Shown piece by piece: positions 1 to 64,000 of a stretch of DNA of 64,000 nt (the first letter of the stretch is position 1; each line of letters opens with the position of its first letter). The DNA lies in the NCBI RefSeq assembly GCF_001708405.1, contig NZ_CP012418.1, positions 372,001 through 436,000 on the forward strand, given 5' to 3'. This DNA comes from Kangiella sediminilitoris. Its GTDB lineage: Bacteria > Pseudomonadota > Gammaproteobacteria > Enterobacterales > Kangiellaceae. The translations under genes and the position numbers were made by a program. Below the pieces are notes generated by a model. The model was not told the origin of the DNA and did no database searches. It saw only the letters and a list, made by a program, of their open reading frames with translations.

Positions 1-1638
1 CGTAGAGGAACTGCTGGTGAAGGACGTGTTTTAGTCACGCTAGGTTCACCTAATGTCAACGTAGATTTACGCCAAGAAGGCCGCACAGTTATTGCTGACT
101 TCATCGGTAGTGATATTGATCCTGACTTCATTCGTAGACTGGATGTGATTGATTTTGGCACGCCCGCCCAGCTTGTTGAAACGTCACGTCGTGGCGATAC
201 TGTTCGCTTGTCAGTTCGTGGTAATGACCGTTTTGATTATTTAGCTTATCAAGCGGATGATCTTTACACTATTGAACTCAAGCCTTTATCAAAGCAAGAA
301 ATAGAGCGACGTGAGCGTGAAAAGCCTAAGTACACAGGTGAGCGCCTGACATTGCAGTTCCAGGATATGGACTTAAAAGCAATCTTACATACTCTGGGCG
401 ATTTTGCCGGTATAAACATCGTTATCAGTGATGATGTTCAAGGCTCTATGGCTTTAAACCTAGTTAATGTTCCATGGGATCAGGCTTTAGATATCATCTT
501 GAAATCTAAAGGCTTGGACAAGCGCAAAGAAGGCAACGTGATGATGGTTGCTCCTGCGGATGTTATCGCTGCTCGTGAGCAACAGGAACTAGAAGCTAAC
601 AAACAGCAAGAAGAGTTAGCGCCTTTGAGAACGGAGCTTATCCAGGTAAATTATGCTAAGGCGTCAGAAGTCGCAGCCTTGCTAGCAACGGCTGGAGGTG
701 AAGGGGATAGTTCAAAAGTAGGTGTGCTTTCCGAGAGAGGCGCTGTATCTGTAGACGCTAGAACCAATACTCTAATCGTAAGAGACGTATCATCAAAATT
801 AGAAGATGTCCGTCGACTAATAACACAGCTCGACATTCCAGTAGAGCAGGTACTTATTGAGGCCCGTATCGTGACCGCCAGTGATGGTTTCGTCCGTGAC
901 CTTGGAGCTCGATTTGGGGTTTCTGATACCTTCAATTCACAAGAAGCAGCTACATCAGGTAGCTTAACGGATACCAACTTTAGACTCGGCTTACTTGATG
1001 GTCAGGCAACTCTTGATGACCGCATGAATGTGAATCTACCAGTGAGCAATGCAGCAGGGTCGCTAGGCCTTACCTTTGCTCGATTGGCTGATGGTATTAT
1101 TGTCGACTTGGAACTTTCAGCGTTAGAAGCTGAAAACCGCGGTGAAGTAGTGGCCAGCCCGAAGGTAATCACTGCAAACCAGAAAGAAGCATTTATCAAA
1201 GCGGGTGAAGAAATTCCATACCAGCAAAGTGCCGGTGGTGCAGCCGCTGGTGGTGGTGCGACAACCATCCAATTCAAAGAAGCTGTTCTTGAGTTGAAAG
1301 TGACGCCACAAATCACTCCTGATGGTCGTGTTATTCTTGACTTGGCCATTACACAAGATACGCGTGGTGAAGAACTGGTATTCGACGGTGTTTCAGGTGG
1401 TGCTCCTGCTATTAATACTCAGGAGATAGGAACTCAGGTATTGGTTGATAATGGAGAAACCATTGTATTAGGTGGTATTTTCCAACACAGAACCAAATAT
1501 GACGAGACGAAAGTGCCTTTACTAGGCGATATCCCACTACTGGGCTGGTTATTCAGAAATACTTCTAGAGAAAACTCAAAAGAAGAATTGCTGATATTCG
1601 TAACACCAAAAATTCTTAAGCAAGGCTTGAAAAACTAG
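1..1638 (+). CDS. pilQ: Type IV pilus outer-membrane secretin PilQ (5' end outside window)
   Basis: The reading frame is open from base 1, so the N-terminal part of the protein lies outside the window; 545 codons remain. PilQ forms the gated outer-membrane ring through which the type IV pilus passes. The visible part starts in the region before the STN/N0 domain, then has N0 (about residues 115-170, with FQDMDLKAILHTLGDFAG), an N1-type domain, and the C-terminal secretin domain ending in the typical VPLLGDIPLLGWLF box followed by a short tail. A GTG at 145 is not the real start, because upstream codons encode conserved PilQ sequence (GEGRVLVTL). The position before aroK-aroB is the standard pilMNOPQ-aroKB layout, so pilMNOP is expected just upstream. 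Confidence 0.96.
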   Translation, partial: RRGTAGEGRVLVTLGSPNVNVDLRQEGRTVIADFIGSDIDPDFIRRLDVIDFGTPAQLVETSRRGDTVRLSVRGNDRFDYLAYQADDLYTIELKPLSKQEIERREREKPKYTGERLTLQFQDMDLKAILHTLGDFAGINIVISDDVQGSMALNLVNVPWDQALDIILKSKGLDKRKEGNVMMVAPADVIAAREQQELEANKQQEELAPLRTELIQVNYAKASEVAALLATAGGEGDSSKVGVLSERGAVSVDARTNTLIVRDVSSKLEDVRRLITQLDIPVEQVLIEARIVTASDGFVRDLGARFGVSDTFNSQEAATSGSLTDTNFRLGLLDGQATLDDRMNVNLPVSNAAGSLGLTFARLADGIIVDLELSALEAENRGEVVASPKVITANQKEAFIKAGEEIPYQQSAGGAAAGGGATTIQFKEAVLELKVTPQITPDGRVILDLAITQDTRGEELVFDGVSGGAPAINTQEIGTQVLVDNGETIVLGGIFQHRTKYDETKVPLLGDIPLLGWLFRNTSRENSKEELLIFVTPKILKQGLKN

Positions 1639-1657
1639 TCTTTCATACCCAAATACT

Positions 1658-1691
1658 AAAAACCCGGGTATAATCGCGTGCCTGGGTTTTT
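1658..1691 (+). terminator. Rho-independent terminator between pilQ and aroK
   Basis: The arm AAAAACCCGGG pairs with CCTGGGTTTTT across a 12-base loop (one G-T pair), ending in a T-run, 20 bases after the pilQ stop. The loop contains a perfect TATAAT (1669-1674), which might also serve as a -10 for aroK, but I see no matching -35. Confidence 0.6.
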
Positions 1692-1732
1692 GGTTTTTAA
1701 ATTTGGTTAATTAAAAGAGTTCAATATTAATA

Positions 1733-2257
1733 ATGAAAGGTAAGCGCAATATCTTCCTAGTAGGACCAATGGGAGCGGGTAAAACCACCATTGGAAAGCA
1801 GTTAGCCGAAATCTTGAAGCTTGAGTTTGTAGATAGCGACCACGAGCTTGAAGAAAGAACCGGTGCGCCTATCGATTGGATATTTGATATCGAGGGTGAA
1901 GAGGGCTTCCGAAAGCGCGAAGAGAAAATTATTGAAGAGTTAACAGAACGGCAGGGGATTGTCCTGGCAACAGGTGGCGGAGCAATTGTGTCCGATAAGA
2001 GTCGTAATCACCTGGCAGCCAGAGGCGTGGTAGTTTATCTAGAAACTTCAATAGAGCAGCAGCTTGAGAGAACACGCCGGGATAAACGCAGGCCGTTAAT
2101 CCAAAATGGAAACCCTAAAGCTACGCTAGAAGATTTAATGGCTGAAAGGGAACCCTTGTATACTGAGATTGCCGACCTGACGGTTGCTACCAATATTAGT
2201 TCAGTGAAATCCGTGGCAAAAGAAATTGTTGAGTTGATGGAACAACCTATAGCGTAA
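1733..2257 (+). CDS. aroK: Shikimate kinase
   Basis: This enzyme phosphorylates shikimate at the 3-hydroxyl with ATP, in the chorismate pathway in the cytoplasm. The 174-residue length is normal for AroK. The P-loop GPMGAGKTT is at residues 11-19. The shikimate-binding aspartates lie in VDSDHELEE (D34, D36), the GGG motif is at 81-83 and the LID region contains RDKRRPL. It lies 10 bases before aroB and is almost certainly cotranscribed with it. A terminator separates it from pilQ, so aroK probably has its own promoter. Confidence 0.96.
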
Positions 2258-2267
2258 GCAAAAAACT

Positions 2268-3362
2268 TTGAAAACTCTTGATTTAAGATTAATATCAAAA
2301 GAATCCAGTTATCAAATAGTTATCGGCAAAGGACTACTGTCCGACAGTAAAACTATTTCAGAAGTCATAAGAGGGCAGCAGGTATTTATTGTCAGCAATG
2401 AAACGGTTGCCCCTCTATATCTAGATACCCTTCGTTCTTCTTTAAACCAGTACCAGATATTTGAATATATATTGCCAGATGGCGAGGTTCATAAGTCCTT
2501 CGAAAACTACAGCCGAATAATCAACGTAATGCTTGACAGCGGGTTAAGAAGAAACTCAACCTTGATTGCCTTAGGTGGTGGTGTTGTGGGGGATATGGCA
2601 GGCTTTGCCGCTGCCACCTACCAAAGGGGAATTGATTTTATTCAAGTTCCTACAACACTGTTGTCTCAGGTGGACTCATCTGTTGGTGGCAAAACGGCTG
2701 TCAATCATCCAAAGGGCAAAAACATGATAGGTGCATTTCATCAGCCGAAACGTGTGGTGACTGATATCAGCACACTGCATACGTTACCGGAAAACGAGTT
2801 TAAGGCTGGGTTGGCAGAAATAGTAAAAGTAGCAGTTGTTTGTGATGAGGACTTCTTTAATTGGTTAGAGCTCAATGTCGATTCCATATTAAGTGGTGAG
2901 GAGCAGGCCCTGATATATATGATTAATAGGGCGTGTGAAATTAAAGCTAATGTGGTAAGACAGGATGAAAAAGAGCAAGGTATAAGAGCTTGGCTTAATT
3001 ATGGACATACTTTTGGGCATGCTATAGAGAATAGCCTTGGGTATGGCCAGTTATTACACGGTGAAGCAGTTTCCATTGGAATGGTTTTGGCAGCCGAGTA
3101 TGCATCATCAGAAAAGTTAATTACAAAAAGCAAAGCAGGTAAAATTAAACAGTTATTGATTAAATTTAGTCTGCCAGTCAACATGAAGCCATTCAAAAGA
3201 CTATTAACAGCAGACGGTTTGGTTGATGCTATGATGATGGACAAGAAAAATGTTGACCAATGTCTCACTCTTATTTTGCCAAAATCAATTGGTGAGGTTA
3301 CTATAAATCACAAAGTGGAGCCTAAGAGTGTCCGTCAATTTCTTAGGCAGTATGTAGCATAA
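2268..3362 (+). CDS. aroB: 3-dehydroquinate synthase
   Basis: This NAD- and Zn-dependent enzyme converts DAHP to 3-dehydroquinate, the second step of the shikimate pathway. The NAD-binding GGGVVGDMAGF motif, the PTTLLSQVDSSVGGKT segment and the zinc-ligand region NYGHTFGHAIE are all present, and the 364-residue length is normal. The start is a TTG at 2268, chosen because translation from it gives the conserved beginning (KTLDLRL...YQIVIG) and no in-frame ATG lies nearby. Only 10 bases separate it from aroK and the Shine-Dalgarno sequence is weak, so translation may be coupled to aroK. Confidence 0.95.
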   Translation: MKTLDLRLISKESSYQIVIGKGLLSDSKTISEVIRGQQVFIVSNETVAPLYLDTLRSSLNQYQIFEYILPDGEVHKSFENYSRIINVMLDSGLRRNSTLIALGGGVVGDMAGFAAATYQRGIDFIQVPTTLLSQVDSSVGGKTAVNHPKGKNMIGAFHQPKRVVTDISTLHTLPENEFKAGLAEIVKVAVVCDEDFFNWLELNVDSILSGEEQALIYMINRACEIKANVVRQDEKEQGIRAWLNYGHTFGHAIENSLGYGQLLHGEAVSIGMVLAAEYASSEKLITKSKAGKIKQLLIKFSLPVNMKPFKRLLTADGLVDAMMMDKKNVDQCLTLILPKSIGEVTINHKVEPKSVRQFLRQYVA

Positions 3363-3375
3363 GGTATTGCTTTAA

Positions 3376-4707
3376 ATGGCTTTTTCTCAATCACTAAATC
3401 CAAATGCATTTGAAAAGCACAATCGTGTTTTATATTTGCCCGCTAGTTGGAAGCGTTTGATGAGTTTGATTAAGTATCAGGTTCCTAACGGTGGTTTTGC
3501 AGTAATGGAAGGTGAGTTCGGAGCGGGTAAGTCTGCATTCGGAAAAATCTTCGAGAAGAAGCTCGTTCTAGATGACAGTATTGATTGCCAGATTATTCAG
3601 GTTCATCCATTAAGTACTATCCAGCAAATCAGGGCTCAGTTGCCAAAGGTTCCAGATAAGCCATTATTGGTAATTATTGATGATGCTCATGAGGCATCTA
3701 CCTTGTTATTACAAAAATTAACTGATCCAGCCGAAAACATATACTGGTTATTACTAGCCGAGCCTGGTTTAAGCGAACGAGTGGAAGCATTTTCAGATCG
3801 GTCTGTAGACTTGCCTCTACTAACGAAAGAAGAATGTTTTGAATTTCTTCAGAGACAATTACAGGACCAGCCTAAATACGCTCAAATGTCACAAATGCAA
3901 AGTGACACTATCTGGTATTCAAGTCAGGGTTTGCCGAAGGATATTATTGAGGGTGCCAAAAAGAACTTTAGCACTTTATTTTCCGGACAGGAAAGTAATG
4001 AGAATTTTGATAAGGCGAACAAAAGCTGGTACATGACTGCCGCGCTTGCAGCCGCAGCAATAATATTTTTGGTGATAGTTGTCATTAATTTACTCACTGG
4101 TGATGAATCAGAGGAGCAGTCAACCTCAAACGAGTTGGTGCTCGAAGTTGATGAAGAATATGGTCCAGAACAAAAAGAAGAAAGCCTACTCTCTGACAAT
4201 ACGATTCAAAACACTCCCGAACAAGCAAAAGGTGCCGAGCCCGAGGTAACTGTCACTAATGACAGTGCTCCACCTGAAATGACTTTAGAGCGTGACGAGA
4301 AGGGTAAGGAAAGTAGTGACTTAAACGATCCTATTGAAGATATTGCGCTTGAAGTCGCTAAGGAGCCATCACCTCAAAAAGTGACTACGGGGGAAAAACA
4401 AACCTTTAAGCAATGGCTTTCTAGTCAGTCTCAAGACGCTTATAGCTTACAGTTATTTTCACACTCTGATGAAATTGCTGCAAGAGACTTTCAGACCTCA
4501 GTAGATCTGGCTGATAGTTATGTCTACTCAACCGAGTTAAAGGGAGAGAAACGCTACCGGGTGCTGTGGGGAGCATTCCCAACGAGAGCAGAAGCCCAAC
4601 AGGCAATAGAATCCTTGCCGCCGGAAATATTGGCCCAAAAACCCTGGATTCGTCAGTTATCTTCAGTCGTTAATGAGTTAGCTGGGAGTGGAAAGGACGG
4701 CCAATAA
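3376..4707 (+). CDS. damX: DamX-like cell-division protein: AAA ATPase, one membrane span, SPOR domain
   Basis: This 443-residue protein has an N-terminal ExeA/AAA-type ATPase half with Walker A GEFGAGKS (46-53) and Walker B LLVIIDDAHE (about 97-106). One transmembrane helix follows (about 220-241), then an acidic low-complexity periplasmic linker, then a C-terminal SPOR domain (about 370-433). SPOR domains bind denuded peptidoglycan at division septa. The position right after aroB matches E. coli damX, though E. coli DamX lacks the ATPase half. The topology implies a cytoplasmic ATPase tethered to septal peptidoglycan; its partner is unknown. Unlike E. coli, dam does not follow. Confidence 0.85.
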   Translation: MAFSQSLNPNAFEKHNRVLYLPASWKRLMSLIKYQVPNGGFAVMEGEFGAGKSAFGKIFEKKLVLDDSIDCQIIQVHPLSTIQQIRAQLPKVPDKPLLVIIDDAHEASTLLLQKLTDPAENIYWLLLAEPGLSERVEAFSDRSVDLPLLTKEECFEFLQRQLQDQPKYAQMSQMQSDTIWYSSQGLPKDIIEGAKKNFSTLFSGQESNENFDKANKSWYMTAALAAAAIIFLVIVVINLLTGDESEEQSTSNELVLEVDEEYGPEQKEESLLSDNTIQNTPEQAKGAEPEVTVTNDSAPPEMTLERDEKGKESSDLNDPIEDIALEVAKEPSPQKVTTGEKQTFKQWLSSQSQDAYSLQLFSHSDEIAARDFQTSVDLADSYVYSTELKGEKRYRVLWGAFPTRAEAQQAIESLPPEILAQKPWIRQLSSVVNELAGSGKDGQ

Positions 4708-4730
4708 AGCTCTTTTCTTTAAGATTTAGG

Positions 4731-4759
4731 CTGTTTTCAAACCAGCTTCCATTTATAAT
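4731..4759 (+). promoter_or_regulatory. Possible hemE promoter
   Basis: A perfect TATAAT (4754-4759) lies 33 bases before the hemE ATG. The hexamer 17 bases upstream (CTGTTT) is a poor -35 match, so the call rests on the -10 and on its position in the damX-hemE gap. Confidence 0.35.
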
Positions 4760-4791
4760 AGCGACCATTATTGATACACCAGTCGCAGATT

Positions 4792-5862
4792 ATGAACCAA
4801 CCTTTACTAAACGATCGATATATAAAAGCTGCCTTACAACAACCCACAGACCGTACGCCGGTTTGGATGATGCGTCAGGCAGGGCGCTACCTACCTGAGT
4901 ATCGAGAGTTGCGAGCTGAAGCAGGAAGTTTTATGGATTTATGTACTAACCCTGAGCTTGCTTGCGAGGTTACATTGCAGCCTTTAAGACGTTACCCTCT
5001 GGATGCTGCGATTCTATTTTCGGATATTCTAACAATCCCAGATGCTATGGGGCTAGGCTTATACTTCACTCCTGGCGAGGGGCCGGCTTTTAAGAATCCA
5101 GTTCGAAACGCTAAGGAAATTGCGGCTTTGCCTATTCCTGATCCAAACCAGGAGCTTAAATATGTGACCGATGCAGTATCAACCATTCGCCATGAGCTTA
5201 AAGGTGAAGTGCCATTAATTGGCTTTTCTGGTAGCCCATGGACACTGGCAACTTACATGGTAGAGGGGGGGACTACGAAGAACTTCTCTCAAGTTAAAGG
5301 CTTAATGTATGAGCAGCCACAGGTTCTACATCAGTTATTGGATAAGTTAGCTGACTCTATAATTACTTATTTAAATGCACAGGTTGAGGCGGGAGCTCAG
5401 GCGCTGATGATTTTTGATACCTGGGGTGGCGTTTTGATACCTCGTGACTATCAAGAGTTCTCCTTACGATATATGTCAAAAATAGTACAAGGACTGGTTA
5501 GAGAAAAGGATGGTCAACAGATTCCTGTTACTTTATTTACGAAAGGCGGTGGGAAATGGCTCGATCTAATGGCCGCTACGGGATGTGACTGTCTCGGAGT
5601 TGACTGGACAACGAACCTTTCGGAAGCTAGACAGATAGTGGATGGAAAAGTTGCTCTACAGGGCAATATGGATCCATCTATATTGTACGGATCCGACGAA
5701 AGAATTCGTCAAGAAGTTGAAACTATACTTGCTAGCTATGGACATGGTAGCGGTCATGTGTTTAATTTAGGACATGGGATACACCAAACCGTGGATCCTG
5801 AAAAAGCAGGTGTTTTTGTTAACGCTGTGCATGAGTTGAGTAAGAAATATCATATACAATAA
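4792..5862 (+). CDS. hemE: Uroporphyrinogen decarboxylase
   Basis: HemE decarboxylates the four acetate side chains of uroporphyrinogen III to give coproporphyrinogen III in haem synthesis. The sequence has the family signatures [17 protein letters not shown] near the N-terminus, the ILFSDIL segment with the catalytic aspartate, [13 protein letters not shown], and the C-terminal [10 protein letters not shown]. The ATG at 4792 (356 residues) was chosen over the TTG at 4771, because [12 protein letters not shown] is the family's usual beginning and the TTG would add an unconserved tail. yheT follows 17 bases later. Confidence 0.96.
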
Positions 5863-5879
5863 ACGACACGACGGGTGCT

Positions 5880-6854
5880 ATGCTTAAGGAAAGCCATTTT
5901 GATCCACCTTGGTGGTTAAGGAACAGACATTTACAAACCTTTTGGGGGCCATTGACAACCAGGCTCCCATTGCCGCAATTATCTCGGCAGCGCTTAGAAC
6001 TTAGTGATGGCGACTTTATTGACATGGACTGGGTTAATCCAGATAGAGATGCCCCAACTGTAGTTCTACTGCATGGTCTCGAGGGTGATGTTAATTCACC
6101 CTATTTAAGAAGGATGATCTATCAGATACAGCAACGACGGTGGCGGGGAGTTCTTGTCTATTGGCGGGGTTGCAGTGAGGATATGAATCGCCTTGATAAG
6201 ACATATCACTCTGGTCGGAGCGATGATCTTGCAGAAATCATCCAAAATATACAGCATGAAAAATCACCCGATAGACTATTCGTGGCTGGTTATTCATTGG
6301 GCGCAAACGTTCTTTTAAAATGGATGGGTGAGAATGGGCATGACGCTACAATTGATGCGGGCTGTGCTGTGTCTACCCCTTTCGATCTTGCTATTTGCGC
6401 TGATTCCATCGAGCAGGGCTTTTCCAAAATATACAAATTTTATCTTCTAAACTCGATGAAGAAGCGTATTGTTCGAAAATTTTCTCCAGAACGCTTATTA
6501 GAACTATTAAACCTTTCGCCCAGGGATGTAATGGCTATCAATTCCTTTAGAGAGTTTGATAATCGCATCACTTCTTATTTGAATAACTTTGAAGATGCCG
6601 ATGATTATTATCGCCAAGCTTCCAGTATTTATTATCTTGGGGGGGTTGAGCGACCAGCACTGATCATACATGCAGCAGATGACCCCTTTATGTCCCCTGA
6701 AATTATTCCCAGTGAAGATCAGTTATCGAATAGTGTGGAGTTGCTAATCAGTGAACGTGGTGGGCATGTAGGCTTTGTTACGTCTCCGACTAATCGTGGT
6801 GTGAGCTTCTATCTGGAGCAAACTATTTTGGATTACTTTGACCGGTTTCTCTGA
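5880..6854 (+). CDS. yheT: YheT-family alpha/beta hydrolase
   Basis: The 324-residue protein belongs to the YheT/ABHD1-3-like alpha/beta hydrolases. It has the family N-terminal RNRHLQTFW motif (14-22), an oxyanion LLHGLEGD segment, the nucleophile elbow GYSLGAN with Ser139, an acidic residue in AADDPF (D267 or D268), and His296 in RGGHVGF. This makes a complete Ser-Asp-His triad. The natural substrate of the bacterial family is not settled; an ester or lipid is plausible. There is no signal peptide, so it is cytoplasmic. It may share the hemE transcript. Confidence 0.88.
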   Translation: MLKESHFDPPWWLRNRHLQTFWGPLTTRLPLPQLSRQRLELSDGDFIDMDWVNPDRDAPTVVLLHGLEGDVNSPYLRRMIYQIQQRRWRGVLVYWRGCSEDMNRLDKTYHSGRSDDLAEIIQNIQHEKSPDRLFVAGYSLGANVLLKWMGENGHDATIDAGCAVSTPFDLAICADSIEQGFSKIYKFYLLNSMKKRIVRKFSPERLLELLNLSPRDVMAINSFREFDNRITSYLNNFEDADDYYRQASSIYYLGGVERPALIIHAADDPFMSPEIIPSEDQLSNSVELLISERGGHVGFVTSPTNRGVSFYLEQTILDYFDRFL

Positions 6855-6940
6855 TTCTTGCCCATGAATAAGTTAGTGAGCAACCACTTTTGTGCTATGC
6901 TGGCATAACTCTAACTCACTGTTATTTAAATTAATTTCAA

Positions 6941-8341
6941 ATGGGCATTCAAGCGTACTTAGAACATTTACAACAGCAGTATAAGCTAGAACCATACCCT
7001 GATCTTAAGCGTCGGCTAAAATTACTAGATTCCTTAAGAGCGATGTTGACCGAGAATGAGTCGGCAATTACCGAGGCAGTTTGTAAGGATTTTGGTTATC
7101 GCTCACCTTTTGAAACTGAGCTTGCTGAAATATACCCTTCGTTAAAAGCAATAAGCCATACCAAAAAGCAATTGTCTGGATGGATGGAAAGCGAAAAAAG
7201 AGGTGTAAGCCTCTGGTTCAAGCCAGCCAGAGCCCGAATTATGTATCAGCCCGTTGGAGTGGTAGGCATCATTGTTCCCTGGAATTACCCTCTATATCTG
7301 GCCCTTGGACCGCTAGTGAGTGCTCTTGCTGCCGGAAACCGGGTAATGCTGAAAGTATCAGAGTTTACCCCACAGTTTAGTTTATTATTTACTCGTTTAT
7401 GTGAGCAGTATCTTGGTCCTGACTGGGTGAAGGTGGTTTACGGTGGCCCGGATGTAGGTGCTGAGTTTTCTGGCTTAGCTTTTGACCATCTTTTATTTAC
7501 TGGCTCGGGAGAGATCGGTAAAAAAGTTATGAAAGCAGCCAGTGATAACCTGACTCCAGTGACTTTAGAACTTGGTGGAAAGTCGCCGACAATTATTGAT
7601 AAAAGCTTTCCGATTAAAACAGCAACGGAGCGATTACTCTTTGGAAAGCTGCTAAATGGTGGCCAAACCTGCCTTGCACCGGACTATGCCTTTATATCGA
7701 ATGAAGATATAGACCAGTTTATAGAGAAGGCGAAGAAGGTCGCTAAAAAGTTTTATCCTGAGTGGGAAAATAAAGGGTATACCAGTCTTGCTTCAAATAA
7801 GCAGGTTGAGCGATATCAATACATGCTGGCGGATGCAAAGGCTAAAGGCGCAACTATTATCCCTCTTTGGGAAGCTGATGGAGCAAGCGAAAGCCATATT
7901 AAGAATGGTAAAGCTACTCCTTTGCTGATAATGGATACTACCGAGGATATGCAGGTTCGTCAGCAAGAAATTTTTGGACCTATGCTCCCTGTTGTTCCCT
8001 ATGGAGATCACCAGGATGTTATACGCTACATTAATAGTCAACCTCGTCCCTTAGCGCTATACCTGTTCAGCAATAAGCAGTCAGTCATTAAAAATTACAT
8101 GTTAAATACTATTTCTGGCGGAGTGACACTCAATGATACTATTTTGCATGTCAGTCAGGAGGAGCTACCTTTCGGTGGTATAGGAGCCAGTGGAATGGGT
8201 CAGTATCATGGTGTTGAAGGGTTTAAGACCTTCTCAAAGGCAAAAAGTATTTTTAAACAAAGTCGGTTTGCTGGTACGAACTTAATGTACCCGCCAGCTA
8301 ATAAACTATCAAGGTTACTACTTAAACTGATGAAACGTTGA
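6941..8341 (+). CDS. Coniferyl-aldehyde-dehydrogenase-type NAD(P)+ aldehyde dehydrogenase
   Basis: This is a 466-residue class 3-like aldehyde dehydrogenase. The motifs seen are VPWNYP with Asn115, the cofactor Lys138, FTGSGEIGKKV, the general base Glu210 in LELGGKSP, and the catalytic Cys244 in NGGQTCLAPDY. The GQTC(I/L)APDY form is characteristic of the coniferyl aldehyde dehydrogenase (CalB) branch. The actual substrate is probably medium-chain or aromatic aldehydes; this is inference. The C-terminal tail (LSRLLLKLMKR) is amphipathic and basic, as in membrane-associated class 3 enzymes. It stands alone with its own upstream gap of 86 bases. Confidence 0.88.
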   Translation: MGIQAYLEHLQQQYKLEPYPDLKRRLKLLDSLRAMLTENESAITEAVCKDFGYRSPFETELAEIYPSLKAISHTKKQLSGWMESEKRGVSLWFKPARARIMYQPVGVVGIIVPWNYPLYLALGPLVSALAAGNRVMLKVSEFTPQFSLLFTRLCEQYLGPDWVKVVYGGPDVGAEFSGLAFDHLLFTGSGEIGKKVMKAASDNLTPVTLELGGKSPTIIDKSFPIKTATERLLFGKLLNGGQTCLAPDYAFISNEDIDQFIEKAKKVAKKFYPEWENKGYTSLASNKQVERYQYMLADAKAKGATIIPLWEADGASESHIKNGKATPLLIMDTTEDMQVRQQEIFGPMLPVVPYGDHQDVIRYINSQPRPLALYLFSNKQSVIKNYMLNTISGGVTLNDTILHVSQEELPFGGIGASGMGQYHGVEGFKTFSKAKSIFKQSRFAGTNLMYPPANKLSRLLLKLMKR

Positions 8342-8406
8342 TATCAGTTTAAGCGTTTTTTAGGTCCTCTAGGCATTTAACGGGGCATCCAGTAAGATAG
8401 CGATAA

Positions 8407-8916
<510 letters not shown>

Positions 8917-8947
8917 CTCTCGAAGTTGCATACGATATAAGCGATAA

Positions 8948-9247
<300 letters not shown>

Positions 9248-9252
9248 TTCAT

Positions 9253-9274
9253 AAAGTCGCAATCCTGCGGCTTT
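9253..9274 (+). terminator. Hairpin downstream of the ferredoxin gene
   Basis: AAAGTCGCA pairs with TGCGGCTTT (nine pairs, one G-T) around a four-base loop, immediately after the stop. The run of T after the stem is short, so termination may be weak. Confidence 0.45.
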
Positions 9275-9294
9275 CAACTACTGCTGCTATACCC

Positions 9295-10068
9295 ATGCAC
9301 CTTATCGATTGGTTACACGAAGAACCCTTCACTCTATCTTTATCATCTGGTTTCTTCAGTTTTTATGCCCATACAGGTGTGCTTAAGGCACTGGAAGAAA
9401 ATGGTGTGTTGCCCAGAAAACTGACTGGCTCAAGTGCTGGTGCCCTAGTTGCGTCATGTTGGGCATCAGGAGTAACTGCCGATTCTTTAAAAGACATATT
9501 ATTTGATTTAAAAAGAGAGGATTTCTGGGACCCGGGTTTTGGATGGGGGTTGTTAAAGGGTAAGAAGTTTCGGGGCATGCTTGAAGATATCTTGCCGGTA
9601 AAAAGCTTTGAAGAGTGTCGAACCAAACTGGCTTTGTCTGCTTATGACACTAAAAGTAAATCAACCATAGTGCTGGACAGTGGTGAACTGGTGCCAGCCA
9701 TATACGCTTCATGTGCTATTCCAGTCATGTTCCAGCCTCTTAAATATAATGGTTACAACTTGTTGGATGGTGGTATAAAGGATCGTCCGGCAATGGCAGC
9801 GATAAGGCCTGGGGAGAGGGTTTTCTATCACCATATTGTGTCGGTATCACCCTGGCGAGCAAAGGGCTCTGAAGCTTTAAAGGTTCCTCAAAATGATAAT
9901 ATGTCGACATTAGCAATACATGATTTACCTAGGGTAGGGCCAACCCGTTTGGAAAATGGGGCTGAAGCCTTTTTTGCAGCTTACGAAACAACTAAAAAAG
10001 CGCTGAATACTGAATTGATAGAGAGTCAGATCAGTATGAGCTCTAAGTTGACTCCATCTCAACAATAA
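9295..10068 (+). CDS. Patatin-like phospholipase with ATGL-like oxyanion segment
   Basis: This 257-residue protein has the patatin Ser-Asp dyad. The nucleophile Ser47 is in GSSAG (45-49) and the aspartate is in LLDGGIKDRPA. The usual bacterial glycine-rich oxyanion motif (GGGxxG) is replaced by SSGFFSFYAHTG, which resembles the eukaryotic ATGL/PNPLA2 form more than ExoU or plant patatin. It probably hydrolyses acyl esters of lipids; the substrate is unknown. No signal peptide or membrane helix is visible. Its last 26 bases overlap the convergent 3' end of the DUF3301 gene. Confidence 0.85.
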   Translation: MHLIDWLHEEPFTLSLSSGFFSFYAHTGVLKALEENGVLPRKLTGSSAGALVASCWASGVTADSLKDILFDLKREDFWDPGFGWGLLKGKKFRGMLEDILPVKSFEECRTKLALSAYDTKSKSTIVLDSGELVPAIYASCAIPVMFQPLKYNGYNLLDGGIKDRPAMAAIRPGERVFYHHIVSVSPWRAKGSEALKVPQNDNMSTLAIHDLPRVGPTRLENGAEAFFAAYETTKKALNTELIESQISMSSKLTPSQQ

Positions 10069-10342
10069 CCGGCCATTTTCCCTGCATTACCACAAACCCA
10101 ACATAGCGCTGTGCCCCATCAGTGGCAAACTCAAATTGATAACGCCTTAAGAAACGAATTTTACCTTCAGAGTCTCTATCAAAGTAAATTTTCTTTAGGG
10201 CAACATATCCGTCTAGATTTTGCACATAAGCATCCTGGCAGGCTTTCTGTGCGGCTTTAAAGGCATTCTCTTGTATACGGCGATTATAAACCCAAAAACC
10301 AATGATTAGGGCGATGAAAAGTATAACTAATAAATTCGACAT
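10043..10342 (-). CDS. DUF3301-family small membrane-anchored protein
   Basis: The 99-residue protein starts with one hydrophobic helix (about residues 3-20, LLVILFIALIIGFWVY). A conserved soluble domain follows with ACQDAYVQNLDGYVALKKI, RRYQFEFATDGAQRYVGFVVMQG and a VIVEME end. This matches my recollection of the DUF3301 family, found in many gammaproteobacteria without known function. The C-terminus is probably cytoplasmic. The gene converges on the patatin gene with a 26-base overlap, so the transcripts are antisense there. Confidence 0.8.
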   Translation of the reverse strand: MSNLLVILFIALIIGFWVYNRRIQENAFKAAQKACQDAYVQNLDGYVALKKIYFDRDSEGKIRFLRRYQFEFATDGAQRYVGFVVMQGKWPVIVEMEST

Positions 10343-10426
10343 GATGGAGTTTTACCGTTTTGCCTAGGGTGTCTTGTTATCGTTTCAAGTTATGCGAAAT
10401 TAATCATCTATAAACATATGGGCAAC

Positions 10427-10453
10427 AAAAAAGGCGACCTCTGGCCGCCTTTT
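10427..10453 (-). terminator. Terminator after the distal exbD gene
   Basis: Read on the minus strand, AAAAGGCGGCC pairs with GGTCGCCTTTT (one G-T) and is followed by a T-run, about 17 bases after the exbD stop at 10470. Confidence 0.65.
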
Positions 10454-10469
10454 GAAAAAGTAATTACAG

Positions 10470-10886
10470 CTAGTCTGCTGTGATCCAGCGAGCAACGTTT
10501 ACTTTCGATACACCTGCAGCGTTCGCCTGGTCAACTGCAGTTACCAACACGTCATTGATGGCGTCTTCATGCACACGAACTAGCACAGGAGAACGAGGGT
10601 CAACGGCCAGTTGAGTCTCAATATTCGCACGAATCGCTTCTGGATCGATAGAGCGCTCTTCCATAAAAACATTGCTCTGATTATCAATCGACACCACAAT
10701 CAGCGGTGGTGGATTTTTAGGAGGTGTTGAATCTTGGTTCGTACTTGGACGAGCAATTTCAACAGTGTCTTCTTTTACAAATGATGTTGTAACGATAAAG
10801 AAAATCAACATGATGAATACGATGTCTAGCATCGGTGTCATGTCAATCCCAGTTTCGTCTTCTTCGCTTCTATGTTTTCTACGCAT
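10470..10886 (-). CDS. exbD: ExbD/TolR-family biopolymer transport protein (copy 1)
   Basis: This 138-residue protein has a short basic cytoplasmic start, one transmembrane helix with the essential proton-carrying Asp21 in MTPMLDIVFIMLIFF, and a periplasmic domain. ExbD works with ExbB and TonB to energise outer-membrane receptors. No exbB or tonB gene is beside it, so it must pair with proteins encoded elsewhere. A similar gene lies 201 bases upstream; the gap suggests a separate promoter or a loosely joined operon. Nearby energy users could include the TonB-dependent receptor at 57.9-60.5 kb; this is inference. Confidence 0.9.
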   Translation of the reverse strand: MRRKHRSEEDETGIDMTPMLDIVFIMLIFFIVTTSFVKEDTVEIARPSTNQDSTPPKNPPPLIVVSIDNQSNVFMEERSIDPEAIRANIETQLAVDPRSPVLVRVHEDAINDVLVTAVDQANAAGVSKVNVARWITAD

Positions 10887-11087
10887 AAATCTTTATCCTG
10901 TCGCACTTTTGTTGCTTATTAGGGCGTAAACTTAGCCGTTAAAGCACTTGGCCCACAAAGGCGGCATTTGGTTTAGTTAAGTCTTCTAAGTATAACCGCC
11001 ACATTAAATGTGATCCAGCATAAAATGTCTAGTTTATTTTACGCAAAACTGAACATACTGTGGCCCATGCACTATAGTATCAAATAG

Positions 11088-11501
11088 TTAATGCCAGGCA
11101 GCAACGCTAACCTCTAGAGCACCTGCTTTATTGGCCTGATCAACTGCAGATACCATACTGACATTCTGTGCATCGCCATGAATTTTTACAATGACTGGGG
11201 CTTGCCGATCTTTTACCAGTTGGCTTTCAAGATTAGCCTGAATGGCTTCTATGTCGATGATTCTATTATCAAAAGACACTTGGTTTTGCTCATCTATGGT
11301 AACTACTAAAGGAATAACTTTGGCGTCACAGTCTTGCTGACACTCCCTGCTTGGCTGGGTAATATCTATAGACTGGGTATTGACGAAGCTAGTAGTCACA
11401 ACAAAGAAAAGTAGTAAAATAAATACGATATCTAGCATCGGCGTCATATCGGTTTGTGAATCTGCTGAATAGTTGTGGTGCTTTTTATTTAATCTTGCCA
11501 T
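11088..11501 (-). CDS. exbD: ExbD/TolR-family biopolymer transport protein (copy 2)
   Basis: This 137-residue paralogue of the neighbouring ExbD shares the MTPMLDIVFI membrane motif (here Asp24) and the end of the periplasmic domain (ALEVSVAAWH compared with VSKVNVARWI). It differs in the middle, where it has a pair of cysteines (ECQQDCD) that copy 1 lacks and that could form a periplasmic disulfide. The two genes look like a tandem duplication that has diverged. It lies 123 bases downstream of mutM on the same strand. Confidence 0.9.
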   Translation of the reverse strand: MARLNKKHHNYSADSQTDMTPMLDIVFILLLFFVVTTSFVNTQSIDITQPSRECQQDCDAKVIPLVVTIDEQNQVSFDNRIIDIEAIQANLESQLVKDRQAPVIVKIHGDAQNVSMVSAVDQANKAGALEVSVAAWH

Positions 11502-11624
11502 ATCAATACTCCCTGATGCTGTTGGAAGGGCTGGTAATGGCTGAGTACTCAGTTAGTTAACCAGCACTTAACAACAAAAATAGCAGAGATCTGCATCTTT
11601 GGCAATCTAGATGGCTATTTTTAG

Positions 11625-12434
11625 TTACCGTTGACAACGTGGGCAGTAAAAGCTGGAGCGTTGTCCTAGAACTATATTTTTGATAGGTGTCTGGCACTTA
11701 TTGCAGGCTTGCCCCTCGCGGCCGTAAACATTGAGTTCTTGAGAAAAATAACCCGGTGAGCCGTCTGTTTGAGTGAAGTCCTTTAGTGTGGTGCCACCTT
11801 GCTTAATGGCCTTTGCTAGCACTTCCTTAATATTGAATGCGAGTAAACGGCAACGTTTTAAGCTTATTCGGTTAGCCGCTCGTTTGGGATGAATTCCACT
11901 TAAAAAAAGAGACTCGCTGGCATAGATATTACCCACGCCGACCACAACGGCATTGGTCATGATAGCGTTTTTGATGGCCCCTTTGCGCTTAGAGAGCTTC
12001 TGGTGAAGGTATTTGCCATTAAACTCTTCTGATAATGGTTCTGGACCCAGAGAGTCAATAATCTCAAGAGACTGCCCTTTGGGTTGCCACAAGATAGCTC
12101 CAAATCGACGAGGGTCATTAAGGCGTAGGGCTTTGCCATTATCAAATACCACTTCGAAGTGATCATGTTTTCTTAATGGTGTATCGGCGTCTACTACACG
12201 CATGGCTCCTGACATTCCAAGGTGCATTACCACGGTACCTTTAGCGAAACGCCACAACATATATTTTGCTCTACGCTCTATATCATGGCTAACCTGACCC
12301 TCAAGCTGTTGCAACACTTCAGGTACTGGCCAGCGTAACTGTGGTTGATAAATATTAACTTGAAGAATCTTTTGCCCACAAATGTGTGGCGATAATCCGC
12401 GGGTCGTGGTTTCTACTTCAGGTAATTCCGGCAT
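11625..12434 (-). CDS. mutM: Formamidopyrimidine-DNA glycosylase
   Basis: MutM (Fpg) removes 8-oxoguanine and formamidopyrimidines and cuts the abasic site. The catalytic N-terminus PELPEVET is present with Pro2 and Glu3, as are the LGMSGAMRV loop, the helix-two-turn-helix segment (VGVGNIYASE) and the C-terminal zinc finger C-x2-C...C-x2-C (CNKCQ...YCPRCQR). The 269-residue length is normal. A terminator lies between rpmG and this gene, so mutM probably has its own promoter in the 127-base gap. Confidence 0.97.
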   Translation of the reverse strand: MPELPEVETTTRGLSPHICGQKILQVNIYQPQLRWPVPEVLQQLEGQVSHDIERRAKYMLWRFAKGTVVMHLGMSGAMRVVDADTPLRKHDHFEVVFDNGKALRLNDPRRFGAILWQPKGQSLEIIDSLGPEPLSEEFNGKYLHQKLSKRKGAIKNAIMTNAVVVGVGNIYASESLFLSGIHPKRAANRISLKRCRLLAFNIKEVLAKAIKQGGTTLKDFTQTDGSPGYFSQELNVYGREGQACNKCQTPIKNIVLGQRSSFYCPRCQR

Positions 12435-12481
12435 GATGACTTTGGGAGTGAAACTTTAGATGTAATTGTAATCCAGAATAT

Positions 12482-12510
12482 AAAAAAGCCCAGTAAAAAC
12501 TGGGCTTTTT
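12482..12510 (-). terminator. Terminator of the rpmB-rpmG operon
   Basis: AAAAAGCCCAG and CTGGGCTTTTT form an 11-base-pair perfect stem with a six-base loop and a T-run on either strand. It lies about 50 bases after the rpmG stop and before mutM. Confidence 0.8.
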
Positions 12511-12561
12511 CGTTCGTTTTCTTGGAGGCAGAAAACTATTGAAGCTTATAAGCTCTTGCTA

Positions 12562-12717
12562 TTACTTAATTTTCGCTTCTTTATACATAACATGCTTGCG
12601 AATGGTTGGATCGAATTTCTTGATCTCCATTTTACCAGGCATGTTTTTCTTGTTCTTGTCTGTGGTATAGAAATGACCTGTACCAGCACTAGAAACTAAA
12701 CGAATTTTATCGCGCAT
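12562..12717 (-). CDS. rpmG: 50S ribosomal protein L33
   Basis: This short gene encodes 51 residues starting [19 protein letters not shown] and ending in MYKEAKIK, which is standard bacterial L33. It has no CxxC zinc pairs (the C-minus form). It lies 11 bases after rpmB on the same strand, the usual rpmBG operon. L33 sits near the E site of the large ribosomal subunit. Confidence 0.96.
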
Positions 12718-12728
12718 CTTATCGCTCC

Positions 12729-12965
12729 TTATACTTTTTCGCCACGAGCACGCAGTTCAGTTAGCACAGTCTCGATACCTTTCTTATCGATGATGCGCAT
12801 ACCTTTTGCTGATACGCGTAGTTTCACGAAACGCTTCTCAGACTCAACCCAGAAACGGTGAGAATGTAGATTTGGTAAAAAACGACGCTTTGTACGGTTT
12901 TTGGCGTGTGACACGTTGTTGCCTGTCACTGGACGCTTACCCGTTACCTGACAAACTTTAGCCAT
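12729..12965 (-). CDS. rpmB: 50S ribosomal protein L28
   Basis: The 78-residue L28 begins [21 protein letters not shown] and continues with [19 protein letters not shown], as in E. coli. It is the first gene of the rpmB-rpmG operon. The promoter should lie in the 165 bases before it, upstream of which radC ends. Confidence 0.97.
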
Positions 12966-13130
12966 GATATAGCCTCCAAAAAATAATCTTTACATTACGA
13001 CGATGCAAAATCAGCTCGTCGCTACTCTTCAAATAGGGCGCACTTTATACCAGAAAGCCGGGCCTTTGACAACTAAACAGCCAATAAAAGACATATTTAT
13101 CTCCAGTTTTCATCAAAATTGGATAAAAAA

Positions 13131-13805
13131 CTAAAGAAGGCCGTGTTCTGCAAAAGAATAGCTTTTATTGTGGGCGATGATAATGTGATCCAACGTCCTA
13201 ATATCCATGAGCTCCAGAGCTTGTCTGAGTTTCTCTGTGATATGCCTGTCCGAGGGGCTTGGATCGATACAGCCACTGGGGTGGTTGTGCGCCAAAATCA
13301 CTGCGGCGGCATGATAGCCTAATGCCTTCTCAACCACAACCCTGGGGTGTACTTCGGAGCTATTAATTGTCCCCTGGAAGAGTGTTTCCTGGGCCAGAAG
13401 CTGGTGCTGGTTGTTTAGAAAAAGGACCATAAACTGCTCTCGTTTGAGGTGGCTGAGCTCCATGCTTAACAATTGCTTCACCTGATCGGGGTTTGAAAAG
13501 GTTTGTTCAAGATTCAGGCTTTGTTGTAGATAGCGTTTGGATAGTTCAAGACTTGCCTGTAACTGACAAAATTTGGCAACGCCCATTCCCGGCAGATTGG
13601 AAAATTCTTTTAGATTGACTTCCAGCAATTGCCGTAGTCCACCAAAGTGATTGAGTAGATGTCGTGATAATTCCACAACATTGTATCCTCGCGTTCCAGT
13701 TCGAAGAAATATAGCGAGCAGTTCTGCGTCGGATAAGCTGTTGGCGCCATCGCGCAAAAGACGTTCCCTTGGACGTTCCTGCTGTGGCCACTCCATGATT
13801 TTCAT
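13131..13805 (-). CDS. radC: RadC/YicR-family JAMM-domain protein
   Basis: The 224-residue protein has an N-terminal helix-hairpin-helix region (about residues 10-90, with NLPGMGVAKFCQLQ) and a C-terminal JAB/MPN domain with the full metal motif HNHPSGCIDPSPSD. Despite its name, the family's link to DNA repair is weak, and its biochemical role is unknown. It lies between rpmB and the divergent coaBC, the same neighbourhood as in E. coli. Confidence 0.93.
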   Translation of the reverse strand: MKIMEWPQQERPRERLLRDGANSLSDAELLAIFLRTGTRGYNVVELSRHLLNHFGGLRQLLEVNLKEFSNLPGMGVAKFCQLQASLELSKRYLQQSLNLEQTFSNPDQVKQLLSMELSHLKREQFMVLFLNNQHQLLAQETLFQGTINSSEVHPRVVVEKALGYHAAAVILAHNHPSGCIDPSPSDRHITEKLRQALELMDIRTLDHIIIAHNKSYSFAEHGLL

Positions 13806-13902
13806 GATGACTTCCCTGTATCGTTACGGTGAAATGGAGCTCTCAGTCTCCAGTTTGCCCGAGTATAGGTTTGCACAGTCCCTTTGTAATTAAGAATTTC
13901 AC

Positions 13903-13908
13903 TATAAT
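13903..13908 (+). promoter_or_regulatory. Possible -10 element for coaBC
   Basis: A perfect TATAAT lies 58 bases before the coaBC ATG in the radC-coaBC divergent gap. No good -35 is seen at 16-18 bases, so this is tentative. Confidence 0.3.
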
Positions 13909-13965
13909 TTTTGTGCGTAAAAGCGTAAACTTGTAAGCCATTATAAGTTAAATCAATTGGTTAGC

Positions 13966-15177
13966 ATGAGTTTGCAAGGTAAAAAAATCCTGTTAGGCAT
14001 AACGGGCGGTATTGCTGCGTATAAAAGTGCGGAGCTAAGCCGTCTGCTAATAAAAGCTGGCGCCGAAGTTCGTTGTGTGATGACACAGGGTGCGAAGGCC
14101 TTTATTACGCCGATGACATTTCAGGCTTTAACGGGGAACCCTGTGCACGAACATTTGCTTGACTCAGAAGCTGAAGCTGCCATGGGGCATATCGAATTAG
14201 CACGTTGGGCTGATTTAGTACTTATTGCTCCCGCTACCGCAGACATCCTGTCTAAACTAACAGTCGGCGCGGCTGATGACCTGCTAACTACGTTATGCCT
14301 GGCTACTGCAGCTCCTGTGGCTGTTGCGCCTGCTATGAACCAGCAGATGTGGGCAAATGCTGCAACCCAGAATAATGTGAGAACGCTTGTTGAGCGAGGT
14401 ATTCCTCTATGGGGACCTGAGTCAGGGGATCAGGCCTGTGGCGATGTCGGGCCAGGCCGGATGTTAGAACCTGCTGAGCTGGTTAAGCATGTAGAGCGTT
14501 CTTTTGTTAAACAAACTCTGAAAGGGCAACATTGGGTTATCACGGCCGGCCCTACGGTCGAAGCCATTGACCCGGTACGTTATCTTGCTAATCGAAGTTC
14601 CGGGAAAATGGGGTACGCTGTGGCTGACATGGCCGCAAAAGCGGGTGCCAAGGTGACTTTAGTCAGTGGCCCAGTATGCTTAGAAGCGCCTACGGGCGTT
14701 AAAAGAATCAAAGTAGAGAGTGCCCAGGCAATGTTAGAGGCTGTCCAGAATAATCTGGGAGCTGATAGTGTATTTGTGTCCTGCGCGGCCGTTGCTGATT
14801 ATCGACCAACGGAAACCGCGAATCAGAAAATGAAAAAAAGCGGTGATGAAGGTTTAAGTATAGAGTTGATGCAAAACCCTGATATTTTGAGGTGGGTCGC
14901 TAAAAATAGTAGTGCGTTTTGTGTTGGGTTTGCAGCTGAAACGCAAAACGTCAGTGACTATGCAAAATCTAAAATGCAGCGTAAAGGTATCAGCATGATC
15001 TGCGCAAATGATGTTAGCCGGTGTGACATTGGTTTTTCGTGTGATGATAATGAGTTACAGGTTTTTTATATCGATAATGGCAACATCGAGGAAAGGCAAA
15101 TTGGCCCAGCCAGCAAGTCGCAGGTGGCAGAGGAATTAATCAAGGTTATTGAGAAGGTTCGACACTCGAATCAATAA
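13966..15177 (+). CDS. coaBC: Bifunctional phosphopantothenoylcysteine decarboxylase / phosphopantothenate-cysteine ligase
   Basis: CoaBC (Dfp) joins cysteine to 4'-phosphopantothenate and decarboxylates the product. The N-terminal FMN flavoprotein half (about 1-190) has GITGGIAAYKS, the PAMNQQMW motif and the catalytic-cysteine loop DQACGDVGPGRM. The C-terminal ligase half has ITAGPTVEAIDPVRYLANRSSGKMG and the segment from KMKK. The ATG at 13966 (403 residues) was preferred over a TTG nine bases upstream. In most relatives dut follows; here algC follows 39 bases later and no dut is present. Confidence 0.96.
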   Translation: MSLQGKKILLGITGGIAAYKSAELSRLLIKAGAEVRCVMTQGAKAFITPMTFQALTGNPVHEHLLDSEAEAAMGHIELARWADLVLIAPATADILSKLTVGAADDLLTTLCLATAAPVAVAPAMNQQMWANAATQNNVRTLVERGIPLWGPESGDQACGDVGPGRMLEPAELVKHVERSFVKQTLKGQHWVITAGPTVEAIDPVRYLANRSSGKMGYAVADMAAKAGAKVTLVSGPVCLEAPTGVKRIKVESAQAMLEAVQNNLGADSVFVSCAAVADYRPTETANQKMKKSGDEGLSIELMQNPDILRWVAKNSSAFCVGFAAETQNVSDYAKSKMQRKGISMICANDVSRCDIGFSCDDNELQVFYIDNGNIEERQIGPASKSQVAEELIKVIEKVRHSNQ

Positions 15178-15216
15178 AAATAAAATTGTTTTAGGGGACC
15201 AAAAGGGGAGTATTGG

Positions 15217-17691
15217 ATGAGAAAGGGTAAAAGTTTAGCCAGCTTTTTTATCATTCCGTTAGTAATAGGGCTCGTTATTTTAGTTGGCATATCAGCCAGC
15301 CTATATTACTTAGGAATTGAAAAGCCTTTGGAAACTCAGGCGAAGCAGTTATTAGAAACACGGCTCGCGGAGCGAGCAAATCTTATCCAGCAACGCTTTG
15401 GGCAAATTCAAAACGCTTTAACCCTTTCTGCAGATTCTGTTTTTGGAGAGGACGATAAAAGCGTCAGTCAAAAAATCAAAAAGCAGGTCCCTCAGCTTGA
15501 TAATGTTGTCTTGTTTGATTCCACTACTATCCAGCCCTCAAAAGATACCGAGCCTGCCATTACCCATGTCATCATTGATTTATTGCGTCAGGCGGATAAA
15601 GGCAATACAGTTCCTCCGGAACTGATATTGGACAATGGTCAGCCTAGCTATGTTGCCTTTGTTGATAAGTTAGCTGACGAGCGTTTGTTGCTTGCTACTT
15701 TAAACCTGAACGAAGTAGGGAATTTATTGGGTGACGCTGATAATCACAGCAGGATTGAGTTAAGGCAGAACTTCGGAGATGTATCGCATACAGTGGCTTC
15801 GGTGGGGACAGCCGAGGCGGAAGGCAAGCCGTTGCTTATTTCACCTAGTTTTGGTGCAAACTGGACACTGGCTTTATGGCAGAAAATTAGCAGGTTCAGT
15901 ACAGATGCCGGCAAGCTACCATTATTAATGTTTATTGCTGCTCTGGCGGCCTTTTTTATTGTGGGCTTACTACCATTGATGAGCATGAACCGTTTGTTTA
16001 AAAGTGATGCAAGAAACTTCATTCAGGGGGTAAAAGAAGGAGCTGCCTCTGAAAAGAAATATCAGTTGAGCTACTTCAATGAACTGGCTGCCGGTTACTC
16101 GAGAGTTGCAGGAAGACCAGGGCGAGGAGAAGAGTCAGAATCGTCGCCGGAAGTCGAGGGTGGTGATGATGCTTTGGAAATCGCGGAACAGGCCGAGTCG
16201 CCTCAGGAGCAGCCAGCAGGGTCTTTAAATGAGATGGACAGAGCCGAAATTTTATTTGAGTCTGGCTCTGATTCAGAGGCATCAAGTTTATTTGTTGTAG
16301 ATGAAGAAGATATATCCAAAACTATTAGCCCAGAAATATTCAGGGAGTATGACATCAGAGGGGTTGTTGGGGACAATCTGAATGCTGAGGTTGTCTATGT
16401 GATTGGCAAGGCTATAGGAAGCGAAGCTTATTCCAGAGGTGAGCAAAGTATTGTGGTTGGGCGGGATGGTCGCCTTTCTAGTCCTGAGTTGCATGCAGCT
16501 TTAATTGAAGGGTTACAAGCGAGCGGCCGTGATGTATTAGATTTAGGTATGGTGACTACACCTCTGGTCTACTTTGCGACACATACTTTGAACTCTCGCT
16601 CAGGTGTTATGTTAACGGGCAGCCATAATCCAGCCAGGCATAATGGGCTGAAAGTTGTATTAGCTGGAGAAACACTGCATGGTGAGCAAATTCAGGAGCT
16701 GTTAAATCGAATACAGACCCAGGAATTTTTCAGTGGCAATGGTCAGGTTTCGCAAGTATCCGTAGAGCAGGATTATATGCAGAAGATTACTGCCGATATC
16801 CAGCTGGAAAAGCCTCTTAAAGTTGCTGTTGACTGTGGCAATGGGGTAGCCGGAGAGTTTGCACCTAAACTTCTACAGGCTCTCGGCTGTGATGTCATAG
16901 GACTATACACAGAGGTTGATGGTAATTTTCCTAACCATCACCCGGACCCAAATCATGCTGATAACCTTCAGGCACTAATAGAAATGGTGGTGTCGGAAAA
17001 AGCGGATATAGGAATCGCCTTTGATGGGGACGGTGATCGTCTGGGTGTAATTGATAATCAAGGAAAAGTTATCTGGACCGACCGTTTGATGATGTTGTTT
17101 GCGAAGGACGTCCTGTCAAGAAATCCTGAAGCGGAAATTATATACGATGTCAAATGTACACGCTTATTGAGGGATGTCATTGAGCAGTCGGGGGGGCAGC
17201 CTTTGATGTGGAAAACCGGGCACTCGTTGATGAAAGCCAAGATGCGAGAGACAGAAGCCCCTCTAGGTGGCGAGGGTAGTGGTCATATTTATTTTAATGA
17301 ACGATGGTTCGGTTTTGACGATGCTTTATATGCAGCAGCACGTTTATTACAGCTGCTTGACTTGTCCGGCAAAACATCCTCGGAAATGTTCAGCGAACTA
17401 CCTGAAGGAGTGTCCTCTGAGGAAATAAATGTGCCTATCCCGGATAAAATTAAATTTAAGTTGATAAAGGCCCTGGTGGTAAAAGGTGACTTTGGACAGG
17501 GTAAGGTTAGTACCATTGATGGACTGAGGGTCGATTACGAGGATCGATGGTTTCTGGCCAGAGCTTCAAATACTACCCCGAGCATTGTGGTGAAATTTGA
17601 GGCTGAAAGTGAGGTAGCATTGGAAGCCGTTAAAGATGTATTGCGACAAGAGTTATTAAAGATCGCACCAAAACTAAAGTTGAATTTCTAA
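15217..17691 (+). CDS. algC: Phosphomannomutase/phosphoglucomutase with an N-terminal membrane-bound sensor-like region
   Basis: This 824-residue protein interconverts hexose 1- and 6-phosphates (mannose and glucose), feeding LPS and exopolysaccharide synthesis. The N-terminal third has two transmembrane helices (about 8-30 and 236-258) around a predicted periplasmic domain. A long acidic linker follows (about 295-380), then the mutase domains. The phosphoserine loop TGSHNP holds Ser469 and the metal-binding DGDGDR loop is at 603-608. Long AlgC forms with a similar N-terminal region are known from Pseudomonas. What the periplasmic part senses is unknown. slmA follows 20 bases later. Confidence 0.92.
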   Translation: MRKGKSLASFFIIPLVIGLVILVGISASLYYLGIEKPLETQAKQLLETRLAERANLIQQRFGQIQNALTLSADSVFGEDDKSVSQKIKKQVPQLDNVVLFDSTTIQPSKDTEPAITHVIIDLLRQADKGNTVPPELILDNGQPSYVAFVDKLADERLLLATLNLNEVGNLLGDADNHSRIELRQNFGDVSHTVASVGTAEAEGKPLLISPSFGANWTLALWQKISRFSTDAGKLPLLMFIAALAAFFIVGLLPLMSMNRLFKSDARNFIQGVKEGAASEKKYQLSYFNELAAGYSRVAGRPGRGEESESSPEVEGGDDALEIAEQAESPQEQPAGSLNEMDRAEILFESGSDSEASSLFVVDEEDISKTISPEIFREYDIRGVVGDNLNAEVVYVIGKAIGSEAYSRGEQSIVVGRDGRLSSPELHAALIEGLQASGRDVLDLGMVTTPLVYFATHTLNSRSGVMLTGSHNPARHNGLKVVLAGETLHGEQIQELLNRIQTQEFFSGNGQVSQVSVEQDYMQKITADIQLEKPLKVAVDCGNGVAGEFAPKLLQALGCDVIGLYTEVDGNFPNHHPDPNHADNLQALIEMVVSEKADIGIAFDGDGDRLGVIDNQGKVIWTDRLMMLFAKDVLSRNPEAEIIYDVKCTRLLRDVIEQSGGQPLMWKTGHSLMKAKMRETEAPLGGEGSGHIYFNERWFGFDDALYAAARLLQLLDLSGKTSSEMFSELPEGVSSEEINVPIPDKIKFKLIKALVVKGDFGQGKVSTIDGLRVDYEDRWFLARASNTTPSIVVKFEAESEVALEAVKDVLRQELLKIAPKLKLNF

Positions 17692-17711
17692 AAACATAAT
17701 TTGAGAGAAAC

Positions 17712-18308
17712 ATGGCAACAAAAAATTCGTCAAAGAGAAAGAATGAAATATTGCAGGCGCTAGCATTGATGCTGGAAAAAGATCCCGGGGAACGAATCAC
17801 TACAGCAAAATTAGCGAAAGAGGTGGGAGTCTCTGAAGCTGCTTTGTATCGTCACTTTCCAAGTAAGGCAAGGATGTTTGAGGGGTTAATAGAGTTCACC
17901 GAAGAAGCAATATTTTCTCGCATGAACATCATTGCTAAAGAGCAAAGTGATTTGGGTACTCAATGTCAGCAGACATTGAGCTTAATTTTGACCTTTGCCA
18001 GCCGTAACCCAGGAATTTGTCGTTTATTAACAGGGGAAGCTTTGTCCGGAGAGCATGAGCGCTTAAGAGGGCGTATCAGTCAATTGTTTAATCGTGTTGA
18101 AACGCAAATAAAGCAACTTTTCAGACAGCATGAGGTAGCGGTGAAAGGTAAATATAGTCCTGAGGTTGGCAGTCGTGCAAACTTACTGGTGGCTGTTGTT
18201 GAGGGACGAATTCAGCAATACGTCAGAACGGATTTCACACAATCGCCTTTGGCAAGCTGGGATAACCAGTGGCAACTATTATCACCTATAACCGGCTTAA
18301 GTTCCTAG
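17712..18308 (+). CDS. slmA: Nucleoid occlusion factor SlmA
   Basis: SlmA is a TetR-family DNA-binding protein that blocks FtsZ assembly over the nucleoid. The 198-residue protein has the family HTH (ERITTAKLAKEVGVSEAALYRHFPSK, about 29-54). The helical body has the SlmA-specific LTGEALSGEHERLRGRISQLF segment and the conserved VVEGRIQQYVRTDF end. Synteny with coaBC and pyrE matches E. coli. The gene converges on the DUF4124 gene with only one base between the stops, and no terminator hairpin is seen there. Confidence 0.94.
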   Translation: MATKNSSKRKNEILQALALMLEKDPGERITTAKLAKEVGVSEAALYRHFPSKARMFEGLIEFTEEAIFSRMNIIAKEQSDLGTQCQQTLSLILTFASRNPGICRLLTGEALSGEHERLRGRISQLFNRVETQIKQLFRQHEVAVKGKYSPEVGSRANLLVAVVEGRIQQYVRTDFTQSPLASWDNQWQLLSPITGLSS

Positions 18309-18309
18309 C

Positions 18310-19272
18310 CTAGCTTTCATTCTGTGAAATGTACTGAATAAAATCTTCTTTGAGCTGGGTCACTTCTTTGCTGGAGCAAAGCTTTTGCCCAGCTTCAGAG
18401 TCGAAACATAGTACTTGCATTACTATTTGCATCTGGTCGTTGTCATCTGGAATTCTGGTGATGGACATACCAAGCTGGTCCGACTGTTGTGGCTTGCTTG
18501 ATATGATTAAACTGTCAGTTACAATCTCGAGTTTATTGGAAGCATTCTCGTGAGCGAAAATCTGTGCCAGTTTCCAAGATCGCTCGCAAGATTTCTCAGT
18601 AGTACATATTACTTGTGTGGCTGCGTCCAGTTCTTCCTGACGACTATAGCCTTGTACAACGTTTCGTGCCTTTAACTCTTTAAAACGAACCAGGTCATTT
18701 CTAAACTGCTGTTTGATGGCTTTTACTTGATTTTGATAGCCCTCTTTAGATTCATTATTTTCCTGAATCTGCTCTTTGGTTGCCTTAATTTGTTTTAAAG
18801 TACTACTTGGAACTGTTTTTCCTTGTCGCTCATAATCAGCTGCTTCTGACTGCAACTCGGTGAGTTTTCTGTTTAATGACTTATTATGTCCTTCAATTAT
18901 AGAAATATTAATCTGTAAAGAGGCTAACTGGTTTTTCTCCGTACGCTTAATATCATCTATGGTCCGGTACTGTCTTAGCAACAGTTGATCGTGACGTCGA
19001 GCTTCAAGCTCCTTCTCTCTTTGTTCTGCTTCTTGCTGTTCTCTTTTTCGTTTTGCCGCTACTTGCTCGGGGGTCAAAGCTGGTTCGACACGTTCAATGA
19101 GACGGCCATCTTCATTGATAATATCATAGCCTGACTTTAGGGCTGAATTGGGCAGATAATCCTTAACCACTAACCGACCATTGCTGTCTTTAAATCGATA
19201 AAAGTTTTTGGCATCAACTCCAACGGCTGCCAGACAAAGAATAGCAAAGGTAATTAAGCGCTTAAGGTTCAT
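18310..19272 (-). CDS. Secreted DUF4124-domain coiled-coil protein
   Basis: The 320-residue protein has a Sec signal peptide (about 1-21, cleavage after VDA). A DUF4124-like domain follows (NFYRFKDSNGRLVVKDYLP, about 23-45), then a long charged coiled coil (about 68-200). The C-terminal domain has three cysteines (CTTEKSC and LCS). DUF4124 proteins are common in the periplasm of gammaproteobacteria; their function is unknown. It is 15 bases upstream of nothing in its operon except pyrE, whose start precedes it; pyrE and this gene read in the same direction with pyrE first at 19932-19288, so they may be cotranscribed. Confidence 0.75.
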   Translation of the reverse strand: MNLKRLITFAILCLAAVGVDAKNFYRFKDSNGRLVVKDYLPNSALKSGYDIINEDGRLIERVEPALTPEQVAAKRKREQQEAEQREKELEARRHDQLLLRQYRTIDDIKRTEKNQLASLQINISIIEGHNKSLNRKLTELQSEAADYERQGKTVPSSTLKQIKATKEQIQENNESKEGYQNQVKAIKQQFRNDLVRFKELKARNVVQGYSRQEELDAATQVICTTEKSCERSWKLAQIFAHENASNKLEIVTDSLIISSKPQQSDQLGMSITRIPDDNDQMQIVMQVLCFDSEAGQKLCSSKEVTQLKEDFIQYISQNES

Positions 19273-19287
19273 AGTTGTTATAGCCTC

Positions 19288-19932
19288 TTATTCAACACCG
19301 TAAGTTTCTCGGTAATTGAGTACTTTAGGGTAGTAGCTGCTGAATTTAGGATGATCTTTCAAGTAAGTTAGTAAGTCAGCTAACTTTATTATAGAAAATA
19401 CAGGAATTCCGTAATCTTGTTCAACTTCTTGAACCGCAGATAGCTCACCGGTACCTTTTTCCTGGCGATCCAGTGCAATCAGAACAGCTTTGGGCGTTGC
19501 TCCCTGCTGTTTAATGATATCGATAGACTCCCTGATAGCAGTCCCAGCGCTGATGACATCATCGATAATCAAAATATCGCCCTTTAGCGGACTTCCTACA
19601 ATATTTCCCCCTTCACCATGATCTTTTTTCTCTTTCCTGTTGAAACTATAGGGAGCGGCTATATTGTGGTGCTCGGCCAAGGCTACTGTAGTGCAGCTTA
19701 CCAGCGGGATCCCCTTATACGCTGGGCCAAAGATAATATCGAAAGGGATTTTCTGCTGTACGATGGTCTGGGCATAGCAGCTACCAAGCTGCGCAAGATC
19801 CTGACCATTATCGAAAAGACCCGTATTGAAAAAATAGGGACTGATGCGCCCACTTTTCAAAGTGAACTCCCCAAACTTTAAAACTTCTTTTGCCAGCGCC
19901 AGTTCGATAAATTGTTTTTGATAATCGTACAT
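19288..19932 (-). CDS. pyrE: Orotate phosphoribosyltransferase
   Basis: PyrE joins orotate to PRPP to make OMP in pyrimidine synthesis. The 214-residue protein has the conserved [20 protein letters not shown] start region, [10 protein letters not shown], the catalytic-loop [15 protein letters not shown] and the PRPP motif [17 protein letters not shown]. The 348-base leader upstream holds a CRP-type box, a matching -10 and a hairpin with T-run resembling an attenuator (separate entries). The rph gene that precedes pyrE in E. coli is absent. The DUF4124 gene follows 15 bases after the stop. Confidence 0.96.
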
Positions 19933-20007
19933 GTTTTATAGAATTAATCTCAAGGAATCAGTGATCTATGATAACCCCATTCATTGGCAAAAAAAACAAC
20001 AGCCAAT

Positions 20008-20030
20008 AAAAAGGCGACTTAATTGCCGCC
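20008..20030 (-). promoter_or_regulatory. Candidate pyrE attenuator (terminator hairpin in the leader)
   Basis: On the minus strand GGCGGC pairs with GTCGCC (one G-T) around AATTAA and is followed at once by five T, then ten bases later by eight T (19989-19996), 76-98 bases before the pyrE start. An 11-codon ORF (ATG at 20069-20071) ends six bases before the stem. Pyrimidine-sensitive attenuation of pyrE by this arrangement is known in E. coli. The hairpin could instead be a late terminator of the upstream PilZ gene. Confidence 0.5.
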
Positions 20031-20115
20031 AGAGTCTTATTCTAATTGTATTATTCTTGTTACTACCCCCATCACTGTTTCTCAACAGTAAATTCTTGCT
20101 TATGCTTGATTAAGC

Positions 20116-20165
20116 GATATAGAGAATAGCCGAGAGGGAGAGTTTAAAGTGTGATTAAAATCACA
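20116..20165 (-). promoter_or_regulatory. CRP-type box and putative class II promoter for pyrE
   Basis: TGTGATTAAAATCACA (20150-20165) is a perfect TGTGA-N6-TCACA box. On the minus strand a TATTCT -10 (20128-20123) predicts a start near 20116, which places the box centre (20157.5) at exactly -41.5, the class II CRP position. No -35 is needed in that geometry. The regulator could be CRP or Vfr; an FNR-type site would need TTGAT arms, which do not match as well. Confidence 0.5.
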
Positions 20166-20213
20166 ATGATACATTGTATCAAGAGTTTTATTTTCGTCGG
20201 ATGCAAAAGACTG

Positions 20214-20240
20214 TAATGCAAACGATTTTATTTTGCATTA
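20214..20240. other. Perfect nine-base-pair inverted repeat downstream of the PilZ gene
   Basis: TAATGCAAA and TTTGCATTA flank a nine-base loop, about 40 bases after the PilZ gene stop. It is A+T-rich and lacks a long T-run, so it is either an RNA 3'-end hairpin or a protein-binding site. Confidence 0.45.
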
Positions 20241-20280
20241 GAAATAATAATGACTGGCTGATAACAAAGCAACGCTAGTA

Positions 20281-20613
20281 TTAGACAAATTCCAAAGCTA
20301 TGGTGGTCTCTTCTACCCGCAGTACTCTCATTGGGTGAAGTACCATTTGTTCCTGATCCTCACCAAGAATACCTTCAATATGTACTTTAACTGTGTCGCC
20401 TTTCTGTAAACCATGACCTTCAGCATTTTTTACCAGGATACCGCCTTCTGAAATATCGAGGCTTTCTGAAATTAATACATCAGAGTTTTGTTGTCTAATT
20501 GCTACTGGTAAGTGTATAGACACGCGGAAAAAGCGACGAGCATCGCCCTTTAACTGCTTAAATTTAGCTTCGCTATCACGAAGTTTATGCTGGCCATCTT
20601 GCTCTATTCTCAT
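20281..20613 (-). CDS. PilZ-domain protein
   Basis: The 110-residue protein is a single PilZ domain. It has the c-di-GMP-binding arginine pair in RRFFRV (about 26-31) and the DISEGG form of the D/NxSxxG motif (about 54-59). It therefore probably binds c-di-GMP and passes the signal to a partner; the target cannot be read from context. It lies 77 bases downstream of rsmA in place of the usual apaG-apaH. A link with the type IV pilus genes at the window start is possible but only a guess. Confidence 0.85.
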   Translation of the reverse strand: MRIEQDGQHKLRDSEAKFKQLKGDARRFFRVSIHLPVAIRQQNSDVLISESLDISEGGILVKNAEGHGLQKGDTVKVHIEGILGEDQEQMVLHPMRVLRVEETTIALEFV

Positions 20614-20690
20614 AAACAGCTCCTCATAAGTTGCATCCCTGAACTTATTCTAGATTAGCAAAAAATGTGAAAAAGTCCACATTTTTTGAG

Positions 20691-21500
20691 TTAAGAGGAT
20701 TGCTCTATATATTGACAGATTTTAATAAAATCTTCTAATGACAAGCGTTCAGCTCTTTCCGAGCCGGCTAACCCAATAGAATCAAAGTCTTCGCTCTCTA
20801 ACCATTGCTTTAAACTATTTCTAATAGTTTTTCTGCGCTGGTTGAAAGCCGCAGTCACGATTTTAGCTAATAAATCAGCGTCATTGACTGACTGCGGTAA
20901 CGATTTATAGGGTTGAAGGCAGACAATTGCTGATTCAACCTTTGGAGGTGGTGAGAATGCACCTGCAGGAACGGTAAATAACATGCTCGCATGGCAATAG
21001 TACTGCGCCATAACGCTTAAGCGTCCGTACTGCTTTGTCCCTGGGTGTGCGCACAGGCGCTCCACAACTTCCTTTTGCAGCATAAAGTACATATCTTCTA
21101 TGTCTTCTCGCTGCTTGAGTAAGTGAAAAATTAATGGTGTTGATATATTGTAGGGAAGATTACCGACTATTCTGAGTGGTTCCTCCGACTCTTGTCGCAG
21201 TTCACTAAAATTAAACTTGAGTGCATCGCTCTGGTGAATGCTAAAGTTCTCATAGTGACCAAATTTTGACTCAAGACGGGGAATTAAATCCCTGTCGAGT
21301 TCAACAACATCGAGCTTTCCCGCTTTTTTTATCAGGTGCTCTGTTATCGCACCCAGTCCTGGCCCGATTTCTACAAGATGTTGATCTGGCTGGGGAGCAA
21401 TTGATTCAATAATTTTTGAGATATAAAAATCATCTGATAAAAAGTTTTGGCCGAAGCGTTTTCTTGCCTGGTGGCCTTGCACAACCTTAGAGTGAGCCAT
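20691..21500 (-). CDS. rsmA: 16S rRNA (adenine1518-N6/adenine1519-N6)-dimethyltransferase
   Basis: RsmA (KsgA) dimethylates two adjacent adenines near the 3' end of 16S rRNA. The SAM-binding motifs are VEIGPGLGAITEHL and the catalytic NLPYNIST. The start at 21500 (269 residues, MAHSKVVQGHQARKRFGQNFLSD) was chosen over an upstream ATG at 21593, because the longer version adds 31 unconserved residues lying within pdxA. With this start rsmA overlaps the end of pdxA by 14 bases, implying translational coupling. Confidence 0.96.
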   Translation of the reverse strand: MAHSKVVQGHQARKRFGQNFLSDDFYISKIIESIAPQPDQHLVEIGPGLGAITEHLIKKAGKLDVVELDRDLIPRLESKFGHYENFSIHQSDALKFNFSELRQESEEPLRIVGNLPYNISTPLIFHLLKQREDIEDMYFMLQKEVVERLCAHPGTKQYGRLSVMAQYYCHASMLFTVPAGAFSPPPKVESAIVCLQPYKSLPQSVNDADLLAKIVTAAFNQRRKTIRNSLKQWLESEDFDSIGLAGSERAERLSLEDFIKICQYIEQSS

Positions 21501-22497
21501 GGGATTGTTTATGTCGCTGAATGAGATCTTGGGTAAATTGTAACGCATATTGCATGCTACCGATATCAGCAATACCTTTATCAGCGATATCAAGCCCGGT
21601 TCCGTGATCGACAGATGTCCGTATATAAGGCAGCCCTAAGGTTACGTTTACAGCCTTGCCAAACCCTTTGTACTTCAGGGTTGGAAGTCCTTGGTCATGA
21701 TACATTGCCAGTACAGTATCTACTTCAGCTAATTTATTTGGCTGGAATGCAGTATCCGCCGGTAGCGGTCCGATAATGTCAGCGTTCAAATTTTGTCTCA
21801 GGGTTTCTAAAGTTGGCTCAATCACACGTATCTCTTCTGTTCCCAGGTGGCCATTTTCACCTGCATGTGGATTTAATCCACAGACAAGGACGCGTGGATG
21901 TTGTATAGAAAATTTACTTTTTAATTCTTCGACCAGGATCGTTATGATCTGGGTTAGCAACTCAGGTGTGATCGCATCGGGAACCTCTCTCAGCGATAAA
22001 TGGGTAGTAGCCAGAGCTACTCTAAGCCCCTCAGTTGCTAACATCATAACAACTTTTTCGGATTGACTTTGTTCAGCGAAAAATTCTGTATGACCTGAAA
22101 AAGACAAACCAGACTCATTGATGATGCCTTTATGCACAGGGCCAGTTAGTATGGCATCCACCTGCCCGCTAATAGCATGTTCATGAGCAATTTTGAGTGT
22201 GTCCAGCACGTATGCAGCATGAGCGACATTTAGTTGCCCCGGATTCACCTCTGTGGCATCAAGTTCGCAAGGAATAATCCATAAATGCCCTGTACGATGA
22301 GACTCTAGTCGTGTGTCTGGGGTAAACTCGGAAAGCTCTAGAGGTAATTGAAGTTTCTTTGCTGCTGCTGTTAAAAGAGAAGGTGAGGCACAAATGATAA
22401 GCTGATCAGCGCAGGAGTGCTGCGCCATCTTGACCATGATTTCTGGTCCAATACCAGCGGGTTCGCCAGCCGTAATTAAAATTCTTGAAATGTCCAC
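21487..22497 (-). CDS. pdxA: 4-hydroxythreonine-4-phosphate dehydrogenase
   Basis: PdxA oxidises 4-phosphohydroxy-L-threonine with NAD in pyridoxal phosphate synthesis. The 336-residue protein has the family start (ILITAGEPAGIGPEI), TGPVHKGIINESG, FSGHTEFFAE and the metal-ligand segments CGLNPHAGENG and MYHDQGLPTLKYKGF. It belongs to the lptD-surA-pdxA-rsmA operon, 28 bases after surA. Confidence 0.95.
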   Translation of the reverse strand: MDISRILITAGEPAGIGPEIMVKMAQHSCADQLIICASPSLLTAAAKKLQLPLELSEFTPDTRLESHRTGHLWIIPCELDATEVNPGQLNVAHAAYVLDTLKIAHEHAISGQVDAILTGPVHKGIINESGLSFSGHTEFFAEQSQSEKVVMMLATEGLRVALATTHLSLREVPDAITPELLTQIITILVEELKSKFSIQHPRVLVCGLNPHAGENGHLGTEEIRVIEPTLETLRQNLNADIIGPLPADTAFQPNKLAEVDTVLAMYHDQGLPTLKYKGFGKAVNVTLGLPYIRTSVDHGTGLDIADKGIADIGSMQYALQFTQDLIQRHKQSHGSL

Positions 22498-22525
22498 ACC
22501 TTTTCCTTAGGTAAGTGTTGATAGA

Positions 22526-23827
22526 CTAGGCGTCTTCCTCAACAACTTTTTTAACATAGGCTTCATCTCGAATTTCTCGAATCCAGTTTTCTACTTCTTC
22601 TGAAAATTTACGCTGGCGAAGAATTTTTGCTGCCTGCTGACGCTTCATATCATCTGTTTGATCATCTTGACGTTTGCCTGTCAGCTGCACAATATGCCAG
22701 CCAAAACTAGTTTGGAAGGGTTGGCTAATTTCATTGACCTCAAGGTTTGAGAGTGTTTCTTCGAACACTGGGTCATAAACACCAGCGTTATTCCAACCAA
22801 GTTCACCACCTAAATTAGCAGAGCCTGGATCGTCTGAATATTTTTTTGCCATATCCCCGAAATCGGATTTACCTGCTATAACCTCTTTACGTATATGATG
22901 TAACAAATCTTTGGCATCTTTTGTCGTAGTAATAGCGTCCGGGCGTATCAGTATATGGCGAGCTTTTGTCTGTTGAACGACGTGCTCCATATCACCGCGT
23001 TTGTCGCGAAGCTTAAGTATATGAAAGCCCGCTGGACTGCGAATTAGACGTGAAATATCGCCTTGATCCATATAATAAACAGGTGATCGAAATAGTTCTG
23101 GTAGGTTCTCTTCCGTACTCCAGCCAAAATCACCGCCTTTACTGGCATCTGAAGCGTCCGAGTGCTTCTTTGCTATCTCTTCAAACTCCGCACCTTGTTC
23201 AATCTGTTGCTTTAAACCTAGCGCCTCTTCCTTTGCAGAAGCGACCTCGCTATCGCTGGCATCTTCATCGACAGCAACCAGAATATGGCCTAACTGGTAT
23301 TCAATGTTGCTTTTTGCGTCCATCGCTTTAACCAGTGAATTGATTTCTTTTTCGCTGATTTTTATGCGACGAGATACGAAGGCTTCTCGGAAGCGAGAAG
23401 TTAATATCTCTTTACGGAGGTCATCAAGGAATAGCTCATAGGCTATGCCTTGCTGCTCCATATTGAGCCGGAATTCATCCAATGTCATGCCTTCCTGCTT
23501 TGCTACACTGGCTGCAATTTGCTGTAGCTCTGCTGGCTGAACCTGCATTCCAGAGCGTGCCGCCATCTGATACTGTAGGCTTTGAATAATTAACTGTTCT
23601 AACAGTTCTTTCTCTAAAACGTTTTCTGGAGGTAGCTGTCCACCACGTGAGAGGATTTGACCTTTGGCCTGTAATATTTTGCGGTTAAGTTCACTTTGTA
23701 GGATAACGTCTTGATCAACCTGAGCTATTACTTTATCAATAGTCTCTGCGCCTTTTGCAGCAGGAGCCATTAGTACGCTAAATGAAGTAACTAACAAGCA
23801 AGCCGAAATCAAATGTTTTAATGTCAT
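22526..23827 (-). CDS. surA: Periplasmic chaperone / peptidyl-prolyl isomerase SurA
   Basis: SurA escorts outer-membrane proteins through the periplasm. The 433-residue protein has a signal peptide (about 1-26), an N-terminal chaperone domain, and two parvulin domains (about 172-275 and 285-386, with HILVAVDEDASD and HILIRPD starts). A C-terminal helix follows. Its partner LptD is encoded one base upstream, consistent with SurA helping LptD assembly. Confidence 0.95.
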   Translation of the reverse strand: MTLKHLISACLLVTSFSVLMAPAAKGAETIDKVIAQVDQDVILQSELNRKILQAKGQILSRGGQLPPENVLEKELLEQLIIQSLQYQMAARSGMQVQPAELQQIAASVAKQEGMTLDEFRLNMEQQGIAYELFLDDLRKEILTSRFREAFVSRRIKISEKEINSLVKAMDAKSNIEYQLGHILVAVDEDASDSEVASAKEEALGLKQQIEQGAEFEEIAKKHSDASDASKGGDFGWSTEENLPELFRSPVYYMDQGDISRLIRSPAGFHILKLRDKRGDMEHVVQQTKARHILIRPDAITTTKDAKDLLHHIRKEVIAGKSDFGDMAKKYSDDPGSANLGGELGWNNAGVYDPVFEETLSNLEVNEISQPFQTSFGWHIVQLTGKRQDDQTDDMKRQQAAKILRQRKFSEEVENWIREIRDEAYVKKVVEEDA

Positions 23828-23828
23828 A

Positions 23829-26204
23829 TTATTTGCCTAATAAATCTTCGTATCCGTAAATACTGTCTTCTAAAAATTGTGTTGTGCTGCCTTGAAGACT
23901 ACCAATTCCTTTCAAAACAAATTGTACATATACGCCAGAACTATGTTCGTCTGGTTGGTTTGGTAGTAACGCACCTTGGCTGTCTAGTTGGATATTGATA
24001 TACCGTCTACCGACGACTCTCACAGCCCAGCAGCAAGACTCATATTCTAGACCAAGAAAAGAGTCGTTAGTTCGATTCTCTGTCAGATCTTGGTTGTAAC
24101 GGCCTAAAAGACGCCAATCTTGGGCCAATGGCCAGGCAAATGCAAGCTCTGCCTCTTCTTGTGTGCGTGTTAGTGTTTTTCTATATCGGTGGCCAAGATT
24201 GATAATATGATTTGTCTTGGGTTCATAATGCATATTAACCAAGCCGTGGGTCGTTTCACTTTCCTGATCGTCCCATTCAATAGCTGACTTCACTTCAATA
24301 TTCTCTGTCCAACGCCAGTTAACCTCAGCTAATAGACCGGATTGTTTATTTGTTTCAACAGGCATGTTGAGCAGGGTAACCTTGCGATCTTTGAGATAAA
24401 CGGTTCTACCAATAGAAACAGAAGCTTTTTCACGTCCTTCATCATCTAGAATTCGGCTGGTCAGTGCGCCACTGATCTGGTTGGCGTCTCCTATGCGATC
24501 AATGCCACTGAATCGGTTGCGGCTGAATAACTGAGTAAAGTTAAATGTCGGTAAGCTGGTATCAAAAATACCAATCTCACTTTGATCCTGGTAAGGGGTA
24601 TAAAGGTAAAATACGCGTGGCTCAAGCGTCTGCGTCAGCTCCTCGTCATTGAAGTTGAGCGAACGTTCGAAAAACAACCCTGTATCAATAGATAAAGTTG
24701 GCAGGCTTCGGTCAACGGTCTCAAGGTTGTTGGTTACATCGGTTTGTTTGTAGTGTGTATATGCGAAGCTAAGTTCTGGGCGAAAGAAACTGTATAAAGT
24801 CTCATGGCTCCAGCCAATTGAGGGCTCAATATGATAGCGTTCCGCGCTGTCAGCGTTATCCTTGGTAAAACGAGTAAGTTCGCTACTAATTTTCGCCTCA
24901 AACTCATTATCATTGGGCTCAAAAAAGCGAGTGAGCTGAATTTTAGGCTCGATAGTGTAACGCTCTACTGGGCTATTCAGTAGCTGCCAATCCTTGTATT
25001 CAGTTCTCATAAACCAGCCTTTAGTCAGGTACTGGACATATAGGTTCTGACTTAGAATATCCTGGTTGCTGTCCTGAATACTGCCGCCAAAATCTTGATA
25101 AAAGCTATCGTCACTAACCTTTCTTGCTACTATTCCGCTGGTCCAATTCTCGGAAAGTTGGGTTAAATGGTTAACATTGTATTGCCAGCGCTTCTCTGGC
25201 AAGTTTTCCGGACTATCTGCGCTGGCGGCTTTATCGTTTGGTAAATACTCGAAAAAGAGCTCTCCTGCGTTTGACTCTGTAAGGTAGCGGAATTCAGTAC
25301 CTAACATTGAGCCTCGGGATGTCATGTAACGTGGCGTAAGGGTCAGATCATAGTTTGGGGCCAAATTCAGATAATATGGAATACTGATATCACGGCCATT
25401 TCGATTGGAGTTGCTAAACGAAGGCGGAAGCAAACCTGTTTTACGTCGGTCATCTACTGGAAACGTTATGTATGGCAAGTAAAAAACGGGTATATCCGCA
25501 ATTTTCACCACACTGTTGTATGCTTTACCCCATCCGCTCTGACGGTCAATAATGATTTCTTCTGATTCGAAAACCCAGCTTCTCTGATCCTGTGGGCAGG
25601 TTGAAAAATCAGTGTCTGTAAGTGTGAGTAACTGCTTATTATCGACACGGATCTCTTTCGCTCTACCGTTACCATTGTTACTGTATAAGTGGAATTGTGT
25701 ATTTTGTATTTCAGTTGAGCCTTGAAGCGAGTAATAGTCGAGGCTATCGGCGCCTACCACGAAGTTATCGTTGGTAAATAAAAGATCGCCTTCCGCTCGA
25801 TAAGATTTCGTAATGTTATCTGCGGTTAGAGTGTCAGCAGTTAAGGTCTGCCTGGCCTGGGTAACTTTAACATCGCCAGTGAGATATGCCTTGGTACCTT
25901 CTCGATAAGCTTGGTTGGAATAGACTCGAATCGGTTCATTGGGATCTGTGATACCAGGTTGGTATCGCTCAGGCTGTATAGAACCCGTCGGACAGGTTTT
26001 AAACTCAGGAAACTGATAAGCCTGATGATTTTCGTTGGTCGTTCTCTCAATACCATCAGGGGACGATGATGAGATCGATGACTTGGTCGTACTTTGTTCT
26101 TGCTCTGGTTCTGCGGCAGCACTTACTGTAGTTGAACAAGCCAACACAGTGCTGATAGCAGAAGCCAAAAAAGATTTTACCCAGCGAACTTTCTTGCTTA
26201 CCAT
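23829..26204 (-). CDS. lptD: LPS-assembly protein LptD
   Basis: LptD is the outer-membrane barrel that places lipopolysaccharide in the outer leaflet with LptE. The protein has a signal peptide, an OstA-like N-terminal domain (about 95-210) and a C-terminal barrel. Four cysteines corresponding to the E. coli disulfide set are visible: FKTCPTG, FSTCPQD and the adjacent pair in YESCCW. I chose ATG 26204 (791 residues) because it gives a canonical signal peptide. A GTG at 26234 would add ten residues and cannot be excluded. The gene is divergent from amgK. Confidence 0.94.
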   Translation of the reverse strand: MVSKKVRWVKSFLASAISTVLACSTTVSAAAEPEQEQSTTKSSISSSSPDGIERTTNENHQAYQFPEFKTCPTGSIQPERYQPGITDPNEPIRVYSNQAYREGTKAYLTGDVKVTQARQTLTADTLTADNITKSYRAEGDLLFTNDNFVVGADSLDYYSLQGSTEIQNTQFHLYSNNGNGRAKEIRVDNKQLLTLTDTDFSTCPQDQRSWVFESEEIIIDRQSGWGKAYNSVVKIADIPVFYLPYITFPVDDRRKTGLLPPSFSNSNRNGRDISIPYYLNLAPNYDLTLTPRYMTSRGSMLGTEFRYLTESNAGELFFEYLPNDKAASADSPENLPEKRWQYNVNHLTQLSENWTSGIVARKVSDDSFYQDFGGSIQDSNQDILSQNLYVQYLTKGWFMRTEYKDWQLLNSPVERYTIEPKIQLTRFFEPNDNEFEAKISSELTRFTKDNADSAERYHIEPSIGWSHETLYSFFRPELSFAYTHYKQTDVTNNLETVDRSLPTLSIDTGLFFERSLNFNDEELTQTLEPRVFYLYTPYQDQSEIGIFDTSLPTFNFTQLFSRNRFSGIDRIGDANQISGALTSRILDDEGREKASVSIGRTVYLKDRKVTLLNMPVETNKQSGLLAEVNWRWTENIEVKSAIEWDDQESETTHGLVNMHYEPKTNHIINLGHRYRKTLTRTQEEAELAFAWPLAQDWRLLGRYNQDLTENRTNDSFLGLEYESCCWAVRVVGRRYINIQLDSQGALLPNQPDEHSSGVYVQFVLKGIGSLQGSTTQFLEDSIYGYEDLLGK

Positions 26205-26272
26205 GTACTTTTCGTGTTTTTTCGGGTCGGTCACAAAATAGACAGCCCATTATTTCAGGGGCTTATGCTTTG

Positions 26273-26288
26273 TAACTATGATCAGTTA
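26273..26288. promoter_or_regulatory. Inverted repeat between lptD and amgK
   Basis: TAACT-N6-AGTTA lies midway in the 130-base divergent gap of two envelope operons. It has the shape of a dimeric regulator site, but no family is recognised. Confidence 0.25.
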
Positions 26289-26334
26289 TAAAGGCCTAAT
26301 GATAAACGCTTACGGGACAGATTGAAAATCAATA

Positions 26335-27378
26335 ATGACAAAAGATAGCCGACAAACAAAATTAAGGGAATGGTCGCAGCAGCAATTGGCTCGACTAATG
26401 GATAATTCTGAACTTGAGCAGGATAAGCTTGAATGGAGTATGGTGTCAGGTGATGCCAGTTTTCGACGTTACTTTCGCTGGCAAAACACACACACAGGCC
26501 ATAGCTGGATTGCGGTAGATGCTCCACCGGAGCATGAAAACAGCCGTCAATTTATAAAAGTTGCTAATTTACTTGAAACGGTCAATGCTCCCAGGGTATT
26601 AGCTCAGGATCTCGAGCAAGGATTCATGCTGTTAACGGATTTGGGTAACCAATTGTATTTACCTCTGTTACAGCAAGCAAAAGCATCTGACGATGAAGAA
26701 ACTGCCAACGAACTATATCATCGAGCTATTGATAGTTTGATTGAAATGCAAAAGATCTCTGCTGGCAGTCTACCTGATTACGATGAAGCGCTACTGCGAA
26801 CAGAGATGGAACTTTTCCGAGACTGGTTCCTGAAAGAGCATTTAGATATGGATTTAAGTCCAGCAGAACACAGGCTTTTGGACACCACGTTTGAACACCT
26901 GATAGAAAGCGCTCACTCTCAGCCTCAGGTCTTTGTTCATCGAGACTATCATTCCCGAAATATCATGCAGTGTGAGGGTACGGAGGCTCCGGGCATCATA
27001 GATTTTCAGGATGCCGTGAGAGGACCCTTAACTTACGATTTATTATCACTACTAAGAGATTGCTATATTCAGTGGTCCCCGGAACAGGTGGGTAAGTGGG
27101 TAGATTATTACCTGAAGCACTCACCAGCTATACTTGAGAAAGAGCAGTTTATCCAATGGTTTGACTGGATGGGACTACAGCGACACATCAAAGTGGCAGG
27201 AATCTTTTGTCGCCTGAATTATAGGGATGGCAAGGAAGGTTACTTGAAAGATATCCCTCTAACCCTCACTTATATCAAACAGCAGGCAGAAAAATATCCA
27301 GAAATGTCAGAGTTCTATTTATGGCTAAGAGATAAGGTCATTCCACTTTTTCAGGAAAGGCAGAGTAGTCTATCATGA
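26335..27378 (+). CDS. amgK: N-acetylmuramate/N-acetylglucosamine kinase of cell-wall recycling
   Basis: AmgK phosphorylates the anomeric position of MurNAc (and GlcNAc) released from peptidoglycan. The 347-residue protein has an aminoglycoside-phosphotransferase fold with the nucleotide-binding N-lobe (VSGDASFRRYFR), the catalytic loop FVHRDYHSRNIM and the metal-binding IIDFQDAVRGP. It overlaps murU by four bases (ATGA). The two enzymes form the fosfomycin-bypass recycling route described in Pseudomonas. The divergent lptD next door is the usual arrangement. Confidence 0.92.
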   Translation: MTKDSRQTKLREWSQQQLARLMDNSELEQDKLEWSMVSGDASFRRYFRWQNTHTGHSWIAVDAPPEHENSRQFIKVANLLETVNAPRVLAQDLEQGFMLLTDLGNQLYLPLLQQAKASDDEETANELYHRAIDSLIEMQKISAGSLPDYDEALLRTEMELFRDWFLKEHLDMDLSPAEHRLLDTTFEHLIESAHSQPQVFVHRDYHSRNIMQCEGTEAPGIIDFQDAVRGPLTYDLLSLLRDCYIQWSPEQVGKWVDYYLKHSPAILEKEQFIQWFDWMGLQRHIKVAGIFCRLNYRDGKEGYLKDIPLTLTYIKQQAEKYPEMSEFYLWLRDKVIPLFQERQSSLS

Positions 27379-28073
27379 AGGCGATGATCCTAGCGGCCGG
27401 CCGTGGCGAGCGGATGCGTCCACTAACTGACCGTCACCCCAAGCCATTATTAAAAGTTGACGGTCGAGCATTGATCGAGTGGCATATAGAAGCATTAAAA
27501 GAAGCAGGAATTAATGAGATTCTGATCAACACTTCGTGGCTGGGTGATCAGATTCCTGAGTATTTAGGAGATGGCGGGTACTGGGGAGTCAACTTAACTT
27601 TTTCTCATGAACCAAATGCTCTTGAAACCGCGGGAGGTATTCGCAAAGCGCTGGATTTTTTTGACGACGAGCCCTTTATTGTCGTAAGCGGTGACGTCTG
27701 GTCTGAATATAATTACGAGCAGTTACTGTCACAACCCACTAAAAGCGCACATATTGTTCTTGCTCCTAACCCAGAACATCACCCTGAAGGGGATTTTCAA
27801 TTAAGAGATGATAATCTGGTTATAGCGGAAGGCGATGATAAGTATACGTTTTCGGGAATTGGTGTTTATCATCCTAAAGTATTTGCTGATGTCCCTTTAG
27901 GTGAGCCTTATCCTCTAGCTCCTTTATTACGTGAGCTTATGGTGGAAGCAGAAGTGACTGGTGAATTGATGGAAGGGCGCTGGCACGACGTTGGTACCCC
28001 AGAGCGCTTGAAAAAGCTGAACGAGAGTTTTCAGCGACGAATTAAAACGATTGAATACGACGGAAAACTATAA
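27375..28073 (+). CDS. murU: N-acetylmuramate-1-phosphate uridylyltransferase
   Basis: MurU makes UDP-MurNAc from MurNAc-1-phosphate in the recycling pathway that bypasses MurA/MurB. The 232-residue protein has the nucleotidyltransferase signature MILAAGRGERMRPLTDRHPKPLL at its N-terminus (G-x-G-x-R and K of the active site), the NALETAGGIRKAL segment and VSGDVW for metal binding. The four-base overlap with amgK supports coupled synthesis of the two pathway partners. Confidence 0.92.
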   Translation: MKAMILAAGRGERMRPLTDRHPKPLLKVDGRALIEWHIEALKEAGINEILINTSWLGDQIPEYLGDGGYWGVNLTFSHEPNALETAGGIRKALDFFDDEPFIVVSGDVWSEYNYEQLLSQPTKSAHIVLAPNPEHHPEGDFQLRDDNLVIAEGDDKYTFSGIGVYHPKVFADVPLGEPYPLAPLLRELMVEAEVTGELMEGRWHDVGTPERLKKLNESFQRRIKTIEYDGKL

Positions 28074-28075
28074 CA

Positions 28076-28909
28076 ATGAGTTGGTTTGGAAAAGTAATTG
28101 GTGGTGTCCTCGGCTTTTCTCTAGGTGGCGGTCCTTTAGGCGCTATAATTGGGGCCGTGTTGGGTCATCAGCTTGATAAAAAGAGCGATGATTATCAAGA
28201 GCGATATGCTCCGGGCGATCAGGAGAGAGTTCAGGCGGCCTTTTTTACAGCAACTTTCTCTGTGATGGGTCACATTGCTAAAGCTGATGGTCAGGTCACA
28301 CAGAATGAAATTCGTCATGCTGAAAATGTGATGCAGCGTATGGGGCTGGACAGTGAGGCCAGAAAATTTGCGATTGATTTATTTCATCAAGGAAAAAGCA
28401 GTGACTTTGATTTAGAGTCGGTGGTCGATCAGTTTAAGAAAGAATGTCACCGTCGTCGTAACTTGATGCAAATGTTTCTTGAAGTTCAGATAACCATGGC
28501 GCTGGCCGATGGCTCGATGCATGAGCATGAGCGAGCGGTATTACATCGAGTTGGTAAGCACCTCGGGTTCGCTAACTTTATGATTGACCAGCTGATCAAG
28601 ATGGTCCAGGCACAACAACGCTTTTACAGCTACTCACAGCAGCAAGGACACGCTGGAGGAGGGCATGGTGGAACCTATCAGCAGGCTCCGGATGCACCCA
28701 GTGTTGATCAGGCGTACGAAGTTCTTGGTGTTAAAGGCAGTGATGACCAAAAAACGATAAAACGGGCTTATCGACGCCTGATGTCGCAACATCATCCGGA
28801 CAAACTGGTAGCGAAGGGTTTGCCTGAAGAAATGATTAAAATGGCCAACGAAAAGACACAGGAAATTAAGGCCGCATACGAGTTAATTAAGAAAAGCCGT
28901 GGTTGGTAG
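28076..28909 (+). CDS. djlA: Membrane-anchored co-chaperone DjlA
   Basis: DjlA is a DnaK co-chaperone held in the inner membrane. The 277-residue protein has an N-terminal glycine-rich membrane helix (about 5-30), a TerB-like helical domain (about 50-190) and a Gly/Gln/His-rich linker. A C-terminal J domain follows with the HPD triad (QHHPDKL, about 240). It starts two bases after murU, so it lies on the amgK-murU transcript, a common arrangement in gammaproteobacteria. Confidence 0.94.
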   Translation: MSWFGKVIGGVLGFSLGGGPLGAIIGAVLGHQLDKKSDDYQERYAPGDQERVQAAFFTATFSVMGHIAKADGQVTQNEIRHAENVMQRMGLDSEARKFAIDLFHQGKSSDFDLESVVDQFKKECHRRRNLMQMFLEVQITMALADGSMHEHERAVLHRVGKHLGFANFMIDQLIKMVQAQQRFYSYSQQQGHAGGGHGGTYQQAPDAPSVDQAYEVLGVKGSDDQKTIKRAYRRLMSQHHPDKLVAKGLPEEMIKMANEKTQEIKAAYELIKKSRGW

Positions 28910-28977
28910 TTTCATTATGATTTTTGCTATGATGGAAGTGTCAACAGGACAATTTATTTTAGGGTTTGGGTGGAGTT

Positions 28978-29610
28978 ATGAATAAATCAGTAATGGTCAA
29001 ACAGATTGAAACAATGCTGGAAATGCAAAATGCCATGAATACTAAGGTTCATGACGATTGGTTTGAGCAAAATTATGAATGGTATAGAGCCATTTGGATT
29101 GAGTGTGCGGAAATGTTGGAGCATTACGGCTGGAAGTGGTGGAAAAGCCAGAAGCCAGACGTTGACCAGGTGAAAATGGAGCTAGTCGATATCTTCCATT
29201 TTGGATTAAGCTCTCGAATTGACGGTAAGCTGTCATTTTATGAAATCGCTGAGGAGCTGGCGAATGAGATGTCAGAGCCACAGGTAAAAGATGACTTCAA
29301 GCAAACGCTAGAAGTACTGGCAGGACAGGCCGTTATGTATCAGCATTTTGATGGAGCCAGCTTTGCCGGCTGTATGCAGCAAATCGAGATGCCATTTGAT
29401 GACTTATTTAAAAGTTATGTTGGGAAAAATACATTAAACTTTTTTCGTCAGGATATGGGCTATAAAGAAGGCACTTATATTAAAGAATGGTATGGCAAAG
29501 AAGATAATGAAGTCTTAGTTGAAATTTTACATAAACTGGATGCGGAAGAGGATGACTTTAAGCATCTGGTCTATCAAGGTTTGGCGGATAATTATCCTCG
29601 ACCAGAATAA
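28978..29610 (+). CDS. Dimeric (MazG-fold) dUTPase
   Basis: This protein (210 residues) resembles the all-helical dimeric dUTP/dUDP diphosphatases, not the trimeric Dut. The metal and substrate motifs are ECAEMLEHYGWKWWK (about 33-47) and MELVDIFHF (about 60-68). It would remove dUTP to keep uracil out of DNA and supply dUMP. No trimeric dut is found at its usual site beside coaBC, so this is the likely replacement. The ATG at 28978 is preceded by GGTGGAG; a TTG twelve bases upstream was rejected. Confidence 0.85.
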   Translation: MNKSVMVKQIETMLEMQNAMNTKVHDDWFEQNYEWYRAIWIECAEMLEHYGWKWWKSQKPDVDQVKMELVDIFHFGLSSRIDGKLSFYEIAEELANEMSEPQVKDDFKQTLEVLAGQAVMYQHFDGASFAGCMQQIEMPFDDLFKSYVGKNTLNFFRQDMGYKEGTYIKEWYGKEDNEVLVEILHKLDAEEDDFKHLVYQGLADNYPRPE

Positions 29611-29624
29611 TAAAAGAGGTTCGT

Positions 29625-29897
29625 ATGTCTGAAGGCGGTTATAAAGTTGTATTAAAGGGTTACGGTAATGCGGATGAAGGAAAGCTCAATATTGAACAAA
29701 AGCTAGCAGAGTTGTTTAATATCGATCAGAAAGTGGCTAAAAAGCTGCTAGAAGTTTCAAGTAAGTCGCCACGTGATGTCAAAGTTAACGTTAACAGCGA
29801 AACTGCAGAGCGCTATTTAAAGGCCCTAAAGGCTACGGGTGCTGAAGGAGAAGTGCTTGATACCCGTTTTGACTTTAGTCATTTATCGCTTGAGTAA
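29625..29897 (+). CDS. Small protein resembling the L7/L12 C-terminal domain
   Basis: The 90-residue protein has the pattern of the ribosomal L7/L12 C-terminal domain: YKVVLKGYG, then AKKLLEVSSKSPRDVKVNV, then a helix ending LKATGAEGEV. It lacks the N-terminal dimer domain and hinge, so it is not L7/L12 itself. A good AGAGG Shine-Dalgarno lies before the ATG. It is 14 bases after the dUTPase gene and 11 bases before cobB, so the three are probably one operon. The function is unknown; the fold assignment is my inference from the residue pattern. Confidence 0.6.
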   Translation: MSEGGYKVVLKGYGNADEGKLNIEQKLAELFNIDQKVAKKLLEVSSKSPRDVKVNVNSETAERYLKALKATGAEGEVLDTRFDFSHLSLE

Positions 29898-29908
29898 TAT
29901 ATTCTTTT

Positions 29909-30640
29909 ATGGAAATTGATACGGATATATTTAAGCAAATAAAAAACGCCAAGTGCGTGACCATTCTTACTGGCGCCGGAGTCTCTGCAGAATCCGGCGT
30001 TGCAACTTTTAGAGCCTACAAAGATGAAACGAAAGAAAGTTTATGGAGCCAATACGATCCACAAAAGATGGCCAGTATTGAAGGCTTTCTGGAAAATCCA
30101 AATCGCGTGTGGCAGTGGTATCAATGGCGCCGCAGTGAACTTAAAACTAAAGAACCAAACGCCGCGCACACAGCAATTGCCAAGTGGCAGCAAAGCAATT
30201 CGCAAAACGTTACTCTGATAACCCAAAATGTTGACGGTTTACATCAGGCTGGTGGTTCAAAAGAGGTTACTGAACTGCATGGCAATATCTGGGGTAACCA
30301 TTGCCTCCAGTGCCGTGTTCGCTACAAAGAAGACGTCGAAGGCATTGAGCAAGTCATTGAGTGCCCCGAGTGTGGGGGACAAATTCGTCCTTCCGTAGTC
30401 TGGTTTGGCGAAGCCTTACCTGAGAAAGCTTGGCGTGATGCAGAAAGGGCTACGTATTCCTGTGATGTTTTTTTATCTGTAGGAACATCGAGTCAAGTCT
30501 ATCCTGCGGCTGGTCTCGCCACTATGGCTAAAAGTCAGGGAGCGACGGTAATAGAAATAAACCCAGACCCAACTGAGAGTTCTGTGGTGGATTACTACTT
30601 TAAAGGGATATCTTCTGAGTTCTTCGAGCATATGTGTTGA
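29909..30640 (+). CDS. cobB: NAD-dependent protein deacylase (sirtuin)
   Basis: The 243-residue sirtuin removes acyl groups from lysine using NAD. The motifs are GAGVSAESGVATFR (NAD binding), TQNVDGLHQAGG, the catalytic His in ELHGNIW and the zinc cysteines C-x2-C...C-x2-C (CLQC...CPECGG). A Tyr-x2-Arg (YQWRR) in the acyl pocket marks the class III, SIRT5/CobB-like group that also removes succinyl and malonyl groups. It is the last gene of the operon that includes the dUTPase and the L7/L12-like protein. Confidence 0.92.
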   Translation: MEIDTDIFKQIKNAKCVTILTGAGVSAESGVATFRAYKDETKESLWSQYDPQKMASIEGFLENPNRVWQWYQWRRSELKTKEPNAAHTAIAKWQQSNSQNVTLITQNVDGLHQAGGSKEVTELHGNIWGNHCLQCRVRYKEDVEGIEQVIECPECGGQIRPSVVWFGEALPEKAWRDAERATYSCDVFLSVGTSSQVYPAAGLATMAKSQGATVIEINPDPTESSVVDYYFKGISSEFFEHMC

Positions 30641-30757
30641 TGATAAAAGTTATTAATTCTGACAAGTGCGTAACACTTATAAAGTAAAAAAAAACAATAA
30701 AGTTTAATCAAGTTAACTTCATATTTTAAGATGAAATTCTCTTAAGTTTGGAATTCC

Positions 30758-32209
30758 TTATTCAACTATCGGTTGAGATAATATCCAGAGACTGAGCATG
30801 GTATATCCAATCATTAGAAATAGCATTGGGATTTGACTCATAAGTGTTTGCTTGTGGTTTTGATATATCTTTATTGCTGAATAATGAGCCAATACAACAG
30901 CGATAACATGACCAATTATGATGGCATAAATAGAAATGAACCATACTGTTTTAGCGTTGATCACTCCAATATCCATAGCATAATTTGCGGTGCCGAAAAT
31001 ATCCCAGCCATAACCGAAAGGATCTGATATGAGAGGGATGATTTGCTGTCCTGCAATCATCAAATAAAAAATATAATGGGCAATGTGGTATGCCAGAGCA
31101 ATCGGAACTAGTGATAGTACATAATGTCCGGCTGCTATGGATAAAGGCATCCTCTCTCCACCAGCTTTAACGCTGATAAAACAAAATAGTAAGAACACTC
31201 CTAATAGTACACACGGTAAAGTGAGCAGTGCCAAGCTTTTGACCAGCATAATAATGTCTATACCACTTGCTTGTAACTCTATAAGTAACGGTCTTAAAAG
31301 TTGATTCTCAGCAATAAAGTTTAGCAAGTCTTTCCATAACGGCGTCTCTAAAATTCCATCAAAAGATACTGTTGAAAGCAGTAAAACTACAAAGCACGTT
31401 TCGGATAAATGCAATGGTTTATCATGCGTTAAACCTGCGCCTGGTAGTCTTAATTGCACTTTGTTACTTTCAGTATTTAGCAAAGAAAACCTGCCGAATA
31501 ATTTATAAAAATGGGTAAACAGGTCTCCATGACGTAGCCAGTTACCAACTCCGAAAATCGCCATGCCAAGCCAACTATAAAAGCTATACATCAGAATGAG
31601 CCAGAAGAGTACCTGCGGAGTTTCCGGGCCCTGTGCAATCAGCTCTAACCAGGCAAAAATAATAAAAGCAATAACGACAGGCCAGGCGCCTAACTGTTTT
31701 GGGTAGGGACGACGGGTATCCTTATCAAAGAAATGACTCCATAGAGCCAGCGTTCTCCACGGATTAAGAGCTGGCCATAAGTTAGCGACCAGCGCCACGA
31801 TAAAGGTTAGTCCAACCCACCATATTACCCAGACGAAAGTTGGTGAGAAGTTTTCGAAGGTATTGTTTTTGCCAAAGTAGGCCGTGATTAAAGTGACTGC
31901 AAATAAAAAAACACCCATTAATTGGAGAATATATTTAGTAATCTTTCGACTTAAAGAGCCGCGGGGAAGAAGCCATTTTAATTCTGTCCGAGGAGATAGT
32001 TTTGTCCGTGCCGACTGGCGAATAAACAGTGCGGCAATTACAAAAGAGACAAACACGACTACAGCGGCTGAAGTTAAATACATAGTCAACGGTAGCGGTA
32101 GGTCGTAACGCTCCCCGAATGAATGAGCCTGTACGGAATTAATGATTGCAAAGCAGCAGCATATGAGAAGTAAAAATGTGCTATTCCGTATAGCACTCAG
32201 GTGTTTCAT
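30758..32209 (-). CDS. Polytopic membrane protein of the 'fenitrothion hydrolase' (FedB-like) family
   Basis: The 483-residue protein begins with a signal-like helix ending in QAHSFGERYDLPLPL and continues with about eleven more hydrophobic segments. The HSFG.RYDLP.P start resembles membrane proteins that databases label fenitrothion hydrolase. That label comes from a Burkholderia pesticide strain and says little about native function. The gene overlaps the upstream cupredoxin-like gene by four bases, so the two products probably act together, perhaps handling a metal or oxidant. It has no hydrolase motif that I can see. Confidence 0.6.
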   Translation of the reverse strand: MKHLSAIRNSTFLLLICCCFAIINSVQAHSFGERYDLPLPLTMYLTSAAVVVFVSFVIAALFIRQSARTKLSPRTELKWLLPRGSLSRKITKYILQLMGVFLFAVTLITAYFGKNNTFENFSPTFVWVIWWVGLTFIVALVANLWPALNPWRTLALWSHFFDKDTRRPYPKQLGAWPVVIAFIIFAWLELIAQGPETPQVLFWLILMYSFYSWLGMAIFGVGNWLRHGDLFTHFYKLFGRFSLLNTESNKVQLRLPGAGLTHDKPLHLSETCFVVLLLSTVSFDGILETPLWKDLLNFIAENQLLRPLLIELQASGIDIIMLVKSLALLTLPCVLLGVFLLFCFISVKAGGERMPLSIAAGHYVLSLVPIALAYHIAHYIFYLMIAGQQIIPLISDPFGYGWDIFGTANYAMDIGVINAKTVWFISIYAIIIGHVIAVVLAHYSAIKIYQNHKQTLMSQIPMLFLMIGYTMLSLWILSQPIVE

Positions 32210-32577
32210 TGTGGATAAATCTCTATGTAAAACAGCGCGCCATGACTGTCATTTCCGTGAGTGTCGTGTCGTGTCACTGAAAAGCGACCGGCAACTTTAG
32301 CATCGAAAGCGAGCCGGCTGGGTACGCCCGCTTCAAGGGATAGTTTTATGTCGTAGCCATGTAGGTGAATCTCCATGGCTTGATCCGACTTAATGTCAAC
32401 AGCAACTGTGCCCCCTTGATCAAACCTTAACGTAGTTCCGCCTTCAACTTCTCCGTTCGTTATGATGACTTGCTGGACTGTAGTTTTATGGCTTTCGGCA
32501 TAAGCTTTAAATGCTGTTAAACCAAACAGAAATAGCAGAGCGATTAGACGTCCTGTAAAAAAAATTGACTGTTTCAT
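32206..32577 (-). CDS. Secreted cupredoxin-like small protein
   Basis: The 123-residue protein has a signal peptide (about 1-27) and a beta-rich domain with EIHLHGYDIKLSLEAGVPSRLAFDAKVAGRFSV followed by a His-rich RHDTHGNDSHG loop. This resembles the cupredoxin fold, but there is no cysteine, so a standard type 1 copper site (His-Cys-His-Met) cannot form. Histidines could still bind a metal. It is the first gene of a two-gene operon, with an ATGA overlap to the polytopic protein, and is divergent from the beta-propeller gene. Confidence 0.65.
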   Translation of the reverse strand: MKQSIFFTGRLIALLFLFGLTAFKAYAESHKTTVQQVIITNGEVEGGTTLRFDQGGTVAVDIKSDQAMEIHLHGYDIKLSLEAGVPSRLAFDAKVAGRFSVTRHDTHGNDSHGALFYIEIYPQ

Positions 32578-32692
32578 TTATGTCATTCTCCATTGAACAT
32601 AATGGTTAAAATGTATACATAATCAACTTTCATTCTAGCAAAGCGTTGTACAATTATTAACCGATTTGAAGTGGGTTAACAAGGAGGAAGTT

Positions 32693-33868
32693 ATGTCACG
32701 GTTTGTTACGCTATTCTTCATGGTATTTTTCGGCTTAGTAGCAACGTCGAGCCGAGGAGAAATTTTAGCTCTGGTTAATTACGAAAGTAAGCCTGCAGAT
32801 TCTCTAAAATCTCTAAAACTTACTGGTCCACAACAAAGGGAGGAAGGAATTGCGGTCGTGGACGTGGATCCTGACTCTGACGCTTTTGGACAAATTTTGA
32901 TGGATATACCACTGCCACCAGATCTGGTTGCGCATCATATCTTCTACGATAAAACAATGAGTAAAGCCTACATTACCGCGCTGGGTAGAGGAAATGAATT
33001 AAGAGTTATGAATCTTAAAGAGTTTCCATATCGCCTGAAGGTTATCAATGTGGATAATTGCAAAGTCGGAGAGGATGTTGTTTTCTCAGACGATAATAGT
33101 CGGTGGTATCTAACCTGTATGGGATCGGATCGCGTCTATGTTGGTGATGTGAAATCTGATGAAGTGATGGCTGAGTTAAGAACGCCAGAACCTTACCCGC
33201 ATGGTATCGCAATCAATAATGATATAGACCGCATATTAGTGACGAGTACTGTTAGTCCTGATATGACAAAAGCGGGAGACCATATTTCTGTATTTGAGGC
33301 GAGTACAAATCAACCCTTGGGAGCAATTAAGGTTTCGAACAAGGAATCCCCAGCCGGTGAAGCTCCGGTAGAAGTGTTGTTTGTGCCAAAGAGCAAACCT
33401 GCCGTTGCTTATGTTACTAACATGCAGGGAGGGACTTTATGGACCTTAACCTGGAATGAAGATAAGCAAGACTTTGATGCGGCTGAAGTTTTTGATTTTG
33501 CCTCAGAAGAAGCGGCCATGCCCCTTGAAATTTATTTCAGCGATGATGCAAAGAAGATGTATGTAACCACGGCAAAACCGGGCAAGGTGCATGTGTTTGA
33601 TATTGCCGGGAAGGTTAATGAGCCAAAGCTCTTAAAAACTTACAGTACTGCTGAAGGTGCTCACCACATCGCGTTTACTAAGGATGGTAAGTTGGGATTC
33701 GTTCAGAACTCTTTACTGAACTTGCCAGGAATGAGTGATGGTGAAATTACGGTCGTCGATATGGAAAACAACATAGTGACGCATCGCATCGACACATTTA
33801 AAGAAAAAGGCTTTAATCCAAACTGTATAGTGTTGCTACCTGAGTGGAATCATTTGGCAGGACATTAG
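32693..33868 (+). CDS. Secreted YVTN/YncE-like beta-propeller protein
   Basis: The 391-residue protein has a signal peptide (about 1-22) and repeated beta-propeller blades with phrases such as AYITALGRGNELRVMNL, PYPHGIAINNDIDRILVTS and MYVTTAKPGKVHVFDI. This is like the YVTN/YncE and nitrous-oxide-reductase-type propellers. The start at 32693 was chosen because a full AAGGAGG Shine-Dalgarno (32681-32687) lies six bases before it; the upstream ATG would ignore this and spoil the signal peptide. Its ligand is unknown. It is divergent from the cupredoxin-like gene. Confidence 0.75.
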   Translation: MSRFVTLFFMVFFGLVATSSRGEILALVNYESKPADSLKSLKLTGPQQREEGIAVVDVDPDSDAFGQILMDIPLPPDLVAHHIFYDKTMSKAYITALGRGNELRVMNLKEFPYRLKVINVDNCKVGEDVVFSDDNSRWYLTCMGSDRVYVGDVKSDEVMAELRTPEPYPHGIAINNDIDRILVTSTVSPDMTKAGDHISVFEASTNQPLGAIKVSNKESPAGEAPVEVLFVPKSKPAVAYVTNMQGGTLWTLTWNEDKQDFDAAEVFDFASEEAAMPLEIYFSDDAKKMYVTTAKPGKVHVFDIAGKVNEPKLLKTYSTAEGAHHIAFTKDGKLGFVQNSLLNLPGMSDGEITVVDMENNIVTHRIDTFKEKGFNPNCIVLLPEWNHLAGH

Positions 33869-33876
33869 AGTAAACT

Positions 33877-33903
33877 GGCGGCTCATAAGAGCCGCCTTGT
33901 TTT
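33877..33903. terminator. Terminator between the beta-propeller gene and purC
   Basis: GGCGGCTC and GAGCCGCC form a perfect eight-base-pair stem with an ATAA loop, followed on the plus strand by TTGTTTT. It lies in the convergent gap, so it may serve both transcripts. Confidence 0.75.
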
Positions 33904-33914
33904 CAGAAATGGCT

Positions 33915-35021
33915 TTAATCAACCAAGTTGAATTCGTCTTTTAGTATTTGGATGATTTCTGCTTTCGGGTTGTCTGACAGCTCTATTTTCTGGCCAGTAA
34001 TTTTTTCAGCAATGCCAATGTAAGTTTTAGATACACCCATCAAAGCTTCTGTAGGTAGTGCATTATCGCGAGCGAGTGCCTGTCGTTCGTCCATACGATC
34101 TTTATTTAGCAGAATGTCTGGGTCTTCGAAGTGATTCAATAGGAACTGACGAAAACCTTCTTTTGAGTTTTCCACTACGGTGCCGTTTTTACGAAATGCT
34201 GGTCCGTCCCAGATGCGTGATGAGTCAGGTGTACCGACTTCATCCATGTAAATGAGCTTCTCTTTACCTGATTTGTCTTTCACATAGCCAAACTCAAATT
34301 TCGTATCGACAAACATTTGGTCCAGCTTTTCTAACTCTGAACTAATTACCTTGAAGCCGTCTTTTAATAGCTTTTCATACAGGTCTATGTGTTCCTTGCT
34401 ACGGAACTGGAAAGCTTCGTAGTTTTCTTCTATATTCTGACGAGTGATGTTGACGTCATCTGCTTCAGGAACTCCAGGTATGCCTTTCAATATCCCTTTG
34501 GTGGAAGGTGTGATTAATAGTTCATCCAGCTTTTGGTTTTTTTCTAAACCATCAGGAAGGCGAATGCCGCAGAACTCGCGCTCACCTTTTTCGTAGGCAC
34601 GCCACATTGATCCTGTAATGTATTGTCGTGCAATTGCCTCAATTTTTACTGGTTTTGCCTTTTGTACAATCCACACGAACGGATGTGGGATCTCCAGTAT
34701 ATGACTGTCCGCCAGACCGTTCTCACGGAAGAGTTTAAACCAGTGGTTTGAGATAGCATTCAATGCAGCACCTTTGCCAGGGACGCCGTCCATACCATCT
34801 TCACCGTGCCAGATAGCATCAAAAGCAGAAATACGGTCACTAATGACCAATATAGCTAGCGGCGCATTGGCTGCTACGTCATAACCACGCTCCCTGATCA
34901 AGCGGGCGCTATCTTCTTCTGTTAACCAGTAAACAGAGCGAACTTTACCGCTGTGGACCGGTTGGTTTGTTCGGATCGGCAGGTCATCATTTACGGCTAA
35001 AACTTTATCAGCAATGCTCAT
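33915..35021 (-). CDS. purC: Phosphoribosylaminoimidazole-succinocarboxamide synthase (long form)
   Basis: PurC condenses CAIR with aspartate using ATP to make SAICAR in purine synthesis. At 368 residues it is the long form, not the 237-residue E. coli type. Motifs include [10 protein letters not shown] (nucleotide binding), [28 protein letters not shown] and [13 protein letters not shown]. It stands alone, with a 243-base divergent gap before acnA. No consensus PurR box was seen by eye there. Confidence 0.94.
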
Positions 35022-35264
35022 GAATTATCCTATTATCTCATGCAATTAAACTCAAAGAGTGACGGTGCCATCTATAACACCGGATCTAGGAGCGCAATGA
35101 TACCAGAATTCGTGAATTTGACCACGTATTGTATATGTTTTGCGCAATTTTACGGGATCTTATGGGTCTAAATTTTAAGTTGCAGAATTTCTGATGTATA
35201 GTGTTAAAAGCGTGAAAAATCATTAATTTATTGATTCATATTCTTTTTATAGAAATGGGAGCCC

Positions 35265-37979
35265 ATGATGAGCGACAAGGTTATAGATTGTAAGAAGTCA
35301 TTATCCGTTGGTGGAAAGGACTTCGACATTTGGAGCCTGAAAGATCTAGAGGCACAAGGCCATGATATTAAAAAAATGCCTTTTTCGATTCGGATTTTAC
35401 TTGAGAATGCACTGAGAAATCATGATGGGCTGGCGGTAAACAGCGATCATGTTGATACTCTTTTACAGTGGAAGCCGAACCCAGAGAAGAAAGAAGTTCC
35501 ATACAAGCCTGCTCGGGTGCTAATGCAGGACTTTACAGGTGTACCTGCGGTCGTTGATTTGGCTTCGGTTCGAGCTGAGGCAAGCAACCATGGTGTCGAC
35601 GGACAGAAGGTTAACCCACTGATTCCAGTAGACCTGGTTATTGACCACTCGGTTCAGGTCGACTTTTACGGTGACAAAGAGTCACTGGATAAGAATATTA
35701 AAATTGAATATGAGCGTAACCAGGAGCGCTATCAGTTCCTGAAGTGGGCTCAGACGGCTTTCAATAACTTTACCGTTGTTCCTCCGGGCATGGGAATTTG
35801 CCACCAGGTGAACTTGGAATACCTAGCACAAGGTGTCGTTGAGCGTGATGGTGCTTTATTCCCGGATACTTTGGTTGGTACGGACTCACATACACCAATG
35901 GTTAATGGTATTGGTGTTGTGGGCTGGGGTGTTGGTGGTATTGAAGCCGAGGCGGCGATTTTAGGTCAGCCTATCTTCTTCCTATTACCAGAGGTTGTTG
36001 GTTTAAAACTTACGGGTAAGTTACCAATAGGCACTACTGCTACAGATATGGTATTAACCATTACCGAACTGCTGCGTAAGCATGGGGTTGTTGGCAAGTT
36101 TGTAGAGGTCTTTGGTGAAGGTTTAGATAATTTAACGGTAACTGACCGTGCGACAATTTCAAACATGTCGCCTGAGTTTGGTTGTACCGTAACTTATTTC
36201 CCGATTGACGACCGTACGCTGGACTACATGCGCGATACGAATCGCAGCGAAGAAACGATTAAGCGTGTTGAGGCCTATACTAAAAACAACATGCTATGGC
36301 GTGAAAATGAAGGTGATATTGAATACAGCAGTGTGGTTGAGCTGGACCTAGGCACAGTGGTTCCAACTGCCTCAGGTCCAAAGCGCCCACAGGATAAAAT
36401 TGCTGTCAGCAACATGAAGGCACAGTTTAAGTCGCTGATGGAGCTGAACTATGGCCGAGGTTACCAGCCATTGGAAGACCGCAGTCCTGATGATAATGAT
36501 AATGGACTAATAAAAACGATTAAGGTTGATGATAAAGACAGCAATCAAGATTATGAGTTGCACGATGGTTCAATCTCGATCGCGGCTATCACATCTTGTA
36601 CCAATACTTCGAACCCAAGTGTGATGATAGGTGCTGGTTTAGTAGCTAAAAAAGCGAACGAGTTGGGTCTGACGGTTAAGCCCTGGGTTAAAACATCTTT
36701 GGCTCCAGGCTCAAAAGTCGTGACCGATTATCTGGAACACTCGGGTCTGCTGGATGATCTGGAAGCGTTGGATTTCTTCCTGGTGGGTTATGGCTGTACC
36801 TCATGTATTGGTAACTCTGGTCCTTTGCCGGATGCCGTGGGTAAAGCGGTAAAAGAAAACGACCTGGTCGTTGCATCAGTCCTATCGGGCAACCGAAACT
36901 TCGAAGCTCGGGTTCACCCTGACGTAAAGATGAATTTCTTAATGTCACCAATGCTGGTGGTGGTTTATGCGCTGGCTGGCCGTGTTGATATCGACTTTGA
37001 TAACGAACCGGTAGCTCATACGCCTGATGGTAAAGCGATTTACTTTAAAGATCTGTGGCCAAGTAATGAAGAGATCGAAGAGGTTATGAATAAGGTTCTG
37101 ACTCCTGCTGATTTCGCTAAGAACTATGGCAAAATTTTTGATGGTAATGAGCAGTGGCGTGACATGGAGGTATCTACAGATAAAGTTTATCAATGGGATG
37201 ACTCCTCAACTTATATCAAGCAGGCGCCCTTCTTCCAGGGATTAAAACCGGAAGTTGAGCAGCCAAAGGATATCGAGGACGCGAATGTGTTGCTGAAACT
37301 GGGAGACTCGATAACCACCGACCACATTTCACCTGCGGGTGGATTCTCCGAAGATAGCCCTGCAGGTAAGTATCTTACCGGACGCGGAATCGAGCCACGC
37401 ATGTTCAACTCATACGGTTCTCGCCGTGGTAACGATGAAGTCATGGTGCGTGGTACTTTCGCGAACGTCCGTATTAAAAACCAGTTGGTCGATAAAGAGG
37501 GTGGCTATACCCGCTATATCCCAACTGGCGATACCATGACTGTTTTTGATGCTTCTCAAAAGTATCAGGCAGAAGGTACGCCACTGATTGTTCTGGCGGG
37601 TAAAGAATATGGTAGTGGTTCATCTCGAGATTGGGCGGCCAAAGGTACGACTCTGTTAGGCATCAAAGCAGTTATCGCTGAAAGCTATGAGCGTATTCAC
37701 CGCAGTAACCTCGTGGGTATGGGCGTCATGCCACTGGAGTTTGTTGATGGTCAGGATGCTGAGTCACTGGGATTGAGCGGTGATGAAAGCTTTACCATCA
37801 AAGGCATTTCAGATGGCCTCGAAGTGAATCAGATGTTGGATGTAGAAGCCAAGGATAGTAGCGGCAAGACAACTAACTTTAAGGTTCGCTCCCGTCTAGA
37901 CTCCAAGGTTGAGCTGGAGTACTACAAAAACGGCGGTATTTTGCATTACGTACTGAGAAACTTTATTAACAAAGGGTAA
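35265..37979 (+). CDS. acnA: Aconitate hydratase A
   Basis: AcnA isomerises citrate and isocitrate in the TCA cycle using a [4Fe-4S] cluster. The 904-residue protein has the cluster cysteines in AITSCTNTSNPS and GYGCTSCIGNSGPL, the GTDSHTPMVNGIGVVGWGVGG motif and the C-terminal swivel domain with GKEYGSGSSRDWAAKG. Two adjacent ATG codons (35265 and 35268) follow a GGGAG site and either could start translation. An MFS transporter gene follows nine bases later and may share the transcript. Confidence 0.96.
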   Translation: MMSDKVIDCKKSLSVGGKDFDIWSLKDLEAQGHDIKKMPFSIRILLENALRNHDGLAVNSDHVDTLLQWKPNPEKKEVPYKPARVLMQDFTGVPAVVDLASVRAEASNHGVDGQKVNPLIPVDLVIDHSVQVDFYGDKESLDKNIKIEYERNQERYQFLKWAQTAFNNFTVVPPGMGICHQVNLEYLAQGVVERDGALFPDTLVGTDSHTPMVNGIGVVGWGVGGIEAEAAILGQPIFFLLPEVVGLKLTGKLPIGTTATDMVLTITELLRKHGVVGKFVEVFGEGLDNLTVTDRATISNMSPEFGCTVTYFPIDDRTLDYMRDTNRSEETIKRVEAYTKNNMLWRENEGDIEYSSVVELDLGTVVPTASGPKRPQDKIAVSNMKAQFKSLMELNYGRGYQPLEDRSPDDNDNGLIKTIKVDDKDSNQDYELHDGSISIAAITSCTNTSNPSVMIGAGLVAKKANELGLTVKPWVKTSLAPGSKVVTDYLEHSGLLDDLEALDFFLVGYGCTSCIGNSGPLPDAVGKAVKENDLVVASVLSGNRNFEARVHPDVKMNFLMSPMLVVVYALAGRVDIDFDNEPVAHTPDGKAIYFKDLWPSNEEIEEVMNKVLTPADFAKNYGKIFDGNEQWRDMEVSTDKVYQWDDSSTYIKQAPFFQGLKPEVEQPKDIEDANVLLKLGDSITTDHISPAGGFSEDSPAGKYLTGRGIEPRMFNSYGSRRGNDEVMVRGTFANVRIKNQLVDKEGGYTRYIPTGDTMTVFDASQKYQAEGTPLIVLAGKEYGSGSSRDWAAKGTTLLGIKAVIAESYERIHRSNLVGMGVMPLEFVDGQDAESLGLSGDESFTIKGISDGLEVNQMLDVEAKDSSGKTTNFKVRSRLDSKVELEYYKNGGILHYVLRNFINKG

Positions 37980-37988
37980 TCTAGCGTA

Positions 37989-39308
37989 ATGTCAAAACAA
38001 TCTACTGTTGAGCAGGTCTACGAGGCAATCAACAGTGGTGACGATGGTCGGGTCTGCAAAGATATTCCTGAGCAGGCCTGCGACCATCAGCCCAAAAACG
38101 TTACAACCCATATCGTCTCTCTGGCATCTACCAAGGTGGCGGATGGGCTTATCGATCCAAAGCTGATTCTCAGTTGGTTACTTTCTACTTTAGGCGCCTC
38201 AACTTTTCTGGTTGGTTTGTTAGTTCCGATTCGAGAGGCTGGTGCTTTGCTACCACAGCTCTTTACAGCCGGGGCTTTACGACAACTGCCTCAACGTAAA
38301 TGGGCCTGGGCTCTGGGCAGTCTGGTACAGGGCATCTCTGTTGTTGGAATGGTGCTGAGCGCTCTATTTATGGAGGGCACTTCGGCTGGTATCAGTATCC
38401 TGGTTTTACTGGGAGTACTCGCCATCGCTCGAAGTGTCTGCTCTGTCTCCTATAAAGATGTTTTAGGTAAGACTGTTTCAAAATCAATGCGTGGCAAAGT
38501 TACCGGGATGGCTGCTTCTATTGCTTCTGCAGCAGTAATTCTTTTTGGTGTGGCCCTGGCTTCTGGTTTTTTTGAACGAATGGATATTGTTCTTATCGCC
38601 CTGGGTTTAGCTGCGACATTGTGGATCTTCGCCAGTATCATGTTTACCCAGTTGGAAGAGACTCCCGGTTCAACGGAAGGGGGTGGCAATCCATTGACGG
38701 TGGCAAAGGAGAACTTAACGTTGCTGATCAAGGACAGACAACTGGTTCGATTTATAATTGTTCGCGCTCTGTTAATAGCGACTGCATTGGCACCGCCGTT
38801 TATGGTTACCTTAAATGGCAGCGATGACTTATCGAAACTGGACTCTATACTGGGTGGGTTGGGAGCACTAGTTCTTGCGTCTGCTCTGGCGAGCTTTCTC
38901 AGTAGCTATGTATGGGGCTGGCTGGCCGACAAATCCAGTCGTAAAGTACTGCTACTCTCTTCGTTTGTCGCGATGTTAGCGCTTGGAGCTACTGCTTTAT
39001 TAGGTCAACTTGAACTTATTGGTCAAGGCTTATTATTGCCTGCTTTATTGTTTGTACTGATGATTGCATATCATGGCGTTCGTCTAGGCCGATCTACTCA
39101 TCTTGTTGATATGGCTACCGCGGAGAATCGCGCAGCCTATACAGCACTCTCCAACACTATCATCGGAATTATTTTATTAACCGGAGTTGGCTTTAGCGCC
39201 ATTGCACAATACTTTGGTAATGTAGCCGTTCTGGCTGTAATGGCTGTCATGTGTCTGCTGGCAGGCATATTGGCAACTGGCCTTAGGGAAGTGCAGCAAG
39301 TCCCATAA
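37989..39308 (+). CDS. MFS transporter with a cytoplasmic N-terminal extension
   Basis: The 439-residue protein has about twelve transmembrane helices after a soluble N-terminal extension of roughly 55 residues that contains two cysteines (CKDIPEQAC). The MFS loop motifs are degenerate, with GKTVSKSMRGKVTG between helices 4 and 5 and GWLADKSSRKVLLLS between helices 8 and 9. Substrate is unknown. It begins nine bases after acnA, so a carboxylate link is conceivable but unproven. A further MFS gene follows 83 bases later. Confidence 0.8.
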   Translation: MSKQSTVEQVYEAINSGDDGRVCKDIPEQACDHQPKNVTTHIVSLASTKVADGLIDPKLILSWLLSTLGASTFLVGLLVPIREAGALLPQLFTAGALRQLPQRKWAWALGSLVQGISVVGMVLSALFMEGTSAGISILVLLGVLAIARSVCSVSYKDVLGKTVSKSMRGKVTGMAASIASAAVILFGVALASGFFERMDIVLIALGLAATLWIFASIMFTQLEETPGSTEGGGNPLTVAKENLTLLIKDRQLVRFIIVRALLIATALAPPFMVTLNGSDDLSKLDSILGGLGALVLASALASFLSSYVWGWLADKSSRKVLLLSSFVAMLALGATALLGQLELIGQGLLLPALLFVLMIAYHGVRLGRSTHLVDMATAENRAAYTALSNTIIGIILLTGVGFSAIAQYFGNVAVLAVMAVMCLLAGILATGLREVQQVP

Positions 39309-39391
39309 TCCCATAGTAGCAGGGAGGGGCTGTAACTTGTTATCGCTGAGAGTATAATGCGCTGCAAACTCCTAGCTCCACGGCTTATGCC

Positions 39392-40591
39392 ATGAATTAT
39401 CTCAATTTCGTCAAAAGTAACAAGTACTTGCTTTTGTTCGGATTTCTCTGCGTATTTATTGGAAACCTAGGGCAGACTTTCTTTATTTCACTGTTCAATA
39501 AGGATTTGATCAGCAACCTTCTGCTGGAAAAGGATAATTTAAGCCTAGTCTATTCTATCGCAACCCTCATCAGTGGTTTTACCATCTTCTTTGTCGGTGC
39601 CAAAATCGATGACATTGAGGTCAAAAAATTTACCATCATCGTTATCACAGGCTTGATTGCATCTTGCCTGCTGTTTGCCAACAGCAATACCCTCTTCATG
39701 CTGTTCTTTTCGTATTTAGGCATTCGATTATGCGGCCAGGGTTTGATGACGCATATCGCAGTCACAACATTGATGCGCTATATCCCTCAACACCGAGGTA
39801 AGGCAGTTAGTCTTGCACTTCAGGGGATGGCATTCGGTGAGATGGTCATGCCGGCCATCGCAGTCAATCTACTCAAAAATCATGGCCATACTGCGAGCTG
39901 GCACGGCTATGCACTTTTCGCCTTGTTGCTGGTGTTTCCTCTGATGATGTGGCTTCTCAAGAAAGCTGATCTAGTACCTGTACATAAGACCTCGGGGGGC
40001 GCTGATGAAGAAAGTATGACTAAGGACTGGTCACGCTCGCAGGTGATGTCTGACTGGCGTTTCTGGTTAATATTGCCTGCTATTATAGGCCCAGCATTTT
40101 TAATTACCGGCATATTTTTTCATCAAACATTGTTAATTGATGGAAAGGGCTGGAGTATGGAGTGGTTGTCTTATGGACTCATGCTATATGGGTTCATACA
40201 TTTTTTAGGGGCTGTTCTAACTGGCCCATTAGTCGACAAATCTCACCCCAGAGTCTACATGAGATGGTATCTGTTACCGTTGGTGTTAGGCATGATTTGT
40301 CTCTATGTGGGTCAAACAGAAACTTGGCTGTTGGCTTTTATGTTTCTTGCAGGATTAACAGTAGCTTCCAGTGGCCCAGTGATAAACTCTTTTTATGCAG
40401 ATGTTTTTGGTAGTACGCACTTAGGTGCGATCAGGGCCCTGGTGTCTGCAACTATGATCATCTCAACAGGTGTAGCTCCTTATCTGTTCTCTTTATTCGA
40501 TACGATTGGAAGTTTTTTAACATTCGCCATAGGGTATGGAGTAATTGCTTCGTTGATAATCCAGAAAAAGTTATTGGCTGAAAAATCTTAG
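39392..40591 (+). CDS. MFS transporter
   Basis: The 399-residue protein has about twelve transmembrane helices and a central cytoplasmic loop near residue 195-215 (KTSGGADEESMTKDWSRS). Conserved points are LVYSIATLISGFTIFFVGAKIDD, RLCGQGLMTHIAVTTLMRYIPQHRGKAVSLALQG and a matching second half. The pattern resembles OFA-like and other general MFS carriers. The substrate cannot be told from sequence. It is followed by a strong terminator. Confidence 0.82.
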   Translation: MNYLNFVKSNKYLLLFGFLCVFIGNLGQTFFISLFNKDLISNLLLEKDNLSLVYSIATLISGFTIFFVGAKIDDIEVKKFTIIVITGLIASCLLFANSNTLFMLFFSYLGIRLCGQGLMTHIAVTTLMRYIPQHRGKAVSLALQGMAFGEMVMPAIAVNLLKNHGHTASWHGYALFALLLVFPLMMWLLKKADLVPVHKTSGGADEESMTKDWSRSQVMSDWRFWLILPAIIGPAFLITGIFFHQTLLIDGKGWSMEWLSYGLMLYGFIHFLGAVLTGPLVDKSHPRVYMRWYLLPLVLGMICLYVGQTETWLLAFMFLAGLTVASSGPVINSFYADVFGSTHLGAIRALVSATMIISTGVAPYLFSLFDTIGSFLTFAIGYGVIASLIIQKKLLAEKS

Positions 40592-40595
40592 ACAT

Positions 40596-40623
40596 AAAAA
40601 AAGCGCTCAGGAGAGCGCTTTTA
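40596..40623. terminator. Terminator between the MFS and M1 aminopeptidase genes
   Basis: AAGCGCTC and GAGCGCTT form a perfect eight-base-pair stem with an AGGA loop, flanked by A- and T-runs, so it works for both convergent transcripts. Confidence 0.85.
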
Positions 40624-40640
40624 TATTTCGCATCCGCATT

Positions 40641-43454
40641 TTATTGCTGAGACAGGAACTTATGAACATTTTCCTTATGAAAGTTTACCTGCGCAATACA
40701 AAGCTCGATGGATTCAATACTTTGCTTATAAGTACGTGGCGCTCCAGCCAAATTATCAACTATAGGCTTAAAGAACTTTTTGAAGTCCCGTTTCATGGGT
40801 TGTGAGCAGAAATACTGACCTACAACCGGTAAACGGTTTTGCCCAAATGGGGGGATGCGAGACTTAACTCCCTCTATATTATTTTTAAACCATTGCCACA
40901 TAGCCGGTTGAAGATCTTCGTCTTTCAACTGACCCATCATAATAGAGTAGATTTCATTATCTCTTAAGGATTCTGATAGGATCAGCTCCCTTAACTCTTC
41001 GGCATATTTCGGATCTTTAACCGCACCGAGACCACCAAGAAGTCGGCCTCGAACCGTACCATCATTGGATGATTCAAGAAGCATTCTTAAATGCTTAGCA
41101 AACGGTGTACCCAAGTCTTCAGTGGCGACTTGAAGTGCAGTACCAATAACGTTGCTGTCAGCAAGCTCTGGGTGAATATTACCGTCTTTCTGGTATCCCG
41201 TGTAAGCCACAGCCATATCCGTTAGATACTGTCTTACTGCTTTGTCTTCACCCTCGTTAGCTAGAAAGTTAATAAGATCATTTCGAAGTTTGATGGTATT
41301 CACCGCATCACCTTTACTATTTTCTAGCCCCAACTCTGTCAGGCGCTGACCATAAAGATCTCTGTTTAACTTTGCCAGCTTTTCTTTTTCCCCATCGCTT
41401 TGAGTAACTTCATGATAGACAAAGCTAAATAATTTACTTGGGCCCATAACTGTGGCAGCTGATTCAGAAGCAATAATTTTGGGCGCTATTTCTACCAAAT
41501 CACTAAAGGTTAATTTACCTGCATTTATCGCACCCTGCAGGCTATTGTTCATCGACATCAACTCACGAGTATTAAGCTCATTTTTATTATTCAGTAATGA
41601 CTGCCAGCCGTCATGCGACATGCTGAAGCGATAATAACCAGCACCATTAGCGTTTGGCATGATGTATTCAGGACAGCCTTTTTCTGGAAGATCAATGATC
41701 TCCTGTTTGTCTTCCAACACTTCACAAAGTTGGTGTTGGCTATCATCAATAGTGTATTTAAAACATGCTGGCACTTTCCATGTTTGTTCAGTGGTTCCTT
41801 TCGAGCCAAGCGGTAGGTAACGCGACTGAGCGATGGTCAGACTAGCCTGCTTATCATCGTTGCAGGATAGCTCAACGTTTAAATGTGGGATCCCAGGCTG
41901 CTCAAGGAAACTGTTAAAAGCATCCTTAATCGTGTTCAAAGGTACCTTTGGTGATTTTTCGCCGATGGCCGTGATAAAGTCTTGTGCTGTAGCATTACCA
42001 AATTCGAACTTACGCATATAGTGCTGTATGCCTGCACGGAAGTTTTCTGCACCTAAAAAAGCTTCTAGCATGCTTAAAACACCGCCACCCTTAGAATAAG
42101 TGATACCATCGAATGCAGATTGAATGTCGTGGTTACTTTTAATTGGCTGACGAATTTGGCGTGCACTGATTAAGCTATCCGAGCTCATTACTCCAAGAGA
42201 GCGTTCCAGTAAAGCCTGTCTAAACTTTTGTTCTGGATAAATATTGTTATTGGAAACATGCGCCATCCATGTAGCAAAGGCTTCGTTTAACCAAATATCA
42301 TCCCACCATACTGGGGTGACCAGATTACCAAACCACTGGTGAGCTAACTCATGAGCGTGGACATTCATATAAGCACGCTTCTGGCTTAGTGAGATAGTAT
42401 TATCAAATAATAGCAATTGCTCCCGGTAAGTAATTAGGCCCGCATTTTCCATAGCCCCTGCATTAAAGTCTGGCACAGCGACAATATCCAGCTTTTTATA
42501 CGGGTATGGGATCTGAAAGTATTCTTCCAGTGAGTTTAAAATGTCCTTTGTATTTTTTAGGGCATAGGTTAAACGGTGCCCCTTTCCTTTTGTTGCGATA
42601 CCACGTAGAGGGATTGTTCTCTTTCTAACTTCAGTTTCTGGAATGTCTTGCCACTCAACTACATCAAAATCACCAACTGCGAAAGCAACGAGATAGGTTG
42701 GTAGTGGCTTTGATTTTGCAAAGACAATTTTTTTCCACCCATTACCCAGGTCTGTTTCTGAAATAGCAGGAGTGCTGGTAAAGGCTTTATGATCGTTACG
42801 TACTGTCATGGTGTAGGAAAATGGAACTTTAAACGCCGGTTCATCAAAACTTGGAAAAGCTAACCGGGCCGCGGTGGCTTCGAACTGAGTAAAGGCATAA
42901 TTTAATTCTCCGTCCTTTACTCGATACAATCCTTCCAGCGCCTCGTTGAATGGGGCCTCATACTCGATCCTTAATACAGCACTGGCAGTTGTTATTACTC
43001 TGTCAAAGCTAAGCTTAACCACGCCGGTATCATCCACTTGCTCATACTGACCTTGGATAGGCGGTTGCTCAAAGGGGGTGACAGTGACATTAATTGGTTT
43101 TATATCCTTACCATGCAGCCAAATATGCTTCGTTGGCATGTTCAGCTTAAGTTTGATGGTAACAGTACCCGAAAAAGTTGGTTTGTCAGGATCAACTTTG
43201 AGTTGAACATCATATTCCGTAGGGGCAATACTTTCAGGTAAGCGGCCTGTTGGAGCCTTTTCAGGGTAGTCTGACTCTGCAAGCGCCTGTTCAGTTTCTT
43301 GATCAATTACATGCTGATTTTCTGACTGTTGCTGCGCTAGTGACTGGATAACCTTTGTGTTGGAACCTTCATCATTTTCTTTCTTGTTATCATTTTGTTC
43401 ACAGGCTACCAACGCGAGTAATAGTAAGGTACTGGTCAGTGCTATTTTCTTCAT
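40641..43454 (-). CDS. M1-family aminopeptidase lipoprotein
   Basis: The 937-residue zinc aminopeptidase has the exopeptidase motif GAMEN and the zinc site HELAH-x18-E (HELAHQWFGN...NEAF, near residue 367). A C-terminal ERAP1/PepN-like helical domain follows. The N-terminus MKKIALTSTLLLLALVAC has a lipobox (LVAC), so it is anchored to a membrane and acts on peptides in the periplasm or outside. The start at 43454 was chosen because an AGGAGG site and the lipoprotein signal fit it; a longer ORF from 43493 does not. Such enzymes are frequent in protein-degrading marine bacteria. Confidence 0.9.
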   Translation of the reverse strand: MKKIALTSTLLLLALVACEQNDNKKENDEGSNTKVIQSLAQQQSENQHVIDQETEQALAESDYPEKAPTGRLPESIAPTEYDVQLKVDPDKPTFSGTVTIKLKLNMPTKHIWLHGKDIKPINVTVTPFEQPPIQGQYEQVDDTGVVKLSFDRVITTASAVLRIEYEAPFNEALEGLYRVKDGELNYAFTQFEATAARLAFPSFDEPAFKVPFSYTMTVRNDHKAFTSTPAISETDLGNGWKKIVFAKSKPLPTYLVAFAVGDFDVVEWQDIPETEVRKRTIPLRGIATKGKGHRLTYALKNTKDILNSLEEYFQIPYPYKKLDIVAVPDFNAGAMENAGLITYREQLLLFDNTISLSQKRAYMNVHAHELAHQWFGNLVTPVWWDDIWLNEAFATWMAHVSNNNIYPEQKFRQALLERSLGVMSSDSLISARQIRQPIKSNHDIQSAFDGITYSKGGGVLSMLEAFLGAENFRAGIQHYMRKFEFGNATAQDFITAIGEKSPKVPLNTIKDAFNSFLEQPGIPHLNVELSCNDDKQASLTIAQSRYLPLGSKGTTEQTWKVPACFKYTIDDSQHQLCEVLEDKQEIIDLPEKGCPEYIMPNANGAGYYRFSMSHDGWQSLLNNKNELNTRELMSMNNSLQGAINAGKLTFSDLVEIAPKIIASESAATVMGPSKLFSFVYHEVTQSDGEKEKLAKLNRDLYGQRLTELGLENSKGDAVNTIKLRNDLINFLANEGEDKAVRQYLTDMAVAYTGYQKDGNIHPELADSNVIGTALQVATEDLGTPFAKHLRMLLESSNDGTVRGRLLGGLGAVKDPKYAEELRELILSESLRDNEIYSIMMGQLKDEDLQPAMWQWFKNNIEGVKSRIPPFGQNRLPVVGQYFCSQPMKRDFKKFFKPIVDNLAGAPRTYKQSIESIELCIAQVNFHKENVHKFLSQQ

Positions 43455-43673
43455 ATTATTGCCTTTTCCTCCTAAGTTGAACATAGCATACACGGTTTAA
43501 GGTGAATTATTAATAGGGATGGAGGGGGGGAGAAATATCCTGTTACATTTATAAAGATAGAATTTAGAGTGATACCTCGACGAAATATTTACACTGTGTG
43601 CGCTAAAATTCTATAAGATTTCCATAAGTATAGAATTATTTTTTAATATCAACAGGTTAGATGCGACTTAATT

Positions 43674-44891
43674 ATGAGCAGTAAAAAGAAAAATCTTTGG
43701 CTATCTATGATTTTGCCCTTAGCAATACTGATTGTTGTCATCGTGACGATAAATATTATGCTTAGCAATAAGCCAAAAGCTTTCAACCGTAAGCCTCCAG
43801 AGCGGGTTGAGACTGTAGATGTAGATGCCATTAAATATACTGATTATCAGGTATTTATAGACTCCTACGGTAATATTGAAGCATCAACTTCGAGTGAGCT
43901 GGTGGCTCAAGTATCTGGCCAAGTTGTTTCCGTGGCGGAAAACTTTGAAACTGGTCTGCCCATCGAAAAAGGGCAGGAGCTTCTAAAGATCGATGATAGA
44001 GATTTTCAGATTGAAGTACGTATCGCCAGGGCTGAAGTTGCGAATGCCCGTTTGACACTCAATGAAGAAAGGGCCATGGCTGAGCAGGCACTTAAGGATT
44101 GGAAAAAAATCAATCCTGATAAAAAAGCTAACGCATTGGTATTGAGAGAGCCCCAATTAGCATCGGCACAAGCAAAACTGGATGCTGCTATTGCAAGGCT
44201 GGAAAAAGCAAAGCTTGAGCTGGAGCGGACAACGGTAATTGCACCATATGATGGTTATATCGTTCGTCGCATGGTTAGCCAAGGCGAGTCAGTAAATACA
44301 AACACGCCTGTGGCAAGAATATTTGCCAGTAATTCACTTGAGGTAAGGTTGCCGGTACCGAGCAATAAAGTACAGTTTTTGAAAGAACCAGATGGTAAAG
44401 CTCAGGTCAAGCTGCAAGCCGACTTTGCTGGAAGTAACAAAACCTGGATTGTTCCGGTTGATAGAAGCGACAGTGTGATTGATGAGCAAACCCGCCAGTG
44501 GTACATCACCGCTAAACTCCCGGCTGACTTCCTAGAAAAAAATCCCAGGGTCAAAGTGGGTCAATTCGTTAGTGCAGAAATTGAAGGCCGTTTACTTAAG
44601 GATATAGTGCTAGTCCCTTCACGGGTTTTAACAGCTGACGATAAAGTATTTATTTACAAAGATGACGCAGTATATCGTCGTGATATAAAAATATTATGGC
44701 AAGATGATAAAAATACCATTGTTGCTCCTCTGGCGTCTGACCCTGGTCTCGATCAAGGGCAGTTACTAGTGACTTCAAAGCTGACTTTTGTCGCGGATGG
44801 AGCTAAAGCAAAATTAAAAGAGCCAGTGGCTGAATCAAAAGAAATAGCAACGGATAAACCGTTTGTTTCTTCAGCCGCAGTAGTGGAGTAA
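43674..44891 (+). CDS. RND efflux periplasmic adaptor subunit
   Basis: The 405-residue membrane-fusion protein has one N-terminal anchor helix (about 9-30), a lipoyl half-motif split around a coiled-coil hairpin, and a beta-barrel domain. The signatures are ELVAQVSGQVVSVAENFETG on one side and RTTVIAPYDGYIVRRMVSQGESV on the other. It links the inner-membrane pump to an outer-membrane channel. The pump gene follows five bases later. No outer-membrane factor gene is nearby, so a TolC-like protein from elsewhere must be used. Confidence 0.93.
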   Translation: MSSKKKNLWLSMILPLAILIVVIVTINIMLSNKPKAFNRKPPERVETVDVDAIKYTDYQVFIDSYGNIEASTSSELVAQVSGQVVSVAENFETGLPIEKGQELLKIDDRDFQIEVRIARAEVANARLTLNEERAMAEQALKDWKKINPDKKANALVLREPQLASAQAKLDAAIARLEKAKLELERTTVIAPYDGYIVRRMVSQGESVNTNTPVARIFASNSLEVRLPVPSNKVQFLKEPDGKAQVKLQADFAGSNKTWIVPVDRSDSVIDEQTRQWYITAKLPADFLEKNPRVKVGQFVSAEIEGRLLKDIVLVPSRVLTADDKVFIYKDDAVYRRDIKILWQDDKNTIVAPLASDPGLDQGQLLVTSKLTFVADGAKAKLKEPVAESKEIATDKPFVSSAAVVE

Positions 44892-44895
44892 TAAC

Positions 44896-47800
44896 ATGAT
44901 TAGTTGGTTTGCACGAAACCCTGTCGCCGCTAATTTGTTGATGATAGTTATCCTAATCGCTGGTGCTTTTACAATGTGGCAGCGAGTTACTGTGGAGCGT
45001 TTCCCTAGTATTGAGTATGACTACATTAACGTTGTGGTTCCATTTCGCGGAGCGACACCAGAAGAAGTTGAGCAAACAGTTTCTACCCGGATTGAGGAAG
45101 CCGTATACGATCTTGAGGGGATAAAGGAACTTTCCTCTACCTCATCGGAAGGTGCAGGCCGCGTTAGCATTGAGGTAGATGAGGGCTACAACGTCAAAGA
45201 TGTTTTAGACCAGGTAAAAAGTCGAGTCGATGCTTTAAACACTTTACCCCTGGAGGCTGAAAAGCCGATTATTTCGCAGTCAATTAGACGCCGTGAAGCA
45301 ATCAGTGTAGTTATCAGTGGTGAGCTACCTGAAAAGGAATTACGTCGTTATGCCGAGATTATAGAGCAGGAAATCGCTTCTCAACCGGGTCTTTCTCAGA
45401 TAGAGACATCCGGTGTCAGAGCTTATGAGATTGCTATTGAGTTCCGACAAGATCAACTTAATGAGTATAATCTGACTCTACAGGATATCGCCAATGCCGT
45501 TAATAACCGCTCTCTGGATTTATCTGCAGGGCAGGTTCGCTCTGATCGTGGCGAGATTTTGCTGCGACTTAAAGGCCAGTCTTACACTAGAGAAGACTTT
45601 ACGAGGATTCCTGTTTTAACCAAAGAAGATGGAACAATTCTGGAGCTGGGAGATCTGGCAACAATCCGCGACGGATTTGAAGAAGAGAGCATTAATACAA
45701 GATTTGATGGTGAGCCATCTATTGAACTTGAGATATACCGTACTGGCACGCAGAGTACGATTGATGTATCAGAACGAGTTAAAGCATTTGTAGAAGCCAA
45801 ACAAGACTCGTTACCGGCAGGAGTCAACCTTTCCGTATGGCGAGATCGCTCAGAAAGTTTAGAGGCTCGACTTAACACTCTGGTTACCAGCGCACTACAG
45901 GGCAGCTTGTTAGTGATATTGCTTTTGGCTTTATTCCTTCGACCGAGCATCGCTATGTGGGTTAGCCTGGGTATTCCGATTGCTTTCGCTGGCGGTATGG
46001 CTTTCATGCCCGAGCTTGGCATCAGTGTAAACTTAATCAGCCTTTTTGCTTTTATTCTCGTGCTGGGTATCGTAGTCGATGATGCAATTGTAACCGGTGA
46101 GAATATTTATAATCATCTCAATAGAGGAGAAGCTCCTTTAGATGCAGCAATAAAAGGTACTAAGGAAGTAGCTGTCCCTGTAACCTTTGGTGTTATTACT
46201 ACCATGGTGGCTTTTCTACCACTAGCTTTCATGGGAGGCGGCTGGGGGGCCTTTTATTCTCAAATTCCATACATTGTCATTCCTGTTTTATTGTTCTCAT
46301 TGGTAGAATCAAAGTTAATTTTGCCAGCCCACATCGGACACACTAAGGCGAAAAAGGATCTCAAAAAACCGAACAAAGTACTGGAATACCAGCAAAGGTT
46401 CGCAAAGGGATTTGAGAAGGGTATCCTCAAGTTTTATAAACCGATTCTGGCGTTTGTATTAGAGCGCTGGCAGCTAAGCCTGGCAATTTTTGTCGGCATA
46501 CTATTACTGGTCCTTGCTACAGTTCAAAGTGGCATCACACGCTTTGTATTTTTCCCAAGAATTCAAAGTGAGTTAGCGCGGGCTACTTTGCAAATGCCTG
46601 AAGGAACGCCTTTCGAACTGACGGATTCATATATTGAGAGAATGACCGACGCTGCAATTAAACTTCAGGATAAGTATCGAAATGAGCAGGGTGAATCAGT
46701 TATCGAGCATATCTTCTCCTCAAGCGGAACCCTGTGGGGAAGTGACTCTGCTTCGTCCAGCAAGGGGCGGGTTATGTTTGAGATCATGCCACCTGAGCAA
46801 CGAGAAAGCACCATTTCCAGTACACAGCTGGTAAGAGAGTGGCGAGAGCTAATAGGGCCACTGCCAGGAGTTGAAACCTTGACTTTCAGGGCAGAAATTG
46901 GTCGAAGCGGTGACCCTGTTGATGTACAGCTTCGAGGCTCTAACATTGCTAATCTGAACGCAGCGGCAAATGACGTGAAAGAAAAGCTTTCAAAAGTATC
47001 GGGTGTATTTGACATCGCAGATAGCTTCAGTAAAGGCAAGCAGGAAATCCAGTTCAAACTGAAGCCCCAGGCTGAAACGCTCGGACTTAGTCTAAGTGAC
47101 TTAGCGAGACAGGTTAGAAGCGCTTATTTTGGTGTTGAAGTGCAGCGGATACAGCGTGGACGAGAAGATGTTCGTGTCATGCTGCGGTTAGCAAAAGAAG
47201 AACGCGGTAGTTTGGAAGGGTTAAACAGCTTGCTGATCAATACACCTTCTGGCGGGAAAATTCCTTTGTCTCAAGTGGCAGAATTATCCTTCGGCAAGAG
47301 CCCGGCGACTATTTATCGAATTGACCGTCAGCGTACACTTAATATTACTGCGGATGTTGATAAGGAAAATTCTGATATCGAAGCAATTAAACGACGTATC
47401 ATAGCCGATGCGACGGATGTGGTTGCTAATTATCCAGGTGTCTCCTTTAGTTTGGAAGGAGAGGCTCGTGAACAGGAAGAGTCTAACAACAGCTTGATGG
47501 TTAGTTTGACGTTCGTTTTGTTTGCTATTTATATCTTGTTGGCGATTCCGTTTAAGTCCTACGCTCAGCCGTTTGTTGTAATGGTGGTGATACCATTTGG
47601 CGCGGCAATGGCAACAATTGGACACTGGATAATGGGAATGCCACTTTCCATCATGAGTATGATGGGTATGTTGGCACTGACCGGTGTGGTTGTGAATGAC
47701 TCTCTGGTTCTAGTGGATTATATTAATCAGCAGCGACGCATCCATGGCGAAACTCTGAAAGAAGCTGTACTTCATGCAGGAGTCAGACGGTTACGCCCAG

Positions 47801-48006
47801 TGATGTTAACATCTTTCACTACGTTTGCAGGTTTAATGCCTCTGATCTTCGACAAATCAACGCAGGCCCAATTCCTGATCCCTATGGCGGTTTCTTTGGG
47901 CTTTGGTATCTTATTGTCGACAGTGATTACGTTGGTCTTAGTGCCTTTGATGTACTACAAGGCCGCTAATCTGAAGCATGCCGTTAAGCGGGGTTTGAGG
48001 TTATGA
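44896..48006 (+). CDS. RND-family efflux permease
   Basis: The 1036-residue pump belongs to the RND superfamily, with twelve helices and two large periplasmic loops. The proton-relay aspartates are in IVVDDAIVTGEN (Asp395 and Asp396), as in AcrB-type pumps. The start ISWFARNPVAANLLM and the second-half VVVNDSLVLVDYINQ are typical of the HAE1-like marine group. Substrates are unknown; the residues do not match the heavy-metal (CusA) signature, so drugs or lipids are more likely. A strong terminator follows directly. Confidence 0.93.
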   Translation: MISWFARNPVAANLLMIVILIAGAFTMWQRVTVERFPSIEYDYINVVVPFRGATPEEVEQTVSTRIEEAVYDLEGIKELSSTSSEGAGRVSIEVDEGYNVKDVLDQVKSRVDALNTLPLEAEKPIISQSIRRREAISVVISGELPEKELRRYAEIIEQEIASQPGLSQIETSGVRAYEIAIEFRQDQLNEYNLTLQDIANAVNNRSLDLSAGQVRSDRGEILLRLKGQSYTREDFTRIPVLTKEDGTILELGDLATIRDGFEEESINTRFDGEPSIELEIYRTGTQSTIDVSERVKAFVEAKQDSLPAGVNLSVWRDRSESLEARLNTLVTSALQGSLLVILLLALFLRPSIAMWVSLGIPIAFAGGMAFMPELGISVNLISLFAFILVLGIVVDDAIVTGENIYNHLNRGEAPLDAAIKGTKEVAVPVTFGVITTMVAFLPLAFMGGGWGAFYSQIPYIVIPVLLFSLVESKLILPAHIGHTKAKKDLKKPNKVLEYQQRFAKGFEKGILKFYKPILAFVLERWQLSLAIFVGILLLVLATVQSGITRFVFFPRIQSELARATLQMPEGTPFELTDSYIERMTDAAIKLQDKYRNEQGESVIEHIFSSSGTLWGSDSASSSKGRVMFEIMPPEQRESTISSTQLVREWRELIGPLPGVETLTFRAEIGRSGDPVDVQLRGSNIANLNAAANDVKEKLSKVSGVFDIADSFSKGKQEIQFKLKPQAETLGLSLSDLARQVRSAYFGVEVQRIQRGREDVRVMLRLAKEERGSLEGLNSLLINTPSGGKIPLSQVAELSFGKSPATIYRIDRQRTLNITADVDKENSDIEAIKRRIIADATDVVANYPGVSFSLEGEAREQEESNNSLMVSLTFVLFAIYILLAIPFKSYAQPFVVMVVIPFGAAMATIGHWIMGMPLSIMSMMGMLALTGVVVNDSLVLVDYINQQRRIHGETLKEAVLHAGVRRLRPVMLTSFTTFAGLMPLIFDKSTQAQFLIPMAVSLGFGILLSTVITLVLVPLMYYKAANLKHAVKRGLRL

Positions 48007-48010
48007 TAAG

Positions 48011-48037
48011 AAAAGCGGAGCTATTAGCTCCGCTTTT
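48011..48037 (+). terminator. Terminator of the RND operon
   Basis: AAAAGCGGAGC and GCTCCGCTTTT form a perfect eleven-base-pair stem with a TATTA loop, starting five bases after the permease stop. It is symmetrical and could also stop the convergent gene at 48059-48895. Confidence 0.88.
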
Positions 48038-48058
48038 GCTTTCACAGTTGGGGAAGTA

Positions 48059-48895
48059 TTATGGGTTCGCCTGGTAGGCTTGGTCAATGTAAGGTTGTAA
48101 TGGCTCAAACGGAGTGTATTGAGCATAACCCATAGGATCCTCATACTTAATTCTAAACTGGTGATCGGTAAAGCCATCCGGGAAGGTTTCAGTTTGAATT
48201 TCTAATCCTGCGGCCTTAAAAATTGAATAATCTTCAGAGGGGATTGGCGCTGGTACATTAATGATTCTTTCTCCATGGCCCATCCAATTAGTTTTGATTT
48301 TAAAGCCATCTCCGTTAAACTCGTCGAATGTAGCTCTTTGATATAGAGACAGAGTCATATCATCATCTTGATAGTTAAGTGATTCTACATCAGCAATAGT
48401 AACTGGCGTTACATCCCTTAAAATACCATTGGCATTAAATATATTTAGTCCCATAGAGTTATTTGGATCATTTAACTCAAAAGTCATTTCCACGACCTCA
48501 AGTTCGACACTTAAATCCGTACCGCCAGCGATTTTTTTTCCATTAGTGGTTACTTTGACCAAAACTTTACTGTAGACCCACGCATCGTTAACAATGGTCT
48601 TAAATACATCTGAACCGTTATAACTGTATGAGCCATCCACTTTTTGAAAGTTTTTAGCTACTAAGTTTGTTGCATTTGGGAAAACTAACTCGATTTCTTC
48701 CAGTTCTTGATCTGGTTGGTGAATTGAGCTAGATGTTTTGACCTTAATTTTTTCGATGCCATTAAGATCAAGGTTTGGATAGGGGACTGAAGACCCGCTC
48801 ATTGGGAAGTAAGTTTCATACTCTGAGATTTCAGCCTGAGTAGTTTGGCCTAGTATTAATAATATGGTGGTTAGAAAAGCCAGAATAGCCTTCAT
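48059..48895 (-). CDS. Secreted protein of unknown function
   Basis: The 278-residue protein has a Sec signal peptide (about 1-21, ending TTQA). A beta-rich body follows without recognisable motifs, apart from repeated acidic and aromatic stretches (FELNDPNNSMGLNIF, DGFKIKTNWMGHG). There are no cysteines after the signal, and no transmembrane helix. The start at 48895 was chosen because a GGAG site lies just before it and a proper signal peptide results; a longer ORF from 48970 adds a cysteine-rich tail that looks spurious. I do not recognise the family. Confidence 0.75.
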   Translation of the reverse strand: MKAILAFLTTILLILGQTTQAEISEYETYFPMSGSSVPYPNLDLNGIEKIKVKTSSSIHQPDQELEEIELVFPNATNLVAKNFQKVDGSYSYNGSDVFKTIVNDAWVYSKVLVKVTTNGKKIAGGTDLSVELEVVEMTFELNDPNNSMGLNIFNANGILRDVTPVTIADVESLNYQDDDMTLSLYQRATFDEFNGDGFKIKTNWMGHGERIINVPAPIPSEDYSIFKAAGLEIQTETFPDGFTDHQFRIKYEDPMGYAQYTPFEPLQPYIDQAYQANP

Positions 48896-49203
48896 TTTTA
48901 TCTCCTTATTTATTGTTTTGTGTCCCAACTGTGAAAGCCGAGAAATGCTAGCACAGAAACAAAAACACAATCAATGAAAGATAAATTTGTGATGAAGAGA
49001 TAATGCTATTAATGGAAATATACTAGTGTAAGAGATGTACCACATAACAATGCTCTATCTATAAATTACAAATATCTATTACGCTTAATAAATTTATAGG
49101 CTTCACAAATCATTCACGTTTTTTGTGACAGAATTCACATTATCCAGTGCACAGGAAGGCGCTTGTCACCCTTAACAGTATTTATCAAATTAAGAGAGGC
49201 TAA
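48896..49203. other. Intergenic region upstream of the GTPase/Roadblock cassette
   Basis: The 308 bases are A+T-rich and hold the divergent start regions of two transcripts. The notable content is the CRP-type box at 49124-49139, partly overlapped by a second TTCACG...GTGAC half-repeat on its left. No open reading frame or RNA gene is evident. Confidence 0.6.
49124..49139 (+). promoter_or_regulatory. CRP-type box upstream of the GTPase/Roadblock cassette
   Basis: TGTGACAGAATTCACA is a perfect TGTGA-N6-TCACA match, centred about 72 bases before the ATG at 49204. I could not identify a -10/-35 pair that fits a class I or II position convincingly, so activation or repression is open. Confidence 0.5.
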
Positions 49204-49602
49204 ATGTCTTCTGTAAAAGATTTTATGTGGCGAACAGTCTGCATGCCCGATCTCCACCCGGATTTAAAAGGAGTAAGTTACAAGCTAAATCACTGGCCGG
49301 ACTTCGGTAAAGTTGAATACATGCACGAACTCATCGATCTGTGTTCTTTGTTATCAATCACGTATTTATCCTATGAGCAATTAAAAGCTTTGACTCAATT
49401 TGATGATGACCTGCTCAGTCACTCTCTCAATACGCTAAAGGCATCAGGCTTATTACTGTTAGCGAGTAATACGGACAAAGTAGAGCTGACTCAACAGAAA
49501 ACAACCCTGACAGACTTCCAGCGTAAGCTAATGGGTTTTATTCATAAAGCCTATCGCAAAGCTAAAGACAGTCAGGCGATCCTGGCACGGGAGGGCTCTT
49601 AA
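49204..49602 (+). CDS. Small protein, possible winged-helix partner of the GTPase
   Basis: The 132-residue protein is not recognised. Its central part (about 52-98, with LSYEQLKALTQFDDDLLSHSLNTLKASGLLLL followed by a short strand and turn) looks like a winged-helix unit. The ends are charged. It has no signal or membrane segment. An AGAGAGG site lies before the ATG. The stop TAA overlaps the GTPase ATG by one base, so the two are coupled. In actinobacterial conservons a small DUF742 protein occupies the same role beside a GTPase and a Roadblock protein; the resemblance is in arrangement, not proven by sequence. Confidence 0.7.
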   Translation: MSSVKDFMWRTVCMPDLHPDLKGVSYKLNHWPDFGKVEYMHELIDLCSLLSITYLSYEQLKALTQFDDDLLSHSLNTLKASGLLLLASNTDKVELTQQKTTLTDFQRKLMGFIHKAYRKAKDSQAILAREGS

Positions 49603-50147
49603 TGTACCGTAAGTTGGTTGTCATTGGTGGTGTAGGTGCAGGGAAAAGTACCTTAATTCGAACCTTGAGCGAAATTGAAACGGTCGATACAGATGTTAAG
49701 ACGAGCCAGGATATTGGTAAACCTGTTACAACGGTTGGTATTGACTATGGCCGTATAACTCTGGGGAAAGAGGAGGCTATAGGTCTCTATGGTGTACCCG
49801 GACAAGAGCGTTACTCCTTCATATGGGATATGGTCAAAGAAGATGTCTGGGGCTGCGCTCTTTTGTTAAACAGCAAGTCTATACCTAGCGCTGATAAGTT
49901 GTTCAGACTACTCAATGTATTTATCAATAATAAGCCCGACCTGCCCTTAGTTATCGGAGTTACGCACAGCGATATTATGTCGGTTGATTTTAATCAAATC
50001 AGGGCTGCGTTCTCGAGAAGAGGTCTAAACCCACCCATATTTTCAGTCGATGCTCGCAAAAAAGAAAGCTCATTATTGTTACTCCATACACTGATGAGCT
50101 TGCATACTGCTAAACACACTTTAGGTGATACTGCTGAATATGAATAA
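49602..50147 (+). CDS. Small Ras-like GTPase of the MglA/COG2229 type
   Basis: The 181-residue protein has a P-loop GGVGAGKST (9-17), conserved threonines in PVTTVGIDYG (switch I), the G3 segment YGVPGQERY with the usual aspartate replaced as in MglA-type GTPases, and a G4 motif THSD (121-124) in place of NKxD. It has no membrane anchor. Bacterial GTPases of this group act as molecular switches, often with Roadblock proteins as activators. Two Roadblock genes follow directly; the first overlaps by eight bases. Confidence 0.88.
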   Translation: MYRKLVVIGGVGAGKSTLIRTLSEIETVDTDVKTSQDIGKPVTTVGIDYGRITLGKEEAIGLYGVPGQERYSFIWDMVKEDVWGCALLLNSKSIPSADKLFRLLNVFINNKPDLPLVIGVTHSDIMSVDFNQIRAAFSRRGLNPPIFSVDARKKESSLLLLHTLMSLHTAKHTLGDTAEYE

Positions 50148-50517
50148 ACAACATTTAGAGAATACCTTTGATGTATTTATAAACAAATATTTTGATCTAG
50201 AAATGATATCTCTATGTACAGCAGATGGCTTTGGAATTTTGCATAAATCAAAAGGCAAATCTGATGTGGAGTTGGATCGATTATCGGCTATTACAAGCTC
50301 GCTGGTATCTCTTGGCGATGCGAGCTCTAACCAAGTTATTGGGGGGGCCTTGAATTCAACCATTGTTGAAACTGATAACGGTAATTTATTAATAAAAAAA
50401 ATAACTATGGCAGACAAGCCGTTAGTTTTGTCCATAGTAACTAGTAAGAAAATGTTGTTAGGTGAAGCTAACTACTTAATTGGTCAGTGCGAAAAAAGGT
50501 TAAGTGCTTCGTTCTGA
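50140..50517 (+). CDS. Roadblock/LC7-like protein 1
   Basis: The 125-residue protein has the alpha-beta pattern of the Roadblock/LC7 (MglB-like) fold: a first helix, the strand turn MISLCTADGFGILHKSKG, a long helix (about 45-62), and two strands ending LVLSIVTSKKMLLGE before the last helix. Such proteins form homodimers that bind small GTPases. The ATG at 50140 overlaps the GTPase gene by eight bases and was chosen over GTG 50125, which would add five residues. It differs clearly from the second Roadblock protein, so this is not a recent duplication. Confidence 0.75.
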   Translation: MNKQHLENTFDVFINKYFDLEMISLCTADGFGILHKSKGKSDVELDRLSAITSSLVSLGDASSNQVIGGALNSTIVETDNGNLLIKKITMADKPLVLSIVTSKKMLLGEANYLIGQCEKRLSASF

Positions 50518-50556
50518 ATCATGATGAAAATTAATTTGAAAATATGAGGTAAAAAA

Positions 50557-50916
50557 ATGTCAAATATTAACGAATCTTTAGATGCACTAATGTCAATCGA
50601 TGGGGCTGTTGGTACTGCTGTAGTCGATTACGAGTCTGGTATGGTTTTAGGGACTCAAGGTGGTGGTGTTGACCTTGAATTAGCAGGAGCAGGTAATACC
50701 GAAGTAGTAAAAGCTAAAATGGCAACCATGGAATCTTTAGGAATTGAAGGTGATATTGAGGATATATTAATTACCCTGGATACGCAGTTACATATCATTC
50801 GTCCCACCCTCAATTTGAAAGGATTATTTATTTATCTGGTATTAGATAAAACAAAATCAAACCTTGCCCTGGCCCGTCGCAAAGTGCAGTCTATAGAGAC
50901 CACCTTGGAAATTTAA
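50557..50916 (+). CDS. Roadblock/LC7-like protein 2
   Basis: The 119-residue protein fits the Roadblock/LC7 fold: a first helix (ESLDALMSIDGAVGTAVV), the strand DYESGMVLGTQ, a central helix (TEVVKAKMATMESLG), then strands (IEDILITLDTQLHIIRPT and LFIYLVLDKTKSN) and a final helix. It starts 39 bases after the first Roadblock gene with its own GAGG site. A Rho-independent terminator follows, so the cassette ends here. Two different Roadblock proteins could form a heterodimer or act at different steps of one switch. Confidence 0.82.
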   Translation: MSNINESLDALMSIDGAVGTAVVDYESGMVLGTQGGGVDLELAGAGNTEVVKAKMATMESLGIEGDIEDILITLDTQLHIIRPTLNLKGLFIYLVLDKTKSNLALARRKVQSIETTLEI

Positions 50917-50943
50917 CGCACTTTGCAAGGGTCACTAAAAAAG

Positions 50944-50971
50944 CCGCTGGTGAATAGCCGGCGGTTTTTTT
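50944..50971 (+). terminator. Terminator of the GTPase/Roadblock cassette
   Basis: CCGCTGG pairs with CCGGCGG (one G-T) around a seven-base loop and is followed by a run of seven T. Confidence 0.75.
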
Positions 50972-51079
50972 ATAGGTGTTGTAGCTGATTAAGGTGAAGC
51001 GGAATAAGAGTAATGGTGGGTATAGTGATAACTGGCAGGACAACCATTACTTTAACTACTAATTGCAAAAAGTATCTTG

Positions 51080-52849
51080 TTAGCCTCTACCTTTTGCTTT
51101 TCCGTTACAGCCAACCATGCGAAGTTGAAGTTCTTTTTCGAAACTATCACCTGCTATCTGTCCATTTAGTGTTAGCAAGGAGTCTCCACAACGAGCTCCG
51201 GTTTGTTTTCCAGAGAACTTCACAAGTAAATCCATGTAACCATCTTCGTTAACGTCTGAAGTCGTTATAACCGACCCCGGTGCATTACCCAGTGTCAGTG
51301 AGTTAATATCTATTCTTGTCACATCGTTTGTACCTGAGCCAAGAAAAACTCCCAGTAGTGGTTTTGCGCTTCTTGGGTTAAGAACCCATGCGTTAAGGCT
51401 ATAAAACTCCAGTGGTTCTGTTACCGGCTCAAGTGGCGGAACTTGTGAGCATGAAGATAATTCTGAACTGCCGCTAGAGGTAGTGACTGTGGCAGTAATA
51501 TAGCGGCCTTCTGGAATAAGGTTTAAGGCTGGTGTTGAGAAGTTACCCTGGCCTGAGTTGTCACTATTACCGTTAATACATTGTAGATTAAACTCTGCAT
51601 TAGAAAGTCCGGAAGGACAGCTTGTTGATACTGAAAGGCAGTAGCTTAATTCATTGTTGATAAATTCAGGATCGTTAAACTGACCTTTCAACAGTTGGGT
51701 GCCGTTATCGTTGACGACACTAACCGAAGGAGGGTTGGGCAGGTTATCTGTATTGATGTTATTGATAATTCCGTCATTTAGTAGGTCGATAGCTAAACCG
51801 GAATTCCCTACTAAGGAGTTACGTTCGAAAATATTGCCGGGTTGGGTCGCAGTAATTCCAGCGTTACCATTATTGCTATATTCGTTGAAAAGCAACTGCG
51901 CGCCGGTGCTTCCTTCAAGCAGGATGCCGTTAACTGCGTGTCCATTGACGGCGTTGGCCGAATAGATATTGTTGGAACCGTTAATGGACCATATTCCGTG
52001 CCCGGCAACTCCTCCAGTAACTACTGCGCCATTTCCGGATTGTCCATTCGAATCACCAATACGGTTATTAGCGATGGTAGAGTCTGAGAGAGCAACTAGA
52101 TAGAAACCTGCATAAAAGCCATGACTGGTATTACCCTCAACCAATACTTCGGAGCCAGCAGCCCTAATTCCCACGCTACTTGTCCCTGTAGCCGCTGAAT
52201 CATTCTCATCAAAGCCAATGATGTTATTACGAACAATACTTCCAATGTTCGTATCACCTGTAGATGATCCTGCTACGTCAATAGCAACGAAGGATGAGGT
52301 GTTGTAGACCCTATTATCTTCAATAATGCTATAACTATTTCTTGAGCTAACACCGGCCCCATCTCGTACTATGTTATTGCTAAACGTCTGGTTTTCTCCC
52401 TCAAGTACTAAACTTCTGAACCCAATAAACTCAATCCCTGAAATGATGGAGCCATCCCCACGCCACCGAAGATTATCGTTGCCACTTTGAATGGTTACTC
52501 CTGCTCCGCGCAACTCTAACGGTTGTTCAAATTCAAATGAGGAGACTTCTATGGTGCCATTGATGTTGGTCAGATCAATGATGTCGAATGTTGGGCTAAA
52601 CTCGGCCTCAACAATAGCTGCCACGAAAGTACAAACTCCAGAGGTTGTTAGGCACTCTCCATCCCCAATGGTGTCGAACGATTCCTGTTCATTACTGGTT
52701 GAGTTAACGACAAAAGTTGCTGCTATACCTAACGAAGGTGTTAGTAATAGGAGTAAGATAATGGTTGGTGCAAAAGCCTTAAGGAGGCGGTGCTTGAGAT
52801 AATAGGAACCTATATGAAGCGTCCTGCATAAAGTGGTAAAGGTTCTCAT
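51080..52849 (-). CDS. Secreted CSLREA-domain / right-handed beta-helix protein
   Basis: The 589-residue protein has a long N-terminal segment with a hydrophobic helix (about 26-45) acting as signal. A CSLREA-like domain follows (ATFVVNSTSNEQESFDTIGDGECL...CTFVAAIVEAE), then repeated parallel beta-helix turns rich in Asn and Gly (about 110-330, for example NNIVRD, NRIGDSNG, NEYSNNGNAGI). The end has a Ca-binding-like DVNEDGYMDLLVKF segment. Such proteins are exported surface or adhesin-like products. The start at 52849 has an AGGAGA site; an ORF from 52909 is longer but less likely. It converges on the GTPase cassette. Confidence 0.75.
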   Translation of the reverse strand: MRTFTTLCRTLHIGSYYLKHRLLKAFAPTIILLLLLTPSLGIAATFVVNSTSNEQESFDTIGDGECLTTSGVCTFVAAIVEAEFSPTFDIIDLTNINGTIEVSSFEFEQPLELRGAGVTIQSGNDNLRWRGDGSIISGIEFIGFRSLVLEGENQTFSNNIVRDGAGVSSRNSYSIIEDNRVYNTSSFVAIDVAGSSTGDTNIGSIVRNNIIGFDENDSAATGTSSVGIRAAGSEVLVEGNTSHGFYAGFYLVALSDSTIANNRIGDSNGQSGNGAVVTGGVAGHGIWSINGSNNIYSANAVNGHAVNGILLEGSTGAQLLFNEYSNNGNAGITATQPGNIFERNSLVGNSGLAIDLLNDGIINNINTDNLPNPPSVSVVNDNGTQLLKGQFNDPEFINNELSYCLSVSTSCPSGLSNAEFNLQCINGNSDNSGQGNFSTPALNLIPEGRYITATVTTSSGSSELSSCSQVPPLEPVTEPLEFYSLNAWVLNPRSAKPLLGVFLGSGTNDVTRIDINSLTLGNAPGSVITTSDVNEDGYMDLLVKFSGKQTGARCGDSLLTLNGQIAGDSFEKELQLRMVGCNGKAKGRG

Positions 52850-52967
52850 AACTGTCTCCTGAATCCATTCGGGACAGATCAGTGTACGGAAAATTCCGGC
52901 GCACATCAAGCAAATGACGCGACTCCTGCTTTCTGGAGGCTATTCTTTTAATTTGATTGTTATGAGA

Positions 52968-53044
52968 TGGTGGGCCCGCCCCGACTTGAACGGGGGACCT
53001 GCCGATTATGAGTCGGATGCTCTAACCAACTGAGCTACGGGCCC
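52968..53044 (-). tRNA. tRNA-Ile2 (anticodon CAT, lysidine type), CCA encoded
   Basis: The 77-base cloverleaf reads GGGCCCG...CGGGCCCACCA on the minus strand, with anticodon loop CTCATAA and TTCAAGT in the T arm. Anticodon CAT fits either Met or Ile2. The acceptor pairs C4-G69 and C5-G68 are those described for TilS recognition of tRNA-Ile2 and are absent from E. coli elongator tRNA-Met. E. coli ileX lies close to rpoD as here. I therefore call Ile2, whose C34 becomes lysidine to read AUA. The only non-pair in the anticodon stem is T27-C43. Confidence 0.8.
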
Positions 53045-53080
53045 TAATTAGGATGCACTAAAGCAGTGCTAAAAGTACTA

Positions 53081-53114
53081 ACGGGCAGGAGTTTACGAGA
53101 AAACGCCTGCCCGT
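53081..53114 (-). terminator. Strong hairpin between rpoD and the tRNA gene
   Basis: ACGGGCAGG pairs perfectly with CCTGCCCGT over nine bases. GTTT and AAAC can extend the stem inside the loop after a single mismatch. It lies 50 bases after the rpoD stop. The following T-run is broken (TAGTACTTTT), so it may end rpoD transcription or mark a processing site before the tRNA. Confidence 0.55.
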
Positions 53115-53165
53115 GCAATAATAAATCTGGAAAATTCCGATCTATTATAAGTTTTTGTTTTATAA

Positions 53166-55037
53166 CTACTCGTCGATATAAGTACGTAGCTTCTCAGAAC
53201 GACTTGGATGACGTAGTTTACGTAGCGCTTTAGCTTCGATCTGACGAATACGCTCACGGGTTACATCAAACTGTTTACCGACTTCTTCCAGGGTATGGTC
53301 GGTATTCATATCGATACCGAAACGCATCCGTAGAACTTTAGCCTCGCGAGCCGTTAAGCCAGCCAGAATTTCATCGGTTACTTCTTTCAAGCTTTCGCCA
53401 GTAGCCGCATCGACCGGTGAATCGATCGTAGAGTCCTCAATAAAGTCGCCCAGATGCGAATCTTCATCATCGCCAATTGGCGTCTCCATGGAGATCGGCT
53501 CTTTAGCAATCTTAAGAACTTTACGAATTTTATCTTCCGGCATGTCCATACGTTCTGCCAATTCTTCCGGCTGCGGCTCACGCCCCATTTCCTGAAGCAT
53601 CTGGCGAGAAATCCGGTTCAACTTGTTAATCGTTTCGATCATGTGAACCGGAATACGAATGGTTCGTGCCTGGTCAGCGATGGAGCGAGTAATCGCCTGA
53701 CGAATCCACCAGGTAGCATAGGTCGAGAATTTATAACCACGGCGGTATTCGAACTTATCGACAGCTTTCATCAAACCGATATTACCTTCCTGAATCAGAT
53801 CCAGGAACTGTAAGCCTCGGTTGGTGTATTTCTTGGCGATAGAGATAACCAGACGCAAGTTTGCTTCAACCATCTCTTTTTTCGCACGACGTGCTTTTGC
53901 TTCACCAATCGACATTTCGCGGTTGGCTTCTTTAATTTCCAGCACGCTTAGATCGCAGCTTTCTTCGACCAGCTGCATTTTACGCTGGGCTTTACGGATC
54001 TCTTCTGCGTGCTCGGCTAGTACTTCTGAGTACTTACTCTTCTTAGCTAAATGGCCGTCCAACCACTCAGAATTGGTCTCCGCACCTGAGAAGGTTGTGA
54101 TAAATGTTTTACGTGGCATACGAGCTTTACGTACCGCAAGGTGCATAATGTAGCGCTCTTGCTCACGGATACCATCCATCTTGGTACGTAGGTTTTGTAC
54201 CAGATATTCAAACATACGTGGAGACAACTTCAGGTTCATGAAGTGCTCGCGCATGGCTTCGATCTGCTTTTGTGCAGACTTATGTTCACGGCCATAACGT
54301 TTGATTGCTTTAACAGTTTTATCGTACTGTTTTGCTAATTCAGAGAAGCGTTCCTCAGCTTCCTCAGGATCAGGACCTGTATCGACTTCTTCTGAATCGT
54401 CATCATCTTCATCGTCGTCAGTATCCGAATCAATGTCTTCATCTTCGTCATCAGAGTCTGCATTAGCGTTTGCAATCTGGGCTGCTTCCGACTCTTCTTG
54501 AACGAACTCAGCTTCTTCGCCATCAAGGAAACCTGTGACGATGTCAGTTAAACGAATAAATTCATTTTTATATTGCTCATATTCGTCAAGCAGGATACGG
54601 ATAGTATCTGGGTAATTACCTATGGCGGTAAGTACCTGACGAATACCTTCTTCAATACGTTTAGCGATGTCGATTTCGCCTTCACGTGTTAGCAGCTCAA
54701 CGCTACCCATTTCGCGCATGTACATACGGACAGGGTCTGTTGTGCGGCCAAATTCTCCGTCGACGCTGGCAAGAGCAGCAGCAGCTTCTTCTGCAGCTTC
54801 CTCGTCGGTAACGGATTCATCATTGATCAGCAGTTCATCAGCATCAGGAGTCGTTTCATAAACCTGGATACCCATGTCGTTAATCATGCGAATAATATCT
54901 TCGATCTGTTCAGGATCGACGATATCTGGCGGTAGGTGATCGTTAACTTCTGCGTAAGTTAAGAAACCTTGCTCTTTTCCTCGCGCGATGAGTAACTTTA
55001 ATTGTGACTGCTGTGATTGTTGCGAATTCTCTGACAT
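53166..55037 (-). CDS. rpoD: RNA polymerase primary sigma factor (sigma-70)
   Basis: RpoD directs RNA polymerase to housekeeping promoters. The 623-residue protein has region 1.1, a non-conserved region with a very acidic stretch (about 195-220, mostly Asp and Glu), region 2 with [20 protein letters not shown] and the -10-binding segment [18 protein letters not shown], region 3, and region 4 with the HTH ending [16 protein letters not shown]. It lies in the rpsU-dnaG-rpoD macromolecular-synthesis block, 139 bases after dnaG. Confidence 0.97.
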
Positions 55038-55176
55038 CTAGAATACCTTTGTAGTGATCACACCATTTAGCGATTAATAACCAGGGATCTGCAACCGTAC
55101 AAATCCCATGCGGTTAGCGCATGGCGAACCGCAAATTATACAGAATAAGCCCCCATTTCAGCAAGCGCTAGCTTCG

Positions 55177-56955
55177 CTATCGCTTTTCGGGCTTTTGTTT
55201 GGCCAACAATAGTAATTGCTGGTATTCAGACTTTTCTGCCGTTGTTAACTTCTGGCCGGATTGTTCATCTTTCAAGCGCAAGTAATCCAGACGCTGTGTC
55301 TGGGCCTGCCTTAACAACCGTTTTATACAGTCATTCAACTCAGCTTGCTCATTACCCTTCATTCGCTCTTCACGCTCAGTAACCGCAAGTTGGGCCAGGC
55401 GGTTGTATAGTTTTTCGTGGTCGCGCCAGAATTCGAGCAACGTACCTGTAGTGATATTGGGGTTGCTGTGAATAATTTCAAGGAGTTGGTGCAATAGTTT
55501 CGGACCCTTTTCGGGTAGCGTTTTCAACCATGTTACGTTGTTCACGGTCAACCCCAGCTGCGGTTTTTGCAGGAGCAAGGTCAGAGCAAGCTGGATTGTT
55601 TTGTCCACCTTTTGATTATTAGTCACTTTCTTGGGGCGTTTGCTGGGTTTGGCGGTTTGTTGAGGTTGCTCGATAATTTTTTCTAACTTTTCTACAGAGA
55701 GCTGGGCCTTGTCGGCCAGTGCGTTACTGAAAAATTCGTGATAAATCGGGTCAGTGATTTTATCAAGGTAAGGTTTTGCCAGATGGACTAACTGGCCGCG
55801 ACCAGAAACTGAATTTAAATCCACCTGGGATGCCAGGTGCTTCAATAAAAATTCAAATAGCGGTGTTGACTCAGATACCTGCCGCAGAAACTCATCTTTA
55901 CCCACTTTTCGGACCATAGAGTCAGGATCTTCACCATCCGGCAGGAACATCAATTTAATATCACGACCATCGCGTAATTGTGAAAGACCATGCTCCAAAG
56001 CCCGTAACGCTGCATCACGCCCGGCTCTGTCACCATCAAAACACAACACCAGCTCGCGAGTAGTGCGGAACAGTTGCTGTAGATGACTCTCGGTTGTAGC
56101 CGTACCCAATGTTGCCACTGCATTATTAATATTAAATTGAGCAAGAGCGACGACATCCATGTAACCCTCAACAATCAGCAAGCGCTCCAATTTTCGGTTT
56201 GCCTGACGGGCCTGATATAAACCATAGAGTTCGTTACTCTTGTGGAAGATTGGAGTTTCAGGCGAGTTTAGGTATTTAGGTTCGCCCTGATCAATAATTC
56301 TGCCACCAAAGGCAATCACCCGACCACGCTTGTCCTTGATTGGGAACATGATGCGATCGCGAAAGCGATCGTAGAGCGAATTATCTTTCTTTATCAGCAT
56401 CCCGCAGTCGATGAGTTGCTGTTGTAGCTTTTTATCAGTTTTAAGCTGAGGAAAGATTGATTCCAGGTTGCGCCACTCTCCAGGGACATATCCAATGGCG
56501 AAGCGTTTTGCTATTTCCCCACTGAGGCCTCTTTTCTTTAGATAGTTAACCGCAGGCTTTCCCTGTGGAGAACTTAGTTTTCGCTGGTAGAATTTTGCGA
56601 TTTTCTCCATCAGGTCATAAAGTGTAACATCCACCTTCGGTCTGCTTGGAGCATTCTCATCGCGTGGTACTTCCATGCCTAAACTAGACGCTAATTCTTC
56701 TACAGCATCTGGAAATTCCAGTCGGTCATACTCCATAACGAAACTGATGGCGTTTCCGTGAGCACCACATCCGAAGCAGTGATAAAACTGTTTGTCCTGA
56801 CTGACAGTAAAGGATGGGGTCTTTTCACCATGAAACGGGCAGCAAGCTTTGAAATTGGTTCCGGCTTTTTTTAGGGGAATACGCGAATCAATCAAATCGA
56901 CAATATCGACTCGAGTCAGTAGTTCCTGAATAAACTGCTGCGGAATTAGTGCCAT
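55177..56955 (-). CDS. dnaG: DNA primase
   Basis: DnaG makes RNA primers at the replication fork. The 592-residue protein has the CHC2 zinc site (C39, H42, C60, C63 in CCPFHGEKTPSF and YHCFGCGAHG), the TOPRIM core (LLIVEGYMDVVAL and CFDGDRAGRDAALRAL) and a C-terminal helicase-binding domain. It is the middle gene of the rpsU-yqeY-dnaG-rpoD cluster and 85 bases downstream of yqeY. Confidence 0.97.
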   Translation of the reverse strand: MALIPQQFIQELLTRVDIVDLIDSRIPLKKAGTNFKACCPFHGEKTPSFTVSQDKQFYHCFGCGAHGNAISFVMEYDRLEFPDAVEELASSLGMEVPRDENAPSRPKVDVTLYDLMEKIAKFYQRKLSSPQGKPAVNYLKKRGLSGEIAKRFAIGYVPGEWRNLESIFPQLKTDKKLQQQLIDCGMLIKKDNSLYDRFRDRIMFPIKDKRGRVIAFGGRIIDQGEPKYLNSPETPIFHKSNELYGLYQARQANRKLERLLIVEGYMDVVALAQFNINNAVATLGTATTESHLQQLFRTTRELVLCFDGDRAGRDAALRALEHGLSQLRDGRDIKLMFLPDGEDPDSMVRKVGKDEFLRQVSESTPLFEFLLKHLASQVDLNSVSGRGQLVHLAKPYLDKITDPIYHEFFSNALADKAQLSVEKLEKIIEQPQQTAKPSKRPKKVTNNQKVDKTIQLALTLLLQKPQLGLTVNNVTWLKTLPEKGPKLLHQLLEIIHSNPNITTGTLLEFWRDHEKLYNRLAQLAVTEREERMKGNEQAELNDCIKRLLRQAQTQRLDYLRLKDEQSGQKLTTAEKSEYQQLLLLAKQKPEKR

Positions 56956-57040
56956 TAATTTTAATTATAGAATATAGTCAGTTAGCTCAATAATAGCAGA
57001 GCCCTGAAATTTTACCTAGCTTGTAAAACGAAAAGTCAGA

Positions 57041-57487
57041 TTAAGACAGACGTGCCTTAATTTTACCACTAACAGCGCCCATATCGGCACGGCCTTGTAG
57101 TTGTGGTTTTAGAGAACCCATGACTTTGCCCATGTCTTTCATCGATTCAGCGCCTGTTTTTGCAACAGCTTCTTCGATAAGTGCATCTATCTCGTCATCA
57201 GTCAGAGGTTGTGGGAGGAATTCTTGAAGAATGTCGATTTCTGCTTTTTCGACATCAGCCAGCTCCTGACGGCCAGCATCTTCATACTGCTTAATAGAAT
57301 CTCTACGCTGTTTCACCAGCTTGTCTAAGATAGCAAGAATGGCCGTGTCATCAAGAGTTTCACGAGTGTCGACTTCAACCTGCTTAATAGCGGATAAAGC
57401 CAGGCGAATGGTGCTAAGGCGTTCCTTTTCTTTGGCACGCATAGCGTCTTTCATTGCCTCTTTAAGACGTTCATGTAATTCAGACAC
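57041..57487 (-). CDS. yqeY: GatB/YqeY-domain protein
   Basis: The 148-residue protein is a stand-alone YqeY domain, related to the tail of GatB amidotransferase subunits. Conserved parts are ERLSTIRLALSAIKQVE, KQRRDSIKQYEDAGRQELADVEKAE, and the C-terminal VMGSLKPQLQGRADMGAVSGKIK. A tRNA-related role is suspected, but the activity is unknown. Its insertion between rpsU and dnaG is common in gammaproteobacteria outside the enterics. It lies 44 bases after rpsU. Confidence 0.94.
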   Translation of the reverse strand: MSELHERLKEAMKDAMRAKEKERLSTIRLALSAIKQVEVDTRETLDDTAILAILDKLVKQRRDSIKQYEDAGRQELADVEKAEIDILQEFLPQPLTDDEIDALIEEAVAKTGAESMKDMGKVMGSLKPQLQGRADMGAVSGKIKARLS

Positions 57488-57531
57488 GGCTATTCCCTCA
57501 CTTATTTAGTGCTAAATGCTTAAATAAGCTC

Positions 57532-57747
57532 TTAATACAAGCGAATGCGACGAGCGTTTTCGCGAGCTACTTTTTTCGCTGCACGCTTTACTGCCGCTGC
57601 TTTTTGACGCTTGCGAACAGCTGTTGGCTTCTCGTAATGTTCACGCTTACGAACTTCAGCCAAAATACCTGCTTTCTCGCATGAGCGCTTGAAGCGACGC
57701 AATGCAACGTCAAATGGCTCGTTATCTTTTACTCTTACGCTTGGCAT
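57532..57747 (-). CDS. rpsU: 30S ribosomal protein S21
   Basis: The 71-residue S21 begins [27 protein letters not shown] and ends in a very basic tail ([16 protein letters not shown]). S21 helps the small subunit select mRNA start regions. It leads the rpsU-yqeY-dnaG-rpoD block, with its promoter expected in the 159 bases before it, after the TonB-receptor gene terminator. Confidence 0.97.
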
Positions 57748-57865
57748 TAAAAATCACCTAACCTTTAAGTTAATGTTAATAAAATCAGAAAGTTATATTC
57801 CTTGTGGCAAGCTATTACCACAAGAAGGGCGCAAATTTTAAACATTTTCATCCGAAAAAGCAAAG

Positions 57866-57894
57866 AAAAGACCCCTTTCGGGGCCTTTTTTTTT
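57866..57894. terminator. Terminator after the TonB-dependent receptor gene
   Basis: CCCC and GGGG around TTTC form the core, extended by G-C and AAAA/TTTT pairs past one A-C mismatch, with T-runs on both sides. It lies just past the receptor stop and upstream of rpsU. Confidence 0.65.
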
Positions 57895-57906
57895 GATTTT
57901 TGTTAT

Positions 57907-60459
57907 TTACTCAGGACTGTAATCCAGTTTTATGTAGTAAAAAGCACCATTAATGCCAAATGGCGTTGACTCCCATGGATAGATGTAATTACCAAATTCC
58001 GGTGCATCACTAATGAAACGATGAGCGGAGTTTTGTGGCAGTTTATCAGGATACTCATCAGTAATATTGTTGCCACCGATGGTAAACATTACGCCGTTAT
58101 CAAAGTTGTAACGGAATTCCAAATCGGCTAACCATTTGGCGCTGGAACGAACCGCTGGTGATGGGTCTATGCCAAGGTCACCATTACAGACATCTGGGTT
58201 TTCCGTTGGGATACCCAGTCCCTGACAGGTAAAAAAAGAGGTTTTTACCTTACCGTAGCGGTTTATCTTCAGTGAGGTCGACCAGTCATTGATATCCCAG
58301 TCTAAACCAAGTAACAATCGCTGCCGTGGCTGCCCCGTTTCAACGTTGTCAACCTGAGCCTGTGAGAAGAGCGTTTCCGGTAGTACCCCTTCTGGAGCAT
58401 TAATTTCCTTAATTTCGGTTCGGTTATAATGTGTTAACCAAGTGAAAGTGAAGTCACCCCATGCATCGGTGCCCCAATCATATGTAAGCACTAAATCCGC
58501 ACCAAACGTTTCTGTATCGATCGCATTCGAGAAGAACTGACCTTTGTTGTAGCCGTTGGCATTCAAAAAATCCAAAGCAGTCTGGTTGATAACAGGGTCG
58601 CCATTGGCATCAAGATCCTGTCCGTTCAGGCCACCACCGAGAACAATCCGATCTTCAATATCAATTTGATAAGCGTCCAGTGAAATACTTAAACCATCTC
58701 CCGGGCTGTAAACCATACCGATACTGGCATTCTCAGAAGATTCATGTTCAAGTTGTTCAACACCATAAGCTGCGGCAAACTCACTGCCTTCAGGGGCATG
58801 GAAGGTTTGAGATAATTCTGTGCCATCAACATCGGTAAAAACGGTAGTAAAGGCACGCTGAGCAAGGCTTGGTGCACGGAAACCCGTAGACACGGCACCT
58901 CGCAGACCGAAGGAACCGGTAATATCCCAGCGGGCAGAAATTTTTCCTGTCGTTGTGTCGCCAGCATCACTAAAATCTTCATACCTGGCAGCAATACCTA
59001 GTAGAAAATCATCGGTCAAGTTAGTTTCCAGATCTACGTAAAAAGCATAGTTATCTCGTTCACGTTGACTCGATGCTGCAATTTCTGGACTGTAGCCAGG
59101 AAAGCCCTGCATGCCGCAGGCGGCGGCAACGCTAGGATCAATAACTGATGGGAATGGGTTGTTGGTGCTCCCTGTATACCCGCAAGAGTACGAAGCTAAT
59201 TCACCTGCATTAATGCCATATTCCTCTTCACGATATTCAAGACCTGTTGAAAAATACACATCATTATATAGCCCCCAATCTAATGGGCTGCTGAGGTCGA
59301 AGTTATAGGTAAGCTGAGTAAATTTAATACCGCCGCTGTCTGCAGAAGTAGGGCCAGAATTGGCTGCAATGTCTGCATCAGTAGCACCTGGGTTATTAAA
59401 TAGGTACTCGGCTGCAATTGAGGCATTAATGGAGTTTGAGGCGGCAAAGCCAAATTCATTTTTACCATAGACTGCGCTTAAATCGTATTCCCACGACTCA
59501 CCTATGAAGTCTCGCACACCAAACGCTAGCGATGTATCATCTACCTCAGTATTTTGCAGAGGAAGGAAGCCATCAGGATAAACCTGGGGGACGTTACGGT
59601 CAGCGCGGTCTTCAAAACGATAGAAACCCCCGGACTCACCTGTACGAGAGGAAACGCCGCCAAAGAAATAGGTCAAGCCGGCTTCGCCATTGAAGAATAA
59701 ATATTTATTTTTTGAAGATGAGTCGCCAAGACGCATAATGACACGATCTTTACGGTTACTGATTCCGGCTCGATTAGTTGCACCGCGATCACGAAACTCA
59801 GCTGTTAAATTTAAAAAACCCGTGTCACCAAGTTCGACGGTGCTGTTCGCTGATACTTGCTTTACTTCACCGTCACCTTCTTTGGTTTTACCCCATTTTC
59901 CAGAAAGGCTAGTGCCAGCGCTACCACCTTTGAGGATAATATTAATTACTCCTGCAATGGCATCAGAACCATATTGTGCCGCTGCGCCGTCACGCAAAAC
60001 TTCGATGTGTTCGATGGCGGAAACTGGAATAGAGTTGATATCGGTACCGGCAGAGCCGCGACCAATAGTTTGTTGGATATTTACCCATGCTTGACTGTGG
60101 CGGCGCTTTCCGTTGACCAGAATTAATACCTGATCAGGACCTAGACCGCGCAGTGTTGCTGGGCGGATGATATCGGTACCATCACTGACTGTGGTACGCG
60201 AAAAGTTAAAGGATGGTGCCAGTTTTTGTAATAGCTCGCCAACTTCGCTGGCTCCTGATTCTTCGATTATTTCGTTCGTGATAATGTCTACGGGTACAGC
60301 CGTATCTTCTATGGTTCGGCCACTCACGCGTGTACCAGTTACAATGATTTTCTTAGCTTCTGCATCTTCAGCTGAATTATTTTCAGCTGCTTTAGCAAGT
60401 TGTGTGTGTGTGCTGGCAATCGCAGTAACGACAGCAGCGTATATTATGGTTTTTTTCAT
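57907..60459 (-). CDS. TonB-dependent outer-membrane receptor
   Basis: The 850-residue protein has a signal peptide (about 1-24), a TonB-box-like KKIIVTGTRV (about 35-44), a plug domain with the usual RGLGPDQVLILVNGKRRH and VIEHIEVLRDGAAAQYGSDAIAGVINIIL-type segments, and a 22-strand barrel ending in aromatic YIKLDYSPE. Substrate is unknown; the plug resembles carbohydrate or peptide-type receptors more than classic siderophore ones, and no Fur box is obvious. An AAGGGGG site precedes the start. It interrupts the usual close spacing between rpsU and tsaD. Confidence 0.9.
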   Translation of the reverse strand: MKKTIIYAAVVTAIASTHTQLAKAAENNSAEDAEAKKIIVTGTRVSGRTIEDTAVPVDIITNEIIEESGASEVGELLQKLAPSFNFSRTTVSDGTDIIRPATLRGLGPDQVLILVNGKRRHSQAWVNIQQTIGRGSAGTDINSIPVSAIEHIEVLRDGAAAQYGSDAIAGVINIILKGGSAGTSLSGKWGKTKEGDGEVKQVSANSTVELGDTGFLNLTAEFRDRGATNRAGISNRKDRVIMRLGDSSSKNKYLFFNGEAGLTYFFGGVSSRTGESGGFYRFEDRADRNVPQVYPDGFLPLQNTEVDDTSLAFGVRDFIGESWEYDLSAVYGKNEFGFAASNSINASIAAEYLFNNPGATDADIAANSGPTSADSGGIKFTQLTYNFDLSSPLDWGLYNDVYFSTGLEYREEEYGINAGELASYSCGYTGSTNNPFPSVIDPSVAAACGMQGFPGYSPEIAASSQRERDNYAFYVDLETNLTDDFLLGIAARYEDFSDAGDTTTGKISARWDITGSFGLRGAVSTGFRAPSLAQRAFTTVFTDVDGTELSQTFHAPEGSEFAAAYGVEQLEHESSENASIGMVYSPGDGLSISLDAYQIDIEDRIVLGGGLNGQDLDANGDPVINQTALDFLNANGYNKGQFFSNAIDTETFGADLVLTYDWGTDAWGDFTFTWLTHYNRTEIKEINAPEGVLPETLFSQAQVDNVETGQPRQRLLLGLDWDINDWSTSLKINRYGKVKTSFFTCQGLGIPTENPDVCNGDLGIDPSPAVRSSAKWLADLEFRYNFDNGVMFTIGGNNITDEYPDKLPQNSAHRFISDAPEFGNYIYPWESTPFGINGAFYYIKLDYSPE

Positions 60460-60662
60460 ATCATCCCCCTTACCTTTGGTAGTTTAAAGTTAACGAGAAC
60501 TGATACTTATAGCTATGAACTGGTTCTATTTATTGTTATGTAATCGCCGAACTTTTGCTGACTCGAGTGTACTCGCTAAATTACATTGATTTCTATATAA
60601 TTTCTGCAACCAGTCGGCCTAGTTCAAGGCTGATAAATTTTTTATGAAGTTGAGGCTAATCA

Positions 60663-61685
60663 TTGAAGATTCTTGGAATTGAAACCTCTTGCGATGAAAC
60701 GGGTATTGCCATTTATGACTCTGAACAGGGGATTGTTGGTGACGCTCTTTACAGTCAAGTGAAATTGCACGCAGAGTATGGTGGCGTTGTGCCCGAGCTT
60801 GCTTCTCGTGATCACGTTAGAAAAACCATTCCGCTGGTCAAAGAAGTACTACAGCAGGCAAATTGCACAAAAGATGATATTGATGCTATTGCTTATACCA
60901 AAGGCCCTGGTCTGATTGGTGCACTTTTTGTGGGGGTTGGTGTTGGTCGGAGTCTCGCTTTCGCCTGGGATATTCCCGCGATTGGGGTTCATCACATGGA
61001 AGGACATCTGCTGGCACCTATGTTGGAAGACAATAAGCCTGATTTTCCCTTTGTAGCATTGTTAGTATCAGGGGGGCATACTCTGTTAGTGGATGTTAAA
61101 GGCTTAGGACAGTATGACATTTTAGGAGAGTCGATTGATGATGCGGCCGGAGAAGCATTCGATAAAACCGCTAAGATTATGGGTTTAGGATATCCCGGAG
61201 GACCAGCCCTGGCTAAGTTGGCGGAGCAGGGTCGAGCCAGTATTTATAAGCTGCCACGCCCCATGACTGATCGCCCCGGTCTAGACTTCAGTTTCAGTGG
61301 CCTCAAAACGGCAGTTGCTAATTTATATAAGGATTCTGATAAGTCGCAACAGTCGTTGGCAGATATTGCCTATGCCTTTCAGGAGGCCGTGGTCGACACC
61401 ATTTTTATTAAATGCCGTCGTTCGCTGGAGCAGACGGGTCATAAGCGATTAGTTGTAGCCGGAGGCGTTAGTGCAAATGTCGCGCTGAGAGCTAAATTGA
61501 GTGACTTGCTCGAGTCTAAAGGCGGCAAAGCTTACTACCCACGACCTAAGTTCTGTACCGACAATGGCGCTATGATTGCCTACGCCGGTTATTGTCGATA
61601 TCAAGCGATAAAGAAGGGACAGGGTGAGTTTGAAGAGCCCGCTGTAAGAGCAAAGCCTCGCTGGCCTATTGCCGAACTGGATTAG
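60663..61685 (+). CDS. tsaD: tRNA N6-threonylcarbamoyladenosine transferase subunit TsaD
   Basis: TsaD with TsaB, TsaC and TsaE makes t6A37 in tRNAs that read ANN codons. The 340-residue protein has the ASKHA-fold start [11 protein letters not shown], metal-binding His111 and His115 (HHMEGH), VSGGHTLLV and [11 protein letters not shown]. The start is a TTG at 60663, chosen because translation gives the family beginning and a GAGG site lies seven bases before it. The tRNA-Ile2 gene in this window is one of the t6A substrates, but the closeness is probably coincidence. Confidence 0.95.
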
Positions 61686-61686
61686 A

Positions 61687-62874
61687 TTATTGTTCAGGTC
61701 GTCTTAGGTTCATTAACTGAACAATAAAAACCATGACCAAAGCCGTCATTACCAGCCATGCAAAGTTGTGAGGCGTACCATCGAAAAGTAGCGCGAGCAA
61801 TGGGCCCGCTACCGCACCGGAGCCAAAGCGTAAGGTTCCAATAACTGCGGTCGCTGTGCCACTCTTCTCAGCGAAAGTATTCAGCACTAGACCATCAGAA
61901 TTGGTAGCAATAAAAGCAAGGGAGCCCAGCAAGAAAAATAGTGCGGTTGCTACCCAGTAAATCCCCAAATCCAGTTGTATCACGGCAAAGAAAAAACTTC
62001 CTGTAAATAGAGCGTAGACCGTACCGAAGCGAAGCAGTTTACGCGAGCCAAGTTTCTCAACCAGACGGCTATTGATTAAGTTGCTGGCTAAAAGGCTGAC
62101 GACGTTAAGACCGAACAGTATACTGAAAAGGGTCTCACTGGCACCGAAATGTTCGATGTAGACATATGAGATGGACGTTAGGTAACAGAAAAAAGCGAAC
62201 GTAGCAAACATGGCACTAAAAATATCAAGGCGTGCCGTTCGGTGAGTAAAAACGGTTTTGTAATTATGTGCAAACTCATGTAACCAGCGACGGTTTTTCT
62301 TTGATGGCATACTGCTGGGGAGTTTCCACAACGATAAGCCCAGTATTATTAGGCTGTATATTGCGAGTACGACGAAAATTGTACGCCAGCTGGCGAAGTG
62401 CAGTATGCCACTGCCAATGCTTGGAGCGATCATGGGGGCTACCATCATAATCATGCTGACGTAAGACAGTCCCTTTGCTGTATGTCTGCCGTACATATCC
62501 CGGATTACGCCGGGAACGACAACCGTCGCACCGCTGCTAATGGCTGCCTGAAAAAAACGCATCGTTAAAAAACTTTCTATACTCTCAGCAAAGGCTAAGG
62601 CTATAGAAAAAGCAGCAAATCCAATCAGTCCCATAATGACAACTTTTCGTCGACCAATTCGATCAGCCAAAGGGCCAAAAATCAGCATGCCGACAGCGTA
62701 CCCGGCAAGGTAGATACTCAAAGAGTTTTGAACGGCGGTTGTAGTAGTTGATAAGTCTTCAGCAATAGTTGGCATCGCTGGCAGGTACATATCAATAGCC
62801 AACGGGGATATGGCAACAATTGAGGCTAGAAGTGGCAACAGTCTTAAAGGATTTGGGTTGTGCGGGTGACTCAT
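61687..62874 (-). CDS. Bcr/CflA-family multidrug MFS transporter
   Basis: The 395-residue protein is a 12-helix MFS drug exporter of the Bcr/CflA type. It has the family start SPLAIDMYLPAMPTIAEDL, the motif A loop GPLADRIGRRKVVIMGL, and the VVPGVIRDMYGRHTAKGLSYVSMIMMVAPMIAPSIGS segment (antiporter motif region). It overlaps plsY by four bases and lies downstream of it, so it may be read from the plsY promoter. It converges on tsaD with one base between the stops. Confidence 0.88.
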   Translation of the reverse strand: MSHPHNPNPLRLLPLLASIVAISPLAIDMYLPAMPTIAEDLSTTTTAVQNSLSIYLAGYAVGMLIFGPLADRIGRRKVVIMGLIGFAAFSIALAFAESIESFLTMRFFQAAISSGATVVVPGVIRDMYGRHTAKGLSYVSMIMMVAPMIAPSIGSGILHFASWRTIFVVLAIYSLIILGLSLWKLPSSMPSKKNRRWLHEFAHNYKTVFTHRTARLDIFSAMFATFAFFCYLTSISYVYIEHFGASETLFSILFGLNVVSLLASNLINSRLVEKLGSRKLLRFGTVYALFTGSFFFAVIQLDLGIYWVATALFFLLGSLAFIATNSDGLVLNTFAEKSGTATAVIGTLRFGSGAVAGPLLALLFDGTPHNFAWLVMTALVMVFIVQLMNLRRPEQ

Positions 62875-63485
62875 TCAGTGCTCTTACGTTTAGAAAACTT
62901 TTTGTCGGTAATTTTACTCTCAGTACCGTGCCATAGACTTTTGATATTTTTTCGATGACGCCACATCATGATCAGGAACATAGCAAATAACGGGAAGAAG
63001 TACTTATGATCCATGTAAAAGCCAAACGCTGCAACAGCAAAGCTGGATAGCAGTGATGCAAGAGATGAATAACGGGTAAAGAAAGCTGTTACAAGCCAGG
63101 TGACTATGCAGTAGGCTAACAGTAAAGGCGAGAGAGCGACCAGCGCGCCAAAGTAGGTTGCCATACCCTTTCCACCTTTAAAATTAAAGTACAGAGGATA
63201 AAGGTGACCTATAAAGGCCATGAAACCAATCCAGCCCAGGTTTCGATTATGCAGCTCAAGAGCGTAGCCTATCAAGATAGGGATGACTGCTTTGAGCATG
63301 TCACCGAGCAAAGTGAATAGCGCGGCCTTTTTACCGCCAAGACGAAGAACGTTTGTCGCGCCTGGGTTGTGAGACCCGAAGTCACGAGGATCGGGCAATT
63401 GCATGATACGACATACAATGACCGCACTGGATATAGAGCCAGTTAGGTAAGCTAAAATCCATAATCCAATGACTTCCCATTCCAT
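62871..63485 (-). CDS. plsY: Glycerol-3-phosphate acyltransferase PlsY
   Basis: PlsY transfers an acyl group from acyl phosphate to glycerol 3-phosphate, the first step of phospholipid synthesis. The 204-residue membrane protein has the three family motifs: YLTGSISSAVIV, DPRDFGSHNPGATNVLR, and GHLYPLYFNFKGGKGMAT. It is divergent from folB, as in E. coli (ygiH-folB). Confidence 0.95.
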   Translation of the reverse strand: MEWEVIGLWILAYLTGSISSAVIVCRIMQLPDPRDFGSHNPGATNVLRLGGKKAALFTLLGDMLKAVIPILIGYALELHNRNLGWIGFMAFIGHLYPLYFNFKGGKGMATYFGALVALSPLLLAYCIVTWLVTAFFTRYSSLASLLSSFAVAAFGFYMDHKYFFPLFAMFLIMMWRHRKNIKSLWHGTESKITDKKFSKRKSTE

Positions 63486-63731
63486 GAACGAATTCCTTAT
63501 CTCTCAGCGTTCTGACTTTGAGAAGGACACAGTAGCGCCATGGAATTAGCGCTGGTTAGTAATCGCGTATGTCGACTGTTGTTAACCATGTCATTATCTC
63601 TAAGTTTACAGATAGGCTGCTTCGCAGCTCTTGTGGAGTCTAGTGTATACAAAAAATTCGAGGATTGATAACAAATTGACAGGAATTTGATATTCTATCG
63701 GACTAACAACATGAATAAACAGAGAAAAGCC

Positions 63732-64000
63732 GTGGATATCGTTTTTATTGAAGATTTAAAGGTCGATACAGTGATTGGTATTTATGACTGGGAAAGGCAA
63801 ATTCGCCAGACCATTAGTATCGATTTGGAAATGGCGCATGATATTCGCCCAGCCGCTCAGGAAGATACTATTGATCAATGTCTGGACTATAAGTCGGTGG
63901 CTAAGCGTGTGATAAGCTTTGTAGAGGAGTCCGAGTTTCAGTTAGTGGAAACCCTGGCAGAAAAAATTGCTCACATTATTCGTAGTGAATTTGGAGTGCC
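63732..64000 (+). CDS. folB: Dihydroneopterin aldolase (3' end outside window)
   Basis: FolB cleaves dihydroneopterin in folate synthesis. The visible 89 codons match the family: MDIVFIEDLKVDTVIGIYDWERQIRQTI, the CLDYKSVAKRV region, and the VETLAEKIAHII segment with the catalytic Glu. I chose GTG 63732, because MDIVFIE is the usual N-terminus; an ATG at 63711 in the same frame would add seven residues. The gene runs off the window end. Confidence 0.92.
   Translation, partial: MDIVFIEDLKVDTVIGIYDWERQIRQTISIDLEMAHDIRPAAQEDTIDQCLDYKSVAKRVISFVEESEFQLVETLAEKIAHIIRSEFGV

Follow-up and report, generated by a model that had tools for sequence, protein, structure and literature searches.

Bacterial relatives of Ras include the MglA-type GTPases, which set the polarity of Myxococcus cells. 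In the Group 1 MglA of M. xanthus, the G3 motif reads TVPGQ and the protein carries an intrinsic Arg finger (PMC4316618). Group 3 MglA systems, which are almost confined to beta- and gammaproteobacteria such as Stenotrophomonas, combine MglA and one or two MglB proteins with an adaptor whose N-terminal region is receiver-like and whose C-terminal region is a winged helix; the cited sections give the receiver-like region as typical of the adaptor and do not state that it is required (PMC4316618). As marks of Groups 2-5 or 2-3, the same source names G-x-PGQ (GTPGQ) in G3, a Thr replacing the G2 Arg finger, a G4 without Lys, an Asp-Ala-Arg G5 and an Asp-Gly pair in MglB (PMC4316618). Group 3 is known from genomes and has seen little bench study. 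Our search of the open-access literature found one bench study, on Snodgrassella, where mutation of an orphan mglB, in a system that the authors put in Group 3, altered soft-agar spreading and gut colonisation (PMC11112851), and found no worked-out signal for the group. Short BLUF proteins, namely PixD-PixE-PilB1 and the BLUFs of Acinetobacter, link a BLUF input to a type IV pilus or twitching output (PMC9090330, PMC4844311).

The window analysed here is a stretch of 64,000 nt from Kangiella sediminilitoris (GCF_001708405.1, NZ_CP012418.1, 372,001-436,000, forward strand). It carries, at 49204-50916, a cassette encoding a 132-aa protein, a small GTPase and two unlike Roadblock proteins, with the following features:

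49124..49139, no strand assigned: CRP-type box TGTGACAGAATTCACA, 64 nt 5' of the first start codon
49204..49602, + strand: P0001, 132 aa, winged-helix-like adaptor half without input domain (by homology)
49602..50147, + strand: P0002, 181 aa, MglA/CvnD-type small GTPase (G1-G5 motifs)
50140..50517, + strand: P0003, 125 aa, MglB-type Roadblock protein with an Asp-Gly pair, putative GAP
50557..50916, + strand: P0004, 119 aa, second Roadblock protein, unlike P0003
50936..50972, + strand: terminator-like hairpin with a T run

Gene set, motifs and profiles confirm the cassette of a GTPase and two different Roadblock proteins proposed in the preliminary description of this DNA, and the clear terminator reported there corresponds to a strong 16-pair hairpin with a T run at the 3' end of the operon. 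A Pfam scan of six neighbouring proteins (43674-56955), comprising an HlyD/RND pair upstream, a 303-aa protein without a match, a beta-helix protein, sigma-70 and DnaG, found no kinase domain, no response-regulator gene and no pilus protein among them, and the suggested likeness to a kinase-less conservon is borne out for these neighbours.

The GTPase P0002 reads GxxxxGKS in G1, TT in G2, GVPGQ in G3, THSD in G4 and VDAR in G5, which agrees with its earlier reading as an MglA-type GTPase lacking the G3 Asp. Its G2 Thr pair (T43 T44) is invariant in 11 aligned rows. Across 96 GTPases, G-x-PGQ was found in 95 (62 with GTPGQ and 33 with another G-x-PGQ; one without a match), the G4 pattern THx[DE] in 66, and the G5 pattern D-x-R in only 62. 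Together with the Asp-Gly pair in P0003, the cassette shows the marks named for Groups 2-5 or 2-3, and its two Roadblock proteins fit the "one or two coupled MglB" of Group 3. The cassette is no isolated case: the missing G3 Asp and the two Roadblock proteins, the latter earlier called unusual, are both usual in the published Group 3 (PMC4316618). The Stenotrophomonas loci, from a genus named in the same source, also fall in the same homologous set as the window GTPase. Judged by gene types and motifs, the cassette is probably a variant of Group 3 MglA systems.

The two Roadblock proteins differ from each other, as had been noticed, P0003 being MglB-type by profile and P0004 a Roadblock protein by predicted fold. 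The P0003-type profile matches CvnB5, MfpD and MglB, and the Asp-Gly pair is present in P0003 and in all 32 of the 32 P0003-type alignment rows. In the three columns chosen by eye as the matching hairpin, none of the 41 P0004-type rows carries this pair, and all 41 read x-S-G or x-T-G. P0003 is therefore, from its sequence, the likely GAP of P0002.

The ATG of P0001 comes immediately after an in-frame stop codon, and in alignments the protein matches the C-terminal domain of larger adaptors, with or without BLUF. Its relatives are mostly about 240-985 aa long, with the homologous stretch at the C-terminus. The N-terminal half of the adaptor, including any receiver-like region, is absent in all three Kangiella cassettes, and the sister group has BLUF in that place. 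By these alignments P0001 is the C-terminal half of a larger adaptor, in which it is joined to a BLUF domain or, in the systems described in print, to a receiver-like region. P0001 is clearly homologous to the C-terminal part of adaptors adjoining such GTPases, and the winged-helix-like fold first suggested for the 132-aa protein is supported by a moderate model (pLDDT 71.7; best structural Z 7.3, in the range that the tool gives to models without a clear match).

As to the function of this half, P0001 could be a GEF for P0002 and thus the functional counterpart of conservon CvnC/MfpC, given that its operon partners are the same as in the conservon and that MfpC was reported to be a GEF for MfpB, with MfpD as its GAP (PMC13343842, PMC13015309). 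However, P0001 had no match to DUF742 at E 1, DUF742 was absent among the 25 of 26 families listed for 44 P0001 relatives at E 0.5, and mfpC homologues occur only in Actinobacteria according to the cited part of the preprint PMC13015309, so that we lean against this role while counting it as a real possibility. A different function would be control of transcription by the cassette, with P0001 as a DNA-binding winged-helix regulator set by the GTPase. Wuichet and Sogaard-Andersen put forward such a transcriptional role for Group 3 (PMC4316618), and P0001 gave single-member matches to HTH families (44-row scan) as well as matches among PDB profiles, to SmtB (E 0.015), AdcR and MarR proteins. All of these matches are weak, however; invariance within the family is confined to a Trp-Pro pair (P0001 residues 31-32) that precedes the helices; and winged helices bind proteins too, an EGOC-SEAC chain and RRE peptide-binding domains being among the structural matches of P0001, although no such match is significant. 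Control of transcription by the cassette through P0001 is doubtful in our eyes, and we favour P0001 as the input-less half of a signalling adaptor.

The conservation of the gene set was assessed with a GTPase profile, which gave at least 596 pattern matches in named genomes, at least 591 of them confirmed. The best 80 of these at least 591 loci were kept; they include near-duplicates (7 from Stenotrophomonas maltophilia), and some are ended by contig ends. Within these best 80 of at least 591, the GTPase was accompanied by a P0003 type in 73 loci, a P0001 type in 51 and a P0004 type in 42, and all four gene types stood together in 36, which upholds the idea of a set conserved across relatives. 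Among these 36 full loci the order was P0001-GTPase-P0003-P0004 in 25 and P0004-P0001-GTPase-P0003 in nine. In a class sample of 369 genomes, 64 had a GTPase profile match (E 1e-20) and 16 a P0004 match, 15 of the latter lying among the 64. A P0004-type gene also occurs at 7803-8159 of L056 (G188), a genome without a GTPase match at the threshold used, between neighbours that we take to be tsaE and tsaD. Outside this class, related GTPase and Roadblock genes followed by a sensor-like gene lie at 4989-6896 of L111 in the cyanobacterium Nostoc linckia; the sensor-like gene had no NCBIfam match, is presumably protoglobin-type, and is perhaps another kind of input for a related module.

A first GTPase tree comprised 96 rows without the two other Kangiella; a second, to which these two were added, used 45 of 98 rows. 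On the second tree the BLUF-bearing cassettes formed one group of 22 rows (support 97/95), and the three Kangiella GTPases were its sister (99/98). Cassettes with other inputs, for example in Marinicella, fell outside both groups. From the sister position of Kangiella it follows that either the input half was lost or BLUF was never gained, near the origin of the BLUF fusion.

Within Kangiella, three of 20 genomes have the cassette, in each case with the same RND permease gene upstream of it. The search for empty sites covered 19 permease loci with four profiles, the far-side neighbour being read for loci in + orientation. In the cassette-free G003, a Crp-like gene comes immediately after the RND permease gene and shares 68% identity with its counterpart behind the G006 cassette; in G006 and G011 such a gene immediately follows the cassette, and there is none among the ORFs at the window locus. 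These Crp-like genes (HTH_Crp_2 with a weak cNMP-binding domain) were located at L061 10782-11471, L062 10586-11275 and L171 2606-3301. This distribution, with the G003 arrangement and a P0001 identity of only 50-51% between the window and its two relatives, could suggest a decaying remnant that lost first the input domain and then, in most species, the whole cassette, but we consider this improbable, as three species keep all four reading frames open, P0004 and P0003 are 84-93% and 68-88% identical, dN is 0.04-0.24 against a saturated or high dS (mostly saturated, with two L064 GTPase rows left out), and the CRP-type box is largely kept.

The sister group indicates what an input to such a cassette can look like. 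A BLUF-like N-terminal half was found in 26 adaptor proteins from 25 loci, one genome being counted twice (L040, L068), and 21 of these loci belong to the best 80 of at least 591. Five of the BLUF adaptors were scanned with the Pfam BLUF family and matched at E 5.8e-20 to 1.8e-24, while the others were called by our own profile built from four (weakest E 2.2e-8). Besides an Asn place that we assume to be a BLUF photocycle residue, we read the places of the Tyr and Gln known as such (PMC4844311). Sixteen of the 26 adaptors carried Y, N and Q at the three places; two, from the Arenicella family, had Y, N and G; six, from Cellvibrionaceae and Zhongshania, had Cys for Tyr; and in two the Tyr was not covered. 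The arrangement of the module varies as well. At L038 7614-12434 (G390) there are two tandem modules, the first consisting of a P0004 type, a BLUF adaptor and a P0003 type, with no GTPase found in it, and the second of a P0004 type, a BLUF adaptor, a GTPase and a P0003 type. Marinicella meishanensis (L067 3202-4925) has a split form, in which a stand-alone BLUF ORF is directly followed by a short input-less adaptor ORF and then by a longer adaptor without BLUF, the GTPase and both Roadblock genes. In Marinicella pacifica (L079, about 4650-4900) a stop codon interrupts the short adaptor frame, which is perhaps a decaying copy, and no BLUF adaptor was found in this locus by profile.

A stand-alone BLUF gene was present in 3/3 Kangiella genomes with the cassette vs 3/17 without it (hypergeometric p 0.018, uncorrected for kinship); that of the window genome scored 104 bits (Pfam). 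These genes are unlinked to the cassette, five of the six share one neighbourhood, and a tree separates the stand-alone BLUFs from the fused forms (88/77). After removal of the genomes with fused forms, BLUF was found in 5/13 P0004-type genomes vs 45/366 in the class overall (p 0.014). This co-occurrence is at most suggestive of BLUF as a trans partner of the cassette. A broader proposal, that a gammaproteobacterial clade including Psychrobacter and Arenicella has wired BLUF to a Ras-like GTPase via a BLUF-winged-helix adaptor and that Kangiella would use a stand-alone BLUF in trans on its input-less adaptor, with light setting surface motility via MglA, is one we regard as speculative and rather unlikely to hold as a whole. 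No report joining BLUF to an MglA system was found in the open-access literature, and in the same literature neither the input-less adaptor form nor the BLUF form was found in print.

Upstream of the operon, for which no promoter-like site is listed, the CRP-type box that had been described at 49124-49139 is indeed a perfect TGTGA-N6-TCACA match. The whole genome holds eight perfect sites, compared with one for the reversed control pattern, and a second perfect box lies in the window at 20150-20165; with one mismatch allowed, the number of sites in the window is no higher than chance. At the aligned position, the other two Kangiella cassettes read GGTGACATAGTTCACA. The genome itself encodes a CRP, at L145 1450-2085 (NCBIfam CRP equivalog, 359 bits at a cut-off of 266). 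Because the box is accompanied by a similar site in two other Kangiella and by a true CRP gene, control of the cassette by cAMP through this putative site is plausible.

Taken together, we think that the cassette is probably a Group 3-type Ras-like GTPase switch with an adaptor that lacks an input domain, P0003 as the GAP, an input in trans and a pilus output. P0002 would cycle between GTP and GDP, with P0003, MglB-type and carrying the Asp-Gly pair, as its likely GAP; P0004 would probably modify the GAP, as MglC does for MglB, or form a heterodimer with P0003. P0001 may bind the GTPase or a Roadblock protein via its winged helix, acting as adaptor or GEF. In relatives the adaptor would relay the signal of the fused BLUF or receiver-like domain, and in Kangiella this input may be supplied in trans, possibly by the stand-alone BLUF protein, with protein amount under CRP control as a possible second input. 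The output would probably be type IV pilus polarity or activity. A PilT-family match was found in 308 of the 369 genomes, including all 64 that are GTPase-positive (hypergeometric p 2.7e-6, from lists matched by eye and uncorrected for kinship and genome size), and the PilT family was found in 20/20 Kangiella vs the cassette in 3/20. The E. coli control genome also lay above the PilT cut-off, and a PilT-family match is therefore not proof of working pili.

The relatives of the cassette reveal a pluggable input, a blue-light domain whose photocycle residues are often kept, and such an input would allow the module to be switched by a lamp. BLUF-adaptor cassettes offer a testable path by which BLUF proteins could affect twitching in gammaproteobacteria. 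The Kangiella cassette, whose adaptor has no input half, is a naturally reduced form suited to the study of the core contacts between adaptor, GTPase and Roadblock proteins.

Compared with known systems, the cassette shares with the actinobacterial conservon (Group 2, CvnA-D; mfp) a GTPase with a DAR G5, a Roadblock protein and a small third protein. It differs in having no histidine kinase CvnA among the scanned neighbours, THSD and not NxFD in G4, two Roadblock proteins, and no DUF742 match, the third protein being compared by DUF742 profile only. From M. xanthus MglA/MglB/MglC it is set apart by the absence of TVPGQ and the Arg finger from the cassette and of a response-regulator gene from the scanned neighbours. 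The cited parts of the work on short BLUF proteins (PixD-PixE-PilB1; Acinetobacter) do not mention an MglA cassette, and the Kangiella BLUF is unlinked to its own. The closest likeness is to Group 3 MglA, whose Stenotrophomonas loci have the same four gene types as the Kangiella cassette and with which it shares a C-terminal adaptor region with a putative winged-helix-like fold, a G-x-PGQ MglA, a non-canonical G4, a DAR G5 and one or two MglB; the Kangiella adaptor differs in lacking the receiver-like N-terminal half, in place of which the sister group has BLUF. The class is already known, and what is new is the input-less adaptor form in three Kangiella and the BLUF form in their sister group.
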